Positions 1-64,000 of a stretch of 64,000 bases of DNA are shown piece by piece. A program made the position numbers and the translations under genes. Source of the stretch: Paraglaciecola marina (GTDB lineage Bacteria > Pseudomonadota > Gammaproteobacteria > Enterobacterales > Alteromonadaceae); NCBI RefSeq assembly GCF_004360155.1, contig NZ_SAIS01000007.1, positions 186,001-250,000 of the forward strand, read 5' to 3'. A model generated the notes under the pieces. The model saw only the letters and a program-made list of their open reading frames with translations, had not been told where the DNA came from and ran no database searches. Each line of letters starts with the position of its first letter. The first letter of the stretch is position 1.

Positions 1-67
1 TAGCTGCCGTATTTATGTTGTTTTGAGAATCGTGTATTTAAAAAGTTACTGAATTATCTCAGCTGCC

Positions 68-1996
68 TTAAAACAACTTCCGTTCTACCCATAAAATGCT
101 TAATGCTAACACTAATGCCACCCATACCCAGAATTTGTTGAGGTTTTTATAATAATTGCTGCTAGCTATGTATTGATGATTTTTTAATACGTATTCAGTG
201 GCGGCAATCGCTTGGGATTGTCGTAAAGCTTGCCAGTTTTCTTTGGAATAGACGTAGCCATAGGTATCCACTGTTTTAGCTGTGGAACTGCTTATTCGCT
301 TAACGTTAGGCTCTGCTGATGCCTGTAATCTGTACCAGCCGCTCTGGTTAGGCCATAGAGTCAAACAATGCTTTTGGGGTTGTAATAACCGATTAGTCAG
401 CGGTATCTCTTGTGGTTTTTGGGGATTAACTAAGATTACAAATGTAACTGAATTGGCATCTCCATACAGGCATTGTACAAATGAAGCGTCCTCAAAGTTA
501 ATGCGCTCAGTATCTTCAGACTGCCATTGAAGAGATTGATTAGGCCGAGCTAATTGCTTGAGTAAAGATTGCCAATAGTGACTATATTCACTCGTTTTCC
601 CAGATGTTTGCCAACTATAGCTAGTATTTATCAAAGATAAGCCAATACTCCCTAGGCCCATATTTTGTTTAACCACTAAACTTTGACCCTTATTACCCGT
701 AACTAATATTTGCTGGCTGGAGCTGCTTACGTCTGCTTTATTGATATCTATAGCTTCTTCAATACTGCTATCTGGCCAACTGGGAATACTAGAATAGCTG
801 GCAATATCTAAAGGGGTAATCGACAGCTCATCTAACCATTCAATGTGTTCAAGGGGCCAAGAAGCTGCTAATTCACTATCTACTAAAATAAGTACGCCCA
901 AACCTTGTTGAACCGATCTTGATAAGGCTTGGATTTGTTCAGTAGATAGAGCTAACACCGCCCGTCCATCTAGTATTATTAGATCAAAGCTTTGTAATGC
1001 TTTTAAATTAAAAGGCTCGCTGAGCTTTGCTATTTCATCATCATTGAAGTTGATGGCTTGCTGAATATCTTTGTGTTTACTGATTTGAGTGGCTATTAGC
1101 AGTTTAGTGCCATATTGACTCGCCCAATTAGAAAACTGGCGAGTCTCAAAAGAAGGGGCGGATTGTTTAATGAAAATCTGCAATGGCGTACTGGTGCCAA
1201 CTGATATTGCTATGGGCTCATCAAGCAGGAGTCGACTGTCTGGGTTAGTTAGTTGTAATCGATACAGCCACTGCCCTTGGGTTTTCATTGGTGAACTTAA
1301 ATTAAAGCTCTCACCAGCTCTAATTCTTTGTGTGGTTAGCACTTCACCGATAGGGTTGAGCAGAGCTAATTCAAATATTGTGGCTTCATTTGAGTTAACA
1401 GTGTCCCTTTGTAAACGTCCGGTTACTTCAAGAAATTCACCAACTGCTAGGGTTTTCTGAAAACTAATATCAACTAAACCTAGTGTAATCTGCTCAGGTG
1501 AAAAGTTTATATTTATTGCTTCAAGGATTTCAGGGGGCACCAGAGTATTTAAATGTTGCCATTGTTGTTCACTAAGGCCGCTGCCTAGTATATGCAGAGC
1601 CTGTAAAGGAGTGGCTTGATTGAATATTTGCACTGGGTCCTGAATCACTACACCTTCTTGCATGATTTTGTGACTGCTTAGGCTTTCGTCTACCGGCTTT
1701 AAAATGAAAATATTTTGCTCATCTTTCAGAGTATTAAGTTGTTCTAGTGATACGCCCTCGGTGATGAGTACACTGGTGGGTTGGTCATTTGTAGAAACCT
1801 GTATGTCTATTGCTAAAGCAATAATACAAAGGCTTGCCACAGTAGAGCTTAACCAAACTAGTAAAAGTCTAATTGGGTGTTTTTTCAAACGTAGTAGCGC
1901 AAGATAAGCACTAGCGCCTAGGGTGCATAGTAGTAATGCCAATAAAACCACAGCCATTAATGGGTTTGCTGCAAACGTTCCTAGGGAGAAGGTCAT
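68..1996 (-). CDS. Membrane protein of the MoxR/DUF58 operon, unknown function (642 aa)
   Basis: This is the last gene of the minus-strand operon. Two N-terminal hydrophobic segments (about residues 12-36 and 44-63) and one near the C-terminus (about 618-638, ending in a basic ERKLF tail) bracket a large soluble domain of about 550 residues, probably periplasmic. I see no catalytic motif. The layout resembles the large BatA-like or glutamine-amidotransferase-like membrane proteins that close MoxR-DUF58-DUF4175 operons. The start overlaps the stop of the DUF4175 gene by 4 bp (ATGA), and GGAGAAG lies just upstream of the ATG, so translation is probably coupled. It probably joins the envelope complex built by its neighbours. 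Its molecular role is unknown. Confidence 0.75.
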   Translation of the reverse strand: MTFSLGTFAANPLMAVVLLALLLCTLGASAYLALLRLKKHPIRLLLVWLSSTVASLCIIALAIDIQVSTNDQPTSVLITEGVSLEQLNTLKDEQNIFILKPVDESLSSHKIMQEGVVIQDPVQIFNQATPLQALHILGSGLSEQQWQHLNTLVPPEILEAININFSPEQITLGLVDISFQKTLAVGEFLEVTGRLQRDTVNSNEATIFELALLNPIGEVLTTQRIRAGESFNLSSPMKTQGQWLYRLQLTNPDSRLLLDEPIAISVGTSTPLQIFIKQSAPSFETRQFSNWASQYGTKLLIATQISKHKDIQQAINFNDDEIAKLSEPFNLKALQSFDLIILDGRAVLALSTEQIQALSRSVQQGLGVLILVDSELAASWPLEHIEWLDELSITPLDIASYSSIPSWPDSSIEEAIDINKADVSSSSQQILVTGNKGQSLVVKQNMGLGSIGLSLINTSYSWQTSGKTSEYSHYWQSLLKQLARPNQSLQWQSEDTERINFEDASFVQCLYGDANSVTFVILVNPQKPQEIPLTNRLLQPQKHCLTLWPNQSGWYRLQASAEPNVKRISSSTAKTVDTYGYVYSKENWQALRQSQAIAATEYVLKNHQYIASSNYYKNLNKFWVWVALVLALSILWVERKLF

Positions 1997-4344
1997 GGTA
2001 ACTTCTCCTGTTTACTCTGTTGTATAAATTCGTTGAAATACTGCACTGTAGAGTTGTTAAGCAAGTAGGTTTTTGAATGGGATACGGGTTCGGCAATCGG
2101 TGCTGGTATGGCTTGCCATAATTTAGCCCGTAAATTTGCAAGGCACTGATTGCAGTTTTTTATTGGTAATTGAGCAGCCAAACTGATTTTCTCTAAGGTG
2201 GCAATAAATACAATATCTTCAGGTGAATTAGCCAATTGCTCTGTGAAGTAGTTCTTAACTAGATTTAAATTATTTAGTTGCTGTTGAGTCAGCTGTGTCG
2301 TCTGCTTGGTTGTAGTATGGCTGAGTAAATTTAATAGTCCCTTAATGGCCTCTAAGTTTGGTTTGCTTAGCTTAATTTGTTCGTTACGTTCATAGCTAAG
2401 TATTTCTGATAAGTCTCCTTCGTATCTTCTTTTATCTGATACTGGCGGCGGCTCAAACCCGAGTCGTTTAACGTAAATACGCTCAGCTCTTTTGGCTCGG
2501 TTTAAATATTCAAGAGCTTGGTTTTCAAAGGGTAAAGCTTTTGCAGGCTCAGCTAATTGTAAGTGCAGTTCTGCTTGCCACATGTTGGCAATAGAACGTT
2601 TCATCAAGGTAATTGGACTAGGCACACCACGTTTTACAAAGTTGCCATCATCTGTGGCGCCATGTGCATGACCAAACTGCTCTATAGCTTGACTGAAACC
2701 AGATTTATCATTTGATGACTCATGTTCGCTGTGTTGGTGTTTTCGAGATTCAGCTTCCTCACGCAGTGCTTCTTCTTGTTCATCTTGTTGTTCATGGGCC
2801 TCGAGTAATGGATGTGGCAAAGCCTTACTCTTTTCATGCTCATCATGGTGATGGCTAGGCCCGGCTTCCATTGCGTGTAAGGTAGTAGCCTCAAACTCAT
2901 CCCCTAAAAATTGCCCATATTTCTGTTTAAGATCACTTTGCGCAGACCCTAACGCCCGAGAAGTATCAACAAAGCTTTTATTACTAATACTAACTTGGTT
3001 AGCAATTAACTCTTGGGTTTCAATAATGATTTGCCGCTGGCTTTTGAAATACTCAGGTACAAAATCAAGTAAAATACCTTCACTTTGTATGCCTTCTTGA
3101 TCTTCTTCTAGCCATCTTACGATTTTGTTGGCTGAGCGAGTCAGTTGCGGTGCAGGCTGATTGTTTTTCCAGGCGTTGTCGTATGCTCTGACACTAAAAT
3201 AAAGTTCATCTCCAGGTTGCATGCCTAAAGCAGATAAATCCCATTCCTTAAAAAACTCATTTTGGTCGTTCACGAGTTGTTGTGAGTCAAATACAAAGGC
3301 TTGATCCCTAAACTTTACCGACTCACCTGAACCACTGGCGATAGAGCCTAAAATCTCTACTTTACTCAGACCGAAGTCATCTTGAATTTGCACCCGTGTA
3401 ACAAAGTGAGGCTCTGCATTTTTGGGGATTTCAATTATGGTCTGGGTTGGTTCAATAAAGCGTATGTTTGGAGGTGTATCTGCTGTCACCTCCAAGGTGA
3501 AAATGTCTGAAATAGCGTTTTGTCTATGGGTAATAAAATAAATGCCAGTAGTACTTATTTCAGAACTGGCAGTATAGCTAGTATCACTATTTCTCGTAAA
3601 TTCGATTTGCTCTTGGCCTATTTTAAGGCCTAATTCAGAAGCTTGTATGTCTGATGATAATGTAAGCTGCCATGTCACATTAGAGCCAGTTACTAGTTGT
3701 AAATTAAAGTCTGTGGTTTCAACTTTTGGTAAACCAGTGTAAGTAGGTGGCTGAATTGAAATTACACTCGACTCAATCTTAATTGAAGCTGTTGACTCTA
3801 CCCCTTGGGGCAAAGCTATGACTTTTGATGGGGCGCTAAGGGAAGACTGGGTTCCTACAAATTTGATGGCAATAACGGCGAGTAATACAAAAACAGTTAT
3901 TGCAATGGCTATTGGCGCAGGGTAATGAGGCAGTTCAGTCGATAAATCTTTGGCGAGTAGCGCGGCAACTTTAGAGGTTATGCGAGCTTTTTGTAATCGT
4001 TGCAGTAAGTTCAAAGATTCATCTGGCACTACAATTAAATGTGCGCTTTCTTCACATTCAGGAAACTTTCTGTTTATGTGCTGTAAAACGGCTTTATCAG
4101 AAATCCTTTGGTATTTTGAGGTACGTGTTAGTTGCCAGCAAAATCCCAGTGGCATGCAGGCTAATATTACGTAAAGCCATATATTTAACCCAAGCGTTAA
4201 ATAAAACCCAGCCCAAACTACCACTACACACACCAAACTATATGCTAGTCGCTGCAGTAATGCTCGTCTGCGTATTATGGTAACTAGCGCTTTGAGCTGG
4301 CTTTGGATTAGGCTTAGGTCATAATTTGAAGATAAACTAGCCAT
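1993..4344 (-). CDS. DUF4175-type membrane protein with a histidine-rich insert (783 aa)
   Basis: The order next to MoxR, DUF58 and BatA-like genes, the length and the domain layout fit the DUF4175 family, whose function is unknown. Two hydrophobic segments lie near the N-terminus (about residues 32-75), followed by another around 145-165. Then come beta-rich regions with TADTPPNIRFIEP and a KVEILGS-type repeat, and a helical C-terminal half. Residues about 490-560 form a strongly polar stretch rich in His, Glu and Gln, including SHHHDEHEK and KHQHSEHE. It starts 1 bp after the BatA-like stop, with AAGGT as a ribosome binding site, and overlaps the next gene by 4 bp. Most of it is probably periplasmic. 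Confidence 0.75.
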   Translation of the reverse strand: MASLSSNYDLSLIQSQLKALVTIIRRRALLQRLAYSLVCVVVVWAGFYLTLGLNIWLYVILACMPLGFCWQLTRTSKYQRISDKAVLQHINRKFPECEESAHLIVVPDESLNLLQRLQKARITSKVAALLAKDLSTELPHYPAPIAIAITVFVLLAVIAIKFVGTQSSLSAPSKVIALPQGVESTASIKIESSVISIQPPTYTGLPKVETTDFNLQLVTGSNVTWQLTLSSDIQASELGLKIGQEQIEFTRNSDTSYTASSEISTTGIYFITHRQNAISDIFTLEVTADTPPNIRFIEPTQTIIEIPKNAEPHFVTRVQIQDDFGLSKVEILGSIASGSGESVKFRDQAFVFDSQQLVNDQNEFFKEWDLSALGMQPGDELYFSVRAYDNAWKNNQPAPQLTRSANKIVRWLEEDQEGIQSEGILLDFVPEYFKSQRQIIIETQELIANQVSISNKSFVDTSRALGSAQSDLKQKYGQFLGDEFEATTLHAMEAGPSHHHDEHEKSKALPHPLLEAHEQQDEQEEALREEAESRKHQHSEHESSNDKSGFSQAIEQFGHAHGATDDGNFVKRGVPSPITLMKRSIANMWQAELHLQLAEPAKALPFENQALEYLNRAKRAERIYVKRLGFEPPPVSDKRRYEGDLSEILSYERNEQIKLSKPNLEAIKGLLNLLSHTTTKQTTQLTQQQLNNLNLVKNYFTEQLANSPEDIVFIATLEKISLAAQLPIKNCNQCLANLRAKLWQAIPAPIAEPVSHSKTYLLNNSTVQYFNEFIQQSKQEKLP

Positions 4345-4345
4345 T

Positions 4346-5512
4346 CTAGTTACCTTCTACTTGTCTTGAGTGTTTATTAGGCCACTCACTCAATAAACGT
4401 TCGGTCATAAAAAGTATGACCAAAATTAATATTAACCATAGATGCAAAGACTGAGCATTGCCGGTATTAGTTTGTTGTTGATTAACTAAATCAAGATTCG
4501 GAAGTTCAGTTATTTGTTGATTCGAAAGCCTAGCGTTATCAGCAAACCATTGCTTAGTTTGCGCTGCAAATAGCTTGGTGGCTAAGGTGAGTGGGAAATC
4601 AGCTTGGGTGTAACCTTGTAGTTGTTCACTGCTTATTATGCTTGTTGCTGAATTAACTAACTCTGTTGGCAAAGGTGCATCTGCCAGATAAATAATATGG
4701 GATTGTTGTTGGCTTAAATCTAAATCTTCCTGTACCAAGCTAGAGTCTAAGTACTCAATGTTCAAATCTAGCGGCAGGGTAGTGGCCAAAGCATCTAATG
4801 CGCCGCGAACATAAAGTAATTGTTGCTGGTAGTTTGCGTCACTAACAATAGTTAATGAGGCTGTAAGCTTGGTTTCAGGTAAAGTGTTTGGTAAAGACTT
4901 TATGTGCCATTCAATTGGGTTAGTGATTGCGACTTTTTGCCCTGTAAATTGGTTTAGCCTGTTCGTGGTATAAAGCTGTATTTTCTGAGCTTTTGGCAAG
5001 GTTTTCGATATCTCTGCCAGATTCGCCCAGATATTTAGTGGTGGAGTGGTTGTTGAGCTAGTGTCCCCTTGAAACGCTAATAATGCCTTTGATTCAAGTT
5101 TTCGTTGCGATAAAGACTGGTTCAGCCCGTCGATTATAAACAAGCGAGAGTTCTGGCTAGAGTTTAGATCTTCGAATAATTGTTGTTTTTCAGCATCACT
5201 ACTTTGGGCTAACCAGTCATTACTAACTAGCACTAAGTTTGCACTTGTATCGGCATTTTTACTCCAAACCAGTTGTGCCAAAATGGCGCATGCGACTAGT
5301 AGCATCAGTAACCGTAATATCAATAATAACCACTGGGTCAACCGAGCTTGATTCAGCTGTGGCGAGTTTTTAACTTTGATTAAAGCAATATGTGCAAATG
5401 GGACTAGTTTGCCTCTATGTTTACTCAATAAATGGATGGCGATAGGAATTGTTAATGTTAATAACCCCCATAAATAATAGCTTAATTCAAAAGTAAGGGC
5501 TAACTTATCCAT
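4346..5512 (-). CDS. BatA-like N-terminal double-transmembrane protein (388 aa)
   Basis: The N-terminus matches the aerotolerance-regulator N-terminal domain seen in BatA/BatB proteins. A first membrane helix (about 10-30) is followed by the hallmark HLLSKHRGKLVPFAHIALIK, then a second helix (about 62-85). The middle is soluble and has no clear VWA MIDAS motif. A third membrane helix (about 357-375) lies near the C-terminus. It sits between DUF58 and DUF4175 genes, 30 bp after the former and 1 bp before the latter. In this family such proteins are thought to anchor or receive the MoxR-driven complex in the inner membrane. The exact role is not established. Confidence 0.75.
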   Translation of the reverse strand: MDKLALTFELSYYLWGLLTLTIPIAIHLLSKHRGKLVPFAHIALIKVKNSPQLNQARLTQWLLLILRLLMLLVACAILAQLVWSKNADTSANLVLVSNDWLAQSSDAEKQQLFEDLNSSQNSRLFIIDGLNQSLSQRKLESKALLAFQGDTSSTTTPPLNIWANLAEISKTLPKAQKIQLYTTNRLNQFTGQKVAITNPIEWHIKSLPNTLPETKLTASLTIVSDANYQQQLLYVRGALDALATTLPLDLNIEYLDSSLVQEDLDLSQQQSHIIYLADAPLPTELVNSATSIISSEQLQGYTQADFPLTLATKLFAAQTKQWFADNARLSNQQITELPNLDLVNQQQTNTGNAQSLHLWLILILVILFMTERLLSEWPNKHSRQVEGN

Positions 5513-5542
5513 TGGCTAGTCCAGAATGTAATAAGACTAGAT

Positions 5543-6439
5543 TCATAGCACTTTTTGCCTTGCCGATAAAAATTGGTGTAGGGTTTTATCCAAAGGTTCG
5601 TCAATATTTCCTTGAATATGTTGGATGTTATTCGCCGCAAGGCGCTCACTAATGCTTTGGTTCAATGCCAGTCTGTTTTCTAAATAATCTGCTTTTACAT
5701 CTTTCGCTGAAACTAAAACTTGTTGTTTGGTTTCTCTATCTTCAAAGCGAATATGGCCTTGGTAAGGGAATGTAATTTCATCATTACTTTCAAGTTGTAA
5801 TGCCACTACTTCGGTCTTGTGGCTTGATAAACTCCCCATGAAATCAAAAATTTCATTGTTGTGTTCATAAAAATCACTGACCACAAATATTACCGCGTTG
5901 TGGTGCATTTTAGCCAAATGGTTTTGGATGATAGCGCTATCTGGGAACACATCACCGGCCTGCACCTCACTTAATTGCAGTAAACATTTTTGCCATTGCT
6001 GTTTACCGGGTAAAGCCGGTAAAAAGTTTAGGTTTTGGCTAGATAAACCCAGTAAGCCTAAACCGTCGCCTTGCTGGTGGGCTATGTAAGCTATGGTGGC
6101 TAAGAGATGCCTAGCATAGTCAAACTTGTTCCACCCTTCCTTAGAATGAGAAGCTTGCTGTAACATGGATGCACTGGCGTCTAATACTAGCCAGATGTTG
6201 ATGTTACTTTCTCGTTCGGCTTCACGAACAAAATATCGGTCTGATCTCGCGAATAATTTCCAATCGATATTAGATAGGGCATCGCCAGGTTCGTAGGCTC
6301 GATACTGACTAAATTCAATACCTGTGCCTCGCTTTACACTGTTATGTAATCCATGGAGAAAGCCTTGGGCCACAGTCTTAGCGACTAAAGGCATATCTTT
6401 TACCCGTGCCAGTACCAAAGGGTCGAGAAACTGTTCCAT
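5543..6439 (-). CDS. DUF58 domain protein (MoxR partner, VWA-like)
   Basis: Residues 41-80 carry the classic DUF58 signature: IEFSQYRAYEPGDALSNIDW followed by KLFARSD and VREAERE. The strand after it ends in DASAS (87-91), which looks like the metal-ion-dependent adhesion site of von Willebrand A folds. At 298 aa it has the usual length for the short soluble form, with no membrane segment. It begins 3 bp after the MoxR gene. In known pairs the MoxR AAA+ ATPase acts as a chaperone on VWA/DUF58 partners, and that is the likely relation here. No client is known. Confidence 0.88.
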   Translation of the reverse strand: MEQFLDPLVLARVKDMPLVAKTVAQGFLHGLHNSVKRGTGIEFSQYRAYEPGDALSNIDWKLFARSDRYFVREAERESNINIWLVLDASASMLQQASHSKEGWNKFDYARHLLATIAYIAHQQGDGLGLLGLSSQNLNFLPALPGKQQWQKCLLQLSEVQAGDVFPDSAIIQNHLAKMHHNAVIFVVSDFYEHNNEIFDFMGSLSSHKTEVVALQLESNDEITFPYQGHIRFEDRETKQQVLVSAKDVKADYLENRLALNQSISERLAANNIQHIQGNIDEPLDKTLHQFLSARQKVL

Positions 6440-6442
6440 AAT

Positions 6443-7465
6443 TTACTGGGCAGACGTTGTGAAAGGGCCGCTTGGTAAAGGAAGCTCTTTCAGCAATGCA
6501 TCAATCACCAATTCTGTAGTGATGCTTTGTGCTTCTGCTTGAAAGCTCAGAAGTAACCTGTGCCTAAGTACCCCGTGGGAAATGCTGTGTATGTCATCTA
6601 ATGTTACTGCAAAACGTTTATTCATTAAGGCATTAGCCTTGGCGCATAAGACCAAGGCTTGGCCGGCTCGGGGGCCAGCTCCCCAGCGGACATATTTTTT
6701 AACTGAGTCTGATACGCTGTTGTCAGGGCGAGTGTTGCGTGTCAGTTGATTAATATAAATTAGTAAGGGCTCGGCAATGTCTATTTCCCGTACTAACTGT
6801 TGTAGTTGTATTATGTCTTGAGCGTTTAACATTGCCTCTGGTGCTGATGACTTAGTGCCAGTGGTACGACGTAACACCTCCATTTCTTCTAGTTCAGTGG
6901 GGTAATCCACACTGATAAACATTAAGAATCGGTCTAATTGTGCTTCTGGTAAAGGGTAAGTTCCCGCTTGTTCAACTGGATTTTGAGTGGCTAATACAAA
7001 AAATGGTTTAGGCAGAGAATAACTGGTGCCCCCATAACTGACGATCTTTTCTTGCATGGCTTCAAGTAAGGCCGCTTGGGTTTTAGGCGGGGTACGATTT
7101 ATTTCATCAGCCAATAAAATATTGGTAAAGACTGGGCCTTTCTGAAATTTGAAAAAACGATCGCCAGTTTCATGGTCTGTTTCAAGTATTTCAGTACCTA
7201 TAATATCACTTGGCATTAAATCAGGGGTGAACTGCACTCGCTTAAAGTCTAGCTCAAGGGTTTGCGCTAAAGTATGCACCATAAGGGTTTTCGCAAGCCC
7301 CGGTACACCTTCAAGTAAGCAATGACCACCAGCTAAAATACTCACTAATAGCTGTTGAATAACCTGCTGCTGGCCAACAATAACCTTACCAATTTCATCG
7401 CCTACATTGGCGAGTTTAGCGAGTAGTAGTTCAAGGTCTTCTTGGGTTATAGGTTCTTTGTTCAT
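6443..7465 (-). CDS. MoxR-family AAA+ ATPase
   Basis: This is a AAA_3-type chaperone ATPase of about 340 residues, the usual length. The Walker A loop is GVPGLAKT (about 53-60 from the chosen start). Walker B is ILLADEINR (about 116-124). Sensor 1 lies in FFVLATQNPVEQAG, and a lid region includes RAGQALVLCAKANAL. MoxR proteins hydrolyse ATP to mature or remodel VWA/DUF58 partners, here encoded immediately downstream. The second ATG (7465) was preferred because AAGAG sits 5 bases before it; GTG at 7471 and ATG at 7468 are in frame just upstream. It is cytoplasmic. Confidence 0.93.
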   Translation of the reverse strand: MNKEPITQEDLELLLAKLANVGDEIGKVIVGQQQVIQQLLVSILAGGHCLLEGVPGLAKTLMVHTLAQTLELDFKRVQFTPDLMPSDIIGTEILETDHETGDRFFKFQKGPVFTNILLADEINRTPPKTQAALLEAMQEKIVSYGGTSYSLPKPFFVLATQNPVEQAGTYPLPEAQLDRFLMFISVDYPTELEEMEVLRRTTGTKSSAPEAMLNAQDIIQLQQLVREIDIAEPLLIYINQLTRNTRPDNSVSDSVKKYVRWGAGPRAGQALVLCAKANALMNKRFAVTLDDIHSISHGVLRHRLLLSFQAEAQSITTELVIDALLKELPLPSGPFTTSAQ

Positions 7466-7524
7466 CATCACTCTTATTATTTTGTATTTGATTTAACGTT
7501 TGGGTTAGGCGCTATAATATTGAA

Positions 7525-8229
7525 TTAGGCTGTCATGGCATAGACCACAATATTCACCGCAAATTTAGTATTGTCTTCTCTTAGCCAGCGTTTGTTGCGA
7601 AAATCGTAATCCCATTCACAACCCAAGTCTTTATTACTATACAGTACTGCTATACGGCCATTTATCTCGATGGCTTTGAGATAGTTATGAACTATATCGT
7701 CGCCCCAGCCATTTAATTCCACTGAGGTATTGGGCGGGCCATCAAACTCAAAAAAAGACGAGTAAATTGCATGGTCATTGGGGATTTTTTTAAGGGCTTC
7801 AGCACCAAATATCTTACTCATTTCAGCTTCGAACGTGCGGGCAAACATACCGTCGATATCATGGTTGCAATCATCTACAAATATAAAACCACCGTTTTCA
7901 ACATATTGTTTAAAGTTCTGTTTTTCTTGTTGGTTAAATTGAACCAACCTATGACCTGCCATATAACAAAACGGTGCTGTCAACATGCTTGGATCGGATA
8001 GCGGAATAATTCGCTCTTGAATATCGACCCGAAGACTGGTGTATTCAATCAGTGAATTAAGTACATTTGCAGGCATACGCTCATCTACTTCCCAATCTCC
8101 AGATTCATAACTCAGGCGAGTGAAGTAAAAGTCATAATCATTATTTTGGCTAAATGATACCTTCGGCAAAGCCATGGTCACAGCCAAAGCACAGGTAGAT
8201 GATATAAATCGACGACGATTTTTTTGCAT
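7525..8229 (-). CDS. DUF4159 protein with Tat-like signal peptide
   Basis: Just after the chosen ATG the protein has NRRRFISS and a hydrophobic stretch ending near KVSFSQ, which looks like a twin-arginine export signal. The mature part fits DUF4159: an early DYDFYFTRLSYESGDW, a central FVDDCNHD, and a WGDDIVHNYLKAIEIN region, resembling a glutamine-amidotransferase-like fold. Its catalytic role is unknown. A TTG at 8241 is an alternative start, and neither has a strong ribosome binding site. It lies between the PmbA-like and MoxR genes, and DUF4159 proteins are frequent companions of MoxR/DUF58 clusters. It is probably periplasmic. Confidence 0.8.
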   Translation of the reverse strand: MQKNRRRFISSTCALAVTMALPKVSFSQNNDYDFYFTRLSYESGDWEVDERMPANVLNSLIEYTSLRVDIQERIIPLSDPSMLTAPFCYMAGHRLVQFNQQEKQNFKQYVENGGFIFVDDCNHDIDGMFARTFEAEMSKIFGAEALKKIPNDHAIYSSFFEFDGPPNTSVELNGWGDDIVHNYLKAIEINGRIAVLYSNKDLGCEWDYDFRNKRWLREDNTKFAVNIVVYAMTA

Positions 8230-8300
8230 ATTGGTCAACAATTAACTCATCAATAGATGTTTGAAAACCCAAGGCTGCATGCAACCTTGGGGGATTTTAC

Positions 8301-9644
8301 TTATACTGCGTCAGACAAACTACTGAAGGTAAAGTCTCTGATTTTCATCGGAGGGATCATATGACCATCAATACGTTCAGGCTTACCTAAGGCTTCGATA
8401 TTGTTCAACATCACAATTGGACTTTCGTTAAAACGGAAGTTTTTAATAGGATATTTGATCTTGCCATTTTCGATGTAAAACGTGCCGTCACGAGTTAACC
8501 CTGTGTATAGCAAGGTTTGCGGATCTAACGCACGAATATACCAAAGACGAGTTACCAAAACCCCTCGGCGAGTACTTTTTATCATGTCTTGTAATGATTC
8601 ATCTCCACCTATCATAATGATGTTTTCACCACGAGGCACGTATGGCATGCCGGTTTTCTTTGCCCAATAAGGACTGTTTGGCATATTTGCAATAACGCCA
8701 TCTTTTATCCATTCAGTTTTAGCTAATGGATAGCCATTGCCACTAAAAGGCGCTGTAGGCGCAATAGGATGTTGTGGATCAGAGTAAATATTGACTCGCT
8801 CATCAAACATTTTTTGGCCAAGCTTATTTTTAGGGGCTTTTTCTGAATCCTCGCCATCTTTGGCTTTGTAACTTAAGAAGCTACGGCCTTCATCTGCACT
8901 GCGTTGCTCGAAACTTCTCATCATGTTACGAATTAAGCCAACGCTTGCTGCTGGTTCAAGTATTACCGTGTATTTACCTGGCTCCATGGCTTTAGCATCA
9001 ACTGAACCCATTGATTTTGTGATAGCAATATCAGAGGCCTTAGCTGTATCGAGTAACTTATAGTCACTAAAGTTGCGGGTTGCCCAGCCAGAGCCTTTGC
9101 CATCTTCGGTACGTATGGTTACTGAAAAGTCTACATCTGTGGCTTTGTTATATGCGAATAGGCCTTTGTTGTTCATTATAGCGCTGAAGGTAACAGCCTC
9201 TTCTAAAAATCCAGCTGCAACTAGCTTGTTCTTTTTAGATGGAGTAATGCTACTCGCCGCAGCCTCTGCTCTGTCATCGGGTGTGACGTTAGCGGTAGAC
9301 TCAAAGAAGGTTTTTGAATCAGAGTACTTTTGCTTGCCAAATAAAGGCATAAGTTCTTCGTTTTCTGGAGCGAGTTTTGCCAGTTCTTCAGAGCGACGAA
9401 CGACTTTCTCAAGTGATGCGTCATCAAACTCATTGATTGTGGCTACACCCATACGTTTGCCAAATGTAGATTGTACAATTAGTTCTAGGTCGCTCTCTTC
9501 ACCTGCTGTAGACACAGTGTTGCGGGCATAACGAATGTTGCCTCCAACTTTACCTTCAAGGTTACATTCTATCTCGTCGGCTTTAGAGTATTTCAATACT
9601 TTAGCCAGCAAGGTTTTCGATTTTTGTTCAGATAATATAGTCAT
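8301..9644 (-). CDS. PmbA/TldE-like subunit of a TldD/TldE protease
   Basis: At 447 aa it is the length of PmbA/TldE, the non-metal-binding partner of TldD. Features seen include AGEESDLELIVQSTFGKRMG near the N-terminus, MEPGKYTVILEPAASVGLIRNM in the middle, and a C-terminal SPIVMLNNIEALGKPERI region. The HExxxH zinc motif of the partner is absent, as expected. No signal peptide is visible. It lies 29 bp after the TldD-like gene and has GAGGAAAG before its ATG. In E. coli, TldD and TldE form a heterodimeric protease that degrades unfolded peptides and matures microcins. The substrate here is unknown, and this copy may be a paralogue of a housekeeping pair. Confidence 0.85.
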   Translation of the reverse strand: MTILSEQKSKTLLAKVLKYSKADEIECNLEGKVGGNIRYARNTVSTAGEESDLELIVQSTFGKRMGVATINEFDDASLEKVVRRSEELAKLAPENEELMPLFGKQKYSDSKTFFESTANVTPDDRAEAAASSITPSKKNKLVAAGFLEEAVTFSAIMNNKGLFAYNKATDVDFSVTIRTEDGKGSGWATRNFSDYKLLDTAKASDIAITKSMGSVDAKAMEPGKYTVILEPAASVGLIRNMMRSFEQRSADEGRSFLSYKAKDGEDSEKAPKNKLGQKMFDERVNIYSDPQHPIAPTAPFSGNGYPLAKTEWIKDGVIANMPNSPYWAKKTGMPYVPRGENIIMIGGDESLQDMIKSTRRGVLVTRLWYIRALDPQTLLYTGLTRDGTFYIENGKIKYPIKNFRFNESPIVMLNNIEALGKPERIDGHMIPPMKIRDFTFSSLSDAV

Positions 9645-9673
9645 GATGATCTTTCCTCTAATAAGTTGCTGGT

Positions 9674-11302
9674 TTAAACATTACGTGCAGTGTTAATGAC
9701 GTTAATGTCGTTGAATCTGGTTGTTGGGCAACCATGAGACACAGCGCTAACCTGTGAAGGTTGGCCCTTACCATCGAAGAACGAACCACCTACTCGATAA
9801 TCTGATTTACCTGCTAATTGTGTACACTTGTTCCAAAACTCTTGGGTATTTGATTGATAGGCAACATCTTCAATTTGATCGACGATTTTGCCGTCTTTGA
9901 TTTCATAAAAAAGCTGACCTCCAAATTGGAAATTGTAGCGTTGTTGATCAATTGAGAACGAGCCTCGACCCGCAATGTAGATACCTTTTTCTACATCTTT
10001 GATGACATCTTCAGCTGAAATATCTTTTTCATTTGGTTTGAGAGAAACGTTAGACATACGCTGGAATTGCACATCACGCCAACTTTGAGAATAACTACAG
10101 CCGTGGGATTCGTTTTGGTCGATCATATGAACTTGATCACGGGTAGCTTGGTAATTGACTAAAATACCGTCTTTTACTAAATCCCATTGTTTGGTTTTGA
10201 CACCTTCGTCATCGTATCCCACATTACCCAAAGAATAAGGCTGAGTTTTGTCTGCGAACAAATTAACTATATCTGAGCCATACTGGAATTTACCACTTTT
10301 CCATTTATCCAATGTGGCAAAACTGGTTCCGGCATAGTTGGCTTCATAGCCTAGTACTCGATCTAATTCTAATGGATGACCAACGGATTCATGAATAGTA
10401 AGCATCAAGTGAGCTGGATCTAGTACAAGATCGTATTTTCCTGGCTCTACTGATTTTGCTGCTAGTTTTTTCTTAAGTTGTTTACCAGCAGCTGCAGCAT
10501 CTTCTACCATATCGTAGGAGTTGTTATACCCTACACCCGCACCTGATATTCTAACTTTATCTTTTTCAAGACCATCTAAATATTCAAAGCCCATACCAAC
10601 GGGGTTACCCAAGGCATTACGTTGTTTAAAGCCATTCTTACCAATGCCTGTGGCAAAGAAAGGGGCCCATAATCTGTGTATGTCTTGGTCTATGTATGAA
10701 CCATCAGTAGAAGCAAAGTATTTTTGTTCGTTAACTAAAAACAAAATAGAAGTAATATAGTTTGCACCATTAGACATAGCAGCGTCGTTCACCGAAAGCA
10801 GTAAATCAACCTTGTCTTTGATGGGTACTTCCATGGCGTTTTTCTTAATTGGAGTTTGCCAGCTTACTTCGCCCACACCTTTTACTGGAGCTAATTTAAC
10901 CGGAGAGGTTTGAAACTTGGAGTTTGCCATGGCAACCGCTACAGCACGCTCTGCTGCTTGAGCAACGCTATCTGGAGTCATGTTTGACGTTGATGCAAAC
11001 CCCCAAGTACCATTTGCAATAACGCGTACGCCAATGCCGGCTGATTCAGTATTCACTATGTTATCCACGCGGGTTTCTCGTGTGGTTACAAATTGGTTTA
11101 GGTAACGACCAATACGCGCATCAGCGTAAGTTGCACCTTTAGCTTTTGCAGCGTTTAATGCAATATCAGCGAGTTTCTTTTTGTAAGCCACATCCATTGG
11201 TTTATCTAACATTTGATCTGCGGATACCGCAATTCCAGATAGTGGTAGCATTAACGCGCCCATACCTGCACCGCCGATTTTAATAAAATCGCGTCTTTCC
11301 AT
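9674..11302 (-). CDS. TldD-like zinc metalloprotease with Tat-like signal
   Basis: This is the catalytic TldD-type subunit. HESVGH (residues 304-309) fits the HExxxH zinc motif of the family, and PGKYDLVLDPAHLM precedes it. At 542 aa it is longer than E. coli TldD (about 481) because of an N-terminal extension. That extension starts ERRDFIKIGGAG, followed by a hydrophobic stretch to about residue 28, a typical twin-arginine signal. AGGGGA lies before the ATG. It is the first gene of a likely eight-gene operon (TldD to the 642-aa membrane protein). Predicted export separates it from the cytoplasmic E. coli enzyme; its substrates are unknown. Confidence 0.88.
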   Translation of the reverse strand: MERRDFIKIGGAGMGALMLPLSGIAVSADQMLDKPMDVAYKKKLADIALNAAKAKGATYADARIGRYLNQFVTTRETRVDNIVNTESAGIGVRVIANGTWGFASTSNMTPDSVAQAAERAVAVAMANSKFQTSPVKLAPVKGVGEVSWQTPIKKNAMEVPIKDKVDLLLSVNDAAMSNGANYITSILFLVNEQKYFASTDGSYIDQDIHRLWAPFFATGIGKNGFKQRNALGNPVGMGFEYLDGLEKDKVRISGAGVGYNNSYDMVEDAAAAGKQLKKKLAAKSVEPGKYDLVLDPAHLMLTIHESVGHPLELDRVLGYEANYAGTSFATLDKWKSGKFQYGSDIVNLFADKTQPYSLGNVGYDDEGVKTKQWDLVKDGILVNYQATRDQVHMIDQNESHGCSYSQSWRDVQFQRMSNVSLKPNEKDISAEDVIKDVEKGIYIAGRGSFSIDQQRYNFQFGGQLFYEIKDGKIVDQIEDVAYQSNTQEFWNKCTQLAGKSDYRVGGSFFDGKGQPSQVSAVSHGCPTTRFNDINVINTARNV

Positions 11303-11631
11303 TATTTATTCCCCTGTCGTAATTTGTTGTGTTTGTTTGGCCTCATTTGTTATGTATTTATTGAGGCTTTTTGACCTGTATAGTGTATGGCAGAAATTAA
11401 AACTCACTCAATAGTTGATTGCTTTTTATTTAAATTTATTAAGTAACAAAGCGTTACATATTGAGGAGAGAGTAGTCATCATACAAAATAATGACCATAA
11501 TGGTATTGTTAAAATGACTTAATTTAGTAATAAAGTGTTGTGGAAATAAGCGTTTGAACCGGAATTAAAGCCTCCTGGATAATGAAATGATATAATCTTT
11601 AGTAAATTCTCTAGCCATTCTTGAGCTCCAT
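11303..11631. other. Divergent intergenic region between tldD-like operon and rlmD
   Basis: This 329-bp AT-rich stretch has no convincing gene. It must hold the promoter of the long minus-strand operon, which I could not place. It also holds a good extended -10 element for rlmD at 11588-11596, listed separately. I saw no riboswitch or strong hairpin. Confidence 0.6.
11588..11596 (+). promoter_or_regulatory. Extended -10 promoter element for rlmD
   Basis: The sequence TGATATAAT is a perfect TATAAT hexamer with an upstream TG extension. No good -35 is spaced correctly, which fits an extended -10 promoter. A start near 11603 would give a leader of about 29 bases before the TTG start codon. Confidence 0.5.
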
Positions 11632-13011
11632 TTGAAAAACCGTTTTGTTAACTCTTCAAGAGTGGCCCCAGCAGGGCGCTCATCTAAAAATACTCGTCGT
11701 AATAAATCTTCGCAACCCATGGGGGCCGTGCGTACGTTTAATATTGAGGGGCTAACTCATCAATGTAAGGGGGTGGCCCGAGCCGATGATGGTAAAGTGA
11801 CCTTTATCGCAGGGGCTCTGCCTAAGGAAACTGTAAATGCACAAGTAGTAAAGTCTAATCGTCGATTTGATGAAGCAAAGCTAATTGATATTGAACAACC
11901 CAGCCCTGACAGGGTAACCCCGCCATGCACTCATTATGATTCTTGTGGTGGTTGTAGTTTTCAGCACTTATCAGTTGAACAACAAAGATCATCTAAAAAA
12001 CAATGGTTGCAGGGGCAATTAAGAAAAGTTTGTGAGCCTGATGATTTGATTTTATTAGCAGATTCTCCTTTGGCTTATCGGCGCCGAGCTCGCTTATCGG
12101 TGCGAGTGATTGAAGGTAAGTTGTTGTTAGGCTTTCGTGGTCATGCTTCTAATAAAATTGTATCTATTGATAACTGCATTGTATTAACTCCAAAATTGCA
12201 GTTGGTTTTTACGGCTTTGAAAACAGCATTATTTCAAGACAGTGGGCTGGCTCAAATTTCAGGTAAATTAGGGCATATAGAGTTGCTCGAAGATGATAGA
12301 GGCGTATCTGTACTGTTTCGCTTAACCGCTACTCTCGATACTGAAATTCAAGAGAAATGGTTAAATTGGTCACAGCAACAGCACCTAGAGTTATATTGGC
12401 AGCAAGCAGGTCAAGACCGAGCAGTAGTAGCACCTGCATCATTGAGGCATTATCATGTTGAAGAACTAATACTTAGCTATCATCCCCAAGACTTTATTCA
12501 GGTTAACGCCCAAATGAATGCTCAAATGGTAGCCCAAGCTATGGCCTGGCTGGCTCCAACCAAAGATGATGTAATCCTAGATTTATTTTGTGGGGTTGGG
12601 AATTTTTCATTACCTTTAGCTAAGCGCGCTAAACAAGTAGTGGGGATTGAGGTACAAGCGAGTATGGTAAAAGCGGGCATCGCTAATGCAAAGGATAATG
12701 GATTAGATAATCTGTCTTTTATAGCAGCAGATTTAACTCAAGCCACTAATAAAGATATTGGTTCGTTAGGGGTAACAAAAGTTTTATTGGACCCACCAAG
12801 AGCGGGCGCATTTGAGTTTTTACCTAGCTTAGTAAAGTTAAAACCAAAAAGTATTTTGTATGTATCTTGCGATGCGGCCACCTTAGCCCGTGATGCAGAA
12901 TACTTGCTTGATAAAGGTTATAGGGTAAAGTGCGGGGCTATGATGGATATGTTCCCCCAGACCGCTCATCTTGAAACTATCTTGTTATTTTCACGGAAAA
13001 TAGGTAAATAA
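11632..13011 (+). CDS. rlmD: 23S rRNA (uracil-1939-C5)-methyltransferase RlmD
   Basis: The protein methylates U1939 of 23S rRNA using S-adenosylmethionine and carries an iron-sulphur cluster. An N-terminal TRAM domain (about 35-92) is followed by cluster cysteines C99, C105 and C108 (CTHYDSCGGC) plus C182. The SAM site is ILDLFCGVGNFSLP (about 315-328), DPPRAGA lies at 387-393, and the nucleophile is C413 in YVSCDAATLARD. The 459-aa length is close to E. coli RlmD (433). The start is TTG with only a weak ribosome binding site. The next in-frame ATG (residue 30) would still keep the TRAM domain but lose a basic N-terminal tail. The gene stands alone. Confidence 0.93.
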   Translation: MKNRFVNSSRVAPAGRSSKNTRRNKSSQPMGAVRTFNIEGLTHQCKGVARADDGKVTFIAGALPKETVNAQVVKSNRRFDEAKLIDIEQPSPDRVTPPCTHYDSCGGCSFQHLSVEQQRSSKKQWLQGQLRKVCEPDDLILLADSPLAYRRRARLSVRVIEGKLLLGFRGHASNKIVSIDNCIVLTPKLQLVFTALKTALFQDSGLAQISGKLGHIELLEDDRGVSVLFRLTATLDTEIQEKWLNWSQQQHLELYWQQAGQDRAVVAPASLRHYHVEELILSYHPQDFIQVNAQMNAQMVAQAMAWLAPTKDDVILDLFCGVGNFSLPLAKRAKQVVGIEVQASMVKAGIANAKDNGLDNLSFIAADLTQATNKDIGSLGVTKVLLDPPRAGAFEFLPSLVKLKPKSILYVSCDAATLARDAEYLLDKGYRVKCGAMMDMFPQTAHLETILLFSRKIGK

Positions 13012-13043
13012 AGTTAGGTGACTTTAGATTTTGTGAGTAAAAA

Positions 13044-13400
13044 TCACGCTATTTTTTTAGGGAATCGGATACACACGAAATAACCGTTTCCTTTTATTAT
13101 GTTAGCAGAATGCTGAGTGTTATTTGGAATAAAGATAACGCTACTCTCTGTTATTATTTGAGTTTCTTCAGCAAACTCTAATTCCATTGCAAAATCACCT
13201 TCAGCGATAATAATGTTAATCTCGTCTTCATTCGGGTGTAAGTGACTTGAGCAATATTTCTCATGATTGGATTTTGCGTCAAACTTGTGCATGGCGACAT
13301 GAATTGGGCAGCTTTGCGGGACGTATCTAGTGAGTACGTTACTTAGGTAATGGTTTTCATCCCATTCTTCTTTTCTTTCTAATTTGGATATTGACCACAT
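13044..13400 (-). CDS. Small cupin-fold protein (118 aa)
   Basis: A single-domain cupin. The first metal-binding motif is HLHPNEDE (H53, H55, E58 or E60) and the second is PNNTQH (H97), so a metal site is likely complete. It has no signal peptide and is probably cytoplasmic. Its substrate cannot be told from sequence; small cupins act in sugar, amino-acid or ligand sensing roles. It is convergent with rlmD and separated from the next minus-strand gene by about 210 bp. A perfect minus-strand TATAAT lies at 13423-13428, though without a good -35. Confidence 0.7.
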   Translation of the reverse strand: MWSISKLERKEEWDENHYLSNVLTRYVPQSCPIHVAMHKFDAKSNHEKYCSSHLHPNEDEINIIIAEGDFAMELEFAEETQIITESSVIFIPNNTQHSANIIKGNGYFVCIRFPKKIA

Positions 13401-13612
13401 AAGTCCATTTATGCCTATTTTTATTATAATGAGAGTTAAGTAGCTTGAAAAATGAACATAATGTCAGTTTTTTATATAATTCCATAATTAAATCTTTTTG
13501 AAAAGATTTAAAAAGCAGAAAAGTTGCATGATTCGTTAGGTAATAAATATTTTTGCTCAATTGGTATAGTTAACGCTCTCTGATTTTCTTGGAGAAAGAA
13601 TTTTTATAGGGT

Positions 13613-14029
13613 CTAATCAACTCTATAAATAACCGTTAGCCCTTCTGGAATTTTGATATGTGCCGGTAAATAGGTCACTGTATTTTTATTATTTTTGACA
13701 TATTCAAGCATTGTATCTGGAGATTCAATTTCTATTGGGGGCTTTTTTCTACCGCCAAATTGCATTTGTGCCCAATAGGATTGAATTCGCGATTCAGTTA
13801 ACCCAACTACTTTGGTATTAAATATAAGTCTTGCTTCACTATTTGGTTTTAGCACCACAGGCTTTAAAGTAAACTCTGAGCTACTTCGCATAAAAATATC
13901 TCTTACTTGGCGCTTGCCGATATTTAAGTCAGTATTGTCTGTATTTGCTACGACTACAATCCCTATAGAGTTAGCATAGAAACTTTGTAAAGCTAAAACT
14001 ACCAGTATAAATTTGATAAGGTTGGTCAT
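13613..14029 (-). CDS. Small PstS-like periplasmic binding protein (138 aa)
   Basis: A signal peptide (about residues 1-21, ending near FYANS) leads into a short domain resembling one lobe of phosphate-binding PstS-like proteins: IGIVVVANTDNTDL, a QVRDIFM segment, and a C-terminal VTYLPAHIKIPEGLTVIYRV. At 138 aa it is about half the size of a true PstS, so it is unlikely to be a full transporter subunit. The ATG overlaps the stop of the preceding outer-membrane protein gene (TGATG), indicating translational coupling. An in-frame GTG at 14041 is less likely. Such small proteins are often annotated as phosphate ABC transporter substrate-binding; the real ligand is unknown. Confidence 0.65.
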   Translation of the reverse strand: MTNLIKFILVVLALQSFYANSIGIVVVANTDNTDLNIGKRQVRDIFMRSSSEFTLKPVVLKPNSEARLIFNTKVVGLTESRIQSYWAQMQFGGRKKPPIEIESPDTMLEYVKNNKNTVTYLPAHIKIPEGLTVIYRVD

Positions 14030-15252
14030 CAGAATACCCACTCCAAACCGATTTGATACAAGGTTGCCTTGCGATCAAAGTCGGGATTAGTGATATCTTC
14101 AAAGAATGAATTCTCATCCTGCTCTCCACTTAAATAAGTGACTTCTGCTTTAGCTGAAATGTTGTATTTTAAATCCCAACGTAAGCCAATAGTTAGAGAT
14201 TCTAAAGTATACAATGGCAAGTTTTGTGTGATGCCATCGTAGATAAACGATAGTTCGGTTAACTCTTCGGTGACATATTTGGGGATCAAGTTTTCAGGAA
14301 TATTATATGAACTATCTGAATTTGCGTAGGTAATATGTACCTGAAAAGCATCAAAATTATAGCCTAAGGTCAGGTAGTAAGAGTCGAGTTGAGGAACTAC
14401 CAAAAGCTCAGAGTCAATCTTTACCCACTCAGCAGCGACAAAGTAATCCAAAGTGTCATAATTCACACTCGCTTGATAACCTGTCGCTGCACCATTAAAC
14501 CTTAAGGATTCTGCATTTTCCGGGTAACCTGCATATTCTAATATATCTGAAAATTCATTAAAGCCAGGGAAATCAGCGAAGAAATCTGATGATTGGGTTA
14601 TAGAAGCTCGTGCTGAGAAGTTACCCCTGTTAAGAGTAAAAATTATCCCCTTTATTTCATCTACCTCAATATCAATGTTCTCGCCGGCTCTTGAAAATTC
14701 ACCACTATAGGTGCCGTAATAAGCTTCGATATCAAAATTTAGGTCATTAAAGTTAAACTTGTAAGTACCACTGGCCCCTTCATAATTTGAAAATAAAAAG
14801 CCACTGTAAACTTGTTGAGGAGGGGATATCCAAGGATAAGAAAATCCAACATCTATAACGTCAGTGTAACGGAAAAAAGGTGTTCGAAGTTTGCCAAATT
14901 TAAATAGCCAACTATTGTTGGGTTCGTAGGTTAGGTATAGCCATTCTATACCCGAATCTCGTTCGTCGCTTGAGTGTGCTAATAATTGACCAGAAGCACT
15001 AATGGTGTCTGTAATTAATAAATCAGCCTGAATAGCTAATAGAGATTGCTCAGAAAAGCTCACTTCATTTGAGTAATTGCCATAACTGGCATTTGATTCA
15101 TCAAGATACCCGCCTACAACACGTGCAAAGCCACTTATATTAACTCGTTCATTGAGCTCTTGTGCAGCAAGCAGTGGCTGAACCAAAAAGTAGATTAAAA
15201 CAAGAAGCAATTTACAGTAATGACGGTTTGAAATAATAATGAGTTCCTTCAA
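14029..15252 (-). CDS. Outer-membrane beta-barrel (porin-like) protein (407 aa)
   Basis: A hydrophobic N-terminal segment ending near LLAAQELNE looks like a signal peptide. The mature part alternates polar and aromatic residues in strands typical of a barrel (WLYLTYEPNNSWLFKFGKLR, YYLTLGYNFDAFQVHITYAN) and ends with a terminal aromatic residue (IGLEWVF), the usual outer-membrane assembly signal. The start is uncertain. The TTG at 15252 lies within a sequence (GAAGGAA) that itself looks like a ribosome binding site, so a rare ATT codon slightly downstream is possible. It is coupled to the PstS-like gene that follows. The transported solute is unknown. Confidence 0.7.
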   Translation of the reverse strand: MKELIIISNRHYCKLLLVLIYFLVQPLLAAQELNERVNISGFARVVGGYLDESNASYGNYSNEVSFSEQSLLAIQADLLITDTISASGQLLAHSSDERDSGIEWLYLTYEPNNSWLFKFGKLRTPFFRYTDVIDVGFSYPWISPPQQVYSGFLFSNYEGASGTYKFNFNDLNFDIEAYYGTYSGEFSRAGENIDIEVDEIKGIIFTLNRGNFSARASITQSSDFFADFPGFNEFSDILEYAGYPENAESLRFNGAATGYQASVNYDTLDYFVAAEWVKIDSELLVVPQLDSYYLTLGYNFDAFQVHITYANSDSSYNIPENLIPKYVTEELTELSFIYDGITQNLPLYTLESLTIGLRWDLKYNISAKAEVTYLSGEQDENSFFEDITNPDFDRKATLYQIGLEWVF

Positions 15253-15339
15253 AATTAACTAACTCAATAACAAAAATAACACTGAATGTTCGCCTTTATC
15301 GGCTCAAATTGCAAAAAAATTAGTTCATTTCATGTCATG

Positions 15340-15353
15340 AGTCAATTTTGACT
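15340..15353. promoter_or_regulatory. 14-bp palindrome upstream of the porin-like gene
   Basis: AGTCAATTTTGACT has perfect 6-base arms around TT and lies about 88 bp before the porin-like start. It could be an operator for a dimeric regulator. I do not recognise the consensus. Confidence 0.35.
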
Positions 15354-15413
15354 GCCATTGTCTTTAAACTCTGATGTTAAAGTTATATCGATAAATCATA
15401 CTTTAAATGCAGG

Positions 15414-16016
15414 CTAGGCTTGAATTGCTTTTAAAATTAAAGGGGTTAAATCTTCTGGTAATATGACCTTTCCTGCTAGCACAAAAGAGTGAGCTTCATC
15501 AGACATTTTTCGCCACGTCTTTTGAATAATCGTTATCCATTTTTCTTCGCTATATTCGGGATGCTTTTCTGCAAACTTCAACATGTAGTGCTCAATAAAC
15601 ACTAAGCCTGCAACATCTTCAAGTAATTGAGTATCTGAATTGGATTTCATCGCTACTTTTGCAACTGCATGCTGTGCTCTTAAAACCGCATCTTCTGCAA
15701 ACCCTACTTGCGTCATAATCGCTGCTACTTTGTTTGCGTGAAATACATAAAGGTCGCTGCGCCATTTATGGTATCCCTGACGGTTCATAGGGTAATTACT
15801 GCGAGGTGATTGCCAGCGCTGAATATGTTGACCACGCACGGCTAGCTGCATCACATGGTCAGCATCACTTTTGTAGCGGCTAAGCATGTCAGACATACGC
15901 TGGCCGTATAACAACTCTTTAGGGAATTCTTTACCGCCGGTAGTCTCAACATTAGGATCTTCACTATTAGCTTGGTCAATTAGAATTACAGCTTGTTCAT
16001 AAGGGGCTTGGTTCAT
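15414..16016 (-). CDS. DUF4202 family protein (200 aa)
   Basis: Length and motifs fit DUF4202, a family of unknown function. Visible features include AVRGQHIQRWQSPRSNYPMN and the following YHKWR (about 68-95), and LEDVAGLVFIEHY (about 131-143), with many helices and conserved His/Arg residues. There is no signal peptide, so it is probably a cytoplasmic helical protein. It is downstream of the NCS1 transporter on the same strand (88 bp gap), so it may be co-transcribed with the transporter/TonB-receptor locus. The start ATG has AAAGG upstream. A catalytic function should not be assumed. Confidence 0.75.
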   Translation of the reverse strand: MNQAPYEQAVILIDQANSEDPNVETTGGKEFPKELLYGQRMSDMLSRYKSDADHVMQLAVRGQHIQRWQSPRSNYPMNRQGYHKWRSDLYVFHANKVAAIMTQVGFAEDAVLRAQHAVAKVAMKSNSDTQLLEDVAGLVFIEHYMLKFAEKHPEYSEEKWITIIQKTWRKMSDEAHSFVLAGKVILPEDLTPLILKAIQA

Positions 16017-16104
16017 AATGCTCTACCTTTAAAAGAGGCTTTTATCTTTGCTGCTACTTTAACTTGAACCTCAAAAGTATACATAAATAATTTGCCTGTA
16101 ATTT

Positions 16105-17574
16105 TTACCGATATAGTAACTTACTTAGTAGCAAATATAATGCAGCAGCAAGAAATAGCCCTACAAACCATGCATATCCATAGATAACATCAAATATAGG
16201 CGATATTGAGTCAAGTATCCCAGCGGCATGTAAAAATCCCGGTAGATTGGGCAGTATGCCTAAGGTGAGAGCGCTCAGCCCCGCCCAGTTCCAACCATTA
16301 GAGGCCCCATATTCTCCATTGTGACTGAATAGAGCAGATACGTTCAACTGGCATTTTCTTAATAAAAAATAATCAGCTAACAAAATACCGGCTATTGGAC
16401 CTAGTAACGCTGAATAACCTACTAACCAAACAAATAAGTAACCTCCAGCTGTTTCGAGTAACTTCCAAGGAAAAATAGCCAGCCCAATTCCTGCTGCTAT
16501 GTAGCCACCTAGTTTAAAATTAATTATTTTAGGACTTAGGTTAGAAAAACCATAAGCAGGAGCAACGAGATTAGCCGCTAGATTTGTGGTGAGAGTGGCT
16601 AACACTAATACTGCCATGGCAAATACGACGCCCATGCCACCCATTTTTCCCGCAAGTACGATCGGATCCCAAATAGGCTCTCCGTAGATCACCACAGAAG
16701 CTGAGGTGACGGCTACACCGATAAAGGCAAATAAAGCCATGGGGATAGGCAAGCCAACAGCTTGGCCTACTATTTGGTCTTTTTGAGATTTAGCAAAACG
16801 TGTAAAATCAGGAATATTCAAAGCCATAGTCGCCCAAAAACTCACCATTGCTGTTACACCTGCAATGAATACAGGCACAAATTGGCCTTCTTTTTCAGCC
16901 CCTGCCCCAAACTTAGAGGGCACAGAAAGCATTTGTCCAAACCCCCCGGCTTTAGAATACGCCCAATAAAGTAATGCTAAGCCCATCGCAATTAAAAATG
17001 GGGCCGCAAAGCTTTCTAGCCAGCGAATTGATTCTGTTCCCTGTTTGATAAAATACAAGTGCATGGCCCAAAAAATAACGAAGCAACATAGTTGCAGTAG
17101 ATTGATACCAAAAAATGGGAGCGGGGAACTGACTAAAGCTTCAGCCGTTAGGCTGTTTATAATGACATACAGGGCAGAACCTCCCATCCAGCTCTGAATT
17201 CCAAACCAACCGCAGGCAACTAAACCTCTTGCTACCGCTGGAATTCGAGCGCCCTTAGTACCAAAAGCACTTCTTAATAAAACTGGAAAAGGTACGCCGT
17301 ATTTTGCCCCTGCGTGACCCACTAAAACCATGGGAACCAAAACAATGACGTTGCCTAACATCACAGTAATAACAGCTTGCCACCAATTCATGCCCTCTGA
17401 TACTAACCCAGAAGCCAACATATAAGCGGGAACACACACCACCATTGCTACCCATAACGAAGCAAAATGTAGCCAGTTCCAAGTGCGGCTAGCGTTGGTG
17501 GTAGGGGCTAAATCCTGATTCCAGAGATCGGCATCATAATTGGTATTGTATTGGTTGTTATCTTGTTGCTGCAT
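16105..17574 (-). CDS. NCS1-family nucleobase:cation symporter
   Basis: A polytopic inner-membrane transporter of 489 aa with about 12 hydrophobic segments. Signature NCS1 features are TTNASRTWNWLHFASLWVAM near the N-terminus, GAKYGVPFPVLLRSAFGTKG (about 105-124), and ACGWFGIQSWMGGSALY (about 135-151). The family imports uracil, cytosine, hypoxanthine/xanthine, allantoin or thiamine precursors with Na+ or H+. The substrate cannot be fixed from sequence alone. It follows a TonB-dependent receptor (110 bp) and precedes DUF4202, suggesting an outer- plus inner-membrane uptake route. A RutR-like site upstream of the receptor favours a pyrimidine substrate. AAGG precedes the ATG. Confidence 0.85.
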   Translation of the reverse strand: MQQQDNNQYNTNYDADLWNQDLAPTTNASRTWNWLHFASLWVAMVVCVPAYMLASGLVSEGMNWWQAVITVMLGNVIVLVPMVLVGHAGAKYGVPFPVLLRSAFGTKGARIPAVARGLVACGWFGIQSWMGGSALYVIINSLTAEALVSSPLPFFGINLLQLCCFVIFWAMHLYFIKQGTESIRWLESFAAPFLIAMGLALLYWAYSKAGGFGQMLSVPSKFGAGAEKEGQFVPVFIAGVTAMVSFWATMALNIPDFTRFAKSQKDQIVGQAVGLPIPMALFAFIGVAVTSASVVIYGEPIWDPIVLAGKMGGMGVVFAMAVLVLATLTTNLAANLVAPAYGFSNLSPKIINFKLGGYIAAGIGLAIFPWKLLETAGGYLFVWLVGYSALLGPIAGILLADYFLLRKCQLNVSALFSHNGEYGASNGWNWAGLSALTLGILPNLPGFLHAAGILDSISPIFDVIYGYAWFVGLFLAAALYLLLSKLLYR

Positions 17575-17640
17575 TTTTTAACCTTTATATAAACGTTTTC
17601 TTTTAAACTGAAACTGTTAAAACCGAACTTACAATTGAAT

Positions 17641-17666
17641 TAACCGACTAGGTGAGTAGCCGGTTA
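17641..17666. other. Hairpin between the TonB receptor and NCS1 genes
   Basis: TAACCG-A-CTA, a 6-base loop, then TAG-C-CGGTTA form a nine-pair stem with one internal mismatch. No U-tract follows in the minus direction. It is therefore more likely an RNA processing or stability element between the receptor and the transporter than a strong terminator. Confidence 0.4.
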
Positions 17667-17683
17667 TTTAGTTCGCTCTGTGG

Positions 17684-19999
17684 TTAAAATTTACGTTCAA
17701 CCGTTAAACCAAACGTACGTGGTTTGGCGTAGGATATTTGGGTCGTGCCATAGAATCCTGTTACGTCAAAACCAATGATCTCGTGATCCGAATCAAACAG
17801 GTTATCCACATATGCCACTAAACTCCAAACATCGTCAGTCCAAGTCACTCTAGAATCTGCTTTGATATGGGATTCAATTTCGTGGGCTGTGAAATTACGA
17901 GCATTGTGGAATGTCTCTGATTGATAGGAGCCACTAATTTGAGCCGCTATGTTTCCTGAATCCAGATCCCAATTGTATCTAAGTATCACCGCTGCTTGAT
18001 ATTCTGGTGTAAAAGCGGGTTTTGTATCTTTAAAGACACCGTCAGCTACTTCTAAGTTTTCAACCGTGGCGTCTGTATAAGATGCACTTAATATCACATC
18101 TAAGCTTTTACTTGGCGTTAAGAATAGTTCAGCTTCAAGTCCTTGAAAGCTTGCTTCTTCGTTAGATACGACACCAGAGTTATTGACCCAAGAAAATGAC
18201 TGATAATCAGTGTAATCGTAATTATAAATACTGGCATTGAACACACCTGCACCGTCCCAAAGTTCAAGTTTCATTCCTGCTTCTATGGAAATTAAAACTT
18301 CTGGGTCATAGCTGCTAAACCCACCAAACAATGGGGCATTAAAGCTTCCGGCTTTAACACCTCGGTTCACACCAAAGTAGTAGAGGTTGTTGTCAACTGA
18401 GTATTCCAGTTGTAATTTCGCCGACCATAAATCTTGATCGTTATCTTGATCATACACTTCAAGGGAAGCACTGCTGGTATCTATTTCGACTACTCGGTCA
18501 TCTGTATTGGTATTTTGATATACATTGCCCAACATGTTTTTATTTTCTTGCATGAGGCGTAAGCCACCCACAAGTACATAGTTATCGTTAAAGGCGTAAT
18601 CAAATTGACCAAATATTGAGTAAGAATCAGTGCTCAGATCTACTAGGGTGTTGTTCTCTTCGCCACCAAGAAAATAAGCTGTAGGTGAAGCGGCTAAACC
18701 TTGACTGTAATCAGTGTCTATACCTAAGTAATATAGCCCTGCTACCCATTGCATATCGTCGGTTTCACCAGAAAAGCGCAACTCCTGGCTGATTTGAGAT
18801 ATTTCACTATAAGATTGAAAAATTAACTCTGGTGAAGCAGTTTGGTCAGAGTCTAGGCCGATTGATCGTTCAAAGTATTTGTAGTCAGTCATAGAAAAGA
18901 AATCGACACTATCAAATCCGTATTCTAGGGTGGCAGCTAATCCTTGAGATGATATTTTATTTTGATCATCAAAGGCGAAGTCTTTATTCACCTTCTCACC
19001 TGAACCATCTGGGTCAAAGTTACCGTTAAAGTCCCCCCCTTGTACCGGTCTAAATGGGTCACCATTAAAGTTACCGTCAATACATTCACCTAACTGAATC
19101 GTGTCGCAACCAAGTGGATCATCAGCTGCATAAATCACGTCTATTACGTTACCATTGGCATCTTTAACTTCTGTGGTGTTGATGACTTGGTAGGGGCCTT
19201 CACTTTTTACGGTATCAGCCCAATTAGCGCTTAGTAGTAAGCTACCATTGTTGCCCAATGAAAAGTCTAATTGTCCGCGAATGGCTTGGGTATCATCATT
19301 GTAACCATCTTGTCCGCCACCGACAGAGCCTGCACGGATGTCTGGCTCAGCTGAGTCTTCGTAGACGTTTTCAAGAATTTCACCTTGAACATTGCTATAT
19401 AAAGAGAGGCGCCCTGCTATGCCATCGGTTAACGCGCCAGATACTGCGGCTTCTAAGCGGAACTGTTCAAAGCTGGCAGCAGTAAAATTTGCATAAGCTT
19501 CAAAATCTTCGGTAGGCTTTGCGGTGATGGTATTGACTAGGCCGCCTGTGGCATTACGACCAAATAAAGTGCCTTGAGGCCCTTTTAATACCTCAACTCG
19601 AGCCACATCAAACAGTCCAAAGGTTTGCGCCTGAGTACTGGCTAAATACCCTCCGTCTATATATACAGCTACTGGGGTTTCGGCCATATCTGCATAATCG
19701 TTTTGCACCACTCCTCGGATATTGAAAATTGCTCTTTGCCCTCCAATATCACCTGCTAAAGATACCCCAGGGGTGTAGGCAATTATTTCGGTACTTTCAT
19801 CTAGCCCCAAGGCTTTTAGTTGTTCACCACTAAATGCGGTAACAGCGATACCCACATCACTGATATTTTGTGAGCGTTTTTGTGCGGTAATTTCTATTTT
19901 CTCTAATACATTTTCAGCACTATATGCTAAAAATGGAGTACAAAGTAATCCTGTGACTACTATCGCAATTGCACTTTTACTAAACTGCCTATATTCCAT
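17684..19999 (-). CDS. TonB-dependent outer-membrane receptor (771 aa)
   Basis: A signal peptide (about 1-27) is followed by a TonB-box-like EKIEITAQKR. Next comes a plug domain with the typical FNIRGV, PVAVYIDGGYL and RVEVLKGPQGTLFGRNATGG motifs (about 95-155). The long C-terminal barrel ends in FGLTVERKF with a terminal Phe. It belongs to the large CirA/FecA-like receptor type frequent in Alteromonadales. It imports a ligand too large or scarce for porins, using TonB energy. Being upstream of the NCS1 permease and behind a RutR-like palindrome, its ligand may be a nucleobase, nucleoside or related compound. GAGAGGA precedes the ATG. Confidence 0.9.
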   Translation of the reverse strand: MEYRQFSKSAIAIVVTGLLCTPFLAYSAENVLEKIEITAQKRSQNISDVGIAVTAFSGEQLKALGLDESTEIIAYTPGVSLAGDIGGQRAIFNIRGVVQNDYADMAETPVAVYIDGGYLASTQAQTFGLFDVARVEVLKGPQGTLFGRNATGGLVNTITAKPTEDFEAYANFTAASFEQFRLEAAVSGALTDGIAGRLSLYSNVQGEILENVYEDSAEPDIRAGSVGGGQDGYNDDTQAIRGQLDFSLGNNGSLLLSANWADTVKSEGPYQVINTTEVKDANGNVIDVIYAADDPLGCDTIQLGECIDGNFNGDPFRPVQGGDFNGNFDPDGSGEKVNKDFAFDDQNKISSQGLAATLEYGFDSVDFFSMTDYKYFERSIGLDSDQTASPELIFQSYSEISQISQELRFSGETDDMQWVAGLYYLGIDTDYSQGLAASPTAYFLGGEENNTLVDLSTDSYSIFGQFDYAFNDNYVLVGGLRLMQENKNMLGNVYQNTNTDDRVVEIDTSSASLEVYDQDNDQDLWSAKLQLEYSVDNNLYYFGVNRGVKAGSFNAPLFGGFSSYDPEVLISIEAGMKLELWDGAGVFNASIYNYDYTDYQSFSWVNNSGVVSNEEASFQGLEAELFLTPSKSLDVILSASYTDATVENLEVADGVFKDTKPAFTPEYQAAVILRYNWDLDSGNIAAQISGSYQSETFHNARNFTAHEIESHIKADSRVTWTDDVWSLVAYVDNLFDSDHEIIGFDVTGFYGTTQISYAKPRTFGLTVERKF

Positions 20000-20198
20000 T
20001 TGTTCCTCTCATTTATTGTTTTTTTAGAAAAATCCCAACGGGCATTTAGTTGTACATAGTTATTTATGTGTGTCATTTGAACAAAACGTACTGCTATAAA
20101 CCGATTCATCAAGGCGACGACCAGCTACAGCATCAACTGGGCCAAGGAGTGAAAGTTAAATTAAAACAATAGGTTAACTTATTTTTAGAGTGTTAATT

Positions 20199-20214
20199 TA
20201 GACCTTTTGGTCCA
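20199..20214. promoter_or_regulatory. RutR-like palindrome upstream of the TonB receptor
   Basis: TAGACCTTTTGGTCCA matches 13 of 16 positions of the E. coli RutR consensus TTGACCANNTGGTCAA as I remember it. It sits about 200 bp before the start of the receptor/NCS1 locus. RutR is the uracil/thymine-responsive regulator of pyrimidine use. A closer match lies before the nuclease gene. Confidence 0.5.
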
Positions 20215-20443
20215 ATTTAGTTCATTGTTGCTGTATTATTGAACGGTACTGGTGCATTTTTCCGCAGATTAGCTAATTGAGTTCAGATTTTTGAAGTGTG
20301 CAGTCTTTCTTTTTAACTTGTAACTAAGCCATATGTTTGACTATTCGCCAGCCTAATTTCCCTAAAAACTAATTGGATAATCAGACAGCCTGATAGAGGC
20401 AAAACAACTTTTTGTTAACTGTATGAATGCAGGGCTTTAGGAG

Positions 20444-20460
20444 CTTGTTTGTAAAACACA
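20444..20460 (+). repeat. Internal repeat copy A
   Basis: CTTGTTTGTAAAACACA matches copy B at 20528-20544 in 15 of 17 bases, and an ACGAAGT follows each copy. It may be part of a dispersed intergenic repeat. Confidence 0.4.
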
Positions 20461-20527
20461 ATGGGTTGTGGTGAACGAAGTGCATAAACTTAGTGTACGA
20501 ATTACCTGCACCGTCGCTTTGCAATGC

Positions 20528-20544
20528 CTTGTTTGCAAAGCACA
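20528..20544 (+). repeat. Internal repeat copy B
   Basis: CTTGTTTGCAAAGCACA is the second copy of the imperfect direct repeat starting at 20444, 84 bp downstream. Confidence 0.4.
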
Positions 20545-20617
20545 TAAATGACGAAGTAATCATCCCCAGCACGCGGATCAAATACTTAAACAAAGTGAAT
20601 GCTTCTAAAAAACAAAC

Positions 20618-21262
20618 TTACTTGAATGTTTTCCAGTCTATCGATAAAGACAACAACAACTCTCTAAGAGATAGTGCCCGTTGCTGAGAACGGCCTTTAT
20701 GATTCCAATGGTGGCCGCAACAAGCTGCGGTTAGTATGGCTTTGCTAGGTTTGAGTAACTTAACATTTAGTACTTCAATTTGACGTGGGCTATCTTCAAG
20801 AAACGTACCGTTAAAAGCGAACCAACCAAACTTATTGGCGTGCAACTTTGCGTTTTCAAGATCGATTCTGTCTACTGAATCCAACTCAATATGTTCAGCA
20901 CCTAGGGTATCCACGTGAATAGGAATACAACGACCAATTTTAACATTGTCAAAATACCATTGCTCGGTTTTATCGGCATCTGCTTTACCGGCCATACACT
21001 TTGCTGCTTGTTTGGCTTGCCAACTCGCATTGTGTAAATCCACTTCTAGAGGAGAGTCATATTGCAATAAGCTGTAGGCAGCTCGCTTAATATGATGTCT
21101 AAGGCCTGCTATTTTACGTTGTAATAGACTGATGTTGTTGAATTTTTGTTGGGATAGGCTGGCTAGCTCACGTTCGTAAAGGGCATTACACAACTCGGCA
21201 AAATGCTGCTGACGCTTGTCGTCAGAAAATATATCTACCTGTTTTGATGAGGGGGTAAGCAT
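20618..21262 (-). CDS. Uncharacterised protein (214 aa)
   Basis: I do not recognise this family. The protein has no signal peptide or membrane segment. The N-terminal half is helical and basic (QRKIAGLRHHIKRAAYSLLQ), followed by FGWFAFNGTFLEDSPRQIEV, then ACCGHHWNHKGR near residues 180-191, where a Cys-Cys and three His could bind metal. It ends in a Leu-rich helix. The reading frame is clean along its whole length. The ATG lacks a ribosome binding site and lies only about 20 bases from the eno terminator hairpin, so it needs its own promoter or a nearly leaderless transcript. It is likely cytoplasmic; function unknown. Confidence 0.65.
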   Translation of the reverse strand: MLTPSSKQVDIFSDDKRQQHFAELCNALYERELASLSQQKFNNISLLQRKIAGLRHHIKRAAYSLLQYDSPLEVDLHNASWQAKQAAKCMAGKADADKTEQWYFDNVKIGRCIPIHVDTLGAEHIELDSVDRIDLENAKLHANKFGWFAFNGTFLEDSPRQIEVLNVKLLKPSKAILTAACCGHHWNHKGRSQQRALSLRELLLSLSIDWKTFK

Positions 21263-21283
21263 GTTTTAAAAGTGTATATATAC

Positions 21284-21312
21284 AAAAATGGCCAGCAATA
21301 GCCGGCCATTTT
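21284..21312 (-). terminator. Rho-independent terminator of eno
   Basis: AAAATGGCC and GGCCATTTT form a 9-bp stem around a 10-base loop. In the minus direction it is followed by TTTTTGTA. It lies about 55 bp after the eno stop. Confidence 0.8.
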
Positions 21313-21367
21313 ATACTCTTACGGGCTTTAAATGCAGTTTTTTTGCAGTAAAAAGCAAATCTAGGAT

Positions 21368-22681
<1,314 letters not shown>

Positions 22682-22718
22682 TTATTAAAAAATGAAAAGG
22701 TCGATTCGATCGACCCAA

Positions 22719-24410
<1,692 letters not shown>

Positions 24411-24546
24411 TTATTATTAATTAAGAATAAACCATTACCGGACGGGGGCGTAGTATAAACAAAACTGCTTTCACAGACAAAGAATAATCTAAAATAAAAG
24501 ACATATGGTATGTCAATTTTGTGAACACACTAATTCAGAATGGAAT

Positions 24547-24933
24547 TTATCCTATAAGTGTATAAATGGCTCGCCCCAAACCACCTACGATTAATATCAC
24601 GTTAGCGAAAAAGCCTAAAATAAAGCCAGCAGCTCGTGCGCCAGGATCTTTTACATAGCTAAAGTAGTAGATAGGTCGCCCTATTAAGAATAGCACACCA
24701 ATCGCGGCCCCTAAAACTGGGCTTGCAAAATAAGCAAACACCCATAAAGCAGGGATAAATACAATGAGTTGCTCTAACGTGTTTTGTTGTACACGGTACA
24801 TACGCTCCCACGTTGGGTTGCCAGTAATAGCCGGAGCCTCAACTTCATATTTTTCACGGCCCATTCCCACTTTAAATGTAAAAAATAGATATTCTAACAA
24901 TGCTAACAGGGTAACAATCGCAGGTAATTCCAA
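24547..24933 (-). CDS. MAPEG-family membrane protein
   Basis: A 128-aa membrane protein with four hydrophobic helices. [12 protein letters not shown] and the following [20 protein letters not shown] (about 24-60) fit the MAPEG family signature (membrane-associated proteins in eicosanoid and glutathione metabolism), with the conserved RxxxNxxE arrangement. Bacterial members are often glutathione-dependent or of unknown role. The start is a TTG with GGAG about 9 bases upstream. It begins 12 bp after mutS and is probably co-transcribed with it, although no functional link is known. Confidence 0.85.
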
Positions 24934-24945
24934 GGCAGTCTCCTT

Positions 24946-27528
24946 TTAATCTTCTGTTGCTAAATTTTTAAGTTGGTATAAATACTCTAAAGCCTGCTTT
25001 GGGCTTAAATCATCTGGATTTATCTGTTTTAAACTTAAACGTAATTCATCTATGGAATTGAGAAGGTCAAGTTGTAGCTCCTTTTTTTGAGGAGCAACAG
25101 GATTATCACTCGTTTGGCTCTCTAATTCTATTAGTTTGCGTTTTGCTTGTTGGATCACACTTTTAGGAACGCCTGCTAATTGTGCTACTTGCAAACCGTA
25201 ACTTTTATTGGCTGCGCCCTCTTGAACTGCGTGCATAAAACGAATGGTATCTTGGTGCTCAACCGCGTCTAAATGCACATTTGCAAGTTCAGCTAGGGTC
25301 TCTGCCAACTGAGTTAATTCAAAGTAATGGGTTGCAAATAATGTATATGACTGCAATTTGCGGGCTAAATACTCGGCACATGCCCATGCTAAAGAAAGAC
25401 CGTCGTAGGTGCTAGTACCTCTGCCGATTTCATCCATCAGAACTAAACTATTAGCGGTTGCATTATTCAGTATATTGGCGGTTTCTGTCATTTCTACCAT
25501 GAAGGTGGAGCGGCCAGAGGCTAAATCGTCTGATGCGCCAATCCTCGTAAATATGCGGTCAATAGGGCCGATTTGCGCGTTTTCTGCCGGAATGAAGCTA
25601 CCTATGTAGGCCATTAAAACTATTAAAGCAGTTTGGCGCATATATGTAGATTTACCTCCCATATTTGGCCCTGTTATTACTAACATCCTGCGTTGAGGAT
25701 TAATGGCTATGGGGTTGGCGATAAAGGGGGTATTCATTACATTCTCTACCACAGGATGCCGGCCTTTCTCAAAATGGATACCCGCATGGGGGGTTAATTC
25801 TGGACAATGATAGTTAAGGCTTTCGGCGCGTTCAGCCAGATTAGTTAATACATCTAATTCTGCCAAAGCATCTGCACTTAACATTAACCGAGATAGCTCA
25901 GGCAAAAGTATGTCGAATAATTCTTCGTACAAACGTTTCTCTAAGGCTAACGATTTACTTTGACTGGTTAATACCTTATCTTCGTGTTCTTTTAGCTCTT
26001 GTATGATGTAACGTTCATTATTTTTAAGGGTTTGACGGCGCACATATTCAGCAGGCACTTGATCAGCGTAATTGCGGCCTACTTCTATAAAATAACCATG
26101 AACTCGGTTGTAACCTACTTTTAGGGTTGCAATACCGGTACGTTCCTTTTCCCTTTGTTCTAATTCATCAAGATAATCTGTGGCGCCTTTAGATAGAGCT
26201 CTTAGTTCGTCTAACTCCTTATTGTACCCAGTCTTGATAACACCGCCGTCACGTATTAAAACAGGAGGCGTTTCTTCCACGGCTTGGGTCAATAAGTCGG
26301 AAAATGCTGGGAACTGGCTTATATCGTTGGCTAATTGCATTAAACCTGTATTGGCTGATTCAGCAGATTGTTCGGTAACAAAATCCTGAATGTCGGGTAG
26401 TAATATAAAGGCTTGTCGCAATCTTACAAAGTCTCTGGGGCGAGCTGAGCGCAAGGCCAAACGCGCTAAAACTCGTTGCATGTCACCCACTTGTTTTAGA
26501 GAACTTTGCAATTGCGGGTAATCACTATTTAACAAAGATTTAATGTTTGCTTGACGATGTTTTAAAATTTTGGTGTCGGTTAATGGGCGGTGTAACCATC
26601 TTTGCAATAATCGGCTACCCATAGGCGTAGAGGTTTTATCTAACACGCTGGCTAGGGTGTGATCTCTACCGCCAGCTAAGTTTTGAGTGAGTTCTAAGTT
26701 ACGCCTAGTAGCTGCATCCATGAGTACCGTATCAGACTCTGTCTCTAGCACTATGTTACGAATGTGAGGTAGGGCGCTCCTTTGGGTATCTTTAACGTAT
26801 TGCATTACGCACCCGGCGGCGCAAAGTCCAATCTTACTGTTGGTGACGCCAAAACCGTTTAATTCTTTGGTACCGAATTGTTGGTTTAATTGAGTACATG
26901 CGGTGTCGAAGTCAAACTCCCACTGGGGTCTGCGTCTTAAGCCTTTGCGCTGCTCAATTAGATGAAAAAACTCAAAGTCTTCTGGGTATAGCAACTCCGC
27001 AGGTTCAGTGCGTTGAATTTCGGCGATTAGTGCGTCTAAATCTTGAGGTTCACTTAACGCAAAGCGTCCGGTGGATACATCTAAGGTGGCATAACCGAAA
27101 AACGTTTTGCTTTGTTTTTTTATGCTCACCACAGCAGCAAGAATGCTGTCTTGTTTGTCTTCTAATAAGGCTTCATCTGAAACAGTTCCTGGAGTGACAA
27201 TACGCTGAACTTTTCGTTCTACCGGGCCTTTACTAGTAGCTGGGTCACCCACTTGCTCAACTATGGCTACCGACTGTCCCATTTTGACTAAGCGAGCAAG
27301 GTAATTTTCAACTGCATGATAAGGTACGCCAGCCATGGGTATGGCATTACCGCCAGATTTACCCCGGGCAGTTAACGATATATCTAATAACTCAGATGCT
27401 TTTTTAGCATCATCAAAAAATAACTCATAAAAATCCCCCATACGGTAGAACAAAAGTATATTTGGGTGTTCAGCCTTAATGGTTAAGTACTGCTGCATCA
27501 TAGGGGTGTGTTCGGAGGATTTAATCAT
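24946..27528 (-). CDS. mutS: DNA mismatch repair protein MutS
   Basis: MutS recognises base mismatches and recruits MutL. At 860 aa it is full length (E. coli 853). The N-terminal mismatch-binding domain carries [15 protein letters not shown], in which Phe inserts at the mismatch and the Glu contacts it. A connector and lever region follow. The ATPase has Walker [15 protein letters not shown] (about 615-628), Walker [17 protein letters not shown] and the signature FATHYFELT. The C-terminal tail keeps the tetramerisation-type region. The gene is intact, so no mutator phenotype is suggested. It is divergent from the hydrolase/PAS-GGDEF pair. Confidence 0.98.
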
Positions 27529-27836
27529 GTTATTAATATGGGTTCTTTTGGAGTTGTTTGTTGATTTTTGGACATTGATACACTGACAAAATGTGTATTA
27601 CCAGTAATTAAATAGTAGGGTTAATTTTCTGGTCTTTTTGTGCTAAAAATATACACGGCCTTGTTCAGGTAATTCTTTCTTGTTGCTAATAATACTTTGC
27701 TTAGCCAGTTAGGGCTAGTCTCAAGCTTTAGAAGTAATAAAACATTTAGGGTAAATCAGTTTGCGGCATGTGCTCCGTTTGAGTTGATTCCTAATAAATG
27801 CGAAATTATATTTAACGTTAACTATAAAGATTATAG
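27529..27836. other. Divergent intergenic region mutS / RsbQ-like
   Basis: This 308-bp AT-rich stretch has no gene I can support. It contains a candidate promoter for the hydrolase operon at 27784-27812, listed separately. A mutS promoter could not be placed confidently. Confidence 0.5.
27784..27812 (+). promoter_or_regulatory. Candidate sigma-70 promoter of the RsbQ-like/PAS-GGDEF pair
   Basis: TTGATT and TATATT are separated by exactly 17 bases, matching the -35 and -10 consensus at 4 and 5 of 6 positions. A start near 27819 gives a leader of about 27 bases before the TTG start codon. Confidence 0.45.
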
Positions 27837-27845
27837 GTGGTATGT

Positions 27846-28655
27846 TTGGACTTACGTCAAAAAATTATCACTAGAAATAACATAAGCATACATGGTTCCG
27901 GTGAAACAACTTTGCTTTTAGCTCACGGATTTGGCTGTGATCAAAACATGTGGCGATTTATGCTTCCTGCATTAATACCTCACTACAAAGTCGTTCTTTT
28001 TGATTATGTAGGCTCAGGAAACTCACAGTTATCTTATTATAACCAAGAGCGTTACAGTTCACTGCAGGGGTATGCTCAAGACGTGCTTGAAATCTGTGAA
28101 GCCTTAAACTTAAGTGACGTGATTTTTGTAGGCCATTCTGTTAGCAGTATGATTGGGATAATAGCCTCAATTAAACAGCCTGCCTACTTTAAACGGCTAG
28201 TTATGGTTTGCCCATCCCCTTGTTTCCTAAATATTAAACCAGACTATTTTGGAGGTTTTGAAAAAGTAGATTTAGAAGAGTTACTAGGTTTGATGGATAA
28301 AAACTATATTGGTTGGGCGAATTATTTATCCCCTCTTGTTATGGGGGGGAGCCAGTCCGATGAGCTTATAGGAGAATTGTCTGGTAGTTTTTGTTCAACG
28401 GACCCGCTCATTGCAAAGTCATTTGCAGAAGCGACATTTTTTTCTGACTACCGTTATCTATTGAAAGACGCTAAGCACCCAGTCATCATTTTTCAAAGCG
28501 CTCGAGACGCCTTGGCCTCTGTAGATATAGGTAATTATATGCAGCAGCAGTTGCCTGAGGCCAAGCTATGTATCATTGATGCCGAAGGACATTGTTTACA
28601 TATGACCCAGCCTGAAATTGTTAATCAACATTTAAGAGAATACATTGGCGACTAA
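27846..28655 (+). CDS. RsbQ-like alpha/beta hydrolase
   Basis: This protein closely resembles Bacillus subtilis RsbQ, the hydrolase that activates the PAS-phosphatase RsbP under energy stress. It shares the AHGFGCDQNMWRFMLPALIP stretch, VVLFDYVGSGNS, the nucleophile elbow GHSVSSM, an acid in SARDA and a His in EGHCLHMTQPE. Counting from the TTG start, the triad is S98, D221 and H249. That is a constant two residues beyond RsbQ S96, D219 and H247, which supports this start. AGGTGG also sits about 6 bases before it; a GTG at 27837 is the alternative. It overlaps the downstream PAS-GGDEF gene by 11 bp, so the pair is surely co-expressed. It is cytoplasmic. The substrate or signal is unknown, as for RsbQ. 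Confidence 0.88.
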   Translation: MDLRQKIITRNNISIHGSGETTLLLAHGFGCDQNMWRFMLPALIPHYKVVLFDYVGSGNSQLSYYNQERYSSLQGYAQDVLEICEALNLSDVIFVGHSVSSMIGIIASIKQPAYFKRLVMVCPSPCFLNIKPDYFGGFEKVDLEELLGLMDKNYIGWANYLSPLVMGGSQSDELIGELSGSFCSTDPLIAKSFAEATFFSDYRYLLKDAKHPVIIFQSARDALASVDIGNYMQQQLPEAKLCIIDAEGHCLHMTQPEIVNQHLREYIGD

Positions 28656-29547
28656 GTATCAATTTGATTGTGTAGAAAATGTTACTCCTGATCTGTTTCA
28701 ATCTGGATTTTTAATTACGGATGAAAACCGTTGTATTATCTATGCGAATAGTTATTTTTCCGATGAGTTTAATTTGTTGACGGAAGAATTACTTGGGACA
28801 AGTTCTGATGGTTTGTTTACCCATTCATCTAGAATTTTTTGTGAAAGTTATTTAATGCCATTATTAGTTCATGAAGGAAATTGTGAAGAAATGCAATTAG
28901 CTCTAATAGACGGTGATGGTGACCGGGTCTCTATTATTGTTAGTGCCAGGATGGATAGGAAAAAACGAATTTATTGGAGCTTTTTTAACGCCAGCAAACG
29001 TGATCAACTCTATAATGAATTAATAGAAACTCGTAAAGAATTAGAAGCACAAACCAAAGTCCTGCAGTCTCTTTCATCAACAGATGAATTAACAGGCCTC
29101 ACGAATAGACGGGAATTTAACCTAAGAGCTCCGCAGCTTATCAAACAAGCTAAGCGATATGGTTACTCTTTTGCGCTGTTTATTATTGATATTGATCATT
29201 TTAAAAATATAAATGATACATTCGGACACTTGGAAGGAGACCGTGTGTTAAAAGAACTGGGTAGTCAGTTAAAGTCTTTTGGCCGAGAGACGGACCTAGT
29301 TGCACGTTTTGGAGGAGAAGAGTTTATTTTATTGCTTCCAAATATAAATATTGAAGATGCAAAATTTCAAGCTTTACGCCTACATAGCTTGATATCTAGA
29401 ATTCAAGTTAATCAGATTCCTGTTACTGTTAGTATTGGTGGCATGTTAAGTGATGGATCTCAAAACTTACGTGATACTACCAGTAAAGCGGACGATGCAT
29501 TGTATCGAGCAAAAAATTCTGGACGTAATAAAACTGTATTTTATTAA
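28645..29547 (+). CDS. PAS-GGDEF diguanylate cyclase, partner of the RsbQ-like hydrolase
   Basis: The protein makes cyclic di-GMP. An N-terminal PAS domain (about 15-117) contains LFTHSSRIFCESYLMPLL, a pattern I associate with the PAS domains of RsbP-type regulators. A short coiled linker (about 118-145) leads to a GGDEF domain with DELTGLTNRR, the metal-binding IDIDHFKNIND, and an active GGEEF loop (223-227). RETD (214-217), five residues before it, fits the RxxD product-inhibition site. There is no membrane segment, so it is cytoplasmic. The TTG start overlaps the hydrolase by 11 bp, with AAGAGA upstream. The hydrolase probably generates or modifies a ligand sensed by the PAS domain. Confidence 0.88.
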   Translation: MATKYQFDCVENVTPDLFQSGFLITDENRCIIYANSYFSDEFNLLTEELLGTSSDGLFTHSSRIFCESYLMPLLVHEGNCEEMQLALIDGDGDRVSIIVSARMDRKKRIYWSFFNASKRDQLYNELIETRKELEAQTKVLQSLSSTDELTGLTNRREFNLRAPQLIKQAKRYGYSFALFIIDIDHFKNINDTFGHLEGDRVLKELGSQLKSFGRETDLVARFGGEEFILLLPNINIEDAKFQALRLHSLISRIQVNQIPVTVSIGGMLSDGSQNLRDTTSKADDALYRAKNSGRNKTVFY

Positions 29548-29772
29548 TCTCAATTTTAAATTAGTAAAAGCATAAAGTATTTTGTATGTTGAAATGTGCA
29601 GTGCCTAGCCCACTCTAATATTCAAATTTGAACAAATCCTATCCAGCTAGTCCGATAATCTGAATATACTATTCCAAAATAGCTGAACTTTTAGACGACT
29701 TTTACTTTGTAATTGCTTGCAAAACTGCTATTTTCAGCGCCATATGAAGTTGTTAAATAGTGTATCTAGATA

Positions 29773-31134
29773 GTGAGTAATTCAGACCTTAATAATATCA
29801 ATGTCGCCAAGTTTGGCGGCACCAGTGTGGCAAATTTTGGAGCGATGGAAAATTGCGCCAATATAGTTAAAAACAATCCGGCAACACGTGTGGTTGTGGT
29901 AAGTGCATCTGCCGGTGTCACTAATTTATTGGTTGATATTGCTAATACTGCAATGTCTAAAGAGCAAATTAGACAAAGGTTAGCTGATATCGAAGCGATT
30001 CAATATGCCATAGTAGCTGACTTAGAGAATGCTGATGAAGTTGTCGATAAATTAGAACAATTATTAACATCGCTAACTGATTTAGCCTTACATGAAGAAA
30101 TTATTCATCGAGCTGATTTAAAGGATGCCTTGTTATCTCATGGTGAAAGAATGTCATCTCTGTTGTTTAGTCAGGTATTAAAACAAGTAGGAGTGGTGGC
30201 TGAAAACTTTGACGTTCGCAACGTGCTTAAAACTGATAATCAGTTTGGTAAAGCAACTCCGGATTTAGAGCAAATCAAAACTGCAACACAAAGTATTATG
30301 CAGCCTTCTTTGGCAAACACAGTGTTTGTAACTCAAGGGTTTATTGGCTCTGATGCTGATGGTAATACCACCACACTTGGCCGCGGTGGTTCAGATTTTA
30401 CTGCGGCTTTGCTAGCTGAAGCATTAGATGCTGCTACCTGTGAAATATGGACCGATGTTATTGGTGTGTATACCACAGACCCACGTATTACAGACGCAGC
30501 TCGACCTCTACCAGAATTGAGTTTTGAAGAAGCGGCAGAAATGGCAACCTTTGGCGCTAAAGTACTTCACCCTGCGACTATGGAGCCAGCGTTACGTCAA
30601 AATATTAAAGTGTTTGTTGGTTCTAGTAGAGAGCCAGAAAAGGGCGGAACCTGGATTGTTAAGGACTGTGAAACTGAACCCGCATATCGCGCAATTACCC
30701 GTCGCAAAGAGCAGGTTATGGTGACAGTGAAAACGCCAAAAATGATGTATGCACAAGGCTTTTTGCAAAAAGTATTTACTATTATTGCGAAGCACAAATT
30801 GAGTGTTGATTTAATAACAACTTCAGAAATTTGTGTATCTTTCACCTTAGATAACCCCGCCAATTCTGTTTTAGAGCGTTTAAACCAGGCAACTATTGAA
30901 GAGCTGGGGCAATTTTGTGAGGTACTAGTAGAAGAAAATTATGACCTAGTAACAGTGGTAGGCAACAATATGCACAGCGCCGCTGGTGTTTCGAGTAAGA
31001 TTTTTGCTGCGGTAGCAGATTATAATTTACGTATGATTTGTTATGGTGCTAACCCTCATAACTTGTCTGTATTAGTAAGTGATAAAGATAGCAGCGATGT
31101 TGTCTGTGCCTTGCATGATGCTTTGTTTACTTAA
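29773..31134 (+). CDS. lysC: Lysine-sensitive-type aspartate kinase (aspartokinase III)
   Basis: LysC phosphorylates aspartate, the first step towards lysine, threonine, methionine and diaminopimelate. At 453 aa it matches E. coli LysC (449) and has no homoserine dehydrogenase domain. The kinase core shows VAKFGGTSVANFGAM near the N-terminus, FVTQGFIGSDADGNTTTLGR (about 177-196) and GSDFTAALLAEAL. C-terminal ACT domains follow from about residue 310 (VMVTVKTPKM, LSVDLITTSE). The start is GTG. I looked for a lysine riboswitch in the 225-bp leader and did not see one. A hairpin terminator follows the gene. Confidence 0.93.
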   Translation: MSNSDLNNINVAKFGGTSVANFGAMENCANIVKNNPATRVVVVSASAGVTNLLVDIANTAMSKEQIRQRLADIEAIQYAIVADLENADEVVDKLEQLLTSLTDLALHEEIIHRADLKDALLSHGERMSSLLFSQVLKQVGVVAENFDVRNVLKTDNQFGKATPDLEQIKTATQSIMQPSLANTVFVTQGFIGSDADGNTTTLGRGGSDFTAALLAEALDAATCEIWTDVIGVYTTDPRITDAARPLPELSFEEAAEMATFGAKVLHPATMEPALRQNIKVFVGSSREPEKGGTWIVKDCETEPAYRAITRRKEQVMVTVKTPKMMYAQGFLQKVFTIIAKHKLSVDLITTSEICVSFTLDNPANSVLERLNQATIEELGQFCEVLVEENYDLVTVVGNNMHSAAGVSSKIFAAVADYNLRMICYGANPHNLSVLVSDKDSSDVVCALHDALFT

Positions 31135-31185
31135 AAACGATTAACTCAGGCTTATAGTTAGCCTAGTTTTATAGAGATTGATTTG

Positions 31186-31211
31186 AAAAACGCCACACGT
31201 GGCGTTTTTTT
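31186..31211 (+). terminator. Rho-independent terminator after lysC
   Basis: AAAAACGCCA, loop CACG, TGGCGTTTTTT forms a compact stem with a T-run, about 50 bp after the lysC stop. Confidence 0.85.
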
Positions 31212-31332
31212 GTATCTGGCATTCAATACCTTTTCCTAGTTTACAATTTAATACACTTTCTTTTAGAGTTTACTCTTGAGTAATAGTAAGGTTGCGCCCG
31301 AAAATTTTATTTTAATTTTGAAGGATAACTTA

Positions 31333-33216
31333 ATGAATAAGAAAGCCTTATTCGGTTTTATAGCGTTATGTAGTTACATGATGTTGACAGCATTTGTACA
31401 TGCTGCAGAGACTAAAGAAGCAGACAAAAGAGCAGAGTACATTCGCTCACACTTTGCTAAATATGAATATCAAATTCCCATGCGAGACGGTGTAAAGCTA
31501 TTTACATCTGTGTACGTCCCTTACGATAAGTCATCAGAATATCCCATTTTAATGCAGCGCACTCCTTACCGTGTTGCTCCTTATGGTGCTGATAAATACA
31601 AAACCAAATTAGGGCCGAGCGATATTTTTGAAAAAGAAGGCTTTATTTTTGTGTTTCAGGATGTCCGTGGTAAGTTTATGTCTGAGGGTGAGTACGTCAA
31701 TATGCGTCCGCAGGATGCCGGTGACAAAGGTGGTGATGCCGTAGATGATGCCACAGATACCTACGACACTATCGACTGGTTAATTAAACATGTCCCAAAC
31801 AACAACGGCAAAGTTGGTATGTGGGGCACCTCTTACCCTGGTTATTATACTTCGGTTGGAGCTATTAACAGCCATAAAGCGCTTAAAGCTATTTCTCCTC
31901 AGGCCCCAATTGCCAACTGGTTTTACGATGACTTTCACCGTAATGGCGCATTTTCTACACCTATGGCTTTTATTTTCTTCGATACCTTTGATAAGCAGCG
32001 TGAAGGACAGTTTGCATATTGGCCAGAAGGTATGAAATCAAAAACTCCTGACGGCTATGACTTTTTCCGTAAATTAGGGCCTTTAAGCAACGTTAATAAA
32101 GATTATTTTCATGGGGAGCGACCTTTCTGGAATGAACTAACAGAGCATCCTAATTATGATGAATATTGGCAGGCGCGTAATGTATTACCCCATCTTAAAA
32201 ATGTAAAACCTGCCACCTTGGTTGTGGGGGGCTGGTACGACACTGAAGATTTATATGGTCCACTCGCTACTTATGAGAAAATGTCTAAAGGTAATAAAAA
32301 AGACAATGTTCATATCATTATGGGCCCATGGTATCACGGCCAATGGAATGCTAAAGATGGTAGTAAAATGGGCGAAGCTCAGTTTGGATTTAATACCAGT
32401 GCATGGTTTCAAGAGCATATTCTCTTGCCGTTTTTCAAACATAATCTAAAAGGTACAAAAGCTGAACCCTTAGCTACCGCTACTATGTTCGAAACAGGCG
32501 CTAATCGCTGGCGTGAATTCGATACTTGGCCTCCTGAGCAAGGTGAGGATGTTGTGTTATATATGGGCGCTGGAGAAAAGTTGCTAACTCAAAAAGAGTC
32601 ATTGGGTGGTTCGAGTGATTACATTAGTGATCCAAGTAAACCTGTTCCTCATTCAGATAAAGTAAGTCGCGGCTGGGACAGACCTTATATGGCCGAAGAT
32701 CAACGCTTTACTGCTCGGCGCACAGACGTATTAGTGTTTAACGGTGAGGTAGCAACAGAAGACCAAACCATTGCTGGTGCAATTGACATCGATTTGTGGG
32801 TGTCTACTGACCAAAGTGCGGGTGACTTTGTCGTTAAATTGGTGGATGTGTTTCCTGGTGTAGATGAAACTTCAAATAAAGTAGACAAAGAGACAGGTAA
32901 CCGTCATGAGTTAGTGCGTTGGGGCATCATCCGCGGCCGGTTTAGAAACAGTATGAGTCAGCCAGAACCCTTTGAGCCTAATAAGCCTACCTTGGTGAAG
33001 TTTGAGCTACTTGATGTTCTGCACACCATCAAGCGTGGGCATAAGTTGCAAATTCAAGTGCAAAGCAGCATGTTTCCGTTTATGGATATGAACCCACAGA
33101 AATACGTTGATAACATCTTTGAAGCTAAGCCTGAAGACTATGTAAAAGCGCAACACAGGCTTTACCATAGTGAACAATACCCTAGTGCTATTACGTTTAG
33201 AGTAATTGAACATTAG
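31333..33216 (+). CDS. Exported CocE/NonD-family hydrolase
   Basis: A secreted or periplasmic alpha/beta hydrolase of the CocE/X-Pro dipeptidyl-peptidase S15 type. A signal peptide (about 1-24, ending VHAAE) is followed by the hydrolase core with YQIPMRDGVKLFTSVYVPYD. The nucleophile lies in GMWGTSYPGYY (Ser near 167), the acid in GGWYDTEDLYGP and the His in MGPWYHGQW. The C-terminal jelly-roll-like domain (from about 410) is typical. ATG 31333 was chosen because AAGGA lies just upstream and a clean signal peptide follows; a TTG at 31276 would hide it. Members cleave acyl esters, amides or peptides; the substrate here is unknown. Confidence 0.88.
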   Translation: MNKKALFGFIALCSYMMLTAFVHAAETKEADKRAEYIRSHFAKYEYQIPMRDGVKLFTSVYVPYDKSSEYPILMQRTPYRVAPYGADKYKTKLGPSDIFEKEGFIFVFQDVRGKFMSEGEYVNMRPQDAGDKGGDAVDDATDTYDTIDWLIKHVPNNNGKVGMWGTSYPGYYTSVGAINSHKALKAISPQAPIANWFYDDFHRNGAFSTPMAFIFFDTFDKQREGQFAYWPEGMKSKTPDGYDFFRKLGPLSNVNKDYFHGERPFWNELTEHPNYDEYWQARNVLPHLKNVKPATLVVGGWYDTEDLYGPLATYEKMSKGNKKDNVHIIMGPWYHGQWNAKDGSKMGEAQFGFNTSAWFQEHILLPFFKHNLKGTKAEPLATATMFETGANRWREFDTWPPEQGEDVVLYMGAGEKLLTQKESLGGSSDYISDPSKPVPHSDKVSRGWDRPYMAEDQRFTARRTDVLVFNGEVATEDQTIAGAIDIDLWVSTDQSAGDFVVKLVDVFPGVDETSNKVDKETGNRHELVRWGIIRGRFRNSMSQPEPFEPNKPTLVKFELLDVLHTIKRGHKLQIQVQSSMFPFMDMNPQKYVDNIFEAKPEDYVKAQHRLYHSEQYPSAITFRVIEH

Positions 33217-33233
33217 GAGCTTTTGGACGTAAC

Positions 33234-33249
33234 TGTATTTTTGTACCGA
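33234..33249 (+). repeat. 16-bp direct repeat, left copy
   Basis: TGTATTTTTGTACCGA is identical to 35288-35303. The two copies bracket the TPR-sulfotransferase gene. The left copy runs into a 12-bp inverted repeat. Confidence 0.6.
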
Positions 33250-33279
33250 CAAAGAAAACATAGGTTACTTTGTCGGTAC
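33243..33279. repeat. 12-bp inverted repeat between convergent genes
   Basis: GTACCGACAAAG and CTTTGTCGGTAC are perfect 12-base arms around a 13-base loop. No U-tract follows on either strand, so it is an atypical terminator at best. It lies between the CocE-like and TPR-sulfotransferase stops. Confidence 0.6.
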
Positions 33280-33288
33280 TGTTGGTTA

Positions 33289-35262
33289 TCATTTTGAAGT
33301 GAAAGCTCTTATGAGTGGGGTTAAGTTTTTCTCAAAGTTTTTCCACTGGTCTTTGGCGGTACTATTAATTGGTTGGCGCACTTGTTCTGAGCTAGGGGTT
33401 TTAATTGTACGTTTGGTTTTATGAAAATCTAAACAGTTTGTTTCAAAAGGTAATTGGCAAAAGTCGAGCATTCGTCTAACTTCACCTTCTAAGTCTTCTA
33501 TTACATCTTCGTGCTGCACTCGCAACACAAACCCTGGTAACACTTCCTCCCAGTGCTTCATTAGTGACTGATAAGATTGATAATAGTGAGCCATGTTTTC
33601 TAAGTCGTAAGAAAACTCTTGGCCTTCGGCAAATAGTTGTTTGTATCCACTGAAACAACATGCAATTGGGTCTCGCCTTGCATCAATGACCTTGGCATTA
33701 GGTAATATGCATTTTATTAACCCGATGTGCATAAAGTTATTTGGCATTTTATCTATAAAAAACGCTGCGCCTTGGCGGTAACATTGAGTCTGTTCGATAA
33801 ATTGTTGTCCAAATCTGGCGAAATAGGTGTTGTCTATTTGTTCTACTATGTGTGGGTAGCCACCTTTACTACTGCTTAACTTTGCAGCTAGCCCTAGTAT
33901 GTTGTGTAGCTCCATAGTGCCATCTACTTGAGAGTGAGAAGCGAGGATTTGTTCAAGCAATGTAGAGCCCGCTCGAGGTAATCCAAGAATAAATATAGGC
34001 GCAGGGTTGTTGTCTCCAACATTTTTGTGAGACTCAAAAAAGGCTGATGTAAATACCGATTTTTGCGCATTAATTTGTTCACTGAGTTTCGCTTTAGAAT
34101 AATGACTTAGCTGATTCTTTAATTTATTCCCCTGTCTGTAATGATTAAATGCGATATCGAACTGTTTGCTGTCTTCATAGGTTTTAGCCAATGCAAATTC
34201 AAAATGTACCCTGTCGTCTTGTTTGACATCAGGCTTTTCTAGTTGGGCCTGCATTTGCGTTAACTCGTGTTTGGTAAAGCGATAAGTTTTAGTATTAGCT
34301 AAACTCCAATAGGCATCACCAAAGTCAGCTCGAATAGTGTAAGCCGCTTGATAGGCGGTAACAGCTTGCTTTATGTCTCCATTTGCTTTGTGAGCGTGAC
34401 CTAATAATAGTTGCATACCAGGTAAATTATGATGTTGTTTAAGTATCTGCTGATAGATAACAATAGCTTGCTCAACTTCTCCAATTCCCACCATAGCCCC
34501 GGCCTTTGCTGCAAGGTATTGAGGGTGCTCTGCTTGTTTGCTCAGTAATAATTGAGCCTGCTCTTTAGCTTGTGAAAATTTACCTAACTTAGAGAATAGT
34601 TGCACCAGTGCTAATCTTGCATCTAAGTGATCTGGGTGTATTTCAATGCAACTTTCTAACAGAAACTCAGCTTCATGGTATAGCTTTAATTTAAGACCAA
34701 TTTCGGCGAGTAGCATCATAGCTTCTACATGATGCTTGTGCTTTTGCAGAAAACGCCGGCAAACAGTATCCGCAAGTGCTAATTTTCCTTCATACATTAA
34801 ATCCTGTGCGCCACGTATTTCGACAGGTAACGTTGAAAGTTGTGCTATTTTTTGTTCAGCGGCCTGCTGTCCTGATGTTTGTGCATACTCTTGATACAAA
34901 GGCGCTAATTTTTGCCAACTTGCTAGAAGTGCAGGATTCAAACGTGTGGCTTTTGCGAATGCCATGGCAGCCTTGGGTTTATCTGCAGCACTTAAACTTA
35001 GATAACCTAGCTCTTGGTAGGCTCTGGCATGATTAGGGTTTAAGTTAATTAACTGGTCGATGGTTTTTGTTGCTTCTGCTATTTTCCCTTTGCTACGCTG
35101 AGCTACGGCAAGTAAATAGTTAGCTTCTATTTTTGCTTCTACAGGAAGTGCTGTTGCTAATAACTTTTGAGCTAATTGTATAGCTTTATCGATATTGTTT
35201 GACTGTAATGCACGTTTTATTTCGTCAACATTTAAATCGGTTTGGCTGGCGTTAGTATTCAC
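33289..35262 (-). CDS. TPR-repeat sulfotransferase (657 aa)
   Basis: The N-terminal two thirds (about 1-370) is built of tetratricopeptide repeats such as ALPVEAKIEANYLLAVAQRS and NPNHARAYQELGYLSLSAAD. The C-terminal third is a PAPS-dependent sulfotransferase. The 5'-phosphosulfate loop is LGLPRAGSTLLEQIL (about 424-438) and the 3'-phosphate region is DARRDPIACCFSGYKQL (about 535-551). There is no signal peptide. It likely transfers sulfate from PAPS to a protein or glycan; the acceptor is unknown. It follows a large TonB receptor on the same strand, but a terminator lies between, so co-transcription is uncertain. A 16-bp direct repeat brackets the gene. Confidence 0.87.
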   Translation of the reverse strand: MNTNASQTDLNVDEIKRALQSNNIDKAIQLAQKLLATALPVEAKIEANYLLAVAQRSKGKIAEATKTIDQLINLNPNHARAYQELGYLSLSAADKPKAAMAFAKATRLNPALLASWQKLAPLYQEYAQTSGQQAAEQKIAQLSTLPVEIRGAQDLMYEGKLALADTVCRRFLQKHKHHVEAMMLLAEIGLKLKLYHEAEFLLESCIEIHPDHLDARLALVQLFSKLGKFSQAKEQAQLLLSKQAEHPQYLAAKAGAMVGIGEVEQAIVIYQQILKQHHNLPGMQLLLGHAHKANGDIKQAVTAYQAAYTIRADFGDAYWSLANTKTYRFTKHELTQMQAQLEKPDVKQDDRVHFEFALAKTYEDSKQFDIAFNHYRQGNKLKNQLSHYSKAKLSEQINAQKSVFTSAFFESHKNVGDNNPAPIFILGLPRAGSTLLEQILASHSQVDGTMELHNILGLAAKLSSSKGGYPHIVEQIDNTYFARFGQQFIEQTQCYRQGAAFFIDKMPNNFMHIGLIKCILPNAKVIDARRDPIACCFSGYKQLFAEGQEFSYDLENMAHYYQSYQSLMKHWEEVLPGFVLRVQHEDVIEDLEGEVRRMLDFCQLPFETNCLDFHKTKRTIKTPSSEQVRQPINSTAKDQWKNFEKNLTPLIRAFTSK

Positions 35263-35287
35263 GTGTTACCTCAATGTCATTCTGGTT

Positions 35288-35303
35288 TGTATTTTTGTAC
35301 CGA
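35288..35303 (+). repeat. 16-bp direct repeat, right copy
   Basis: TGTATTTTTGTACCGA is identical to 33234-33249. This copy is on the 5' side of the TPR-sulfotransferase gene. Confidence 0.6.
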
Positions 35304-35334
35304 TAAAATAAAGGCAAGCCCAAAGCTTGCCTTT
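35303..35334 (-). terminator. Rho-independent terminator of the second TonB receptor
   Basis: AAAGGCAAGC and GCTTGCCTTT pair around a 5-base loop, followed in the minus direction by TTTATTTTA. It lies 22 bp after the receptor stop. Confidence 0.78.
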
Positions 35335-35355
35335 ATGACTTACTTAACAATTATT

Positions 35356-38001
35356 TTAATAGAAGTCGTAAGACAACCTCAATCCCATTGTACGAGGGCG
35401 GTTGGTTACTACCTTAGGTGTAAACTGCTGGGTATCTATATATAAAATAGCACTTTCGTCAGTTAAATTGTCAATGTATAACTCCGCTTTCCAGTCGTCT
35501 TTTGTGATGCCTACAGATACATTGGCAATTGCATAGCTATCTTGAATGTAACGGCCACCTTGAAATACATCACCGTTAGAGTCAGTAAAAGATGTGCCTG
35601 CATAAACATCGGCTTCTTTTTGGATAGACAACCCTGAACCTGTTCCATAAATTAAGCGGGTAGCATCTTCAGTTACATAAGCATCCATTGCCATTCCGGC
35701 TAAACGTTCGCCAGTATAGCTTACTGAACCATTTATATAGCCTTCGTAACCATCGTTTAATTCGAAGAAATAACGAGCCCGGATATTCCCTGAAAACTCA
35801 GCTGAGTACGGAAGTGATGCGCCTACACTTGGGGCAATACCATCTAATTCTGCGTTTACGCGACTAAGCTCTGTATCCAATAAACTGAATGCGGCATTGA
35901 TCACTAAATTATCTGTGGCTAACCAAGTAATGTCGGCATCTAGACCTTTTATATCAGCATCACCTACGTTGTCGGTAAATACCAAGAAGCTAATGTTGGT
36001 AGGGTCATAACGTGAGGTTTGCAAGTCAGTTATTTCTGAGTAATAGGCTGTTGCGTTAACTCGTAAAATACCGTCTAAGAAGTCACCTTTTAGACCAAAT
36101 TCGTAGTTATCAAGGCTATCAGTTGTAGAATAGACAGGTATTCTAAACCCTTCAAAAGCGCCACTTTGATTACTTGCTAGGCCGCCACCTACACGGTTGG
36201 TTACTGGCGGTCTAAAGCCTTCAGAGTAAGTAGTAAATAACAATATGTCGTCATTCAGTTTATAGTCTAATGATGCTTTGAAAATGGTATCGTCTACGGT
36301 TAGTGTTCCATTATTATCTAACAAACTAACATCAAGTTGCCCACTTGCGATTGCTGCTTGGATTAAGGCTGGGTCTTCACCTACCGCTTCTAACTCTGAT
36401 GCGTCTAATGTGCCAAATGCACGGATACGGCGGCTTACATCAACAGTAGTGGTTGACCCTTTAAAAGTATCGTCAATTTGATACCAACGTGCGCCAAAGG
36501 TGGCAGTTAATTTATCTGTGATGTCATATTCAGCTTGCCCAAAGACTGCAATTTGTTCAATGGTATGAGTAACATCATTCACAAAGCTGATTTCTGACGA
36601 AAAGGGTCCGCCGTCCGAATTTATCCCTTCAGTACCCACTAAGGTTCTTTGTAAATCAGTGAAAAAACCTAGCTCAGTATTTGCTATTTTGAATTGGCCA
36701 ACAGAACTCACTTCTTGGTCATCATAGAAAATTCCAGCAGTCACACGCCATGGCTTATCTACATCAGTATTAATGCGAAATTCATGAGTGACACGTGATG
36801 TGTCAGTTTCTTCTTTATAGAACTTAGTTGGGTCAACACAGACTTCGTCAGCAGGTGTTGCTGCTTCATAATGGTTACATACATAATATGCTGCAAATAA
36901 ACCACCGTTAGTATAACCAGTGTAATCAATGGTTGAACTGATTTCACGGTCGAGGTATCCACCTGTGTAAACTAAGTCTAGTTTGTCTAAGCGGCCTTCT
37001 AAGGTCCAAGTAGTTAGTCCAAATTCATCATCGTTGTCTTCTGGAACAAAACGGTTAACTGAACTTTCGCCTTCTAGGTTGGGATCGTAAGCAAACACAC
37101 CTTCGGTTTCTAGTGACTGTGCCGTATGCTGGACCAAGAATGACCAATCTTCATTAATTAAATAAGAGAGTCCAAATCTCACACCAGCGTATATTGCATC
37201 GTTAAAATCATCTTCTACTAAGGTGTCATTTTTAGGAGAAATAACCGCTGTATTTTGTGGATCACTTAATACACCACCTGAAATTCTGTCGATAACGACG
37301 GCGCTACCTATATAGCCACCTTCACCAGGCTTGTTTAAGATGTTGTCAATCCAGCCACCTTGTTTGTCATTGTATGCGACCACGCGTAACGCTAACTCAT
37401 CGGTAGGGGTGAAATTCATATAGGCTTCGACAGAGTTACTCATTTCGCCGCCCTTAGTACTGCCAATATTGACATCAAGTCCAGCAGAGAAACTAGTATG
37501 GTCTGGTTTTTTACTGATCATTCTAACGGTACCAGACTGAGAGCTTGCACCAAATAACGTACCTTGAGGCCCTGGAAGTACTTCTACTCGTTCCATGTCA
37601 GCAGCGTAGACATCTAAGTTTCTTCCTTGCATAGAAACAGGTTGTTCATCTAGGTAAAATGCTACAGAGGGTTGCAATGCTTGAACAGAAGATACGGCAA
37701 TGTTTGATTGTGAGGTAGCAGCCCCACGAATGTAAATTTCATTTTGACCAGGTCCGGTACCTTGGAAAACGACATTCGGTAGGAATTCAACATAGTCATT
37801 AAAACTTTCAACGCCAAGTGCTTCTAATGCGTCACCATTTAGTGCTGAAACAGATACTGGGACATCCTGTATAGATTCTGTCCTTTTGGTTGCGGTAACT
37901 TGGATGGTTTCTATTTGTGCTTTTGCTGCTTTTTCTTGAGCAATAGCAGGTGTTAGAGCGAGAGCTGTGACAATGGCACAGCTAATTTTAGTTTTTTTCA
38001 T
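35356..38001 (-). CDS. TonB-dependent outer-membrane receptor (881 aa)
   Basis: A signal peptide (about 1-23, ending AIAQE) is followed by a TonB-box-like ETIQVTATKR. The plug has IYIRGAATSQS, PSVAFYLDEQPVS and RVEVLPGPQGTLFGASSQSG. The long barrel ends in MGLRLSYDFY with a terminal aromatic residue. ATG 38001 was preferred over a longer frame start at 38037 because AAGG precedes it and the signal peptide begins there. The substrate is not deducible. It is divergent from a BCCT transporter and precedes a TPR-sulfotransferase. Such receptors in Alteromonadales often take up glycans, peptides or metal chelates. Confidence 0.9.
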   Translation of the reverse strand: MKKTKISCAIVTALALTPAIAQEKAAKAQIETIQVTATKRTESIQDVPVSVSALNGDALEALGVESFNDYVEFLPNVVFQGTGPGQNEIYIRGAATSQSNIAVSSVQALQPSVAFYLDEQPVSMQGRNLDVYAADMERVEVLPGPQGTLFGASSQSGTVRMISKKPDHTSFSAGLDVNIGSTKGGEMSNSVEAYMNFTPTDELALRVVAYNDKQGGWIDNILNKPGEGGYIGSAVVIDRISGGVLSDPQNTAVISPKNDTLVEDDFNDAIYAGVRFGLSYLINEDWSFLVQHTAQSLETEGVFAYDPNLEGESSVNRFVPEDNDDEFGLTTWTLEGRLDKLDLVYTGGYLDREISSTIDYTGYTNGGLFAAYYVCNHYEAATPADEVCVDPTKFYKEETDTSRVTHEFRINTDVDKPWRVTAGIFYDDQEVSSVGQFKIANTELGFFTDLQRTLVGTEGINSDGGPFSSEISFVNDVTHTIEQIAVFGQAEYDITDKLTATFGARWYQIDDTFKGSTTTVDVSRRIRAFGTLDASELEAVGEDPALIQAAIASGQLDVSLLDNNGTLTVDDTIFKASLDYKLNDDILLFTTYSEGFRPPVTNRVGGGLASNQSGAFEGFRIPVYSTTDSLDNYEFGLKGDFLDGILRVNATAYYSEITDLQTSRYDPTNISFLVFTDNVGDADIKGLDADITWLATDNLVINAAFSLLDTELSRVNAELDGIAPSVGASLPYSAEFSGNIRARYFFELNDGYEGYINGSVSYTGERLAGMAMDAYVTEDATRLIYGTGSGLSIQKEADVYAGTSFTDSNGDVFQGGRYIQDSYAIANVSVGITKDDWKAELYIDNLTDESAILYIDTQQFTPKVVTNRPRTMGLRLSYDFY

Positions 38002-38108
38002 GAGGGGAGCCTTGTGGGCTATTGCATGCAATGCCAAGGGGAGACGTTAAAGAGACCCAATTGCTAACAATTTTAAATCAGTACAATTTTTTTTCGCGCG
38101 GCGGTCAT

Positions 38109-38114
38109 ATTATA
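38109..38114 (-). promoter_or_regulatory. Candidate -10 box of the second TonB receptor
   Basis: A perfect TATAAT is read on the minus strand about 110 bp before the receptor start. No convincing -35 accompanies it. Confidence 0.3.
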
Positions 38115-38275
38115 ACCCAACAAGGCGAATATTTCCTGAGTCATTATTCTTTATCTAAAAAAGTTCAATAAATATTCATGTTTCTTGAAAAGTGTAAATC
38201 ACAGTCATTGAGTATCAAACATTTTACTGACGGGTTATATTGTGGCTATCTAAACTAATCGGTAGACACATTTAA

Positions 38276-40243
38276 GTGGTTTTAAGCAAATTAGATCAAC
38301 ATCTCAATCGTCCTGTTTTTTATCTTTCCTCATTATTGATCGCAATATTGGTGTTATTTGCACTGATTAGCCCTAAAACTGCTGATGTTTTTTTTAGCCA
38401 TCTGCAAAGCACTATTATAGCTAATGGAAGTTGGTTTTATGTGTTGTCTGTGGCAGCTATTTTAATGTCTGTATTGTATTTAGGCTTTTCAAAATATGGG
38501 GAAATAAAGCTCGGACCTGACCATTGTAAGCCTGATTTTTCTCTACCTACTTGGCTGTCTATGCTATTTGCGGCAGGTATGGGGATAGGCTTGATGTTTT
38601 TTGGCGTAGCCGAACCTGTTATGCACTTTTTGTCTCCCCCAACCGCTACTCAAGGTACAACCGAGGCGGTACGCGAAGCGATGACTATGACGTTTTTTCA
38701 CTGGGGGTTACACGCGTGGGCCATCTATGCAGTTGTCGCCTTAGTATTGGCCTATTTTAGTTTTAGGTTAAATTTACCCTTAACCTTACGTTCTGCTTTG
38801 TATCCTTTAATTGGTGACAGGATCTACGGTTGGGCAGGGCATGTCGTAGATATTTTTGCCGTCGTGAGCACTATTTTCGGTATTGCAACCTCTTTAGGGT
38901 TAGGAGCCGCACAAATAAACTCTGGTCTTAATTACTTGTTTAATTTAGAGGAGTCAGTTAACACGCAAATCGTATTAATGATTGGAATTATAGCTATTGC
39001 TATTGTGTCTGTTGCTACGGGTTTAGATAAAGGCATTAGGCGCTTATCAGAGTTAAATATGGTCCTTGCTATAGCGCTTTTAATCTTCATTTTAGTATTA
39101 GGTCCTACAGTATTCTTGTTAACCGCCTATGTGCAAAATACAGGGGCTTATCTGTCGGACATTGTACGTAATACTTTTAATTTATTTGCCTATGATAAAA
39201 CTGACTGGATTGGCGGGTGGACTATTTTTTATTGGGGCTGGTGGTTAGCATGGGCACCCTTTGTTGGATTGTTTATTGCTCGAATATCTAGAGGTAGAAC
39301 CATTCGAGAGTTTGTAACTGGCGTGATGGTGATCCCAACCGCGTTTACTTTACTTTGGATGACTGTTTTTGGTAACTCTGCCATAGACCTCATTTATACA
39401 GAGGGTGTCGATAAATTGGGAAGTATGGTGAGTAGCAATGCCCCAGTTGCACTATTTGTGTTTTTAGAGAACTTTCCGTTTCAACATTTTTTAAGCTTTA
39501 TTGCTACTTTAATGGTGGTGGTGTTTTTTGTGACATCCTGTGATTCTGGCGCCATGGTGGTGGATATGTTGTGTTCTCACGGTCGAAATGACACCCCCGT
39601 TTGGCAGCGTATCTATTGGGCGGTAAGTATAGGCTTGGTTTCTGCTATATTGTTGACAGCTGGTGGCTTGAATGCCTTGCAAACCATGACGATTGCCTCT
39701 GCCTTACCTTTTGCGGTTATTCTCCTGTTGGCCTTGGTTGGTTTGATTAAGGCATTAAGGGTTGAAGCGCACAAGAAAACTAGTTTAGCAATGAATTCAC
39801 ACCCGCAACCATCGGATACCGATGGGGGCTGGAAACAACGACTTTCGACTATAATACAATGCCCTAATCAAGCTACAGCTAACAAGTTTGTCGCTGTTAC
39901 AGCTCGCTCTGCTATGGAGAGTGTAAGTGCTGAGCTGGCGCTTAACCAAGTAGAATCTAAGATTGTTGGTGATGTGAATAAGCTTACCTTGCATGTAGAT
40001 CATGGCCCAGAACATTCATTTGTGTATGGTGTGAAGTGTGCAAAACACCAACAGCCTAACTTTACCTGTGAGCAAGATGGGACAAAAGTTGATAATAGTA
40101 ATGAAGACTACTATCGCGTTGAAGTGCATTTAGCTGAAGGGGGCCAAGACTACGATATTATGGGTTGGTCAAAGCAAGCAGTGATTAACGACATGATTGA
40201 CCATTATCAAAAACACCTACACTTTTTACACCTTGTTCGCTAA
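38276..40243 (+). CDS. BCCT-family betaine/choline/carnitine transporter
   Basis: A 655-aa sodium- or proton-coupled transporter of the BCCT family, which imports quaternary amines such as choline and glycine betaine, often for osmoprotection. About twelve membrane helices cover residues 15-500. The family motif WTIFYWGWWLAWAPFVGLFI (about 315-334), followed by ARISRGRTIREF, is present. The first periplasmic and helix-2 region has AAGMGIGLMFFGVAEPVMHF. A soluble C-terminal domain of about 150 residues follows, possibly an osmosensing or regulatory tail. The start is GTG immediately after an in-frame stop, with no clear ribosome binding site. A hairpin terminator lies about 200 bp downstream. 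Confidence 0.92.
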   Translation: MVLSKLDQHLNRPVFYLSSLLIAILVLFALISPKTADVFFSHLQSTIIANGSWFYVLSVAAILMSVLYLGFSKYGEIKLGPDHCKPDFSLPTWLSMLFAAGMGIGLMFFGVAEPVMHFLSPPTATQGTTEAVREAMTMTFFHWGLHAWAIYAVVALVLAYFSFRLNLPLTLRSALYPLIGDRIYGWAGHVVDIFAVVSTIFGIATSLGLGAAQINSGLNYLFNLEESVNTQIVLMIGIIAIAIVSVATGLDKGIRRLSELNMVLAIALLIFILVLGPTVFLLTAYVQNTGAYLSDIVRNTFNLFAYDKTDWIGGWTIFYWGWWLAWAPFVGLFIARISRGRTIREFVTGVMVIPTAFTLLWMTVFGNSAIDLIYTEGVDKLGSMVSSNAPVALFVFLENFPFQHFLSFIATLMVVVFFVTSCDSGAMVVDMLCSHGRNDTPVWQRIYWAVSIGLVSAILLTAGGLNALQTMTIASALPFAVILLLALVGLIKALRVEAHKKTSLAMNSHPQPSDTDGGWKQRLSTIIQCPNQATANKFVAVTARSAMESVSAELALNQVESKIVGDVNKLTLHVDHGPEHSFVYGVKCAKHQQPNFTCEQDGTKVDNSNEDYYRVEVHLAEGGQDYDIMGWSKQAVINDMIDHYQKHLHFLHLVR

Positions 40244-40440
40244 TCATTTTTTGGGCATTTGAAGTGTTCCTCTTACTTTGTAACGGTAACACTAATATAG
40301 GGTTGATAAGCTTTCAATAGGCCGTCTAGTTCTTCGCTATGCAAGTGTGGATAATAAATCTGCTATCTAAATCATGATGCTGATTTTAGGTTAAGTGCTT
40401 TTACAATCTCTCCTTTAAATGCTCTGGGATATCTGAACAT

Positions 40441-40487
40441 AAAAAGACCCCCAGTACTGAGAATGTCTAAGTATTGGGGGCCTCTTT
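40441..40487. terminator. Bidirectional terminator between BCCT and chemoreceptor genes
   Basis: CCCCCAGTACT and AGTATTGGGGG pair (one G-T) around an 11-base loop, flanked by an A-run on the left and CTCTTT on the right. It lies between convergent genes and can serve both. Confidence 0.75.
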
Positions 40488-40529
40488 ATTTTCTATCTAT
40501 TCACTACAGGTCTAATCTTCTATGCGAGA

Positions 40530-42554
40530 CTACACCTTAAATGCTTGTACTGAACTTTGTAACTCTTCTGCCAGTTTAGCCACTTCTTGGCTAGACTCTG
40601 CAGTTTGGTGAGCTCCTGTTGTGGTTTCTTCAGCGATATTCACTATGTTCTCAAGTTTTTCACTAATCTCTTGAGACACAATATTTTGTTCACGGGCTGA
40701 TTGTTCAATTTGACTACTCACATCATAAGCCTTGTGTACTGCACTTGTTATAGACTCTAATGCAACGGTAGCGTTTTCAGCTTGTTGAACACACACAGTT
40801 GTCTGTTCTTTACCTTGATTCATTACAGATACCGCTTTTTCAGCGCCTGCCTGTAAGACCTCAATCATAGAGTTTATTTCTTGAGTTGATTGTTGTGTAC
40901 GACTTGCTAAGGTTCTGACTTCGTCGGCTACTACTGCGAAGCCGCGACCATGCTCACCCGCACGAGCAGCTTCGATAGCAGCATTTAATGCTAGTAGGTT
41001 AGTTTGGTCAGCTACGCCTCTAATAACTTCTAAAATACCGCCTATGCTAGCACTATCTTGGTTAAGTTTATTAATAACCTGTGCCGCTTCTTCAACGTCT
41101 TTTGCTAAAATTAGTATGGTATTTTTGTTTTCTTCTGAAATAGCTTTGACTTTTTCGGCTTCGTGGTCAGCATTCTTGATTTGATTAAGAGTATCTTCGG
41201 CATTTTGAGTGACTAATTGAGACGTACTATGCATCTCAGTTGTGGCTGTAGCTACTTGAGATACTTGTGACTTTTGATCTTGAATCGAATGTGTGGTTTG
41301 CGCCGTAATTGCAGATGTCTCTTCTGCTGTAGCTGCTAATTGAGTGGCTCTGGAACTTATACTTGAAATAAGTGTTTTTAAACTGGTTATGAGGTTATTA
41401 CAGTTTTTAGCTAACTCACCAAATTCATCATTAGCTGAATCATCAAGTTTACGGGTTAGGTCACCAGTGGATACAATATTAAGTATCTCATTAACTTTAT
41501 GCAGTGGCTTTATTATTGCTAATACCGTTCTGTATGCAATGGCTGCTGCGATTGCTAACGACGCTAACCCTATGATAATGGTAATCATTTTTCCTGATGA
41601 AACCGATTTATTTACTTCATTCTTTGCATTTTGGGCTTGAGCATCAGCTAATTTCTTGAGGTCATCGAGTTTATCTGATGCTTGAATGATATTTTGTTCT
41701 GATGCGCCATAGGCAATACTTGCTTGTTGTTTACTTTCTAGAAGTCTTACTTGAGTTTGTAAAAGCCCCTTTGAAGAGTTGATAGAATCTAACACGTCAT
41801 CAATAAGGGAGTATATTTCACTTAAGGTACCTGATGTATCTAAGCTACCGGCTTTATCTTGCATTGCAGTTACTTTAGATTGGATCTGATCAACCACAAA
41901 TTTGACTTCGCTACCGTTAATCTCTGCACGAAGTAAAGTTTCAGTTTTTACATACTCAGCACTTGCCGTAAGCAAGGTCATTAAATTTGACTCTAGACCG
42001 TTAGCTATTTCAGAGGTCTGCTGTAAGCTGCTACTATCTGCCACCTCGTCTAAATCAGCAAAATCAACTATAAGTGTGGATGTATCATCAGCATTGTCTT
42101 CTACGTCTCCAATGATATCCAACAGGTTGTCTGCATATTGCAATTGAGACTTTTTGTTTACAAAAATTGTATTTACGTTTTCTAGATACTCGCGGAAAAT
42201 GCTTTCTGTTTCTACAACAGACTTACGAAGAGCTGGTTCATTACTTACGACTCCAGTAAGTATGCGTAATTCATCTTCAAACTTCTTATGGCTCTCTTCA
42301 AAGGCAGTATACTTATCTTCTAACACTTCAGATTCTGTTTCATATAAAGCTTCAGTTGTGAGTTTACTCATATTCAAAAAAGAGGTTTTGAGGAGATTAC
42401 TGCCACTAACTGTTGGTAATGCGAGTGTATTGACTTCTTCTGTGGCGCTGTCGATGCTGCTCAAACTGGTGTAAGAAACTACACCTAATATAAACATAAG
42501 AATGGTAATGACTGCAAAACCACCTACTACACGAGTTGCAACTGTTATTTTCAT
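40530..42554 (-). CDS. Methyl-accepting chemotaxis protein
   Basis: A membrane chemoreceptor of 674 aa. TM1 (about 8-30) and TM2 (about 320-345) bracket a long helical periplasmic domain of about 290 residues. A HAMP domain (about 345-400) and a coiled-coil signalling domain follow. The hairpin tip is conserved: [20 protein letters not shown], followed by [15 protein letters not shown] (about 513-548), where CheA and CheW bind. I see no CheR/CheB tether at the C-terminus, which ends SVQAFKV. The large helical sensor region suggests a helical-bundle sensor. The ligand is unknown. It stands alone between a terminator and apaH. Confidence 0.94.
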
Positions 42555-42713
42555 GAAACGACCTTAAACTAAGTTGGATGAACCAAACATTGTCAAAGGT
42601 TAGTTATTAATTATTATTTTAACAAACCTACAATGTGACAAGATTTTAACTATAACCGACTGAACCCAAATTGGTAGAGATAATGGGTATAATTATTCTA
42701 ATCTATCGACAGT

Positions 42714-43532
42714 TTATTGGGTTTCTTTATACTTAACTGAGTGTTTTACGTTCCTAGATAAATCTAAAAGGGTCAGCTTGTTGCCCCAGATGTATCCAGT
42801 ATCTAGGCCTGTGGCTTGTGTGGTGTGAGTTACCCCATTGAGAGCAGCCCAATGCCCAAAAATAACTTGTTGAGAATTTTTTAACTTTTCATTGTGACAG
42901 TTAAACCATGGAGTAAGTTCTGAGCTCGCATCTTCGGGGGCGGCTTTACAGTCAAAATCTAAGATATCCCCACCCTTAATAAAACGCATTCGAGTTAAGG
43001 CATTAACGATAAATCGAAATCGTTTAGCACCTGTTAGTTCCTTATCCCAGACATTTGGTTGGTTGCCGTACATATTAGTTAAAAAAGTTTGCCATTTATC
43101 ACCTGTTAATTGTTCACTTATTTCGTCGCTGTATGCCAAAGCTTGTTTAATAGACCATTTAGGGTAAAGACCGGCATGGGTTACTAATTTATATTCGTTA
43201 GGTTTGAGGGCTAAGGGTTTTTTTCGTAACCAATTGATATAGGTTTCTATATTTTTACTAGAAAGTAAGGTGTCTAATTTATCATTTGGCTTGGCTTTTC
43301 GTATTCCAGAATAAATAGCAAGCAAATGTAAGTCATGATTACCTAATACTGTGTCAAAACTATCCCCGAGTGAGTATAAATATTCTATTGTTTCGAGAGC
43401 TTGCGGGCCTCGACCTATTAAGTCGCCCACCGCGATTAATTTGTCTCGTTCAGCTGAAAAGCCAACTGAGTCTAATAGTCTAACCAGACCAGTGAAGCAA
43501 GCTTGAATGTCACCAACAATATAAGTTGCCAT
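42714..43532 (-). CDS. apaH: Symmetrical bis(5'-nucleosyl)-tetraphosphatase (ApaH)
   Basis: ApaH hydrolyses diadenosine tetraphosphate to two ADP and also affects NpN-capped RNA. At 272 aa it is the standard length. The metallophosphatase motifs are YIVGDIQAC, VGDLIGRGP, LGNHDLHLLAIY, THAGLY and FGHWAALNG. The first motif has Gln in place of the E. coli His (GDVHGC), a variant I believe is common in other gammaproteobacteria. It is the last gene of the lptD-surA-pdxA-rsmA-apaG-apaH cluster, 4 bp after apaG. Confidence 0.95.
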   Translation of the reverse strand: MATYIVGDIQACFTGLVRLLDSVGFSAERDKLIAVGDLIGRGPQALETIEYLYSLGDSFDTVLGNHDLHLLAIYSGIRKAKPNDKLDTLLSSKNIETYINWLRKKPLALKPNEYKLVTHAGLYPKWSIKQALAYSDEISEQLTGDKWQTFLTNMYGNQPNVWDKELTGAKRFRFIVNALTRMRFIKGGDILDFDCKAAPEDASSELTPWFNCHNEKLKNSQQVIFGHWAALNGVTHTTQATGLDTGYIWGNKLTLLDLSRNVKHSVKYKETQ

Positions 43533-43536
43533 TGCT

Positions 43537-43914
43537 TTAATTTAAAACATTGGGCACAGCTAGGCGGAATACGTCAATTGGAGCCTCAAAGATTTGTCCA
43601 TCTGCACTGAGCATCTCGTAAAACCCCTGCATAGTTCCAATGGGGGTATCTAAAATAGCACCACTGCTGTAACGAAATGACTCACCTTGTTTTATATTGG
43701 GTTGCTCCCCAATTACACCAGGTCCCCTTACTTCTGTGTTTTTACCATTGCCATCAGTTATCAACCAATACCTAGCCATTAACTGCACGCTTTTATCACT
43801 ATGGTTAGTGATCGTAATGGTATAGCTGAAGGGATACTTGTCTTTCTCTGGAATTCTATTTGGCAGGTATTGGGTCTGCACATCAATAACAATAGGTGTT
43901 TCTTGACTCATCAC
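43537..43914 (-). CDS. apaG: ApaG protein
   Basis: A 125-aa single-domain protein with the Ig-like ApaG fold: YTITITNHSDKSVQLMARYW, GPGVIGEQPNIKQGESFRYS and TPIGTMQGFYEM. Its biochemical role is not settled. The family has been linked to Co2+ resistance and Mg2+ efflux phenotypes and to Ap4A metabolism by gene order. It lies between rsmA (27 bp) and apaH (4 bp). Confidence 0.95.
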   Translation of the reverse strand: MMSQETPIVIDVQTQYLPNRIPEKDKYPFSYTITITNHSDKSVQLMARYWLITDGNGKNTEVRGPGVIGEQPNIKQGESFRYSSGAILDTPIGTMQGFYEMLSADGQIFEAPIDVFRLAVPNVLN

Positions 43915-43941
43915 AGGGCTCAGTTTTTAATATTTTTGTAT

Positions 43942-44760
43942 TTAGTTATTGCTAGAGTCTAGCGTATAGCTTTCTACAGCATTAGCAATTTTTGCAAAAT
44001 CTTGCAAAGACAAGTTCTCAGCTCGAAGTTCCGGATTAATTCCCAGCTCAATAAGTTGCTGTTCGCTTAAGCTGTTTTTAAGGCTATTGCGTATTGTTTT
44101 GCGTCTTTGATTAAATGCCTGTGCACATACTGTATGAAGGGTATCTTCATTAATTAGTGAAACTGGCTTTTGTTGGTGGGGGATTAATCGCACTACTGCT
44201 GAGTCTACCTTGGGAGGTGGGTTAAATGCCCCCGGTGGAACTTGAAGAACCGGTATTACCTGACAATGATATTGGGCCATCACTGATAATCTACCGTAAT
44301 TTTTATTCCCTGGTGATGCGGCCAAGCGATTAACCACCTCTTTTTGTAACATAAAGTGCATATCTTGTACTTTATTAGCAAAAGAAAATAAATGGAACAT
44401 AAGTGGTGTTGATATATTGTAAGGAAGGTTTCCAAATATTCTTAAAGGTGTATCTTCTGAAATCAACTGCGAAAAATCGTATTTTAACGCATCTGTTTCA
44501 ACGATATTAAGTTTGCTTGCAATAAAAGGGTGGGTGCGTAACCGAGCCGCTAAATCTCTATCTAATTCTACAACCGTTAGTTCATCCAGTAATTCACACA
44601 CTGGTTCGGTTAGGGCGCCAAGTCCTGGACCGATCTCTACCATGTGCTGTCCTTTCTGAGGATTAATAGCAGATACAATTTGATCAATTACATAGTTATC
44701 GTGTAGAAAATTTTGACCAAAACGTTTTCTAGCTGTATGCCCTAAATGCTGTTTACTCAT
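43942..44760 (-). CDS. rsmA: 16S rRNA dimethyladenosine transferase (RsmA/KsgA)
   Basis: RsmA dimethylates A1518 and A1519 of 16S rRNA late in 30S assembly. The 272-aa protein has [18 protein letters not shown] at the N-terminus, the SAM-binding [14 protein letters not shown] (about 42-55), and the catalytic NLPYNIS (about 115-121). A C-terminal helical domain includes [13 protein letters not shown]. It overlaps pdxA by 4 bp, so translation is coupled. Confidence 0.97.
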
Positions 44761-45740
44761 TGTTTTTTCGCTGCTATCTCGATGGCTTTTTCGATAGCTA
44801 ATTCAAAGCTACCCGTGTCTGCTTGACCTGTGCCTGCTAAATCTAATGCAGTGCCATGGTCTACTGATGTTCTAATGAAAGGTAATCCTAGGGTAATGTT
44901 AATAGAAGCGCCGAAGCCTTTGTATTTTAATACTGGTAACCCTTGGTCATGGTACATAGCCAAAATAGCGTCAGCTTGCTCTAGGTATTTAGGATTAAAG
45001 ATAGTATCTGCTGGTAATGGGCCAGTAATTTTTAGCCCTTCCTCTCGTAATGCTTCTAATGCCGGATTAATCACAAGTATTTCTTCTTTACCAATATGAC
45101 CATCTTCACCTGCATGAGGGTTTAAACCACACACAAAAATATGAGGATTTTTTATGCCAAATTTTAACATTAAATCGGTGTTTACTATGTGCAAAACTTT
45201 ATGTAGGCGCTCAAAGGTAATGGCTTTGGATACATAAGCTAACGGAATATGTGTGGTCGCAAGTACCACCCTTAACCCTTCGGTTGCTAGCATCATCACA
45301 ACGTCATTAGTATTAGATTCGTTGGCGAAAAACTCTGTATGGCCGCTGAAAGATATGCCCCCTTCGTTAATGATCCCCTTATGTACAGGGCCAGTTACCA
45401 CTGCATCAAACTCGCCGTCTAAATTCTTTTTACAAGCTTGGCGCAATGTTTCCACTACATAGGGACCATTTTCACTATTGAGCACCCCACTTTGAGTAGG
45501 GGTTTTGCTTTTGATATTAACTAGAAACACTTTCCCTGGGGGCAGGATATGCGTGGCATTTTCTTCATACTCCACAAATGATATGGGTAAACCCAATTGC
45601 TTAGCTCTTTGACTTAGCATTTGACCATCTGCAAAAACTACTAGCTGCGCTTGCCATGCTTGTTGCACTATTTGAATTAGTAAGTCAGGACCTATGCCAG
45701 CAGGCTCTCCAGGTGTAATAGCTATTTTTAGTGGTTTCAT
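44757..45740 (-). CDS. pdxA: 4-hydroxythreonine-4-phosphate dehydrogenase (PdxA)
   Basis: PdxA oxidises 4-phosphohydroxy-L-threonine in the DXP-dependent pyridoxal phosphate pathway. At 327 aa it matches the family. Motifs seen are [13 protein letters not shown] at the N-terminus, the metal and substrate His residues in [21 protein letters not shown], and [17 protein letters not shown] near the C-terminus. It starts directly after the surA stop with no gap and overlaps rsmA by 4 bp. Confidence 0.97.
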
Positions 45741-47033
45741 TTAGCTGGCCGTATCGTTTAAGACTTCAACATATGCGCCTGCACGTATTTCTCGAAGCCA
45801 AGTGTCGGCTTCTTCAGCGAATTTACGTTGAAATAATAACTGGTAGGCTTTTTCTTCTTTACGTTGTTCAGTTATGTCACCCACTCGCTTGCCAAGTAAT
45901 TGCATCAAGTGCCATCCGAATTGAGAGCGCACTGGTTGACTAATTTCATCTACTTCTAATTTACCAAGTGTTTCTTGGAACTCAGGAACATAAATACTCG
46001 GGTCAGACCAACCTAATTCGCCACCTTTTAAGGCAGAGCCTGGATCAGCAGAATGTTCTTTTGCTAACTCACTAAAATCAGCTTCTCCTGCTAATATTTG
46101 TTCACGAAACTCTTGTAGCATTTGTTTCGCTTTGTCGTCACTTAAAATAACTGAAGGTGAAATTAGAATATGTCTTGCGTTGACTTCTGATATCTCAACT
46201 TTTTCAATGCCTCGAAGATCTTTGACCTTCAATATATGGAATCCGGCTCCACTTCGAATAGGGCCCACTAAAGCGTCTTTACTCTTATTTTGAACTGCTT
46301 CTGCGAATAAGGTTGGCATAGAGTTGATATTCATCCAGCCTAAATCACCACCTTCTAGGGCTAGTGCTCCACCAGAGGAGGCCGTTGCAATTCTGGCGAA
46401 GTCGGAACCATTATTTAATAACTCTAGCACTTTATTTGCACGGTTTTTGGCGGCAGTTATATCTTCATCTGTGGGCTCTGGAGGAAACTCAATTAAGATA
46501 TGGCCTAAATGATACTCAGCTTGTTGACTGCCTTGCTCATCTATAAGTTTAACTAAGTTATCTACTTCTTGATCTGTAATATAAACACGACGTCTAACAT
46601 TGGCTCTACGAACTTCACCTAAGATTATTTCTTTGCGAATTTCTTCTCTATATGTGTCATAGGTGACGCCTTCTTGAGCAATTTTGTTACGAAATTGCTC
46701 AACTGTCATATTTTCACCTTGAGCAATATTGCCAATGGTTTGTTCTAATTGCGGGTCGCTAATTTGGATACCCATACGCTCAGCAAGTTGCATTTGCAAA
46801 TTATCGACAATTAATTTTTCAATAGCTTGGGTGCGTATAGCTCTATCTGAAGGCAAGGTTTGGTTGTTGGCTGCTGCGTTACGTTTCACTACTGCAACAA
46901 GCTCTTCAATTTGGCTTTCTAACACCACGCTTTGGTCAACAATCACTGATACCTTATCAAGTGACTCAGGCGCTGCATAAGATTTAAAGGTTAAAAAAGA
47001 ACTGATTAAAAGAGTAACTACTAATACTTTCAT
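45741..47033 (-). CDS. surA: Periplasmic chaperone/peptidyl-prolyl isomerase SurA
   Basis: SurA escorts unfolded outer-membrane proteins, including LptD, across the periplasm to the BAM complex. The protein has a signal peptide (about 1-20, ending SYAAP) and an N-terminal chaperone domain. Two parvulin domains follow: one at about 174-275 with YHLGHILIEFP, the other at about 283-390 with VNARHILISP. A C-terminal helix closes it. The length of 430 aa matches E. coli (428). It is downstream of lptD by 92 bp and flush against pdxA, the standard order. Confidence 0.97.
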   Translation of the reverse strand: MKVLVVTLLISSFLTFKSYAAPESLDKVSVIVDQSVVLESQIEELVAVVKRNAAANNQTLPSDRAIRTQAIEKLIVDNLQMQLAERMGIQISDPQLEQTIGNIAQGENMTVEQFRNKIAQEGVTYDTYREEIRKEIILGEVRRANVRRRVYITDQEVDNLVKLIDEQGSQQAEYHLGHILIEFPPEPTDEDITAAKNRANKVLELLNNGSDFARIATASSGGALALEGGDLGWMNINSMPTLFAEAVQNKSKDALVGPIRSGAGFHILKVKDLRGIEKVEISEVNARHILISPSVILSDDKAKQMLQEFREQILAGEADFSELAKEHSADPGSALKGGELGWSDPSIYVPEFQETLGKLEVDEISQPVRSQFGWHLMQLLGKRVGDITEQRKEEKAYQLLFQRKFAEEADTWLREIRAGAYVEVLNDTAS

Positions 47034-47125
47034 GATATTTTTACTTTTAAGTTTAATGGCGTTTGGTCTAGAAACGCCAAATAGAAATTAGGTTGTTTGA
47101 AAAGGTTAGTTATTTCAAACGTTAA

Positions 47126-49315
47126 TTAGTTCAACAGATAGGGGCGTCTATATCCAAAAAGCCCGTCACGTAATAAGTTCCGATTGGTGAAGTATACATG
47201 AAATCCTGTTTCGAAATCATTGGTACTTTGCACTCCTGTTGATTCATAACTGTTGCTCAAATATCGCTCAGCTACAAAACTCACAGTCCAACAACATGAG
47301 CTATATTGAACACCATTGTAGGCTTCTACAGTCCTGTTTAGGGTCCTGTCATAGTACCAACGGCCTATCCACTGCCAATTTTTAGAAATGGGCCAAGTGG
47401 CAGTTATACCCACTTGATCAATTTTTTCTGATGATAAATCTCTAACAAACCTATGGTTTATCTGGAGCAGTTTATTTTCAGATAGTTGATATTCAAGAGA
47501 TATACTACTGCGTTCGACTTTATCTGTAATGCTTGATACCTGAGCTAACGTATGGGCATACCATTTACTACCCATTTGCCAATCTAATTCGGCAGCTAGG
47601 GCTGATTTACTATCTTCTTTTGTCGCGTCAAGTACTTGGTTGTCTTTTAAATAAAATATCTGGCCTATGCTTAGCTTGAATTTTTCCTGATTATTGTCAT
47701 CAATAATGCGGGTAGTCGTACCTAGCGTGATCTGATTGTTATCACTAATTCTATCTAGCCCTGTGAATTCTTGGCCCCTAAATAAGCCTGCAAAATCATT
47801 GTAGAGCCGAGTTGTATCATATAATCCTATGTTAGTTTGTTCTTCATAGCTGGTGTATAAATATTGAGCTTTGGGTTCAAAGGTTTGTGTTAGGGTTTTA
47901 CCAAACCAACTGATTTCTCTTTCGAAAGCTAAACTACCATAGAGCTTTGCTTGGCCTAAGGTCCTAGTGACTTCTTTTTCTAAATTGGTATCTGTAATAT
48001 TTTCCTGAAAATAATGGGTGTGCATTACCGATACTTCAGCTAGCAATTCACTCCATTGATTTTGGAATGGGTAGCTTAATGTGGGGGCAATATGAAAGCG
48101 TGTGGCAGTTGGGTTGTCTTCATCACCACTTTCAAAGTAGGCGAGTTCTGAGTTTATATTAAATTCAAATCCTGCCCCTAGATCATTTAAATAGTTAAGT
48201 CTTATCTCTGGGAGTGCCCGATAACTATCTGGGTGATCCCCAAGCACTTCGAAGTCTCGAAATTGTGCGCTTATATCTAAACCTTCGGAAAAATAATTTA
48301 AGCCAAGGGTTTTATATAGGTGAGTATCTGACTGGCTATAATAATCTGAACCCAGATCATTAACATAGTTATCATCGCTGAGGCCGTTAATTTCAGCATT
48401 TACACGCCAATTCTCATTGATAGAACCATTATGAACATATCTATAGAAGTAACGTTCTGAATCTTGGTCTTCAGCTAGATCATTTGGGAGATACTCAAGG
48501 TTAAGCTGACCTTTATGCTGCTCAGTTAGGTAGCGAAATTCTGTTTTGAGTTGCAATCCGCGATTGGTCATTAATCTTGGACTCAAGGTTAAATCGTAGT
48601 TTGGGGCGATATTCCAATAAATGGGTTGCTCGACGCTGATACCAGCAGAGCTACTATTTGTGATATCTGGGTATAGTAAACCAGATTGGCGCTCATCATT
48701 AACGGGGAAAGAGAAATAGGGTAAATACAGAACTGGTACATCTTTTATATAGAATCTGGCGTGTTTCACAATGCCTCTAGCCTGGTTTGGGGTGATTTCT
48801 ATCTGACTTGCCTGGATTCTCCATACTTCATCATCAATAGGGCAGCTACTATAGCTTGCTTCAATTAGATTAATGCCGGTTTGCTCGCTGATGGCTATTT
48901 CTTGGGCTTCACCATGACCTTGTACCCGATTGAGTTGATAATTAGATTCTTCAATTAGTAATTCATTAGAAATTCTATTTAAGGTGACCTTATCGCTAGA
49001 GACGGTGATGTTTTTATCTTGAAAATTAACACTGCCATTAGCCACTAACGTTTCACTGAGTCTATCTAATTTCGCGCTTTCAGCTTTTATTTTAACTTCG
49101 GAACTGTTTATTTCTACATCGCCATTAAATTCTGCATAGGTATTTTGTTGAATTTCACTGTATTGGGATTTTACGAGAATTTGCCCATCAATTAATGAGT
49201 TATCTAAGTTTGGTCCTGCTAAAGGAACAAAACACACTTCTTGAGCATTTGATACCCCCGCCCACATTGTTAATGCGCAAAAGAGTGAGCGGTGCAGTTT
49301 TGGAGTAATTGACAA
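47126..49315 (-). CDS. lptD: LPS-assembly outer-membrane protein LptD
   Basis: LptD forms the outer-membrane translocon that delivers lipopolysaccharide to the cell surface with LptE. A signal peptide (about 1-24) precedes an OstA/LptA-like jelly roll (about 45-200) with VEINSSEVKIKAESAKLDR and similar strands. The large LptD barrel starts around residue 210 (PYFSFPVNDERQSGLLYPDI). Cysteines near residues 28 and 165 and a late paired Cys-Cys (YSSCCW) fit the disulfide pairs of the family. At 729 aa it is slightly shorter than E. coli (784). I found no sigma-E type promoter in the upstream region. Confidence 0.95.
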   Translation of the reverse strand: MSITPKLHRSLFCALTMWAGVSNAQEVCFVPLAGPNLDNSLIDGQILVKSQYSEIQQNTYAEFNGDVEINSSEVKIKAESAKLDRLSETLVANGSVNFQDKNITVSSDKVTLNRISNELLIEESNYQLNRVQGHGEAQEIAISEQTGINLIEASYSSCPIDDEVWRIQASQIEITPNQARGIVKHARFYIKDVPVLYLPYFSFPVNDERQSGLLYPDITNSSSAGISVEQPIYWNIAPNYDLTLSPRLMTNRGLQLKTEFRYLTEQHKGQLNLEYLPNDLAEDQDSERYFYRYVHNGSINENWRVNAEINGLSDDNYVNDLGSDYYSQSDTHLYKTLGLNYFSEGLDISAQFRDFEVLGDHPDSYRALPEIRLNYLNDLGAGFEFNINSELAYFESGDEDNPTATRFHIAPTLSYPFQNQWSELLAEVSVMHTHYFQENITDTNLEKEVTRTLGQAKLYGSLAFEREISWFGKTLTQTFEPKAQYLYTSYEEQTNIGLYDTTRLYNDFAGLFRGQEFTGLDRISDNNQITLGTTTRIIDDNNQEKFKLSIGQIFYLKDNQVLDATKEDSKSALAAELDWQMGSKWYAHTLAQVSSITDKVERSSISLEYQLSENKLLQINHRFVRDLSSEKIDQVGITATWPISKNWQWIGRWYYDRTLNRTVEAYNGVQYSSCCWTVSFVAERYLSNSYESTGVQSTNDFETGFHVYFTNRNLLRDGLFGYRRPYLLN

Positions 49316-49467
49316 GTAAAAAATAGCCTAAATAGAAAATGTAAAATGATATAAAATGTTAATTTTAAGGGTTTCGAACGGATTTACCAGTAGACTTGCA
49401 AAAAAAGAGATATTTCGCCATTCTCTCATAAAAACACATAGACATCATTCTCAACTAGAGACAATTT

Positions 49468-50475
49468 TTGAATATCCAGACTACACGTGAACAACAGTTA
49501 TTAAATTGGATTAATATCCATACGAACTTTACTTGCGAAGCTCTAATTATGGTTTCGGCTGACGCTAGCTTTCGTCGCTACTTTCGTTTTCAATCAGACG
49601 ATAAGTGGATTATCGCTGTAGATGCCCCCCCAGAATTTGAGAACTGTGCTGCTTTTGTAAATGTTGCCTCTAGTTATAAAGAACATGATATTCATGTTCC
49701 TAAAGTATACGCCTACGATTTGGACCTTGGATTTTACTGTCAGGAATATTTTGGTGACACCTTGTTTTCTGAGCATTTAAATCATCAAAATTGCCACCAG
49801 TTATATAAAAAAGCCCTTGGCGTTATCCCTTTAGTTCAAAAATGTAAAGCTACCTTGCAAGGGCCATTACCTATTTACGATGCTGTTTTAGTTAATAAAG
49901 AAGTGGCCATGCTCAAAGATTGGTTGCTTGATAAGTATTTGCAAATGAGATTATCGGAAAATGAATTAAGGGTAATTCAGCAAGCGACAAAGAGTCTAAC
50001 AGATAACTTTTTGTCTCAGCCTTATGCTGGAGTCCACAGAGATTATCATTCTAGAAATCTCATGATACTTGGTGATGACATTGGCGTAATAGATTTTCAA
50101 GATGCTGTAGTGGGGCCCATAACCTATGATGCTGTATCTTTATTAAAAGACTGCTATCAAAAATGGCCCCAAGAATGGGTTGCTTCATGGTTAAAGGTTT
50201 GGCATCAAGAATTCTATTCTAATTATTCTTGGGATGACTTTAAGTTTTGGTTTGATATAACGGGTATGCAGCGGCACACCAAAGTCGCTGGTATTTTTGC
50301 TAGATTATATATACGTGACGGTAAGTCAGGGTATTTAGCAGATATTCCCCGCACCTTAGAATATTTAATTGAAGCCGCTAATGCTTACCCTGAATATAAA
50401 GATTTTGCTGCTGTGATTGGAGACAAGATTTTACCCGCTGTCTTAGCAAAACAACAAAGTATTGCTTATGCATAG
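49468..50475 (+). CDS. amgK: Anomeric N-acetylmuramate/N-acetylglucosamine kinase AmgK
   Basis: AmgK phosphorylates MurNAc and GlcNAc at the anomeric carbon in the peptidoglycan recycling route that bypasses de novo UDP-MurNAc synthesis. The 335-aa protein has the aminoglycoside-phosphotransferase fold: catalytic GVHRDYHSRNLMIL (about 187-200) and the metal-binding DFQDAVVGP (about 208-216). The partner MurU overlaps its end and lptD is divergent, the arrangement known from Pseudomonas putida, which makes this call firm. The start is a TTG with a weak ribosome binding site; the next ATG would remove about 27 residues. Confidence 0.9.
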   Translation: MNIQTTREQQLLNWINIHTNFTCEALIMVSADASFRRYFRFQSDDKWIIAVDAPPEFENCAAFVNVASSYKEHDIHVPKVYAYDLDLGFYCQEYFGDTLFSEHLNHQNCHQLYKKALGVIPLVQKCKATLQGPLPIYDAVLVNKEVAMLKDWLLDKYLQMRLSENELRVIQQATKSLTDNFLSQPYAGVHRDYHSRNLMILGDDIGVIDFQDAVVGPITYDAVSLLKDCYQKWPQEWVASWLKVWHQEFYSNYSWDDFKFWFDITGMQRHTKVAGIFARLYIRDGKSGYLADIPRTLEYLIEAANAYPEYKDFAAVIGDKILPAVLAKQQSIAYA

Positions 50476-51139
50476 TACCGCTATGATTTTGGCTGCGGGC
50501 AGGGGAGAGCGGATGCGGCCACTTACGGATACGGTACCTAAACCCCTTCTTACTATTCATCAAAAGCCATTAATCGAGTATCACTTAGAAGCGTTAAAAG
50601 TGGCGGGGTATCAACGGGTGATTATTAACCACGCTTGGTTGGGGCATCTGATTGAAGAAGAAATTGGTAATGGTAAACGCTTTGGATTGCAGGTTATTTA
50701 CTCTCCAGAAGTCAATGCACTTGAAACCGCAGGTGGCATAGTAAAAGCATTACCTTTGCTTTGCCCGACTGAACAAGCGCAGAGTTTTACTGTCATTAAT
50801 GGCGACGTGTTTACTGATTTTGATTTTGCTAGCTTACGAGACCTCAGACTTTCTGGTGAGGAAGCGCATTTGGTGATGGTAGATAATCCAGAGCATAACC
50901 CTAAAGGGGATTTTTACTTTGAAGATAGGCGTCTGAGCGTTAGCCAAGGAAAAAAGCTCACATTTAGCGGCATTGCCGTTTACCAGAAATCTTTTTTTGA
51001 TAATGTTAGTTGTGAAATTCAGTCTTTGGCCCCCATGTTAATAGCTGGAATACAAAATAATTTAATTAGTGCCCAATACTTTTTGGGTAATTGGACTGAT
51101 GTCGGCACACCAGAACGCCTGGCTCAGTTAAACAAATAG
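50468..51139 (+). CDS. murU: N-acetylmuramate alpha-1-phosphate uridylyltransferase MurU
   Basis: MurU converts MurNAc-1-phosphate and UTP to UDP-MurNAc in cell-wall recycling. The 223-aa nucleotidyltransferase has the N-terminal ILAAGRGERMRPLTDTVPKP signature, INGDVFTDFDF at the metal site, and NWTDVGTPERL near the C-terminus. ATG 50468 was chosen; a TTG two codons upstream is possible. It overlaps amgK by 8 bp. Together they provide a fosfomycin-insensitive route to UDP-MurNAc. Confidence 0.92.
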   Translation: MHSTAMILAAGRGERMRPLTDTVPKPLLTIHQKPLIEYHLEALKVAGYQRVIINHAWLGHLIEEEIGNGKRFGLQVIYSPEVNALETAGGIVKALPLLCPTEQAQSFTVINGDVFTDFDFASLRDLRLSGEEAHLVMVDNPEHNPKGDFYFEDRRLSVSQGKKLTFSGIAVYQKSFFDNVSCEIQSLAPMLIAGIQNNLISAQYFLGNWTDVGTPERLAQLNK

Positions 51140-51152
51140 GTATGATGAGTAA

Positions 51153-51986
51153 ATGATTGGAAAAATTTTAGGAACCATTTTTGGTTCTATGTTTGGTGGT
51201 ATTCCCGGAGCCGTATTAGGTTTTATGGTGGGGCACTTTTTTGATAAAGGTTATAGACAAGACTTTAATCAAAAAGGCGGCTTTAGCCGCTTTTTTAGTA
51301 CAGAAGAGGCATTAAAGTCCCAGGCAATATTTTTCCATTGTTTATTTTCTGTGATGGGGCATATCGCCAAAGCTGATGGCAAAGTTAGCGACTCTGAAAT
51401 TCGCATGGCAAGCACCTTGATGGATCAGATGAAGCTAGAGGGAGAGATGCGGGTAGAGGCTCAGCAAGCCTTTAGAGATGGCAAGGCCGCAAGCTTTCCG
51501 TTAAAACAAACTGTCAAAGACTTTAAAGAGTCATGTCACGGTCGTCGTGACATAATGCAAGTGTATTTAGAAATATTAATTCAATCGGCTTACGTTGATG
51601 GCAAGCTTGATAAAGCTGAGCAAGTTATTTTAGAGACTGTGGCGCAATACCTAGGATTTCCCCAAAGAGACTTATTGTATTTACTGTCAGCATTTGAAGC
51701 AGAACTTCGCTTTAGACAAGGTGGTGGGCAACAGCGTGCTGGTGGGCACTCTGCCGCTTATTCATCACAGCAGTCTTTAGCTGATGCCTATAAAATTTTA
51801 GGGGTTACCGCATCTGATGACGATAAAAGTATTAAAAAAGCCTATCGAAAATTAATGAGTGAACACCATCCAGATAAATTGGTCTCAAAGGGCTTGCCTA
51901 AACAAGCCTTAGAAATGGCAAAAAATAAAGCTCAAGATATTCAAGCTGCGTATGAGCTAATTAAGGAAAAGCGCGGGTTTAGATAA
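51153..51986 (+). CDS. djlA: DnaJ-like membrane co-chaperone DjlA
   Basis: A membrane-anchored DnaK co-chaperone. A single Gly-rich N-terminal helix (about 3-30, IGKILGTIFGSMFGG) has the packing motif typical of DjlA dimerisation. A TerB-like helical domain follows (about 55-180). A Gly/Gln-rich linker and a C-terminal J domain (about 210-277) complete it, with HHPDKL containing the essential HPD. The 277-aa length matches the family (about 271). It lies 13 bp after murU. In E. coli djlA is also next to lptD. Confidence 0.95.
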   Translation: MIGKILGTIFGSMFGGIPGAVLGFMVGHFFDKGYRQDFNQKGGFSRFFSTEEALKSQAIFFHCLFSVMGHIAKADGKVSDSEIRMASTLMDQMKLEGEMRVEAQQAFRDGKAASFPLKQTVKDFKESCHGRRDIMQVYLEILIQSAYVDGKLDKAEQVILETVAQYLGFPQRDLLYLLSAFEAELRFRQGGGQQRAGGHSAAYSSQQSLADAYKILGVTASDDDKSIKKAYRKLMSEHHPDKLVSKGLPKQALEMAKNKAQDIQAAYELIKEKRGFR

Positions 51987-52124
51987 GCTTTAAAGTCGTA
52001 GTTGCTAATGTTTCGTCAATAAATTAGATTTTGTGTTTCGACGTTGGCAATGAGTTAAGGCTCGCTTCAGTTTTTGTTCATGTGGTTTTCTGCAAACTAG
52101 TCGCAGGTTTGAAAGGAGCACCAC

Positions 52125-52871
52125 ATGAAACGTTTATTATTAATTGGGTTGGCAAGTTTAACTTTACCGACAGATTTATATGCTAAACCAGCAGATGACT
52201 GGGAAGTTACATCGTTCGAACAGCAGTTTGATAACAACAGCGAGCTAGTTTATAAAACTACGTCTGTTACCCCTCAAGAACCATTAGAAACATCTAAAAA
52301 TGCAGTCCCAGTCACTAGCCAAGCAAGACAAATTGCTGAGGCTAGAACCTTAGATATTCGCCCAGAGGCTAAAAACGCCAGTTCTGATTTTTGGATATAT
52401 GATGCTTGGGTAGAGTTTTATGGTGATGAAGACGGGGATGGTTTTTACAGTCACTTTGCTGTGAGCTTAGATGCAGATACTTATTTTAGTGAAGCTCAAG
52501 TATATGCCCGTCTTTATTTGGGCAAGAATGAACTATTTAAGGAATATCATACGACTAGTACCTTCACTATTTATGGTGATAGTAGTGCCGACAATTTGGT
52601 AGTGGAAAGTGAACTGTTAACTGGTTTTACTCCAGGTGACTATGAGGTGCTAATTGAACTATATGACGAGTATAGCAATGAATTGGTTGCTGTAATTGAT
52701 GGCTATAATGATGGAGACTTGTATTTATTACCCTTAGAAAGTAACAATTATGAAGAGGTGTACGAAGAGCCTAGTGTTATTATTGTGACTGAGCATGGTG
52801 GCAGTATGGGGTGGGGGATTTTGTGTTTACTACCTTTGTTATTCAGAAAAAAGTGGATAAGCCAGCGGTAA
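52125..52871 (+). CDS. Choice-of-anchor H-type protein with GlyGly-CTERM-like tail
   Basis: A signal peptide (about 1-21, ending DLYAK) is followed by a beta-rich domain with a calcium-binding-like DEDGDGFYSHFAVSLDAD. The C-terminus has GGSMGW, a hydrophobic helix and a basic end (FRKKW), which fits the GlyGly-CTERM sorting signal processed by rhombosortase and linked to type II secretion. I associate this architecture with the choice-of-anchor H family; its function is unknown. A strong AAAGGAG lies before the ATG. The last codons overlap a hairpin that terminates the opposite-strand operon. Confidence 0.78.
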   Translation: MKRLLLIGLASLTLPTDLYAKPADDWEVTSFEQQFDNNSELVYKTTSVTPQEPLETSKNAVPVTSQARQIAEARTLDIRPEAKNASSDFWIYDAWVEFYGDEDGDGFYSHFAVSLDADTYFSEAQVYARLYLGKNELFKEYHTTSTFTIYGDSSADNLVVESELLTGFTPGDYEVLIELYDEYSNELVAVIDGYNDGDLYLLPLESNNYEEVYEEPSVIIVTEHGGSMGWGILCLLPLLFRKKWISQR

Positions 52872-52880
52872 GGCTTATCC
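52847..52880 (-). terminator. Terminator of the SPFH operon inside the opposite gene
   Basis: GGATAAGCC and GGCTTATCC are perfect 9-base arms around an 8-base loop, followed in the minus direction by AC and TTTTTT. It overlaps the stop of the plus-strand gene, so it may also stop that transcript. Confidence 0.78.
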
Positions 52881-52902
52881 ATTCAAGTAGTTAATTTTTA
52901 TG

Positions 52903-53094
52903 CTATTTTTTGTCGGGTTCAACCACTTCAGTGACAACTTTTTGTATTAGTTTGACTCTACCTTGTTTTACTAAGGTATCTCTAAGAACGTACTCAATTT
53001 GCGCGTTTACGCTGCGCAGATCGTCATCTGCCCAGCGTTGCATGGCAGCTAGCACATCAGGGTTTATTCGTAATGGAAACGCTTTTTTAGACAC
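52903..53094 (-). CDS. Arc-type ribbon-helix-helix DNA-binding protein (63 aa)
   Basis: A short protein with the Arc/MetJ-like pattern: a strand KAFPLRINPD, then helices VLAAMQRWADDDLRSVNAQI and EYVLRDTLVKQG. It is probably a dimeric DNA-binding protein. GTG start; 5 bp after the DUF4177 stop. It is the last gene of the SPFH-DUF4177-Arc operon, and it may regulate that operon through a palindrome near the SPFH start. Alternatively it binds the membrane partner; there is no toxin gene nearby. Confidence 0.82.
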   Translation of the reverse strand: MSKKAFPLRINPDVLAAMQRWADDDLRSVNAQIEYVLRDTLVKQGRVKLIQKVVTEVVEPDKK

Positions 53095-53099
53095 ACTAA

Positions 53100-53297
53100 C
53101 TACCTTGGCCTCTTTAAGACCGCTTGAGAATGACTACTCCCCATACTGGTTGTTGAACCCAAAGTACAACTGACTAACTCCCAGTTTTGCCTGCCTAAAT
53201 CATTTAGTACTACCTCTAGCTCATGTGTATCGGGCACTTGGGTGATAAAACCTTTAGCTTTTGCTTTTATATTCACTACTTTGTATTCCCATTGCAT
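53100..53297 (-). CDS. DUF4177 family protein (65 aa)
   Basis: The pattern MQWEYKVVNIKAKAKG, NDLGRQNWELVSCT and a C-terminal AVLKRPR fits DUF4177, a small alpha-beta family of unknown function. There is no signal peptide. AAGGAG precedes the ATG. It begins 11 bp after the SPFH gene and ends 5 bp before the Arc-type gene, so the three are surely co-transcribed. Confidence 0.85.
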   Translation of the reverse strand: MQWEYKVVNIKAKAKGFITQVPDTHELEVVLNDLGRQNWELVSCTLGSTTSMGSSHSQAVLKRPR

Positions 53298-53308
53298 GGT
53301 TATTCTCC

Positions 53309-54166
53309 TTAATACAAGCTGCCGCTGTTGACTATAGGTTGAGCGTTTTTATCGCCACACAAGACCACTAATAAATTACTCACCATCATGGCTTTTCGTT
53401 CTTCATCTAGATCTACCACACCCTTAGACTCTAGTCGTTCGAGAGCCATTTCTACCATACCAACAGCACCTTCAACTATTTTACTGCGAGCGGCGATAAT
53501 CGCTGTAGCTTGCTGGCGTTGCAACATGGCGCTGGCGATTTCTTGGGCGTAGGCTAGATGGCTGATTTTAGATTCGTGTACTGTTAAGCCTGCTTTGCCT
53601 AAACGCTCTTGGATTTCTTCTTTGAGCTTTTCAGATATTTGCTGAGGGTGGCTACGAAGTGCAATATCAGAGCTATCTTCGTTTTGAGGGTCGTAAGAAT
53701 AACTGCTGGCTAAATTACGTAGTGCAGATTCACTTTGAATGGTGACATAGCTCTCGTAATCGTCTACTTCAAACATGGCCTCTGCTGAATCGGTAACAGA
53801 CCATACAACTATGGTAGCAATTTCTATTGGGTTACCTAAGTTATCGTTAACCTTAATCTTTGCAGATTCAAAATTACGGATCCGTAATGACACAGTTTTA
53901 CGCATGAAAAAGGGAATGGTCCAACGTAAACCATTGCGTTTTTCAGTACCTACATAACTACCAAATAGAGTCATGACTTTAGCTTGATTTGGTTGCACCA
54001 TAAAAAAGCCGCCCCAACAAATCAGCACAACTACAGTGCAAAATCCACTAAGTGGAAGCAGCATTTGGTTAAGTACCATAAAACCAAATCCTAGTTGCAA
54101 CAGAGGCAAAACAGCAAAAAATGCTAAATAACCGTTTATTGAAAAGCCTTTTTTCTCAACAATCAT
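53309..54166 (-). CDS. SPFH/Band 7 membrane protein
   Basis: An inner-membrane scaffold-like protein of 285 aa. Two adjacent hydrophobic segments (about 12-60) are followed by the SPFH domain: [48 protein letters not shown] and [20 protein letters not shown]. The helical C-terminal part includes [20 protein letters not shown] and [23 protein letters not shown] proteins oligomerise and organise membrane microdomains or protect proteases; the role here is unknown. A strong AAAGGAG precedes the ATG. First gene of a three-gene operon. Confidence 0.92.
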
Positions 54167-54176
54167 AAATACTCCT

Positions 54177-54190
54177 TTATGATATCATAA
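54177..54190. promoter_or_regulatory. Palindrome at the SPFH start, possible Arc-type operator
   Basis: TTATGATATCATAA is a perfect 14-bp palindrome, and ATGAT/ATCAT half-sites continue to 54195. It touches the ribosome binding site and contains TATGAT, a possible -10 on the minus strand. It would suit autorepression by the ribbon-helix-helix protein of the operon. Confidence 0.45.
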
Positions 54191-54433
54191 TGATGTCTTT
54201 AGTAAATCTAATTTAGTTTTGTATTTAATGCAATGTTTTTGTTTTAGTTGAATATTTTGTAAGCAAGTTTTTTGAATATTTAACTAGGATGAAATTGCTT
54301 AGAGCCTTGATCTTCGTGAAGATTTATTCTCGGATTTATGTCCTTAATCTAAATCCTGCTGGTTTAAATCTTCGCCCTTTGTTTAGAGAAGCGATAATTT
54401 AGGTGTGATAATTGCTTTTTATATTCGATATTT

Positions 54434-54449
54434 TAGACCAAATGGTCAA
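54434..54449. promoter_or_regulatory. RutR-like operator upstream of the nuclease
   Basis: TAGACCAAATGGTCAA matches 15 of 16 positions of the E. coli RutR consensus TTGACCANNTGGTCAA as I remember it. It is 120-135 bp before the nuclease ATG. Confidence 0.6.
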
Positions 54450-54471
54450 CTTGGGTGGTTTTTTAACATGC

Positions 54472-54489
54472 TTGTCATACTCCTGTCAC
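54472..54489 (+). promoter_or_regulatory. Pho box upstream of the nuclease
   Basis: TTGTCAT-ACTC-CTGTCAC consists of two 7-base repeats 4 bases apart, the arrangement of PhoB sites (CTGTCAT-4-CTGTCAY). Only one base differs from consensus in the repeats. It lies about 80 bp before the ATG and could replace a -35. Confidence 0.6.
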
Positions 54490-54568
54490 AGAAGTTAAGG
54501 AATATGCCCCCAATTTAAAAATAATAATAAGTTGCTCAAAACGACATTAACCATTTCTAGGAGAAATT

Positions 54569-57500
54569 ATGAAATTGAAGTATCCAGCATTGCTGGCTTT
54601 GCTTTGTGCATCGTCTGCACATGCAACAGAAGTCTTTATCAATGAAATTCATTACGACAACGATGGAGCTGACGAGTCAGAATTCATCGAAGTTGTTGCC
54701 CCCATAGCTACTGATTTATCTGGATGGACTGTTGCCTTGTACAACGGCTCATCATCTCAACTAAGTGTTTATGAGACATTAACTGTTTCTGAAGGCGCGA
54801 CTTCTGTTAGTGACGGTGGTGGCTACAGCTACTATGTGTTGTCACCATCTAGTATACAAAACGGCTCACCAGACGGTATGGCGTTAGTTGATGCTGATGG
54901 CACCGTTATACAGTTTTTAAGTTATGAAGGCAGCTTAACTGCTGCTAGTGGCCCCGCTGCAGGTTTAACCAGTGTTGATATTGGTGTAGAAGAATCAAGT
55001 AGTACGCCAATTGGGTATTCGTTACAACTAAGTGGTGCAGGTAGCATTTATTCAGATTTTGCTTGGCAAGCTGAGGCTTTAAATACCGCCGGAGCTAGCA
55101 ACAACGATCAGTCTTTTTCTGATGACGATGGTGCAGGGTCGGGCTCTACCGGCGACACTTCTTCTCTTTTTATTAACGAAATTCATTACGATAACGATGG
55201 CTCTGACATTAATGAAGGTGTTGAGATTGCCGGTGTTGCAGGTACCGATTTATCAGGTGTAACTTTAGTTCTTTATAATGGTAACAGTGGTGCTGCTTAT
55301 GGCACTGAAGAACTATCAGGTATTGTGCCTGATCAAGATAATGAATTTGGAACATTATCATTTGCGATCAGCGGTTTGCAGAATGGGGCTCCAGATGGTT
55401 TTGCCTTAGTGGATGCTGATGGTGTGGTGTTACAGTTTATTAGTTATGAAGGCAGCATGGTCGCTACTGATGGTGCGGCCGAAGGAATGACGAGTATAGA
55501 TATTGGTGTTGCAGAGTCTAGTAGCACACCAGAAGGCACCTCGTTACAACTTGTGGGTACTGGAACTGCTTATAGCGAATTTACATGGGCTGAATCAGCA
55601 ACTGAAAGTTTTGGATTGGTTAACGCCGAGCAATCTTTTGGTGAGAATGATGGTGGTGGAGAAGAACCTCAAATTGGTGCTTGTTTTGAAACCGAAACAA
55701 CCGGCTTCAAATATATAAGTGAAGTTCAAGGTTCTGGTGCTGCATCTGAGTTTGATGGTTCTGCAGTCATAGTTGAGGGTGTAGTAACTGCGTTAACTAG
55801 TAGTGGTTATTTCTTACAAGAAGAACTAGCTGATGAAGATGCCGATAGTACAACTTCTGAAGGTATCTATATTTATTCAAGTCAAGATTTCCCTGCGGTA
55901 GGAGACATCGTTCGAGTTGCAGGTACTGTGGATGAATACTACGACTTGACTGAGATCACTAGTGTTACTGAGCAGTTAGTTTGTGAAGGTTCGGCTGATG
56001 TAACAACAGTTTCGGTAACTATGCCATTGGCAGATGGTGATGATTTAGAATATTACGAAGGCATGATTGTTAGTGTAAGTGATTTGACTGTTTTTGATAC
56101 TGCTACCCTTTGGCAGTATGGAGAAATGGGTTTAAGCAATGAACTTAAGCCACAGCCAACTGACAAATATGCACCGCTTTCTACTGAATATTATGATTTA
56201 GTTGCAAGTAATGCTGAAAACATTATTTATGTAGAAGACAATACTTCGTCTAGTTATCCTGATGAATTAAGTTTTTACACTAACTTTAGTTACGCTAACC
56301 CTATCCGCATTGGTGATACCGTATCTGCCACTGGACCTTTAAACTATTCATACGATCTTTATCGTATAAATCCAATTGAAGAAGTCATAGTGTATAGCGA
56401 ACGTGATGCGGCTCCAGTGTTAGATGAAGGTGATATGAAAATTGCTACTTTCAATGTACTTAACTACTTCAATGGTGAGTATGATGAAGAGGGCAATGTA
56501 ACCTTCGACTACAGTGAAAACCGTGGTGCCGAAAATTTAGAAGAGTTTGAGTTACAAGAAGCACGTATAGTTGAAGCAATCGTAACTTTAGATGCCGATG
56601 TAGTGGGTCTAATGGAAATTGAAAACGATGGTTTTGGTGAAAACAGTGCAATTCAGTCTTTAGTAACAGCTGTAAATGCTCAGCTGTCAGAAGAAGAGCA
56701 ATATAGCTTCGTTGCAACATCTGATGAAAGCTTAGTAGGTACTGATGCCATAGCTGTGGGCCTTATCTATAAAGCGGCAGTTGTTACTCCTAGTGAAGAT
56801 GCTATAAAAATTGATATGCCATCACAACTTCAAGTTGCGGGTGACTATCAACAGATGCGAGTATCATTACTACAAACCTTTACACATGATGACAGTGGCC
56901 AAGAGTTTTCTTTAGTGGTAAATCACTTTAAATCTAAAGGTTCTACTTGTTATGAAGATGAAGTAGATAGTACTGAATTAGATACAATTCAGGGCAGTTG
57001 TAATGCGTTGCGCGTATCTGCAGCTGTTACTTTAGCAGAAGCGTTAGCTGCTGCTGAATTACCAGAAAAAGTTATGATTTTAGGTGACTTAAATGCATAT
57101 TCTGCTGAAGATCCTGTGGCTGTATTAACAGAATATTCACCAGAGGAGCGTGGTTATACTATTACTACTGCTATTAATACTGAACTAGATGACGGTGCGT
57201 CAGTTGAAGTAACCGAAGGTTATGGTTATGAGAATGTTGCGGAAACATTTGATGCTGATGGCTTCTCTTATTGGTATTACGACACTGCCCAAACTGGAAG
57301 TCTAGATCATATTTTAGCAAGCTCTGCTTTTATGGACGATATTGTTGACGCTACTCATTGGAGCATCAACTCAGTTGAAGCTTACCAACTTCAATATGAC
57401 CAAGCCTTGTCATATTATCGTGATGAAGATGGTTATGCCTTTACCGATGTTGGACCATATAGAAGTTCTGATCATGACCCGTTTGTAGTGTCTGTTGTTT

Positions 57501-57700
57501 TTGAAGACGCAGAAACACCAATTGTTGGTGATATCAATGGTGATGGTAAGGTTAGTGCCAGAGATTACTTTGAACTAATAAAGGCTCTTGGCAGTAAAGA
57601 AGGTACACGTAGATATATTGCTGCTGCAGATATGAATGGCAATGGTACTATCAATTTACTTGACAGAAAACTATGGGTTATCGCTTATAGAAACCGTTAA
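54569..57700 (+). CDS. Secreted ExeM/NucH-type nuclease with dockerin-like C-terminus (1043 aa)
   Basis: A signal peptide (about 1-20, ending SSAHA) is followed by two tandem lamin-tail-like repeats. They begin VFINEIHYDNDGADESEF and LFINEIHYDNDGSDINEG (about 20-195 and 200-370). Next comes an OB-fold region (about 380-475). The endonuclease/exonuclease/phosphatase domain (about 622-970) carries MKIATFNVLNYF, LMEIEND, LGDLNAY and SSDHDPF with the catalytic Glu, Asp, Asn and His. The end (about 987-1040) has two dockerin-like calcium loops, DINGDGKVSARD and DMNGNGTINLLD, instead of the GlyGly-CTERM tail usual in ExeM. It likely digests extracellular DNA for phosphate and nucleobases. Upstream Pho and RutR-like boxes agree. 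Confidence 0.9.
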   Translation: MKLKYPALLALLCASSAHATEVFINEIHYDNDGADESEFIEVVAPIATDLSGWTVALYNGSSSQLSVYETLTVSEGATSVSDGGGYSYYVLSPSSIQNGSPDGMALVDADGTVIQFLSYEGSLTAASGPAAGLTSVDIGVEESSSTPIGYSLQLSGAGSIYSDFAWQAEALNTAGASNNDQSFSDDDGAGSGSTGDTSSLFINEIHYDNDGSDINEGVEIAGVAGTDLSGVTLVLYNGNSGAAYGTEELSGIVPDQDNEFGTLSFAISGLQNGAPDGFALVDADGVVLQFISYEGSMVATDGAAEGMTSIDIGVAESSSTPEGTSLQLVGTGTAYSEFTWAESATESFGLVNAEQSFGENDGGGEEPQIGACFETETTGFKYISEVQGSGAASEFDGSAVIVEGVVTALTSSGYFLQEELADEDADSTTSEGIYIYSSQDFPAVGDIVRVAGTVDEYYDLTEITSVTEQLVCEGSADVTTVSVTMPLADGDDLEYYEGMIVSVSDLTVFDTATLWQYGEMGLSNELKPQPTDKYAPLSTEYYDLVASNAENIIYVEDNTSSSYPDELSFYTNFSYANPIRIGDTVSATGPLNYSYDLYRINPIEEVIVYSERDAAPVLDEGDMKIATFNVLNYFNGEYDEEGNVTFDYSENRGAENLEEFELQEARIVEAIVTLDADVVGLMEIENDGFGENSAIQSLVTAVNAQLSEEEQYSFVATSDESLVGTDAIAVGLIYKAAVVTPSEDAIKIDMPSQLQVAGDYQQMRVSLLQTFTHDDSGQEFSLVVNHFKSKGSTCYEDEVDSTELDTIQGSCNALRVSAAVTLAEALAAAELPEKVMILGDLNAYSAEDPVAVLTEYSPEERGYTITTAINTELDDGASVEVTEGYGYENVAETFDADGFSYWYYDTAQTGSLDHILASSAFMDDIVDATHWSINSVEAYQLQYDQALSYYRDEDGYAFTDVGPYRSSDHDPFVVSVVFEDAETPIVGDINGDGKVSARDYFELIKALGSKEGTRRYIAAADMNGNGTINLLDRKLWVIAYRNR

Positions 57701-57721
57701 TTAACTTGTTGATTAATAATT

Positions 57722-57752
57722 AAAAAGGGCGCTCAACTGAGCGCCCTTTTTT
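57722..57752. terminator. Bidirectional terminator after the nuclease gene
   Basis: AAAAAGGGCGCTC, loop AACT, GAGCGCCCTTTTTT forms a strong stem with A- and T-runs on both sides. It lies between convergent genes and can end both. Confidence 0.88.
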
Positions 57753-57797
57753 ATATAGTTTTGAAATCCTTAAAAGATATTTATGGGGGCCTTTTAA

Positions 57798-59561
57798 TTA
57801 TAGGTAATCAAACTCATTATCTGTAAAGATCATCAAATCTGCTGCTCCGCTAGCTAAGTTTACTTTAAATAGTTCCTTTCTTGGCAAGATACGCTTCATA
57901 TAAAACTCACAAGTATTAGCTTTACCTGTTTTTAAACTCTCACTTGATGATTTTTGAGCCATGTCGGCCATGCTTAACCAAATAACCCCAAGTAAGCTAT
58001 AAGCACTATAGTTCATGAAGTCATAGGCACTTGCGGCTAAATCAACAGTGCTTAATTGTTTTATCTCAATTGCAGTCGAATGCCATTCAGTTAATATCTC
58101 TGTGGCGCGCTCTTTATCACTCAGGTTTGTCATTTGAGAAATCTTACTGCTGAACAATTCATATGTATCTTGCAACATATTATCTTTGTCACGGGCAAGT
58201 TTCCTAGATATTAGATCTAGTGCTTGAATACCATTTGTCCCTTCATAAAGTTGGGTAATTCTGGCATCTCGTACTAGTTGCTCCATACCCCATTCACGTA
58301 TATAGCCATGACCACCGTATACTTGAATACCTAAGTTACTCATTTCTGTGGCCATATCTGTCATAAACCCTTTGACGATTGGTGTTAATAAAGAAATAAC
58401 GTTTTTAGCTTTTTGTTGCTTGGAGTCGTCTGCAAACCTTTCTATATCCATTTGCTGAGCATAAAGTAAGGCTAAAGCACGGCACCCTTCTGCAATAGAT
58501 TTTTGAGTCAGTAGCATTTTACGGACGTCGGGCTGATGAATTATAGAATCAGCTTTTTTGCCTTGCTCTTGAACGCCTTGAGGTGCACGAGATTGAAGTC
58601 GCTCTCTAGCGTAAGCTAATGCACCTTGGTAAGACGCTTCTACTATGCCTAAGCCTTGTAGACCAACCTGAAAACGAGCGTCATTCATCATGGTAAACAT
58701 GCAAGCTAGGCCATTATTAGCTTCACCCACTAAAAAACCGGTGGCTTTGTCGAAGTTCATTACACAAGTAGGGCTGCCTTTTAATCCCATTTTCTTCTCA
58801 ATACTGCCAACGGTGACAGAGTTTCTGTTTCCCAACGAACCATCATCTTTAGGCAAAAACTTAGGAGCTAAAAACAAGCTTATTCCTTTAACTCCTGCAG
58901 GGGCATCTGGAAGCCTAGCTAGCACTAGATGTAAAATGTTATCAGTCCAGTCTTGATCTCCCGATGAAATAAAAATTTTACTGCCCGTAATATTATAACT
59001 GCCGTCATTATTAGGTAGGGCTTTGGTGCTCAGTAAACTTAAGTCTGTTCCAGCCTGAGGCTCAGTCAAGCACATGGTTCCTGCCCATTCACCGGATATT
59101 AATTTTGCTAAATAAGTTTGCTTCAGGCTTTCACTAGCATGTTTTGTCACGGCTAAAATAGCACTTTCATTAAGCATGCCCGTCAGGCGCCAACTCACAT
59201 TAGCTGAGTCGAGCATTTCATGAATGGGCACAGCCATAGTATTAGGTAAGTCTTGGCCTTCATAATCGGCTGTACCTAACATGGCATTCCAACCATTGGC
59301 TATGTACTCTTTATAGGCATCTGCAAAGCCGTCTGGTGTTACTACATTTCCGTTTATAAGCTTCGCTCCTTGCTCATCACCTTCACGATTTAGTGGGGCA
59401 ATGATTTCCTCGGCAAACTTAGCGCCTTGAGATAATATTTCATTTACCAACTCTTGATCAAAGTCTTGAAGCCCTAAAGCTTGATAGTGGTCGGATAGGT
59501 GTAACCATTCATGTAGCACAAACTGCATATCATTTAATGGGGCGGTATATTGAGGCATCAT
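57798..59561 (-). CDS. Acyl-CoA dehydrogenase
   Basis: An FAD-dependent acyl-CoA dehydrogenase of 587 aa that introduces the first double bond in fatty-acid beta-oxidation. The N-terminal extension PQYTAPLNDMQFVLHEWL is typical of the longer bacterial class. Family signatures are MCLTEPQAGTDLSLLSTKA (about 154-172), ISSGDQDWTDNI, and the C-terminal VYGGHGYIREWGMEQLVRDA (about 412-431) and QLYEGTNGIQALDLISRKL (about 434-452), with the catalytic Glu in YEGTNG. A C-terminal extra domain (about 470-587) is present. Specificity cannot be read. It is cytoplasmic and monocistronic or downstream of the Nudix-like gene. Confidence 0.92.
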   Translation of the reverse strand: MMPQYTAPLNDMQFVLHEWLHLSDHYQALGLQDFDQELVNEILSQGAKFAEEIIAPLNREGDEQGAKLINGNVVTPDGFADAYKEYIANGWNAMLGTADYEGQDLPNTMAVPIHEMLDSANVSWRLTGMLNESAILAVTKHASESLKQTYLAKLISGEWAGTMCLTEPQAGTDLSLLSTKALPNNDGSYNITGSKIFISSGDQDWTDNILHLVLARLPDAPAGVKGISLFLAPKFLPKDDGSLGNRNSVTVGSIEKKMGLKGSPTCVMNFDKATGFLVGEANNGLACMFTMMNDARFQVGLQGLGIVEASYQGALAYARERLQSRAPQGVQEQGKKADSIIHQPDVRKMLLTQKSIAEGCRALALLYAQQMDIERFADDSKQQKAKNVISLLTPIVKGFMTDMATEMSNLGIQVYGGHGYIREWGMEQLVRDARITQLYEGTNGIQALDLISRKLARDKDNMLQDTYELFSSKISQMTNLSDKERATEILTEWHSTAIEIKQLSTVDLAASAYDFMNYSAYSLLGVIWLSMADMAQKSSSESLKTGKANTCEFYMKRILPRKELFKVNLASGAADLMIFTDNEFDYL

Positions 59562-59700
59562 AAATCTCTATAAAATGAAGTCATCGGACCATTATAGAAT
59601 CAAATGTATAAAGTTTGTTAATTAAAGTGATTGTTAAGTATTACTTTTGTTTATACTTTTCAAGAATATTTATGAATGATCTCTGTGTTATCTCTTTATT

Positions 59701-60216
59701 TTAGGGCGTAGGTTGCTCTATTGATATGAATGCTTCTCGTATTTTTGGAAGCTCAATTGTCCCAGAAAAGCTTTCTTTAGTAAGCACAAATGGATCAATA
59801 AATGCCACGTTAGTTACATTTCTATTGGCCCATTCAGGTACACTAAGTTCCTCAATTTGTTGGGAATGTTCGTCAGTTAAGCGGCAAGCAAAGTATAGAG
59901 TATTGTCAGAAGCTGTTAATAATAACTCGCCTACTTCTACATTTAATCCTGTATTTTTCCAGACTACGTTATGTGCTGTACATTGGGCACTTATCGATTT
60001 CAGCGCTTTGCCTTGTGGTATATGCCAGTCGTCGCTATCTTTGTGTCGTAAAACTAATAATTTGTTATCTTGTTTAATCAGGCAAGCGGCCTGCGCTGGG
60101 GCTAATTCGCTTTGGGATTGATTAACTCTGCACATAGGATGAGCAGGGATTTCTCTGCTACACCCAGTGATGAAAATTGAATTAAATAGTAGGATTGTGA
60201 GTAATTTATTATGCAA
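59701..60216 (-). CDS. Nudix-fold lipoprotein with degenerate catalytic box
   Basis: A lipoprotein signal (lipobox I16-T17-G18-C19, then Ser, favouring the outer membrane) leads into a Nudix-like domain. It has LIKQDNKLLVLRHKDSDDWH and IPQGK in the usual places. The Nudix box keeps exact spacing from G69 to G90 and L91, but the catalytic positions are replaced: E becomes I75, R becomes N83, and the REUxEE glutamates become V84, K87 and N88. It is therefore unlikely to hydrolyse nucleotides. The 171-aa frame is clean, suggesting a maintained binding or structural role. It lies 139 bp upstream of the acyl-CoA dehydrogenase, divergent from the RND genes. Confidence 0.72.
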   Translation of the reverse strand: MHNKLLTILLFNSIFITGCSREIPAHPMCRVNQSQSELAPAQAACLIKQDNKLLVLRHKDSDDWHIPQGKALKSISAQCTAHNVVWKNTGLNVEVGELLLTASDNTLYFACRLTDEHSQQIEELSVPEWANRNVTNVAFIDPFVLTKESFSGTIELPKIREAFISIEQPTP

Positions 60217-60350
60217 AATTCTGAGGATTTACCTTAGTTTGAGTAAGACATTATCACATTAAACAGATCCTTCTATATAGTTATTTTAATTGTGTCGGTA
60301 AGACACGTATTTTGAGTTTAAGTGGCTCAATATTTTGAAAGGTAGTACCA

Positions 60351-61409
60351 ATGTCTAAAGGACTTAAGTTTTCTCCCCTATTAGTTGCCCTCCTGTTATG
60401 TATTGGTTTAGTAGCGTATTTATATTTACCAAAAGAAGCTGAAGAAAAGTCCCAAACAAGTTTTGCAACTAGTGTGGTTACACATGTGGTTAAAAAAGAA
60501 CAGTTTGAAATATTAGTAGAAGCTTTAGGAACGGCTTATGCTAATGAATCCGTTACTATTACTGCGCAAACTTCAGATATCGTTCAAAAAATTCACTTTG
60601 ATGATAGTGATGTTGTAGAAAGTGGCCAGCTATTATTAGAGTTAAATAATAAGGTCGAAAAAGCTCGCATAGCTGAACTCGATGTGAGTTTGAAAGAAGC
60701 AGAGCGTCAACTTAAACGAATTAGTGATTTAGCCAAGAATAACGTGGCGTCTGAGCAATTACTTGATGAACAAGAGGCCAGAGTTAAGTCTCTTAAAGCC
60801 CAGTATCTTGTTTCAGAAACTCAGCTAGAAGAACTGCAAATAAGAGCGCCATTTGATGGTTTGTTAGGTGTACGCGAAGTTAGCATAGGGGCTTTTATTA
60901 AACCGGGAGATTTAGTCACTACCTTAGATGATTTAAGTACAGTAAAAGTAGATTTTGAGGTGGCAGAATCACATTTGTCTAGTGTTGCCATAGGGCAGTC
61001 TATTCGGTCTACATCAATTGCTTATAAAGATAAAATTTTTGAGGGAAAAATAGCCAGTATAGGCTCAAGGGTTGATGCATCTACTCGCTCAGTAAAAGTA
61101 CGAGCGGTAATTGATAACGAAGATCTAAAACTACGTCCCGGGATGTTGCTACAGATACTGTTACAAAAACAAGTATTGAACACTCTAGTGCTACCCGAGA
61201 GCGCCTTGGTTCCAGTCGAAGATAAGCAGTTTGTTTTTGTAATTAAAGATAACATTGCAAAAAAGGTTGAAGTAGAAGTGGGGGATAGAAAGCCTGGTAT
61301 TGTGCAAATACTAGGAGGATTAGAAGCTGGCGATGTTGTGGTAACCGAGGGTACGTTAAAATTGCGAGACGGCTCTAGTGTTGCTGTTGTAGCTGATAGC
61401 GAGGTTTAA
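60351..61409 (+). CDS. RND efflux periplasmic adaptor (membrane fusion protein)
   Basis: An adaptor of the AcrA/MdtA/HlyD type that links an inner-membrane RND pump to an outer-membrane channel. An N-terminal membrane anchor (about 8-26) is followed by a lipoyl-like half (QTSDIVQKIHFDDSDVVESG) and a helical hairpin (about 105-160). The second lipoyl half is LQIRAPFDGLLGVREVSIGA. A beta-barrel and membrane-proximal domain with LVLPESALVPVEDKQFVFVI follow. At 352 aa it is of usual size. AAAGG precedes the ATG. It is 2 bp from the pump gene. The outer-membrane partner is not in the window. GTGTC-GGTAA-GACAC at 60292-60306 upstream could be an operator. Confidence 0.92.
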   Translation: MSKGLKFSPLLVALLLCIGLVAYLYLPKEAEEKSQTSFATSVVTHVVKKEQFEILVEALGTAYANESVTITAQTSDIVQKIHFDDSDVVESGQLLLELNNKVEKARIAELDVSLKEAERQLKRISDLAKNNVASEQLLDEQEARVKSLKAQYLVSETQLEELQIRAPFDGLLGVREVSIGAFIKPGDLVTTLDDLSTVKVDFEVAESHLSSVAIGQSIRSTSIAYKDKIFEGKIASIGSRVDASTRSVKVRAVIDNEDLKLRPGMLLQILLQKQVLNTLVLPESALVPVEDKQFVFVIKDNIAKKVEVEVGDRKPGIVQILGGLEAGDVVVTEGTLKLRDGSSVAVVADSEV

Positions 61410-61411
61410 CC

Positions 61412-64000
61412 ATGCTTCTATCTGATATCTCGGTTAAACGTCCGGTTTTCGCATCTGTTGTTAATTTAGTTTTAGTGGTGTTTGGTATTGTAGCTATAAC
61501 TTTTTTAAGTTTAAGAGAGTATCCTGACGTTGATCCACCTATTGTTTCTATTAATACTAATTATACTGGCGCCTCATCTTCAATCGTTGAAACTCGTATT
61601 ACGCAACTATTAGAAGATAGAATTAGTGGGATCGAAGGGATCAAAAGCATAACTTCTACTAGTAGTAACGGTCGTTCTCAAATTAGCATCGAATTTAACC
61701 TTTCTAGAGACATTGATGCGGCATCAAATGATGTGAGAGAGCGTGTAAGTAGAGCTTTGAACAACTTACCTGATCAGGCAGATCCTCCTGAAGTTTCTAA
61801 ATCTACCTCTGATGATGATGTAATCGTTTGGTATAACCTGCGTAGTGATAATTTGTCTGTGATGGAGCTTACTGATTATGCCGACCGTTTCATAGTTGAC
61901 CGTTTATCGGTTGCAGAGGGGGTAGCTAGGGTACGTCTTGGTGGTGGGCGAAGTTATGCGATGAAAGTTTGGCTTGATCGCAATGCTATGGCGGCACGGC
62001 AAATCACTGTAACTGATGTTGAAAATGTTATTCGCTCCGAAAATGTTGAGTTACCTGCAGGGGAAATCGAATCAATTAATCGGGACTTTGAAGTTCGTGT
62101 GGCACGTAGTTTTTTAACCCCTGAAGACTTTGCCAATTTAACTGTTAAAGCCAGTGCTGATGGCTACTTAGTTAAATTAGGTGAAATAGCGAGAGTAGAG
62201 TTGGGCGCTGATGACGACGAAACTGAATTTCGTGGTGATGGTGTCAATATGATTGGCTTAGGGATCATTAAGCAGTCTAAAGCTAATACTCTTGAGGTGG
62301 CTCGAGAAGCTAAAAAAGCCATTCAAGAAATTGAAGAAACCCTACCAGATAATATTTTTATTGTGCCGAGTTATGATTCATCAGTATTTATCGAAGCCTC
62401 TATAAATGAAGTATATGAAACCCTTGCCATTGCCATGTTAATGGTGGTGTTGATTATTTATATATTCTTAGGGAACGTAAGAGCAACCTTAATACCAGCA
62501 GTAACTGTCCCCGTATCTTTAGTGGCGGCGTTTATTGTGATGTATGCTCTAGGGTTTTCAATAAATTTACTAACCTTATTAGCGCTAGTTCTGGGTATTG
62601 GACTGGTTGTTGATGACGCTATCGTTGTACTTGAAAACATTTCAAGAAGAATAGAGTTAGGTGAACCGCCTATTTTAGCTGCTTACAGAGGCGCTAGAGA
62701 AGTAGGCTTTGCGGTTATTGCGACCACTCTAGTACTAATTGCCGTGTTTGTTCCTTTAGTGTTTTTACAAGGTAACGTCGGGCGGTTGTTTACGGAATTC
62801 GCCTTAGCTATCGCTGCGGCTGTGGCATTTTCCAGTGTCACAGCATTAACCCTTTCTCCTATGATGTGCTCTCTATTACTTAAAAAACGCCAAAAGCAGA
62901 GTGGTTTTTCACACTGGGTAGATCGTAAGTTTAGCCGTGTCGAAAAAGGTTATTACGATGGCTTAGGCATCACCATCCATCAGCCATGGTTAATGGTTTT
63001 ATTGGTTGTTTTTAGTATTGTTGCTTTATTTAAGCTTAGCCAAATTTTACCAGGGGAGTTTGTACCTAAAGAAGATAGAGGTAATTTTTTTATCCGTGTG
63101 CAAACTGCTGAAGGCTCCAGCTTTGAAAGAAACTCCGCCAATATGAAAAAGATAGAAGAGATTTTGATGGAGTATTCTGCAAGTGGCGAAGTTGATAGGG
63201 TTTTAGTACGTACACCTGGGTTTGGTGGTACGGCTGGGGTGGGGGTTGTAGGTATGCCCTTTGATAGAGAAAGAAAACGCTCAACCTTTGAAGTTATGAA
63301 TGAAATGAGTAAGAGGTTAGCTGGTATTCCTGATGTTCGTGCTTTTGCTATTATGCGAAGTGGTATTGGTGGTGGCGGTTTAAATAGGCCTGTTCAGTTT
63401 GTACTGCAAGGCAATACCTATGAAGACTTAGTTCGTTGGCGAGATATTGTATTAGAGAAAGCTCGTGCTAACCCTAACTTAATTCGAGTGGACTCAGATT
63501 ACAAAGAAACCTGGCCACAATTGTTAGTCAATATAGACAAAGACAGAGCTGCTGACCTTGGTGTATCTATCAGTGATATTGGACGGACCTTAGAAACTAT
63601 GTTGGGTCAAAGGCGTGTTTCAACATATTTAGATAAAGGTCAAGAGTATGATGTTATCATGGAAGGTGAAAAGTCTGACTATCGTAGCCCGCAAAGTATC
63701 GAAAATATCTATGTGCGCTCTTCACAGAGTAATCAGTTAATACCATTAGATAATTTGCTTTCTGTAAGTGAAAGGGCTACTTCTGCAAGGTTAAATCGCT
63801 ACAACCGTATGCGCAGTATTACTATTAGTGCAAACTTAGCTGAAGGGTATACAGTGGGTGAAGCACTCGATTACTTAAATGGCATTGTTGATACTGAAAT
63901 CTCAGATCCTGTCTCTATTGATTACAAAGGTGAGTCTCAGCTTTATCAGGAGTCTGGTAATTCTATACTGTTTATATTTGCTTTGGCATTAGTCGTCACA
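61412..64000 (+). CDS. RND-family efflux pump permease (partial, 3' end cut by window)
   Basis: The gene begins at ATG 61412, with GAGG about 8 bases upstream and overlapping the end of the adaptor gene. It stays open to the window end: 863 codons, of an expected 1030-1050. The start LLSDISVKRPVFASVVNLVL, the early EYPDVDPPIVSINTNYTGAS, the membrane helices around residues 335-455 and the proton-relay region IGLVVDDAIVVLENI (about 397-411, with two adjacent Asp) are typical of HAE1/AcrB-type drug exporters. It exports toxic compounds or lipids using the proton gradient. Substrates are unknown. The frame shows no interruption in the part seen. Confidence 0.93.
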   Translation, partial: MLLSDISVKRPVFASVVNLVLVVFGIVAITFLSLREYPDVDPPIVSINTNYTGASSSIVETRITQLLEDRISGIEGIKSITSTSSNGRSQISIEFNLSRDIDAASNDVRERVSRALNNLPDQADPPEVSKSTSDDDVIVWYNLRSDNLSVMELTDYADRFIVDRLSVAEGVARVRLGGGRSYAMKVWLDRNAMAARQITVTDVENVIRSENVELPAGEIESINRDFEVRVARSFLTPEDFANLTVKASADGYLVKLGEIARVELGADDDETEFRGDGVNMIGLGIIKQSKANTLEVAREAKKAIQEIEETLPDNIFIVPSYDSSVFIEASINEVYETLAIAMLMVVLIIYIFLGNVRATLIPAVTVPVSLVAAFIVMYALGFSINLLTLLALVLGIGLVVDDAIVVLENISRRIELGEPPILAAYRGAREVGFAVIATTLVLIAVFVPLVFLQGNVGRLFTEFALAIAAAVAFSSVTALTLSPMMCSLLLKKRQKQSGFSHWVDRKFSRVEKGYYDGLGITIHQPWLMVLLVVFSIVALFKLSQILPGEFVPKEDRGNFFIRVQTAEGSSFERNSANMKKIEEILMEYSASGEVDRVLVRTPGFGGTAGVGVVGMPFDRERKRSTFEVMNEMSKRLAGIPDVRAFAIMRSGIGGGGLNRPVQFVLQGNTYEDLVRWRDIVLEKARANPNLIRVDSDYKETWPQLLVNIDKDRAADLGVSISDIGRTLETMLGQRRVSTYLDKGQEYDVIMEGEKSDYRSPQSIENIYVRSSQSNQLIPLDNLLSVSERATSARLNRYNRMRSITISANLAEGYTVGEALDYLNGIVDTEISDPVSIDYKGESQLYQESGNSILFIFALALVVT

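What the first reader, a model, noticed from the sequence alone, without database searches (positions are those of the whole stretch)
27846..29547. RsbQ-like hydrolase overlapping a PAS-GGDEF cyclase: a stress sensor rewired to c-di-GMP
The hydrolase keeps the RsbQ triad at positions shifted by exactly two residues. Its stop overlaps a cytoplasmic protein whose PAS domain looks like that of RsbP but whose output is an intact GGEEF domain with an RxxD inhibition site. In Bacillus, RsbQ activates the PAS-phosphatase RsbP by an unidentified ligand-linked mechanism. Here the same input pair would control cyclic-di-GMP. The hydrolase is also a relative of plant D14/KAI2 hormone receptors. The gene order and overlap are seen directly; the mechanism is inference.
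Basis: partly seen in the sequence, partly recalled or inferred. Interest (0 to 1): 0.68.

Follow-up and report, generated by a model that had tools for sequence, protein, structure and literature searches.

The report
RsbQ hydrolase paired with c-di-GMP cyclase
Two overlapping bacterial genes encode a hormone-receptor-like hydrolase and the signalling enzyme it probably switches; this pairing was already described in 2011, so the find is one more member, although its wider family shows a strict spacing rule that hints at how the switch works.

Summary
A 269-residue RsbQ-type hydrolase (27846-28655) overlaps by 11 bases a PAS-GGDEF protein (28645-29547). The Ser98-Asp221-His249 triad, GGEEF motif and RxxD site are present. 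The pairing is not new: Nadezhdin, Brody and Price (2011, PMC3183031) described RsbQ plus RsbP-type PAS as a module coupled to phosphatase, histidine kinase or diguanylate cyclase. This locus meets most of its defining features; two of nine class residues differ. 'A stress sensor rewired' is not supported: the cyclase form is a common branch of its own, and I found no stress link outside Bacillus.

Added here: (1) An RsbP-type PAS is paired with the hydrolase in 126 of 132 loci, and in 29 of 36 held-out loci (1 of these weak and distant), over about ten phyla. (2) One genome encodes hydrolase, PAS and GGDEF as a single 582-residue protein. (3) A cyanobacterial copy has a class III nucleotide cyclase as output, not listed in 2011. 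(4) PAS-to-GGDEF spacing is a multiple of seven in 73 of 73 anchored proteins; 32 of 54 anchored kinases sit at 7n+2, including all 29 simply linked HisKA ones. This fits signal transfer through a phase-locked coiled coil. The ligand remains unknown.

The parts
27846..28655 (+). RsbQ-type alpha/beta hydrolase, 269 aa, TTG start (alternative GTG at 27837); triad S98, D221, H249
28645..29547 (+). PAS-coiled coil-GGDEF diguanylate cyclase, 300 aa, TTG start, overlaps the hydrolase gene by 11 bases
28699..28989 (+). RsbP-type PAS domain (protein residues 19-115), with F-alpha signature R63 F65 Y69 P72 and E82; no DIT motif
   Evidence: class residues from PMC3183031
28993..29079 (+). Helical linker, residues 117-145; R119 to D147 is 28 residues (4 heptads), R-x-x-L-Y-x-E-L motif at its start
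29080..29544 (+). GGDEF domain (residues 146-300) with RETD inhibitory site (214-217) and GGEEF (223-227)

Best explanation
This is a member of the known RsbQ-PAS sensing module with a diguanylate-cyclase output. Most likely the hydrolase binds a still unknown small molecule in its Ser-His-Asp pocket. It then contacts the F-alpha face of the PAS dimer and the first turns of the helix that follows. This changes the register or rigidity of a parallel coiled coil that joins the two GGDEF domains, which alters c-di-GMP synthesis. The shown steps are gene pairing, intact catalytic residues, a conserved candidate contact face, and a linker kept in exact heptad phase. The inferred steps are physical contact here, the direction of the effect (activation, by analogy with RsbQ and RsbP), ligand-driven switching, and cyclase activity.
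For: Pairing: 126 of 132 loci and 29 of 36 held-out loci, the latter including one weak, distant pair. A natural one-chain fusion of hydrolase, PAS and GGDEF sits in a single-contig genome (L035). F-alpha residues equivalent to RsbP F55 and Y59, which RsbQ binding needs in B. subtilis (PMC3183031), are present as F65 and Y69. P72 and E82 are near-invariant (124 and 123 of 126). The linker start is conserved across GGDEF and other outputs: R119 in 143 of 150, E125 in 119 of 150. This fits a published AlphaFold2 model that puts RsbQ between PAS domains and linkers of RsbP (PMC12143880, passages). Linker length from R119 to GGDEF D147 is a multiple of 7 in 73 of 73 anchored proteins. Of 54 anchored kinases 32 sit at 7n+2, among them all 29 HisKA kinases with simple linkers of 30 to 65 residues outside the separate 61-residue class. 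At least 5 (GGDEF) and 9 (kinase) length changes on the hydrolase tree kept that phase.
Against: No complex was modelled or measured. Residue co-variation between the two proteins gave no clear contacts: mean mutual information exceeded within-cluster shuffles (0.2480 against 0.2351, sd 0.0010), but the top corrected score (0.443) lay within the range of shuffle maxima (mean 0.415, highest 0.477). Two class residues differ here: C10 is Ser20 and P86 is Ser96. Heptad spacing is a known trait of coiled-coil-linked cyclases, so it supports the linker mechanism, not RsbQ's part in it; 22 of 54 anchored kinases are outside the 7n+2 phase. Five hydrolases with enough flank in the first set and four in the held-out set have no PAS partner, so RsbQ-type proteins can exist without one.
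Confidence: 0.75

Rival explanations
1. Product delivery (Model 1 of the 2011 paper): the hydrolase cleaves a precursor and hands the product, or a cofactor, into the PAS cavity; PAS is the true sensor.
For: Catalytic triad conserved: fractions 1.00, 1.00 and 0.99 in 116 PAS-paired sequences; triad mutants are null in B. subtilis (stated in PMC3183031); PAS domains commonly bind ligands (general knowledge).
Against: Five hydrolases without a PAS partner and the plant receptor chains keep the same triad, so its conservation does not single out delivery. No ligand or cofactor had been found on RsbP-PAS (PMC3183031).
Confidence: 0.35
2. The two genes are only co-transcribed: the hydrolase is an ordinary esterase and the PAS-GGDEF protein senses on its own.
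For: Gene overlap by itself shows no more than likely co-expression; lone hydrolases exist; I saw no direct interaction data for a GGDEF-coupled pair in the papers read.
Against: The same PAS subtype accompanies the hydrolase in about ten phyla with unrelated outputs; one fused protein; published binding in B. subtilis.
Confidence: 0.07
3. The PAS-GGDEF protein is a c-di-GMP-binding or otherwise inactive output, so the module does not make c-di-GMP.
For: Activity not tested; the genome has 52 other GGDEF matches besides one broken gene, so redundancy is likely.
Against: The residues usual in an active cyclase (roles recalled) are present: GGEEF, D182, F186, N190, D191 and an RxxD site. In 25 aligned rows D182, F186, N190, D191, G223, G224, E226 and F227 are invariant and E225 and R214 nearly so.
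Confidence: 0.05

Closest known systems
RsbQ-PAS bipartite sensing module with diguanylate cyclase output (Nadezhdin et al. 2011, PMC3183031; e.g. Psychromonas ingrahamii A1SVT3)
   Same: Upstream RsbQ homologue, N-terminal RsbP-type PAS, coiled coil, GGDEF; no DIT motif; F-alpha signature
   Different: Two of nine class residues replaced by Ser (C10, P86 equivalents); otherwise no difference found
B. subtilis RsbQ-RsbP
   Same: Hydrolase aligned over nearly its whole length (1WOM, E 4e-85); PAS of the same class by the published residues; helical linker
   Different: Output is GGDEF instead of PPM phosphatase; no sigma-B pathway implied. The B. subtilis RsbP sequence itself was not aligned
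Olei00960 (PDB 3QVM; Oleispira antarctica, recalled)
   Same: Closest solved hydrolase, E 1e-109, same lid and triad in the alignment
   Different: Its gene neighbourhood was not looked at; no paper naming it in the library
Plant KAI2 / D14 receptors
   Same: Hydrolase family, triad, receptor-like hydrolase idea
   Different: 19 of 77 columns conserved in paired RsbQs differ in all three plant chains compared, many of them in the lid; plant partners MAX2 and SMXL (recalled) were not searched for here
Phytochrome-linked diguanylate cyclases, PadC (PMC9587094)
   Same: Sensor to GGDEF through a length-constrained coiled coil
   Different: There 54% of linkers differ by multiples of seven and 38% by -4 (passages); here 73 of 73 are multiples of seven

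Membership tests
RsbQ-PAS module (Nadezhdin 2011) | RsbQ homologue encoded directly upstream of the PAS protein | tested here: met
[quoted passage not shown]
   PAS at about residues 19-115 of 300
RsbQ-PAS module (Nadezhdin 2011) | Output is PPM phosphatase, histidine kinase or diguanylate cyclase | tested here: met
   GGDEF 4.7e-44
RsbQ-PAS module (Nadezhdin 2011) | Potential coiled coil of at least 21 residues between PAS and output (36 of 45 in the paper) | tested here: met
   Helix 117-145 in the model, Leu at 126, 133, 140; the PCOIL program was not run
RsbQ-PAS module (Nadezhdin 2011) | Nine class residues (RsbP C10 L13 L48 Q53 F55 C56 Y59 E72 P86) | tested here: inconclusive
   F55, C56, Y59, E72 and L13 equivalents identical; Q53 position Arg (65 of 126 in the class); L48 position Phe (39 of 126); C10 is Ser20 and P86 is Ser96, not met. 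Mapping is by the motif text and an alignment of relatives, not by the B. subtilis sequence itself
RsbQ-PAS module (Nadezhdin 2011) | No DIT motif at the PAS end | tested here: met
   N-A-S at 115-117
RsbQ-PAS module (Nadezhdin 2011) | Hydrolase binds PAS; catalytic triad needed for signalling | not testable with these tools
   Triad present; binding needs an experiment or a complex model
RsbQ family | Full-length match, Ser-Asp-His triad, RsbQ-type lid (S-F-C-S-T-D-P ... F-A) | tested here: met
KAI2/D14 receptors | Plant-type residues at lid and core columns | tested here: not met
   At 19 of 77 columns all three plant chains differ from the RsbQ consensus; the window keeps the RsbQ residue at 18 of 19
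Active diguanylate cyclase | GG[DE]EF, substrate-site residues, RxxD I site five residues before | tested here: met
   RETD-LVARF-GGEEF; invariant columns; enzymatic activity not tested

The most novel reading that the evidence does not exclude
The RsbQ hydrolase is a bacterial counterpart of the plant KAI2 receptor: one widely shared small molecule, still unknown, is read by the hydrolase in about ten phyla. Its occupancy turns a phase-locked coiled coil, so any dimeric output with the right heptad phase can be plugged in: diguanylate cyclase, kinase, phosphatase, class III cyclase, or everything fused in one chain.
Probability: 0.25. Interest if true: 0.65.

Novelty: new member of a known kind. 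Interest (0 to 1): 0.33.

Why it matters
Taken alone the locus is ordinary within a known family. The family matters because I found no report of its ligand in any organism (the 2011 paper states none was known, in B. subtilis included), and because the hydrolases are close bacterial relatives of plant hormone receptors. A cyclase output gives a simple reporter (c-di-GMP) with which to hunt that ligand. The fused protein makes the hydrolase-PAS contact directly accessible to structure work. The heptad rule gives a sharp, cheap test of how the signal travels.

Tried and rejected
Rejected: 'shift by two residues' as evidence (numbering only). 'Rewired from stress' (no support). A hydrolase fusion suggested by L091 (a 1597-residue open frame): the hydrolase seems to begin at its own Met and the rest reads as an out-of-frame shadow (by eye).

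Led nowhere or inconclusive: residue co-variation between hydrolase and PAS over 121 pairs and 60 shuffles. Promoter and terminator scan: 6 promoter-like sites against 7.5 expected, no terminator against 1.7 expected. Papers on Olei00960: none in the library. Synteny: in 19 of 20 genus-mates for which a locus was given, no hydrolase, PAS-GGDEF or mutS match lay in the roughly 1.5 kb upstream of the aspartokinase gene, so the module sits at a variable site; the mutS side was not examined. The careful tree search did not finish; the quick tree was used. A control for the heptad rule from classic DIT-PAS-GGDEF proteins of this genome found only 5 cases with another anchor and cannot be compared. 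No tRNA in the window.

Dropped before counts: duplicates L041, L045, L058, L075 (taken as the same contigs as L011, L015, L025, L023) from the Pfam, tree and linker counts, though they are inside 126 of 132 and the 126-row residue counts; L115 (PAS split by a frame break) from the pair alignments; L189 has GGDEF but lacks the anchor motif and is outside the 73; L171, whose PAS is upstream and weaker, is inside the 73. Of 54 anchored kinases, 22 are off 7n+2: fifteen Bacteroidota kinases all at 61, one at 67, and six with long spacing (167, 179, 301); three with long spacing (170, 247) are on it. The class of 29 simple linkers was set apart after seeing the numbers. One search counted kinase changes on 22 rows only (spacing up to 65, without the 61 class, first locus set only). 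In the orphan comparison six divergent sequences and the contig-end locus L071 were left out. Output labels in the tree come from short motifs, so single rows may be mislabelled.

Full report
What is there. Window 27846-28655 (+) encodes a 269-residue alpha/beta hydrolase starting at TTG. Window 28645-29547 (+) encodes a 300-residue PAS-GGDEF protein, also starting at TTG, with an 11-base overlap. The hydrolase matches PDB 3QVM (Olei00960, E 1e-109), RsbQ of B. subtilis (1WOM, 4e-85) and then plant KAI2/HTL/D14 chains. Triad residues are S98, D221 and H249. The partner has Pfam GGDEF at 4.7e-44 and PAS at 1e-4, and RETD-LVARF-GGEEF, read directly. Its AlphaFold2 model (pLDDT 93.7, 25-row alignment) shows PAS-like strands and helices, one helix at 117-145 and a GGDEF fold. 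The top Foldseek hits are a LOV-activated cyclase (8C05) and the PAS-GGDEF-EAL protein PA0861.

It is already known in kind. Nadezhdin, Brody and Price 2011 (PMC3183031; I saw the abstract, two Results subsections, the first part of the Discussion and searched passages) found 45 adjacent RsbQ and RsbP-PAS pairs with three outputs: PPM phosphatase, histidine kinase and diguanylate cyclase. [quoted passage not shown] They offered two models: product delivery, or the hydrolase as receptor. A 2025 eLife paper (PMC12143880; [quoted passage not shown] The finding is therefore a new member of this kind.

Membership. The window pair meets the gene order, PAS position, output, linker and no-DIT criteria. 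Of the nine class residues, the F55, C56, Y59, E72 and L13 equivalents are identical (F65, C66, Y69, E82, L23). Q53 is Arg, the commonest residue there in the class, and L48 is Phe. C10 and P86 are Ser20 and Ser96. In the wider set Ser at the C10 position occurs in 15 of 126, and P86 is kept in 109 of 126. P72 (RsbP P62) is present in 124 of 126. The residue at position 69 is Tyr in 54 of 74 GGDEF partners and His in 64 of 76 others.

Adjacency. A profile of the PAS domain, built from these loci, found a same-strand partner in 126 of 132: 121 downstream, 4 upstream (L043, L044, L053, L085) and 1 fused (L035). The 6 without were L037, L066, L071 (contig ends there), L113, L121 and L137. In 36 loci collected later and not used to build the profile, 29 had one: 28 at 13-62 bases downstream, and L171 upstream and weak. 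Seven had none, of which L190, L191 and L194 end within 168 bases; L192 and L193 are the weakest hydrolase matches. Controls: 0 of 6 loci of other alpha/beta hydrolases of this genome, and among 30 of its 55 GGDEF matches only the window's own protein scored strongly (6e-41, next 2e-4). Record titles and the tree listing show about ten phyla, several of them from metagenome-assembled genomes.

Distribution is patchy: 12 of 22 genomes of the genus, 28 of 147 of the family, 3 of 369 of the class including the own genome, 20 of 398 of the phylum including the own genome, 17 of 293 and 21 of 347 in two other orders. Only the best few candidates per genome were scored in the large runs, so these are lower bounds. 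The genome has one RsbQ (the next match is 6e-12) and 55 GGDEF matches, two of them pieces of one broken gene.

Outputs. Pfam on 122 partners: GGDEF 57, HATPase_c 53, HisKA 43, EAL 5, SpoIIE 2, adenylate/guanylate cyclase catalytic domain 1 (kinases in loci with short flanks are cut off, so some domains are missed). The last is Planktothrix paucivesiculata L085: PAS followed by Guanylate_cyc at 3.2e-20, with the hydrolase downstream. This output is not among the three of the 2011 paper. Two Paenibacillus loci (L067, L074) encode only the PAS and a short tail. L035 is an in-frame fusion of hydrolase, PAS and GGDEF, 582 residues without a stop (its PAS matches the RsbP-type profile at 2e-30, but no Pfam PAS model at 1e-3), in a genome that also has an unfused pair, L022. 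On a quick tree of 128 hydrolases the output label needs 16 changes, against 52.6 for shuffles, so outputs are inherited for long periods and swapped repeatedly. Five of the six hydrolases without a PAS fall in one small, weakly supported region of the tree.

Linker phase. From the conserved Arg at the PAS end (R119) to the conserved Asp of the GGDEF domain (D147) the window has 28 residues. Over 73 anchored partners the lengths are 21 (1), 28 (54), 49 (1), 56 (13), 147 (3) and 287 (1): all multiples of seven. The 147 and 287 cases carry long inserts. HisKA kinases with simple linkers have 30 (9), 37 (2), 44 (4), 51 (5), 58 (7) and 65 (2), all 7n+2. With three longer ones (170, 170, 247) that makes 32 of 54 anchored kinases; the other 22 do not share this phase: 15 Bacteroidota kinases all at 61, one at 67, and 167 (2), 179 (3), 301 (1). 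On the hydrolase tree at least 5 changes of length (57 GGDEF rows) and 9 (22 kinase rows) are needed. If phase were free, the chance that all 14 keep it is about (1/7)^14, an estimate of mine that ignores the after-the-fact choice of kinase class. In the 28-residue class, positions 122, 126, 133 and 140 are hydrophobic in 54 of 54. The word heptad does not occur in the main text of the 2011 or the 2025 paper. For phytochrome-linked cyclases 54% of linkers differ by multiples of seven and 38% by -4 (PMC9587094, passages). So the rule is a known principle, kept here unusually strictly; the listings of paper searches showed no report of it for this module.

Hydrolase surface. Of 77 columns conserved in at least 88% of 116 PAS-paired hydrolases, 19 differ in all three plant chains compared, nine of them in the lid stretch 178-197, and 6 are lost in at least 3 of the 5 hydrolases without PAS (positions 107, 153, 185, 187, 224, 239). 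The lid stretch S-F-C-S-T-D-P is thus a candidate contact or pocket determinant; this is inference.

How it works. I favour direct contact of the hydrolase with PAS F-alpha and the linker start, changing the register of a dimeric coiled coil and thereby cyclase activity. Whether the hydrolase is receptor or enzyme is open; I lean to receptor by analogy with KAI2/D14, weakly. 'Stress' is not supported by anything found here.

Verdict. Observation confirmed, interpretation partly supported, new member of a known kind, interest 0.33; the heptad rule, the fused protein and the class III cyclase output are the additions.

Noticed in passing
L035 (G002:C1:3922613-3926380), 565-2313 -: Natural single-chain fusion of RsbQ-type hydrolase, PAS and GGDEF, 582 residues, in a genome that also has an unfused pair (L022).
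   Followed up: partly
L085 (Planktothrix paucivesiculata, NZ_LR735002.1), 2886-3947 and 4001-4825 +: RsbP-type PAS followed by a class III nucleotide cyclase domain (Pfam Guanylate_cyc 3.2e-20) with the RsbQ-type hydrolase downstream: an output not listed in the 2011 paper.
   Followed up: partly
L067 and L074 (Paenibacillus), about 4836-5303 +: RsbQ-type hydrolase followed by a bare PAS plus short tail without any output domain.
   Followed up: partly
L043, L044, L053 (Vreelandella, Marinobacter): Gene order reversed: a PAS-GGDEF protein of about 580 residues (EAL confirmed by Pfam for L044) lies upstream, the hydrolase downstream.
   Followed up: partly
L037, L066, L113, L121, L137 (and held-out L172, L173): RsbQ-type hydrolases with no PAS partner nearby; the first five group in one part of the tree, and 4, 4 and 3 of 5 have changed N153, P187 and T185.
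   Followed up: partly
L115 (uncultured Olleya), 4830-6011 +: PAS and kinase parts lie in different frames, while the close relative L103 has one frame: a broken gene or a sequencing error.
   Followed up: no
G000:C8:161626-162094 - (own genome, outside the window): A GGDEF gene broken by stops among 53 other GGDEF matches.
   Followed up: no
window 27846 and 28645: Both genes appear to start with TTG, and TTG is the leftmost start of the cyclase frame in 7 of 9 genus-mates examined.
   Followed up: partly
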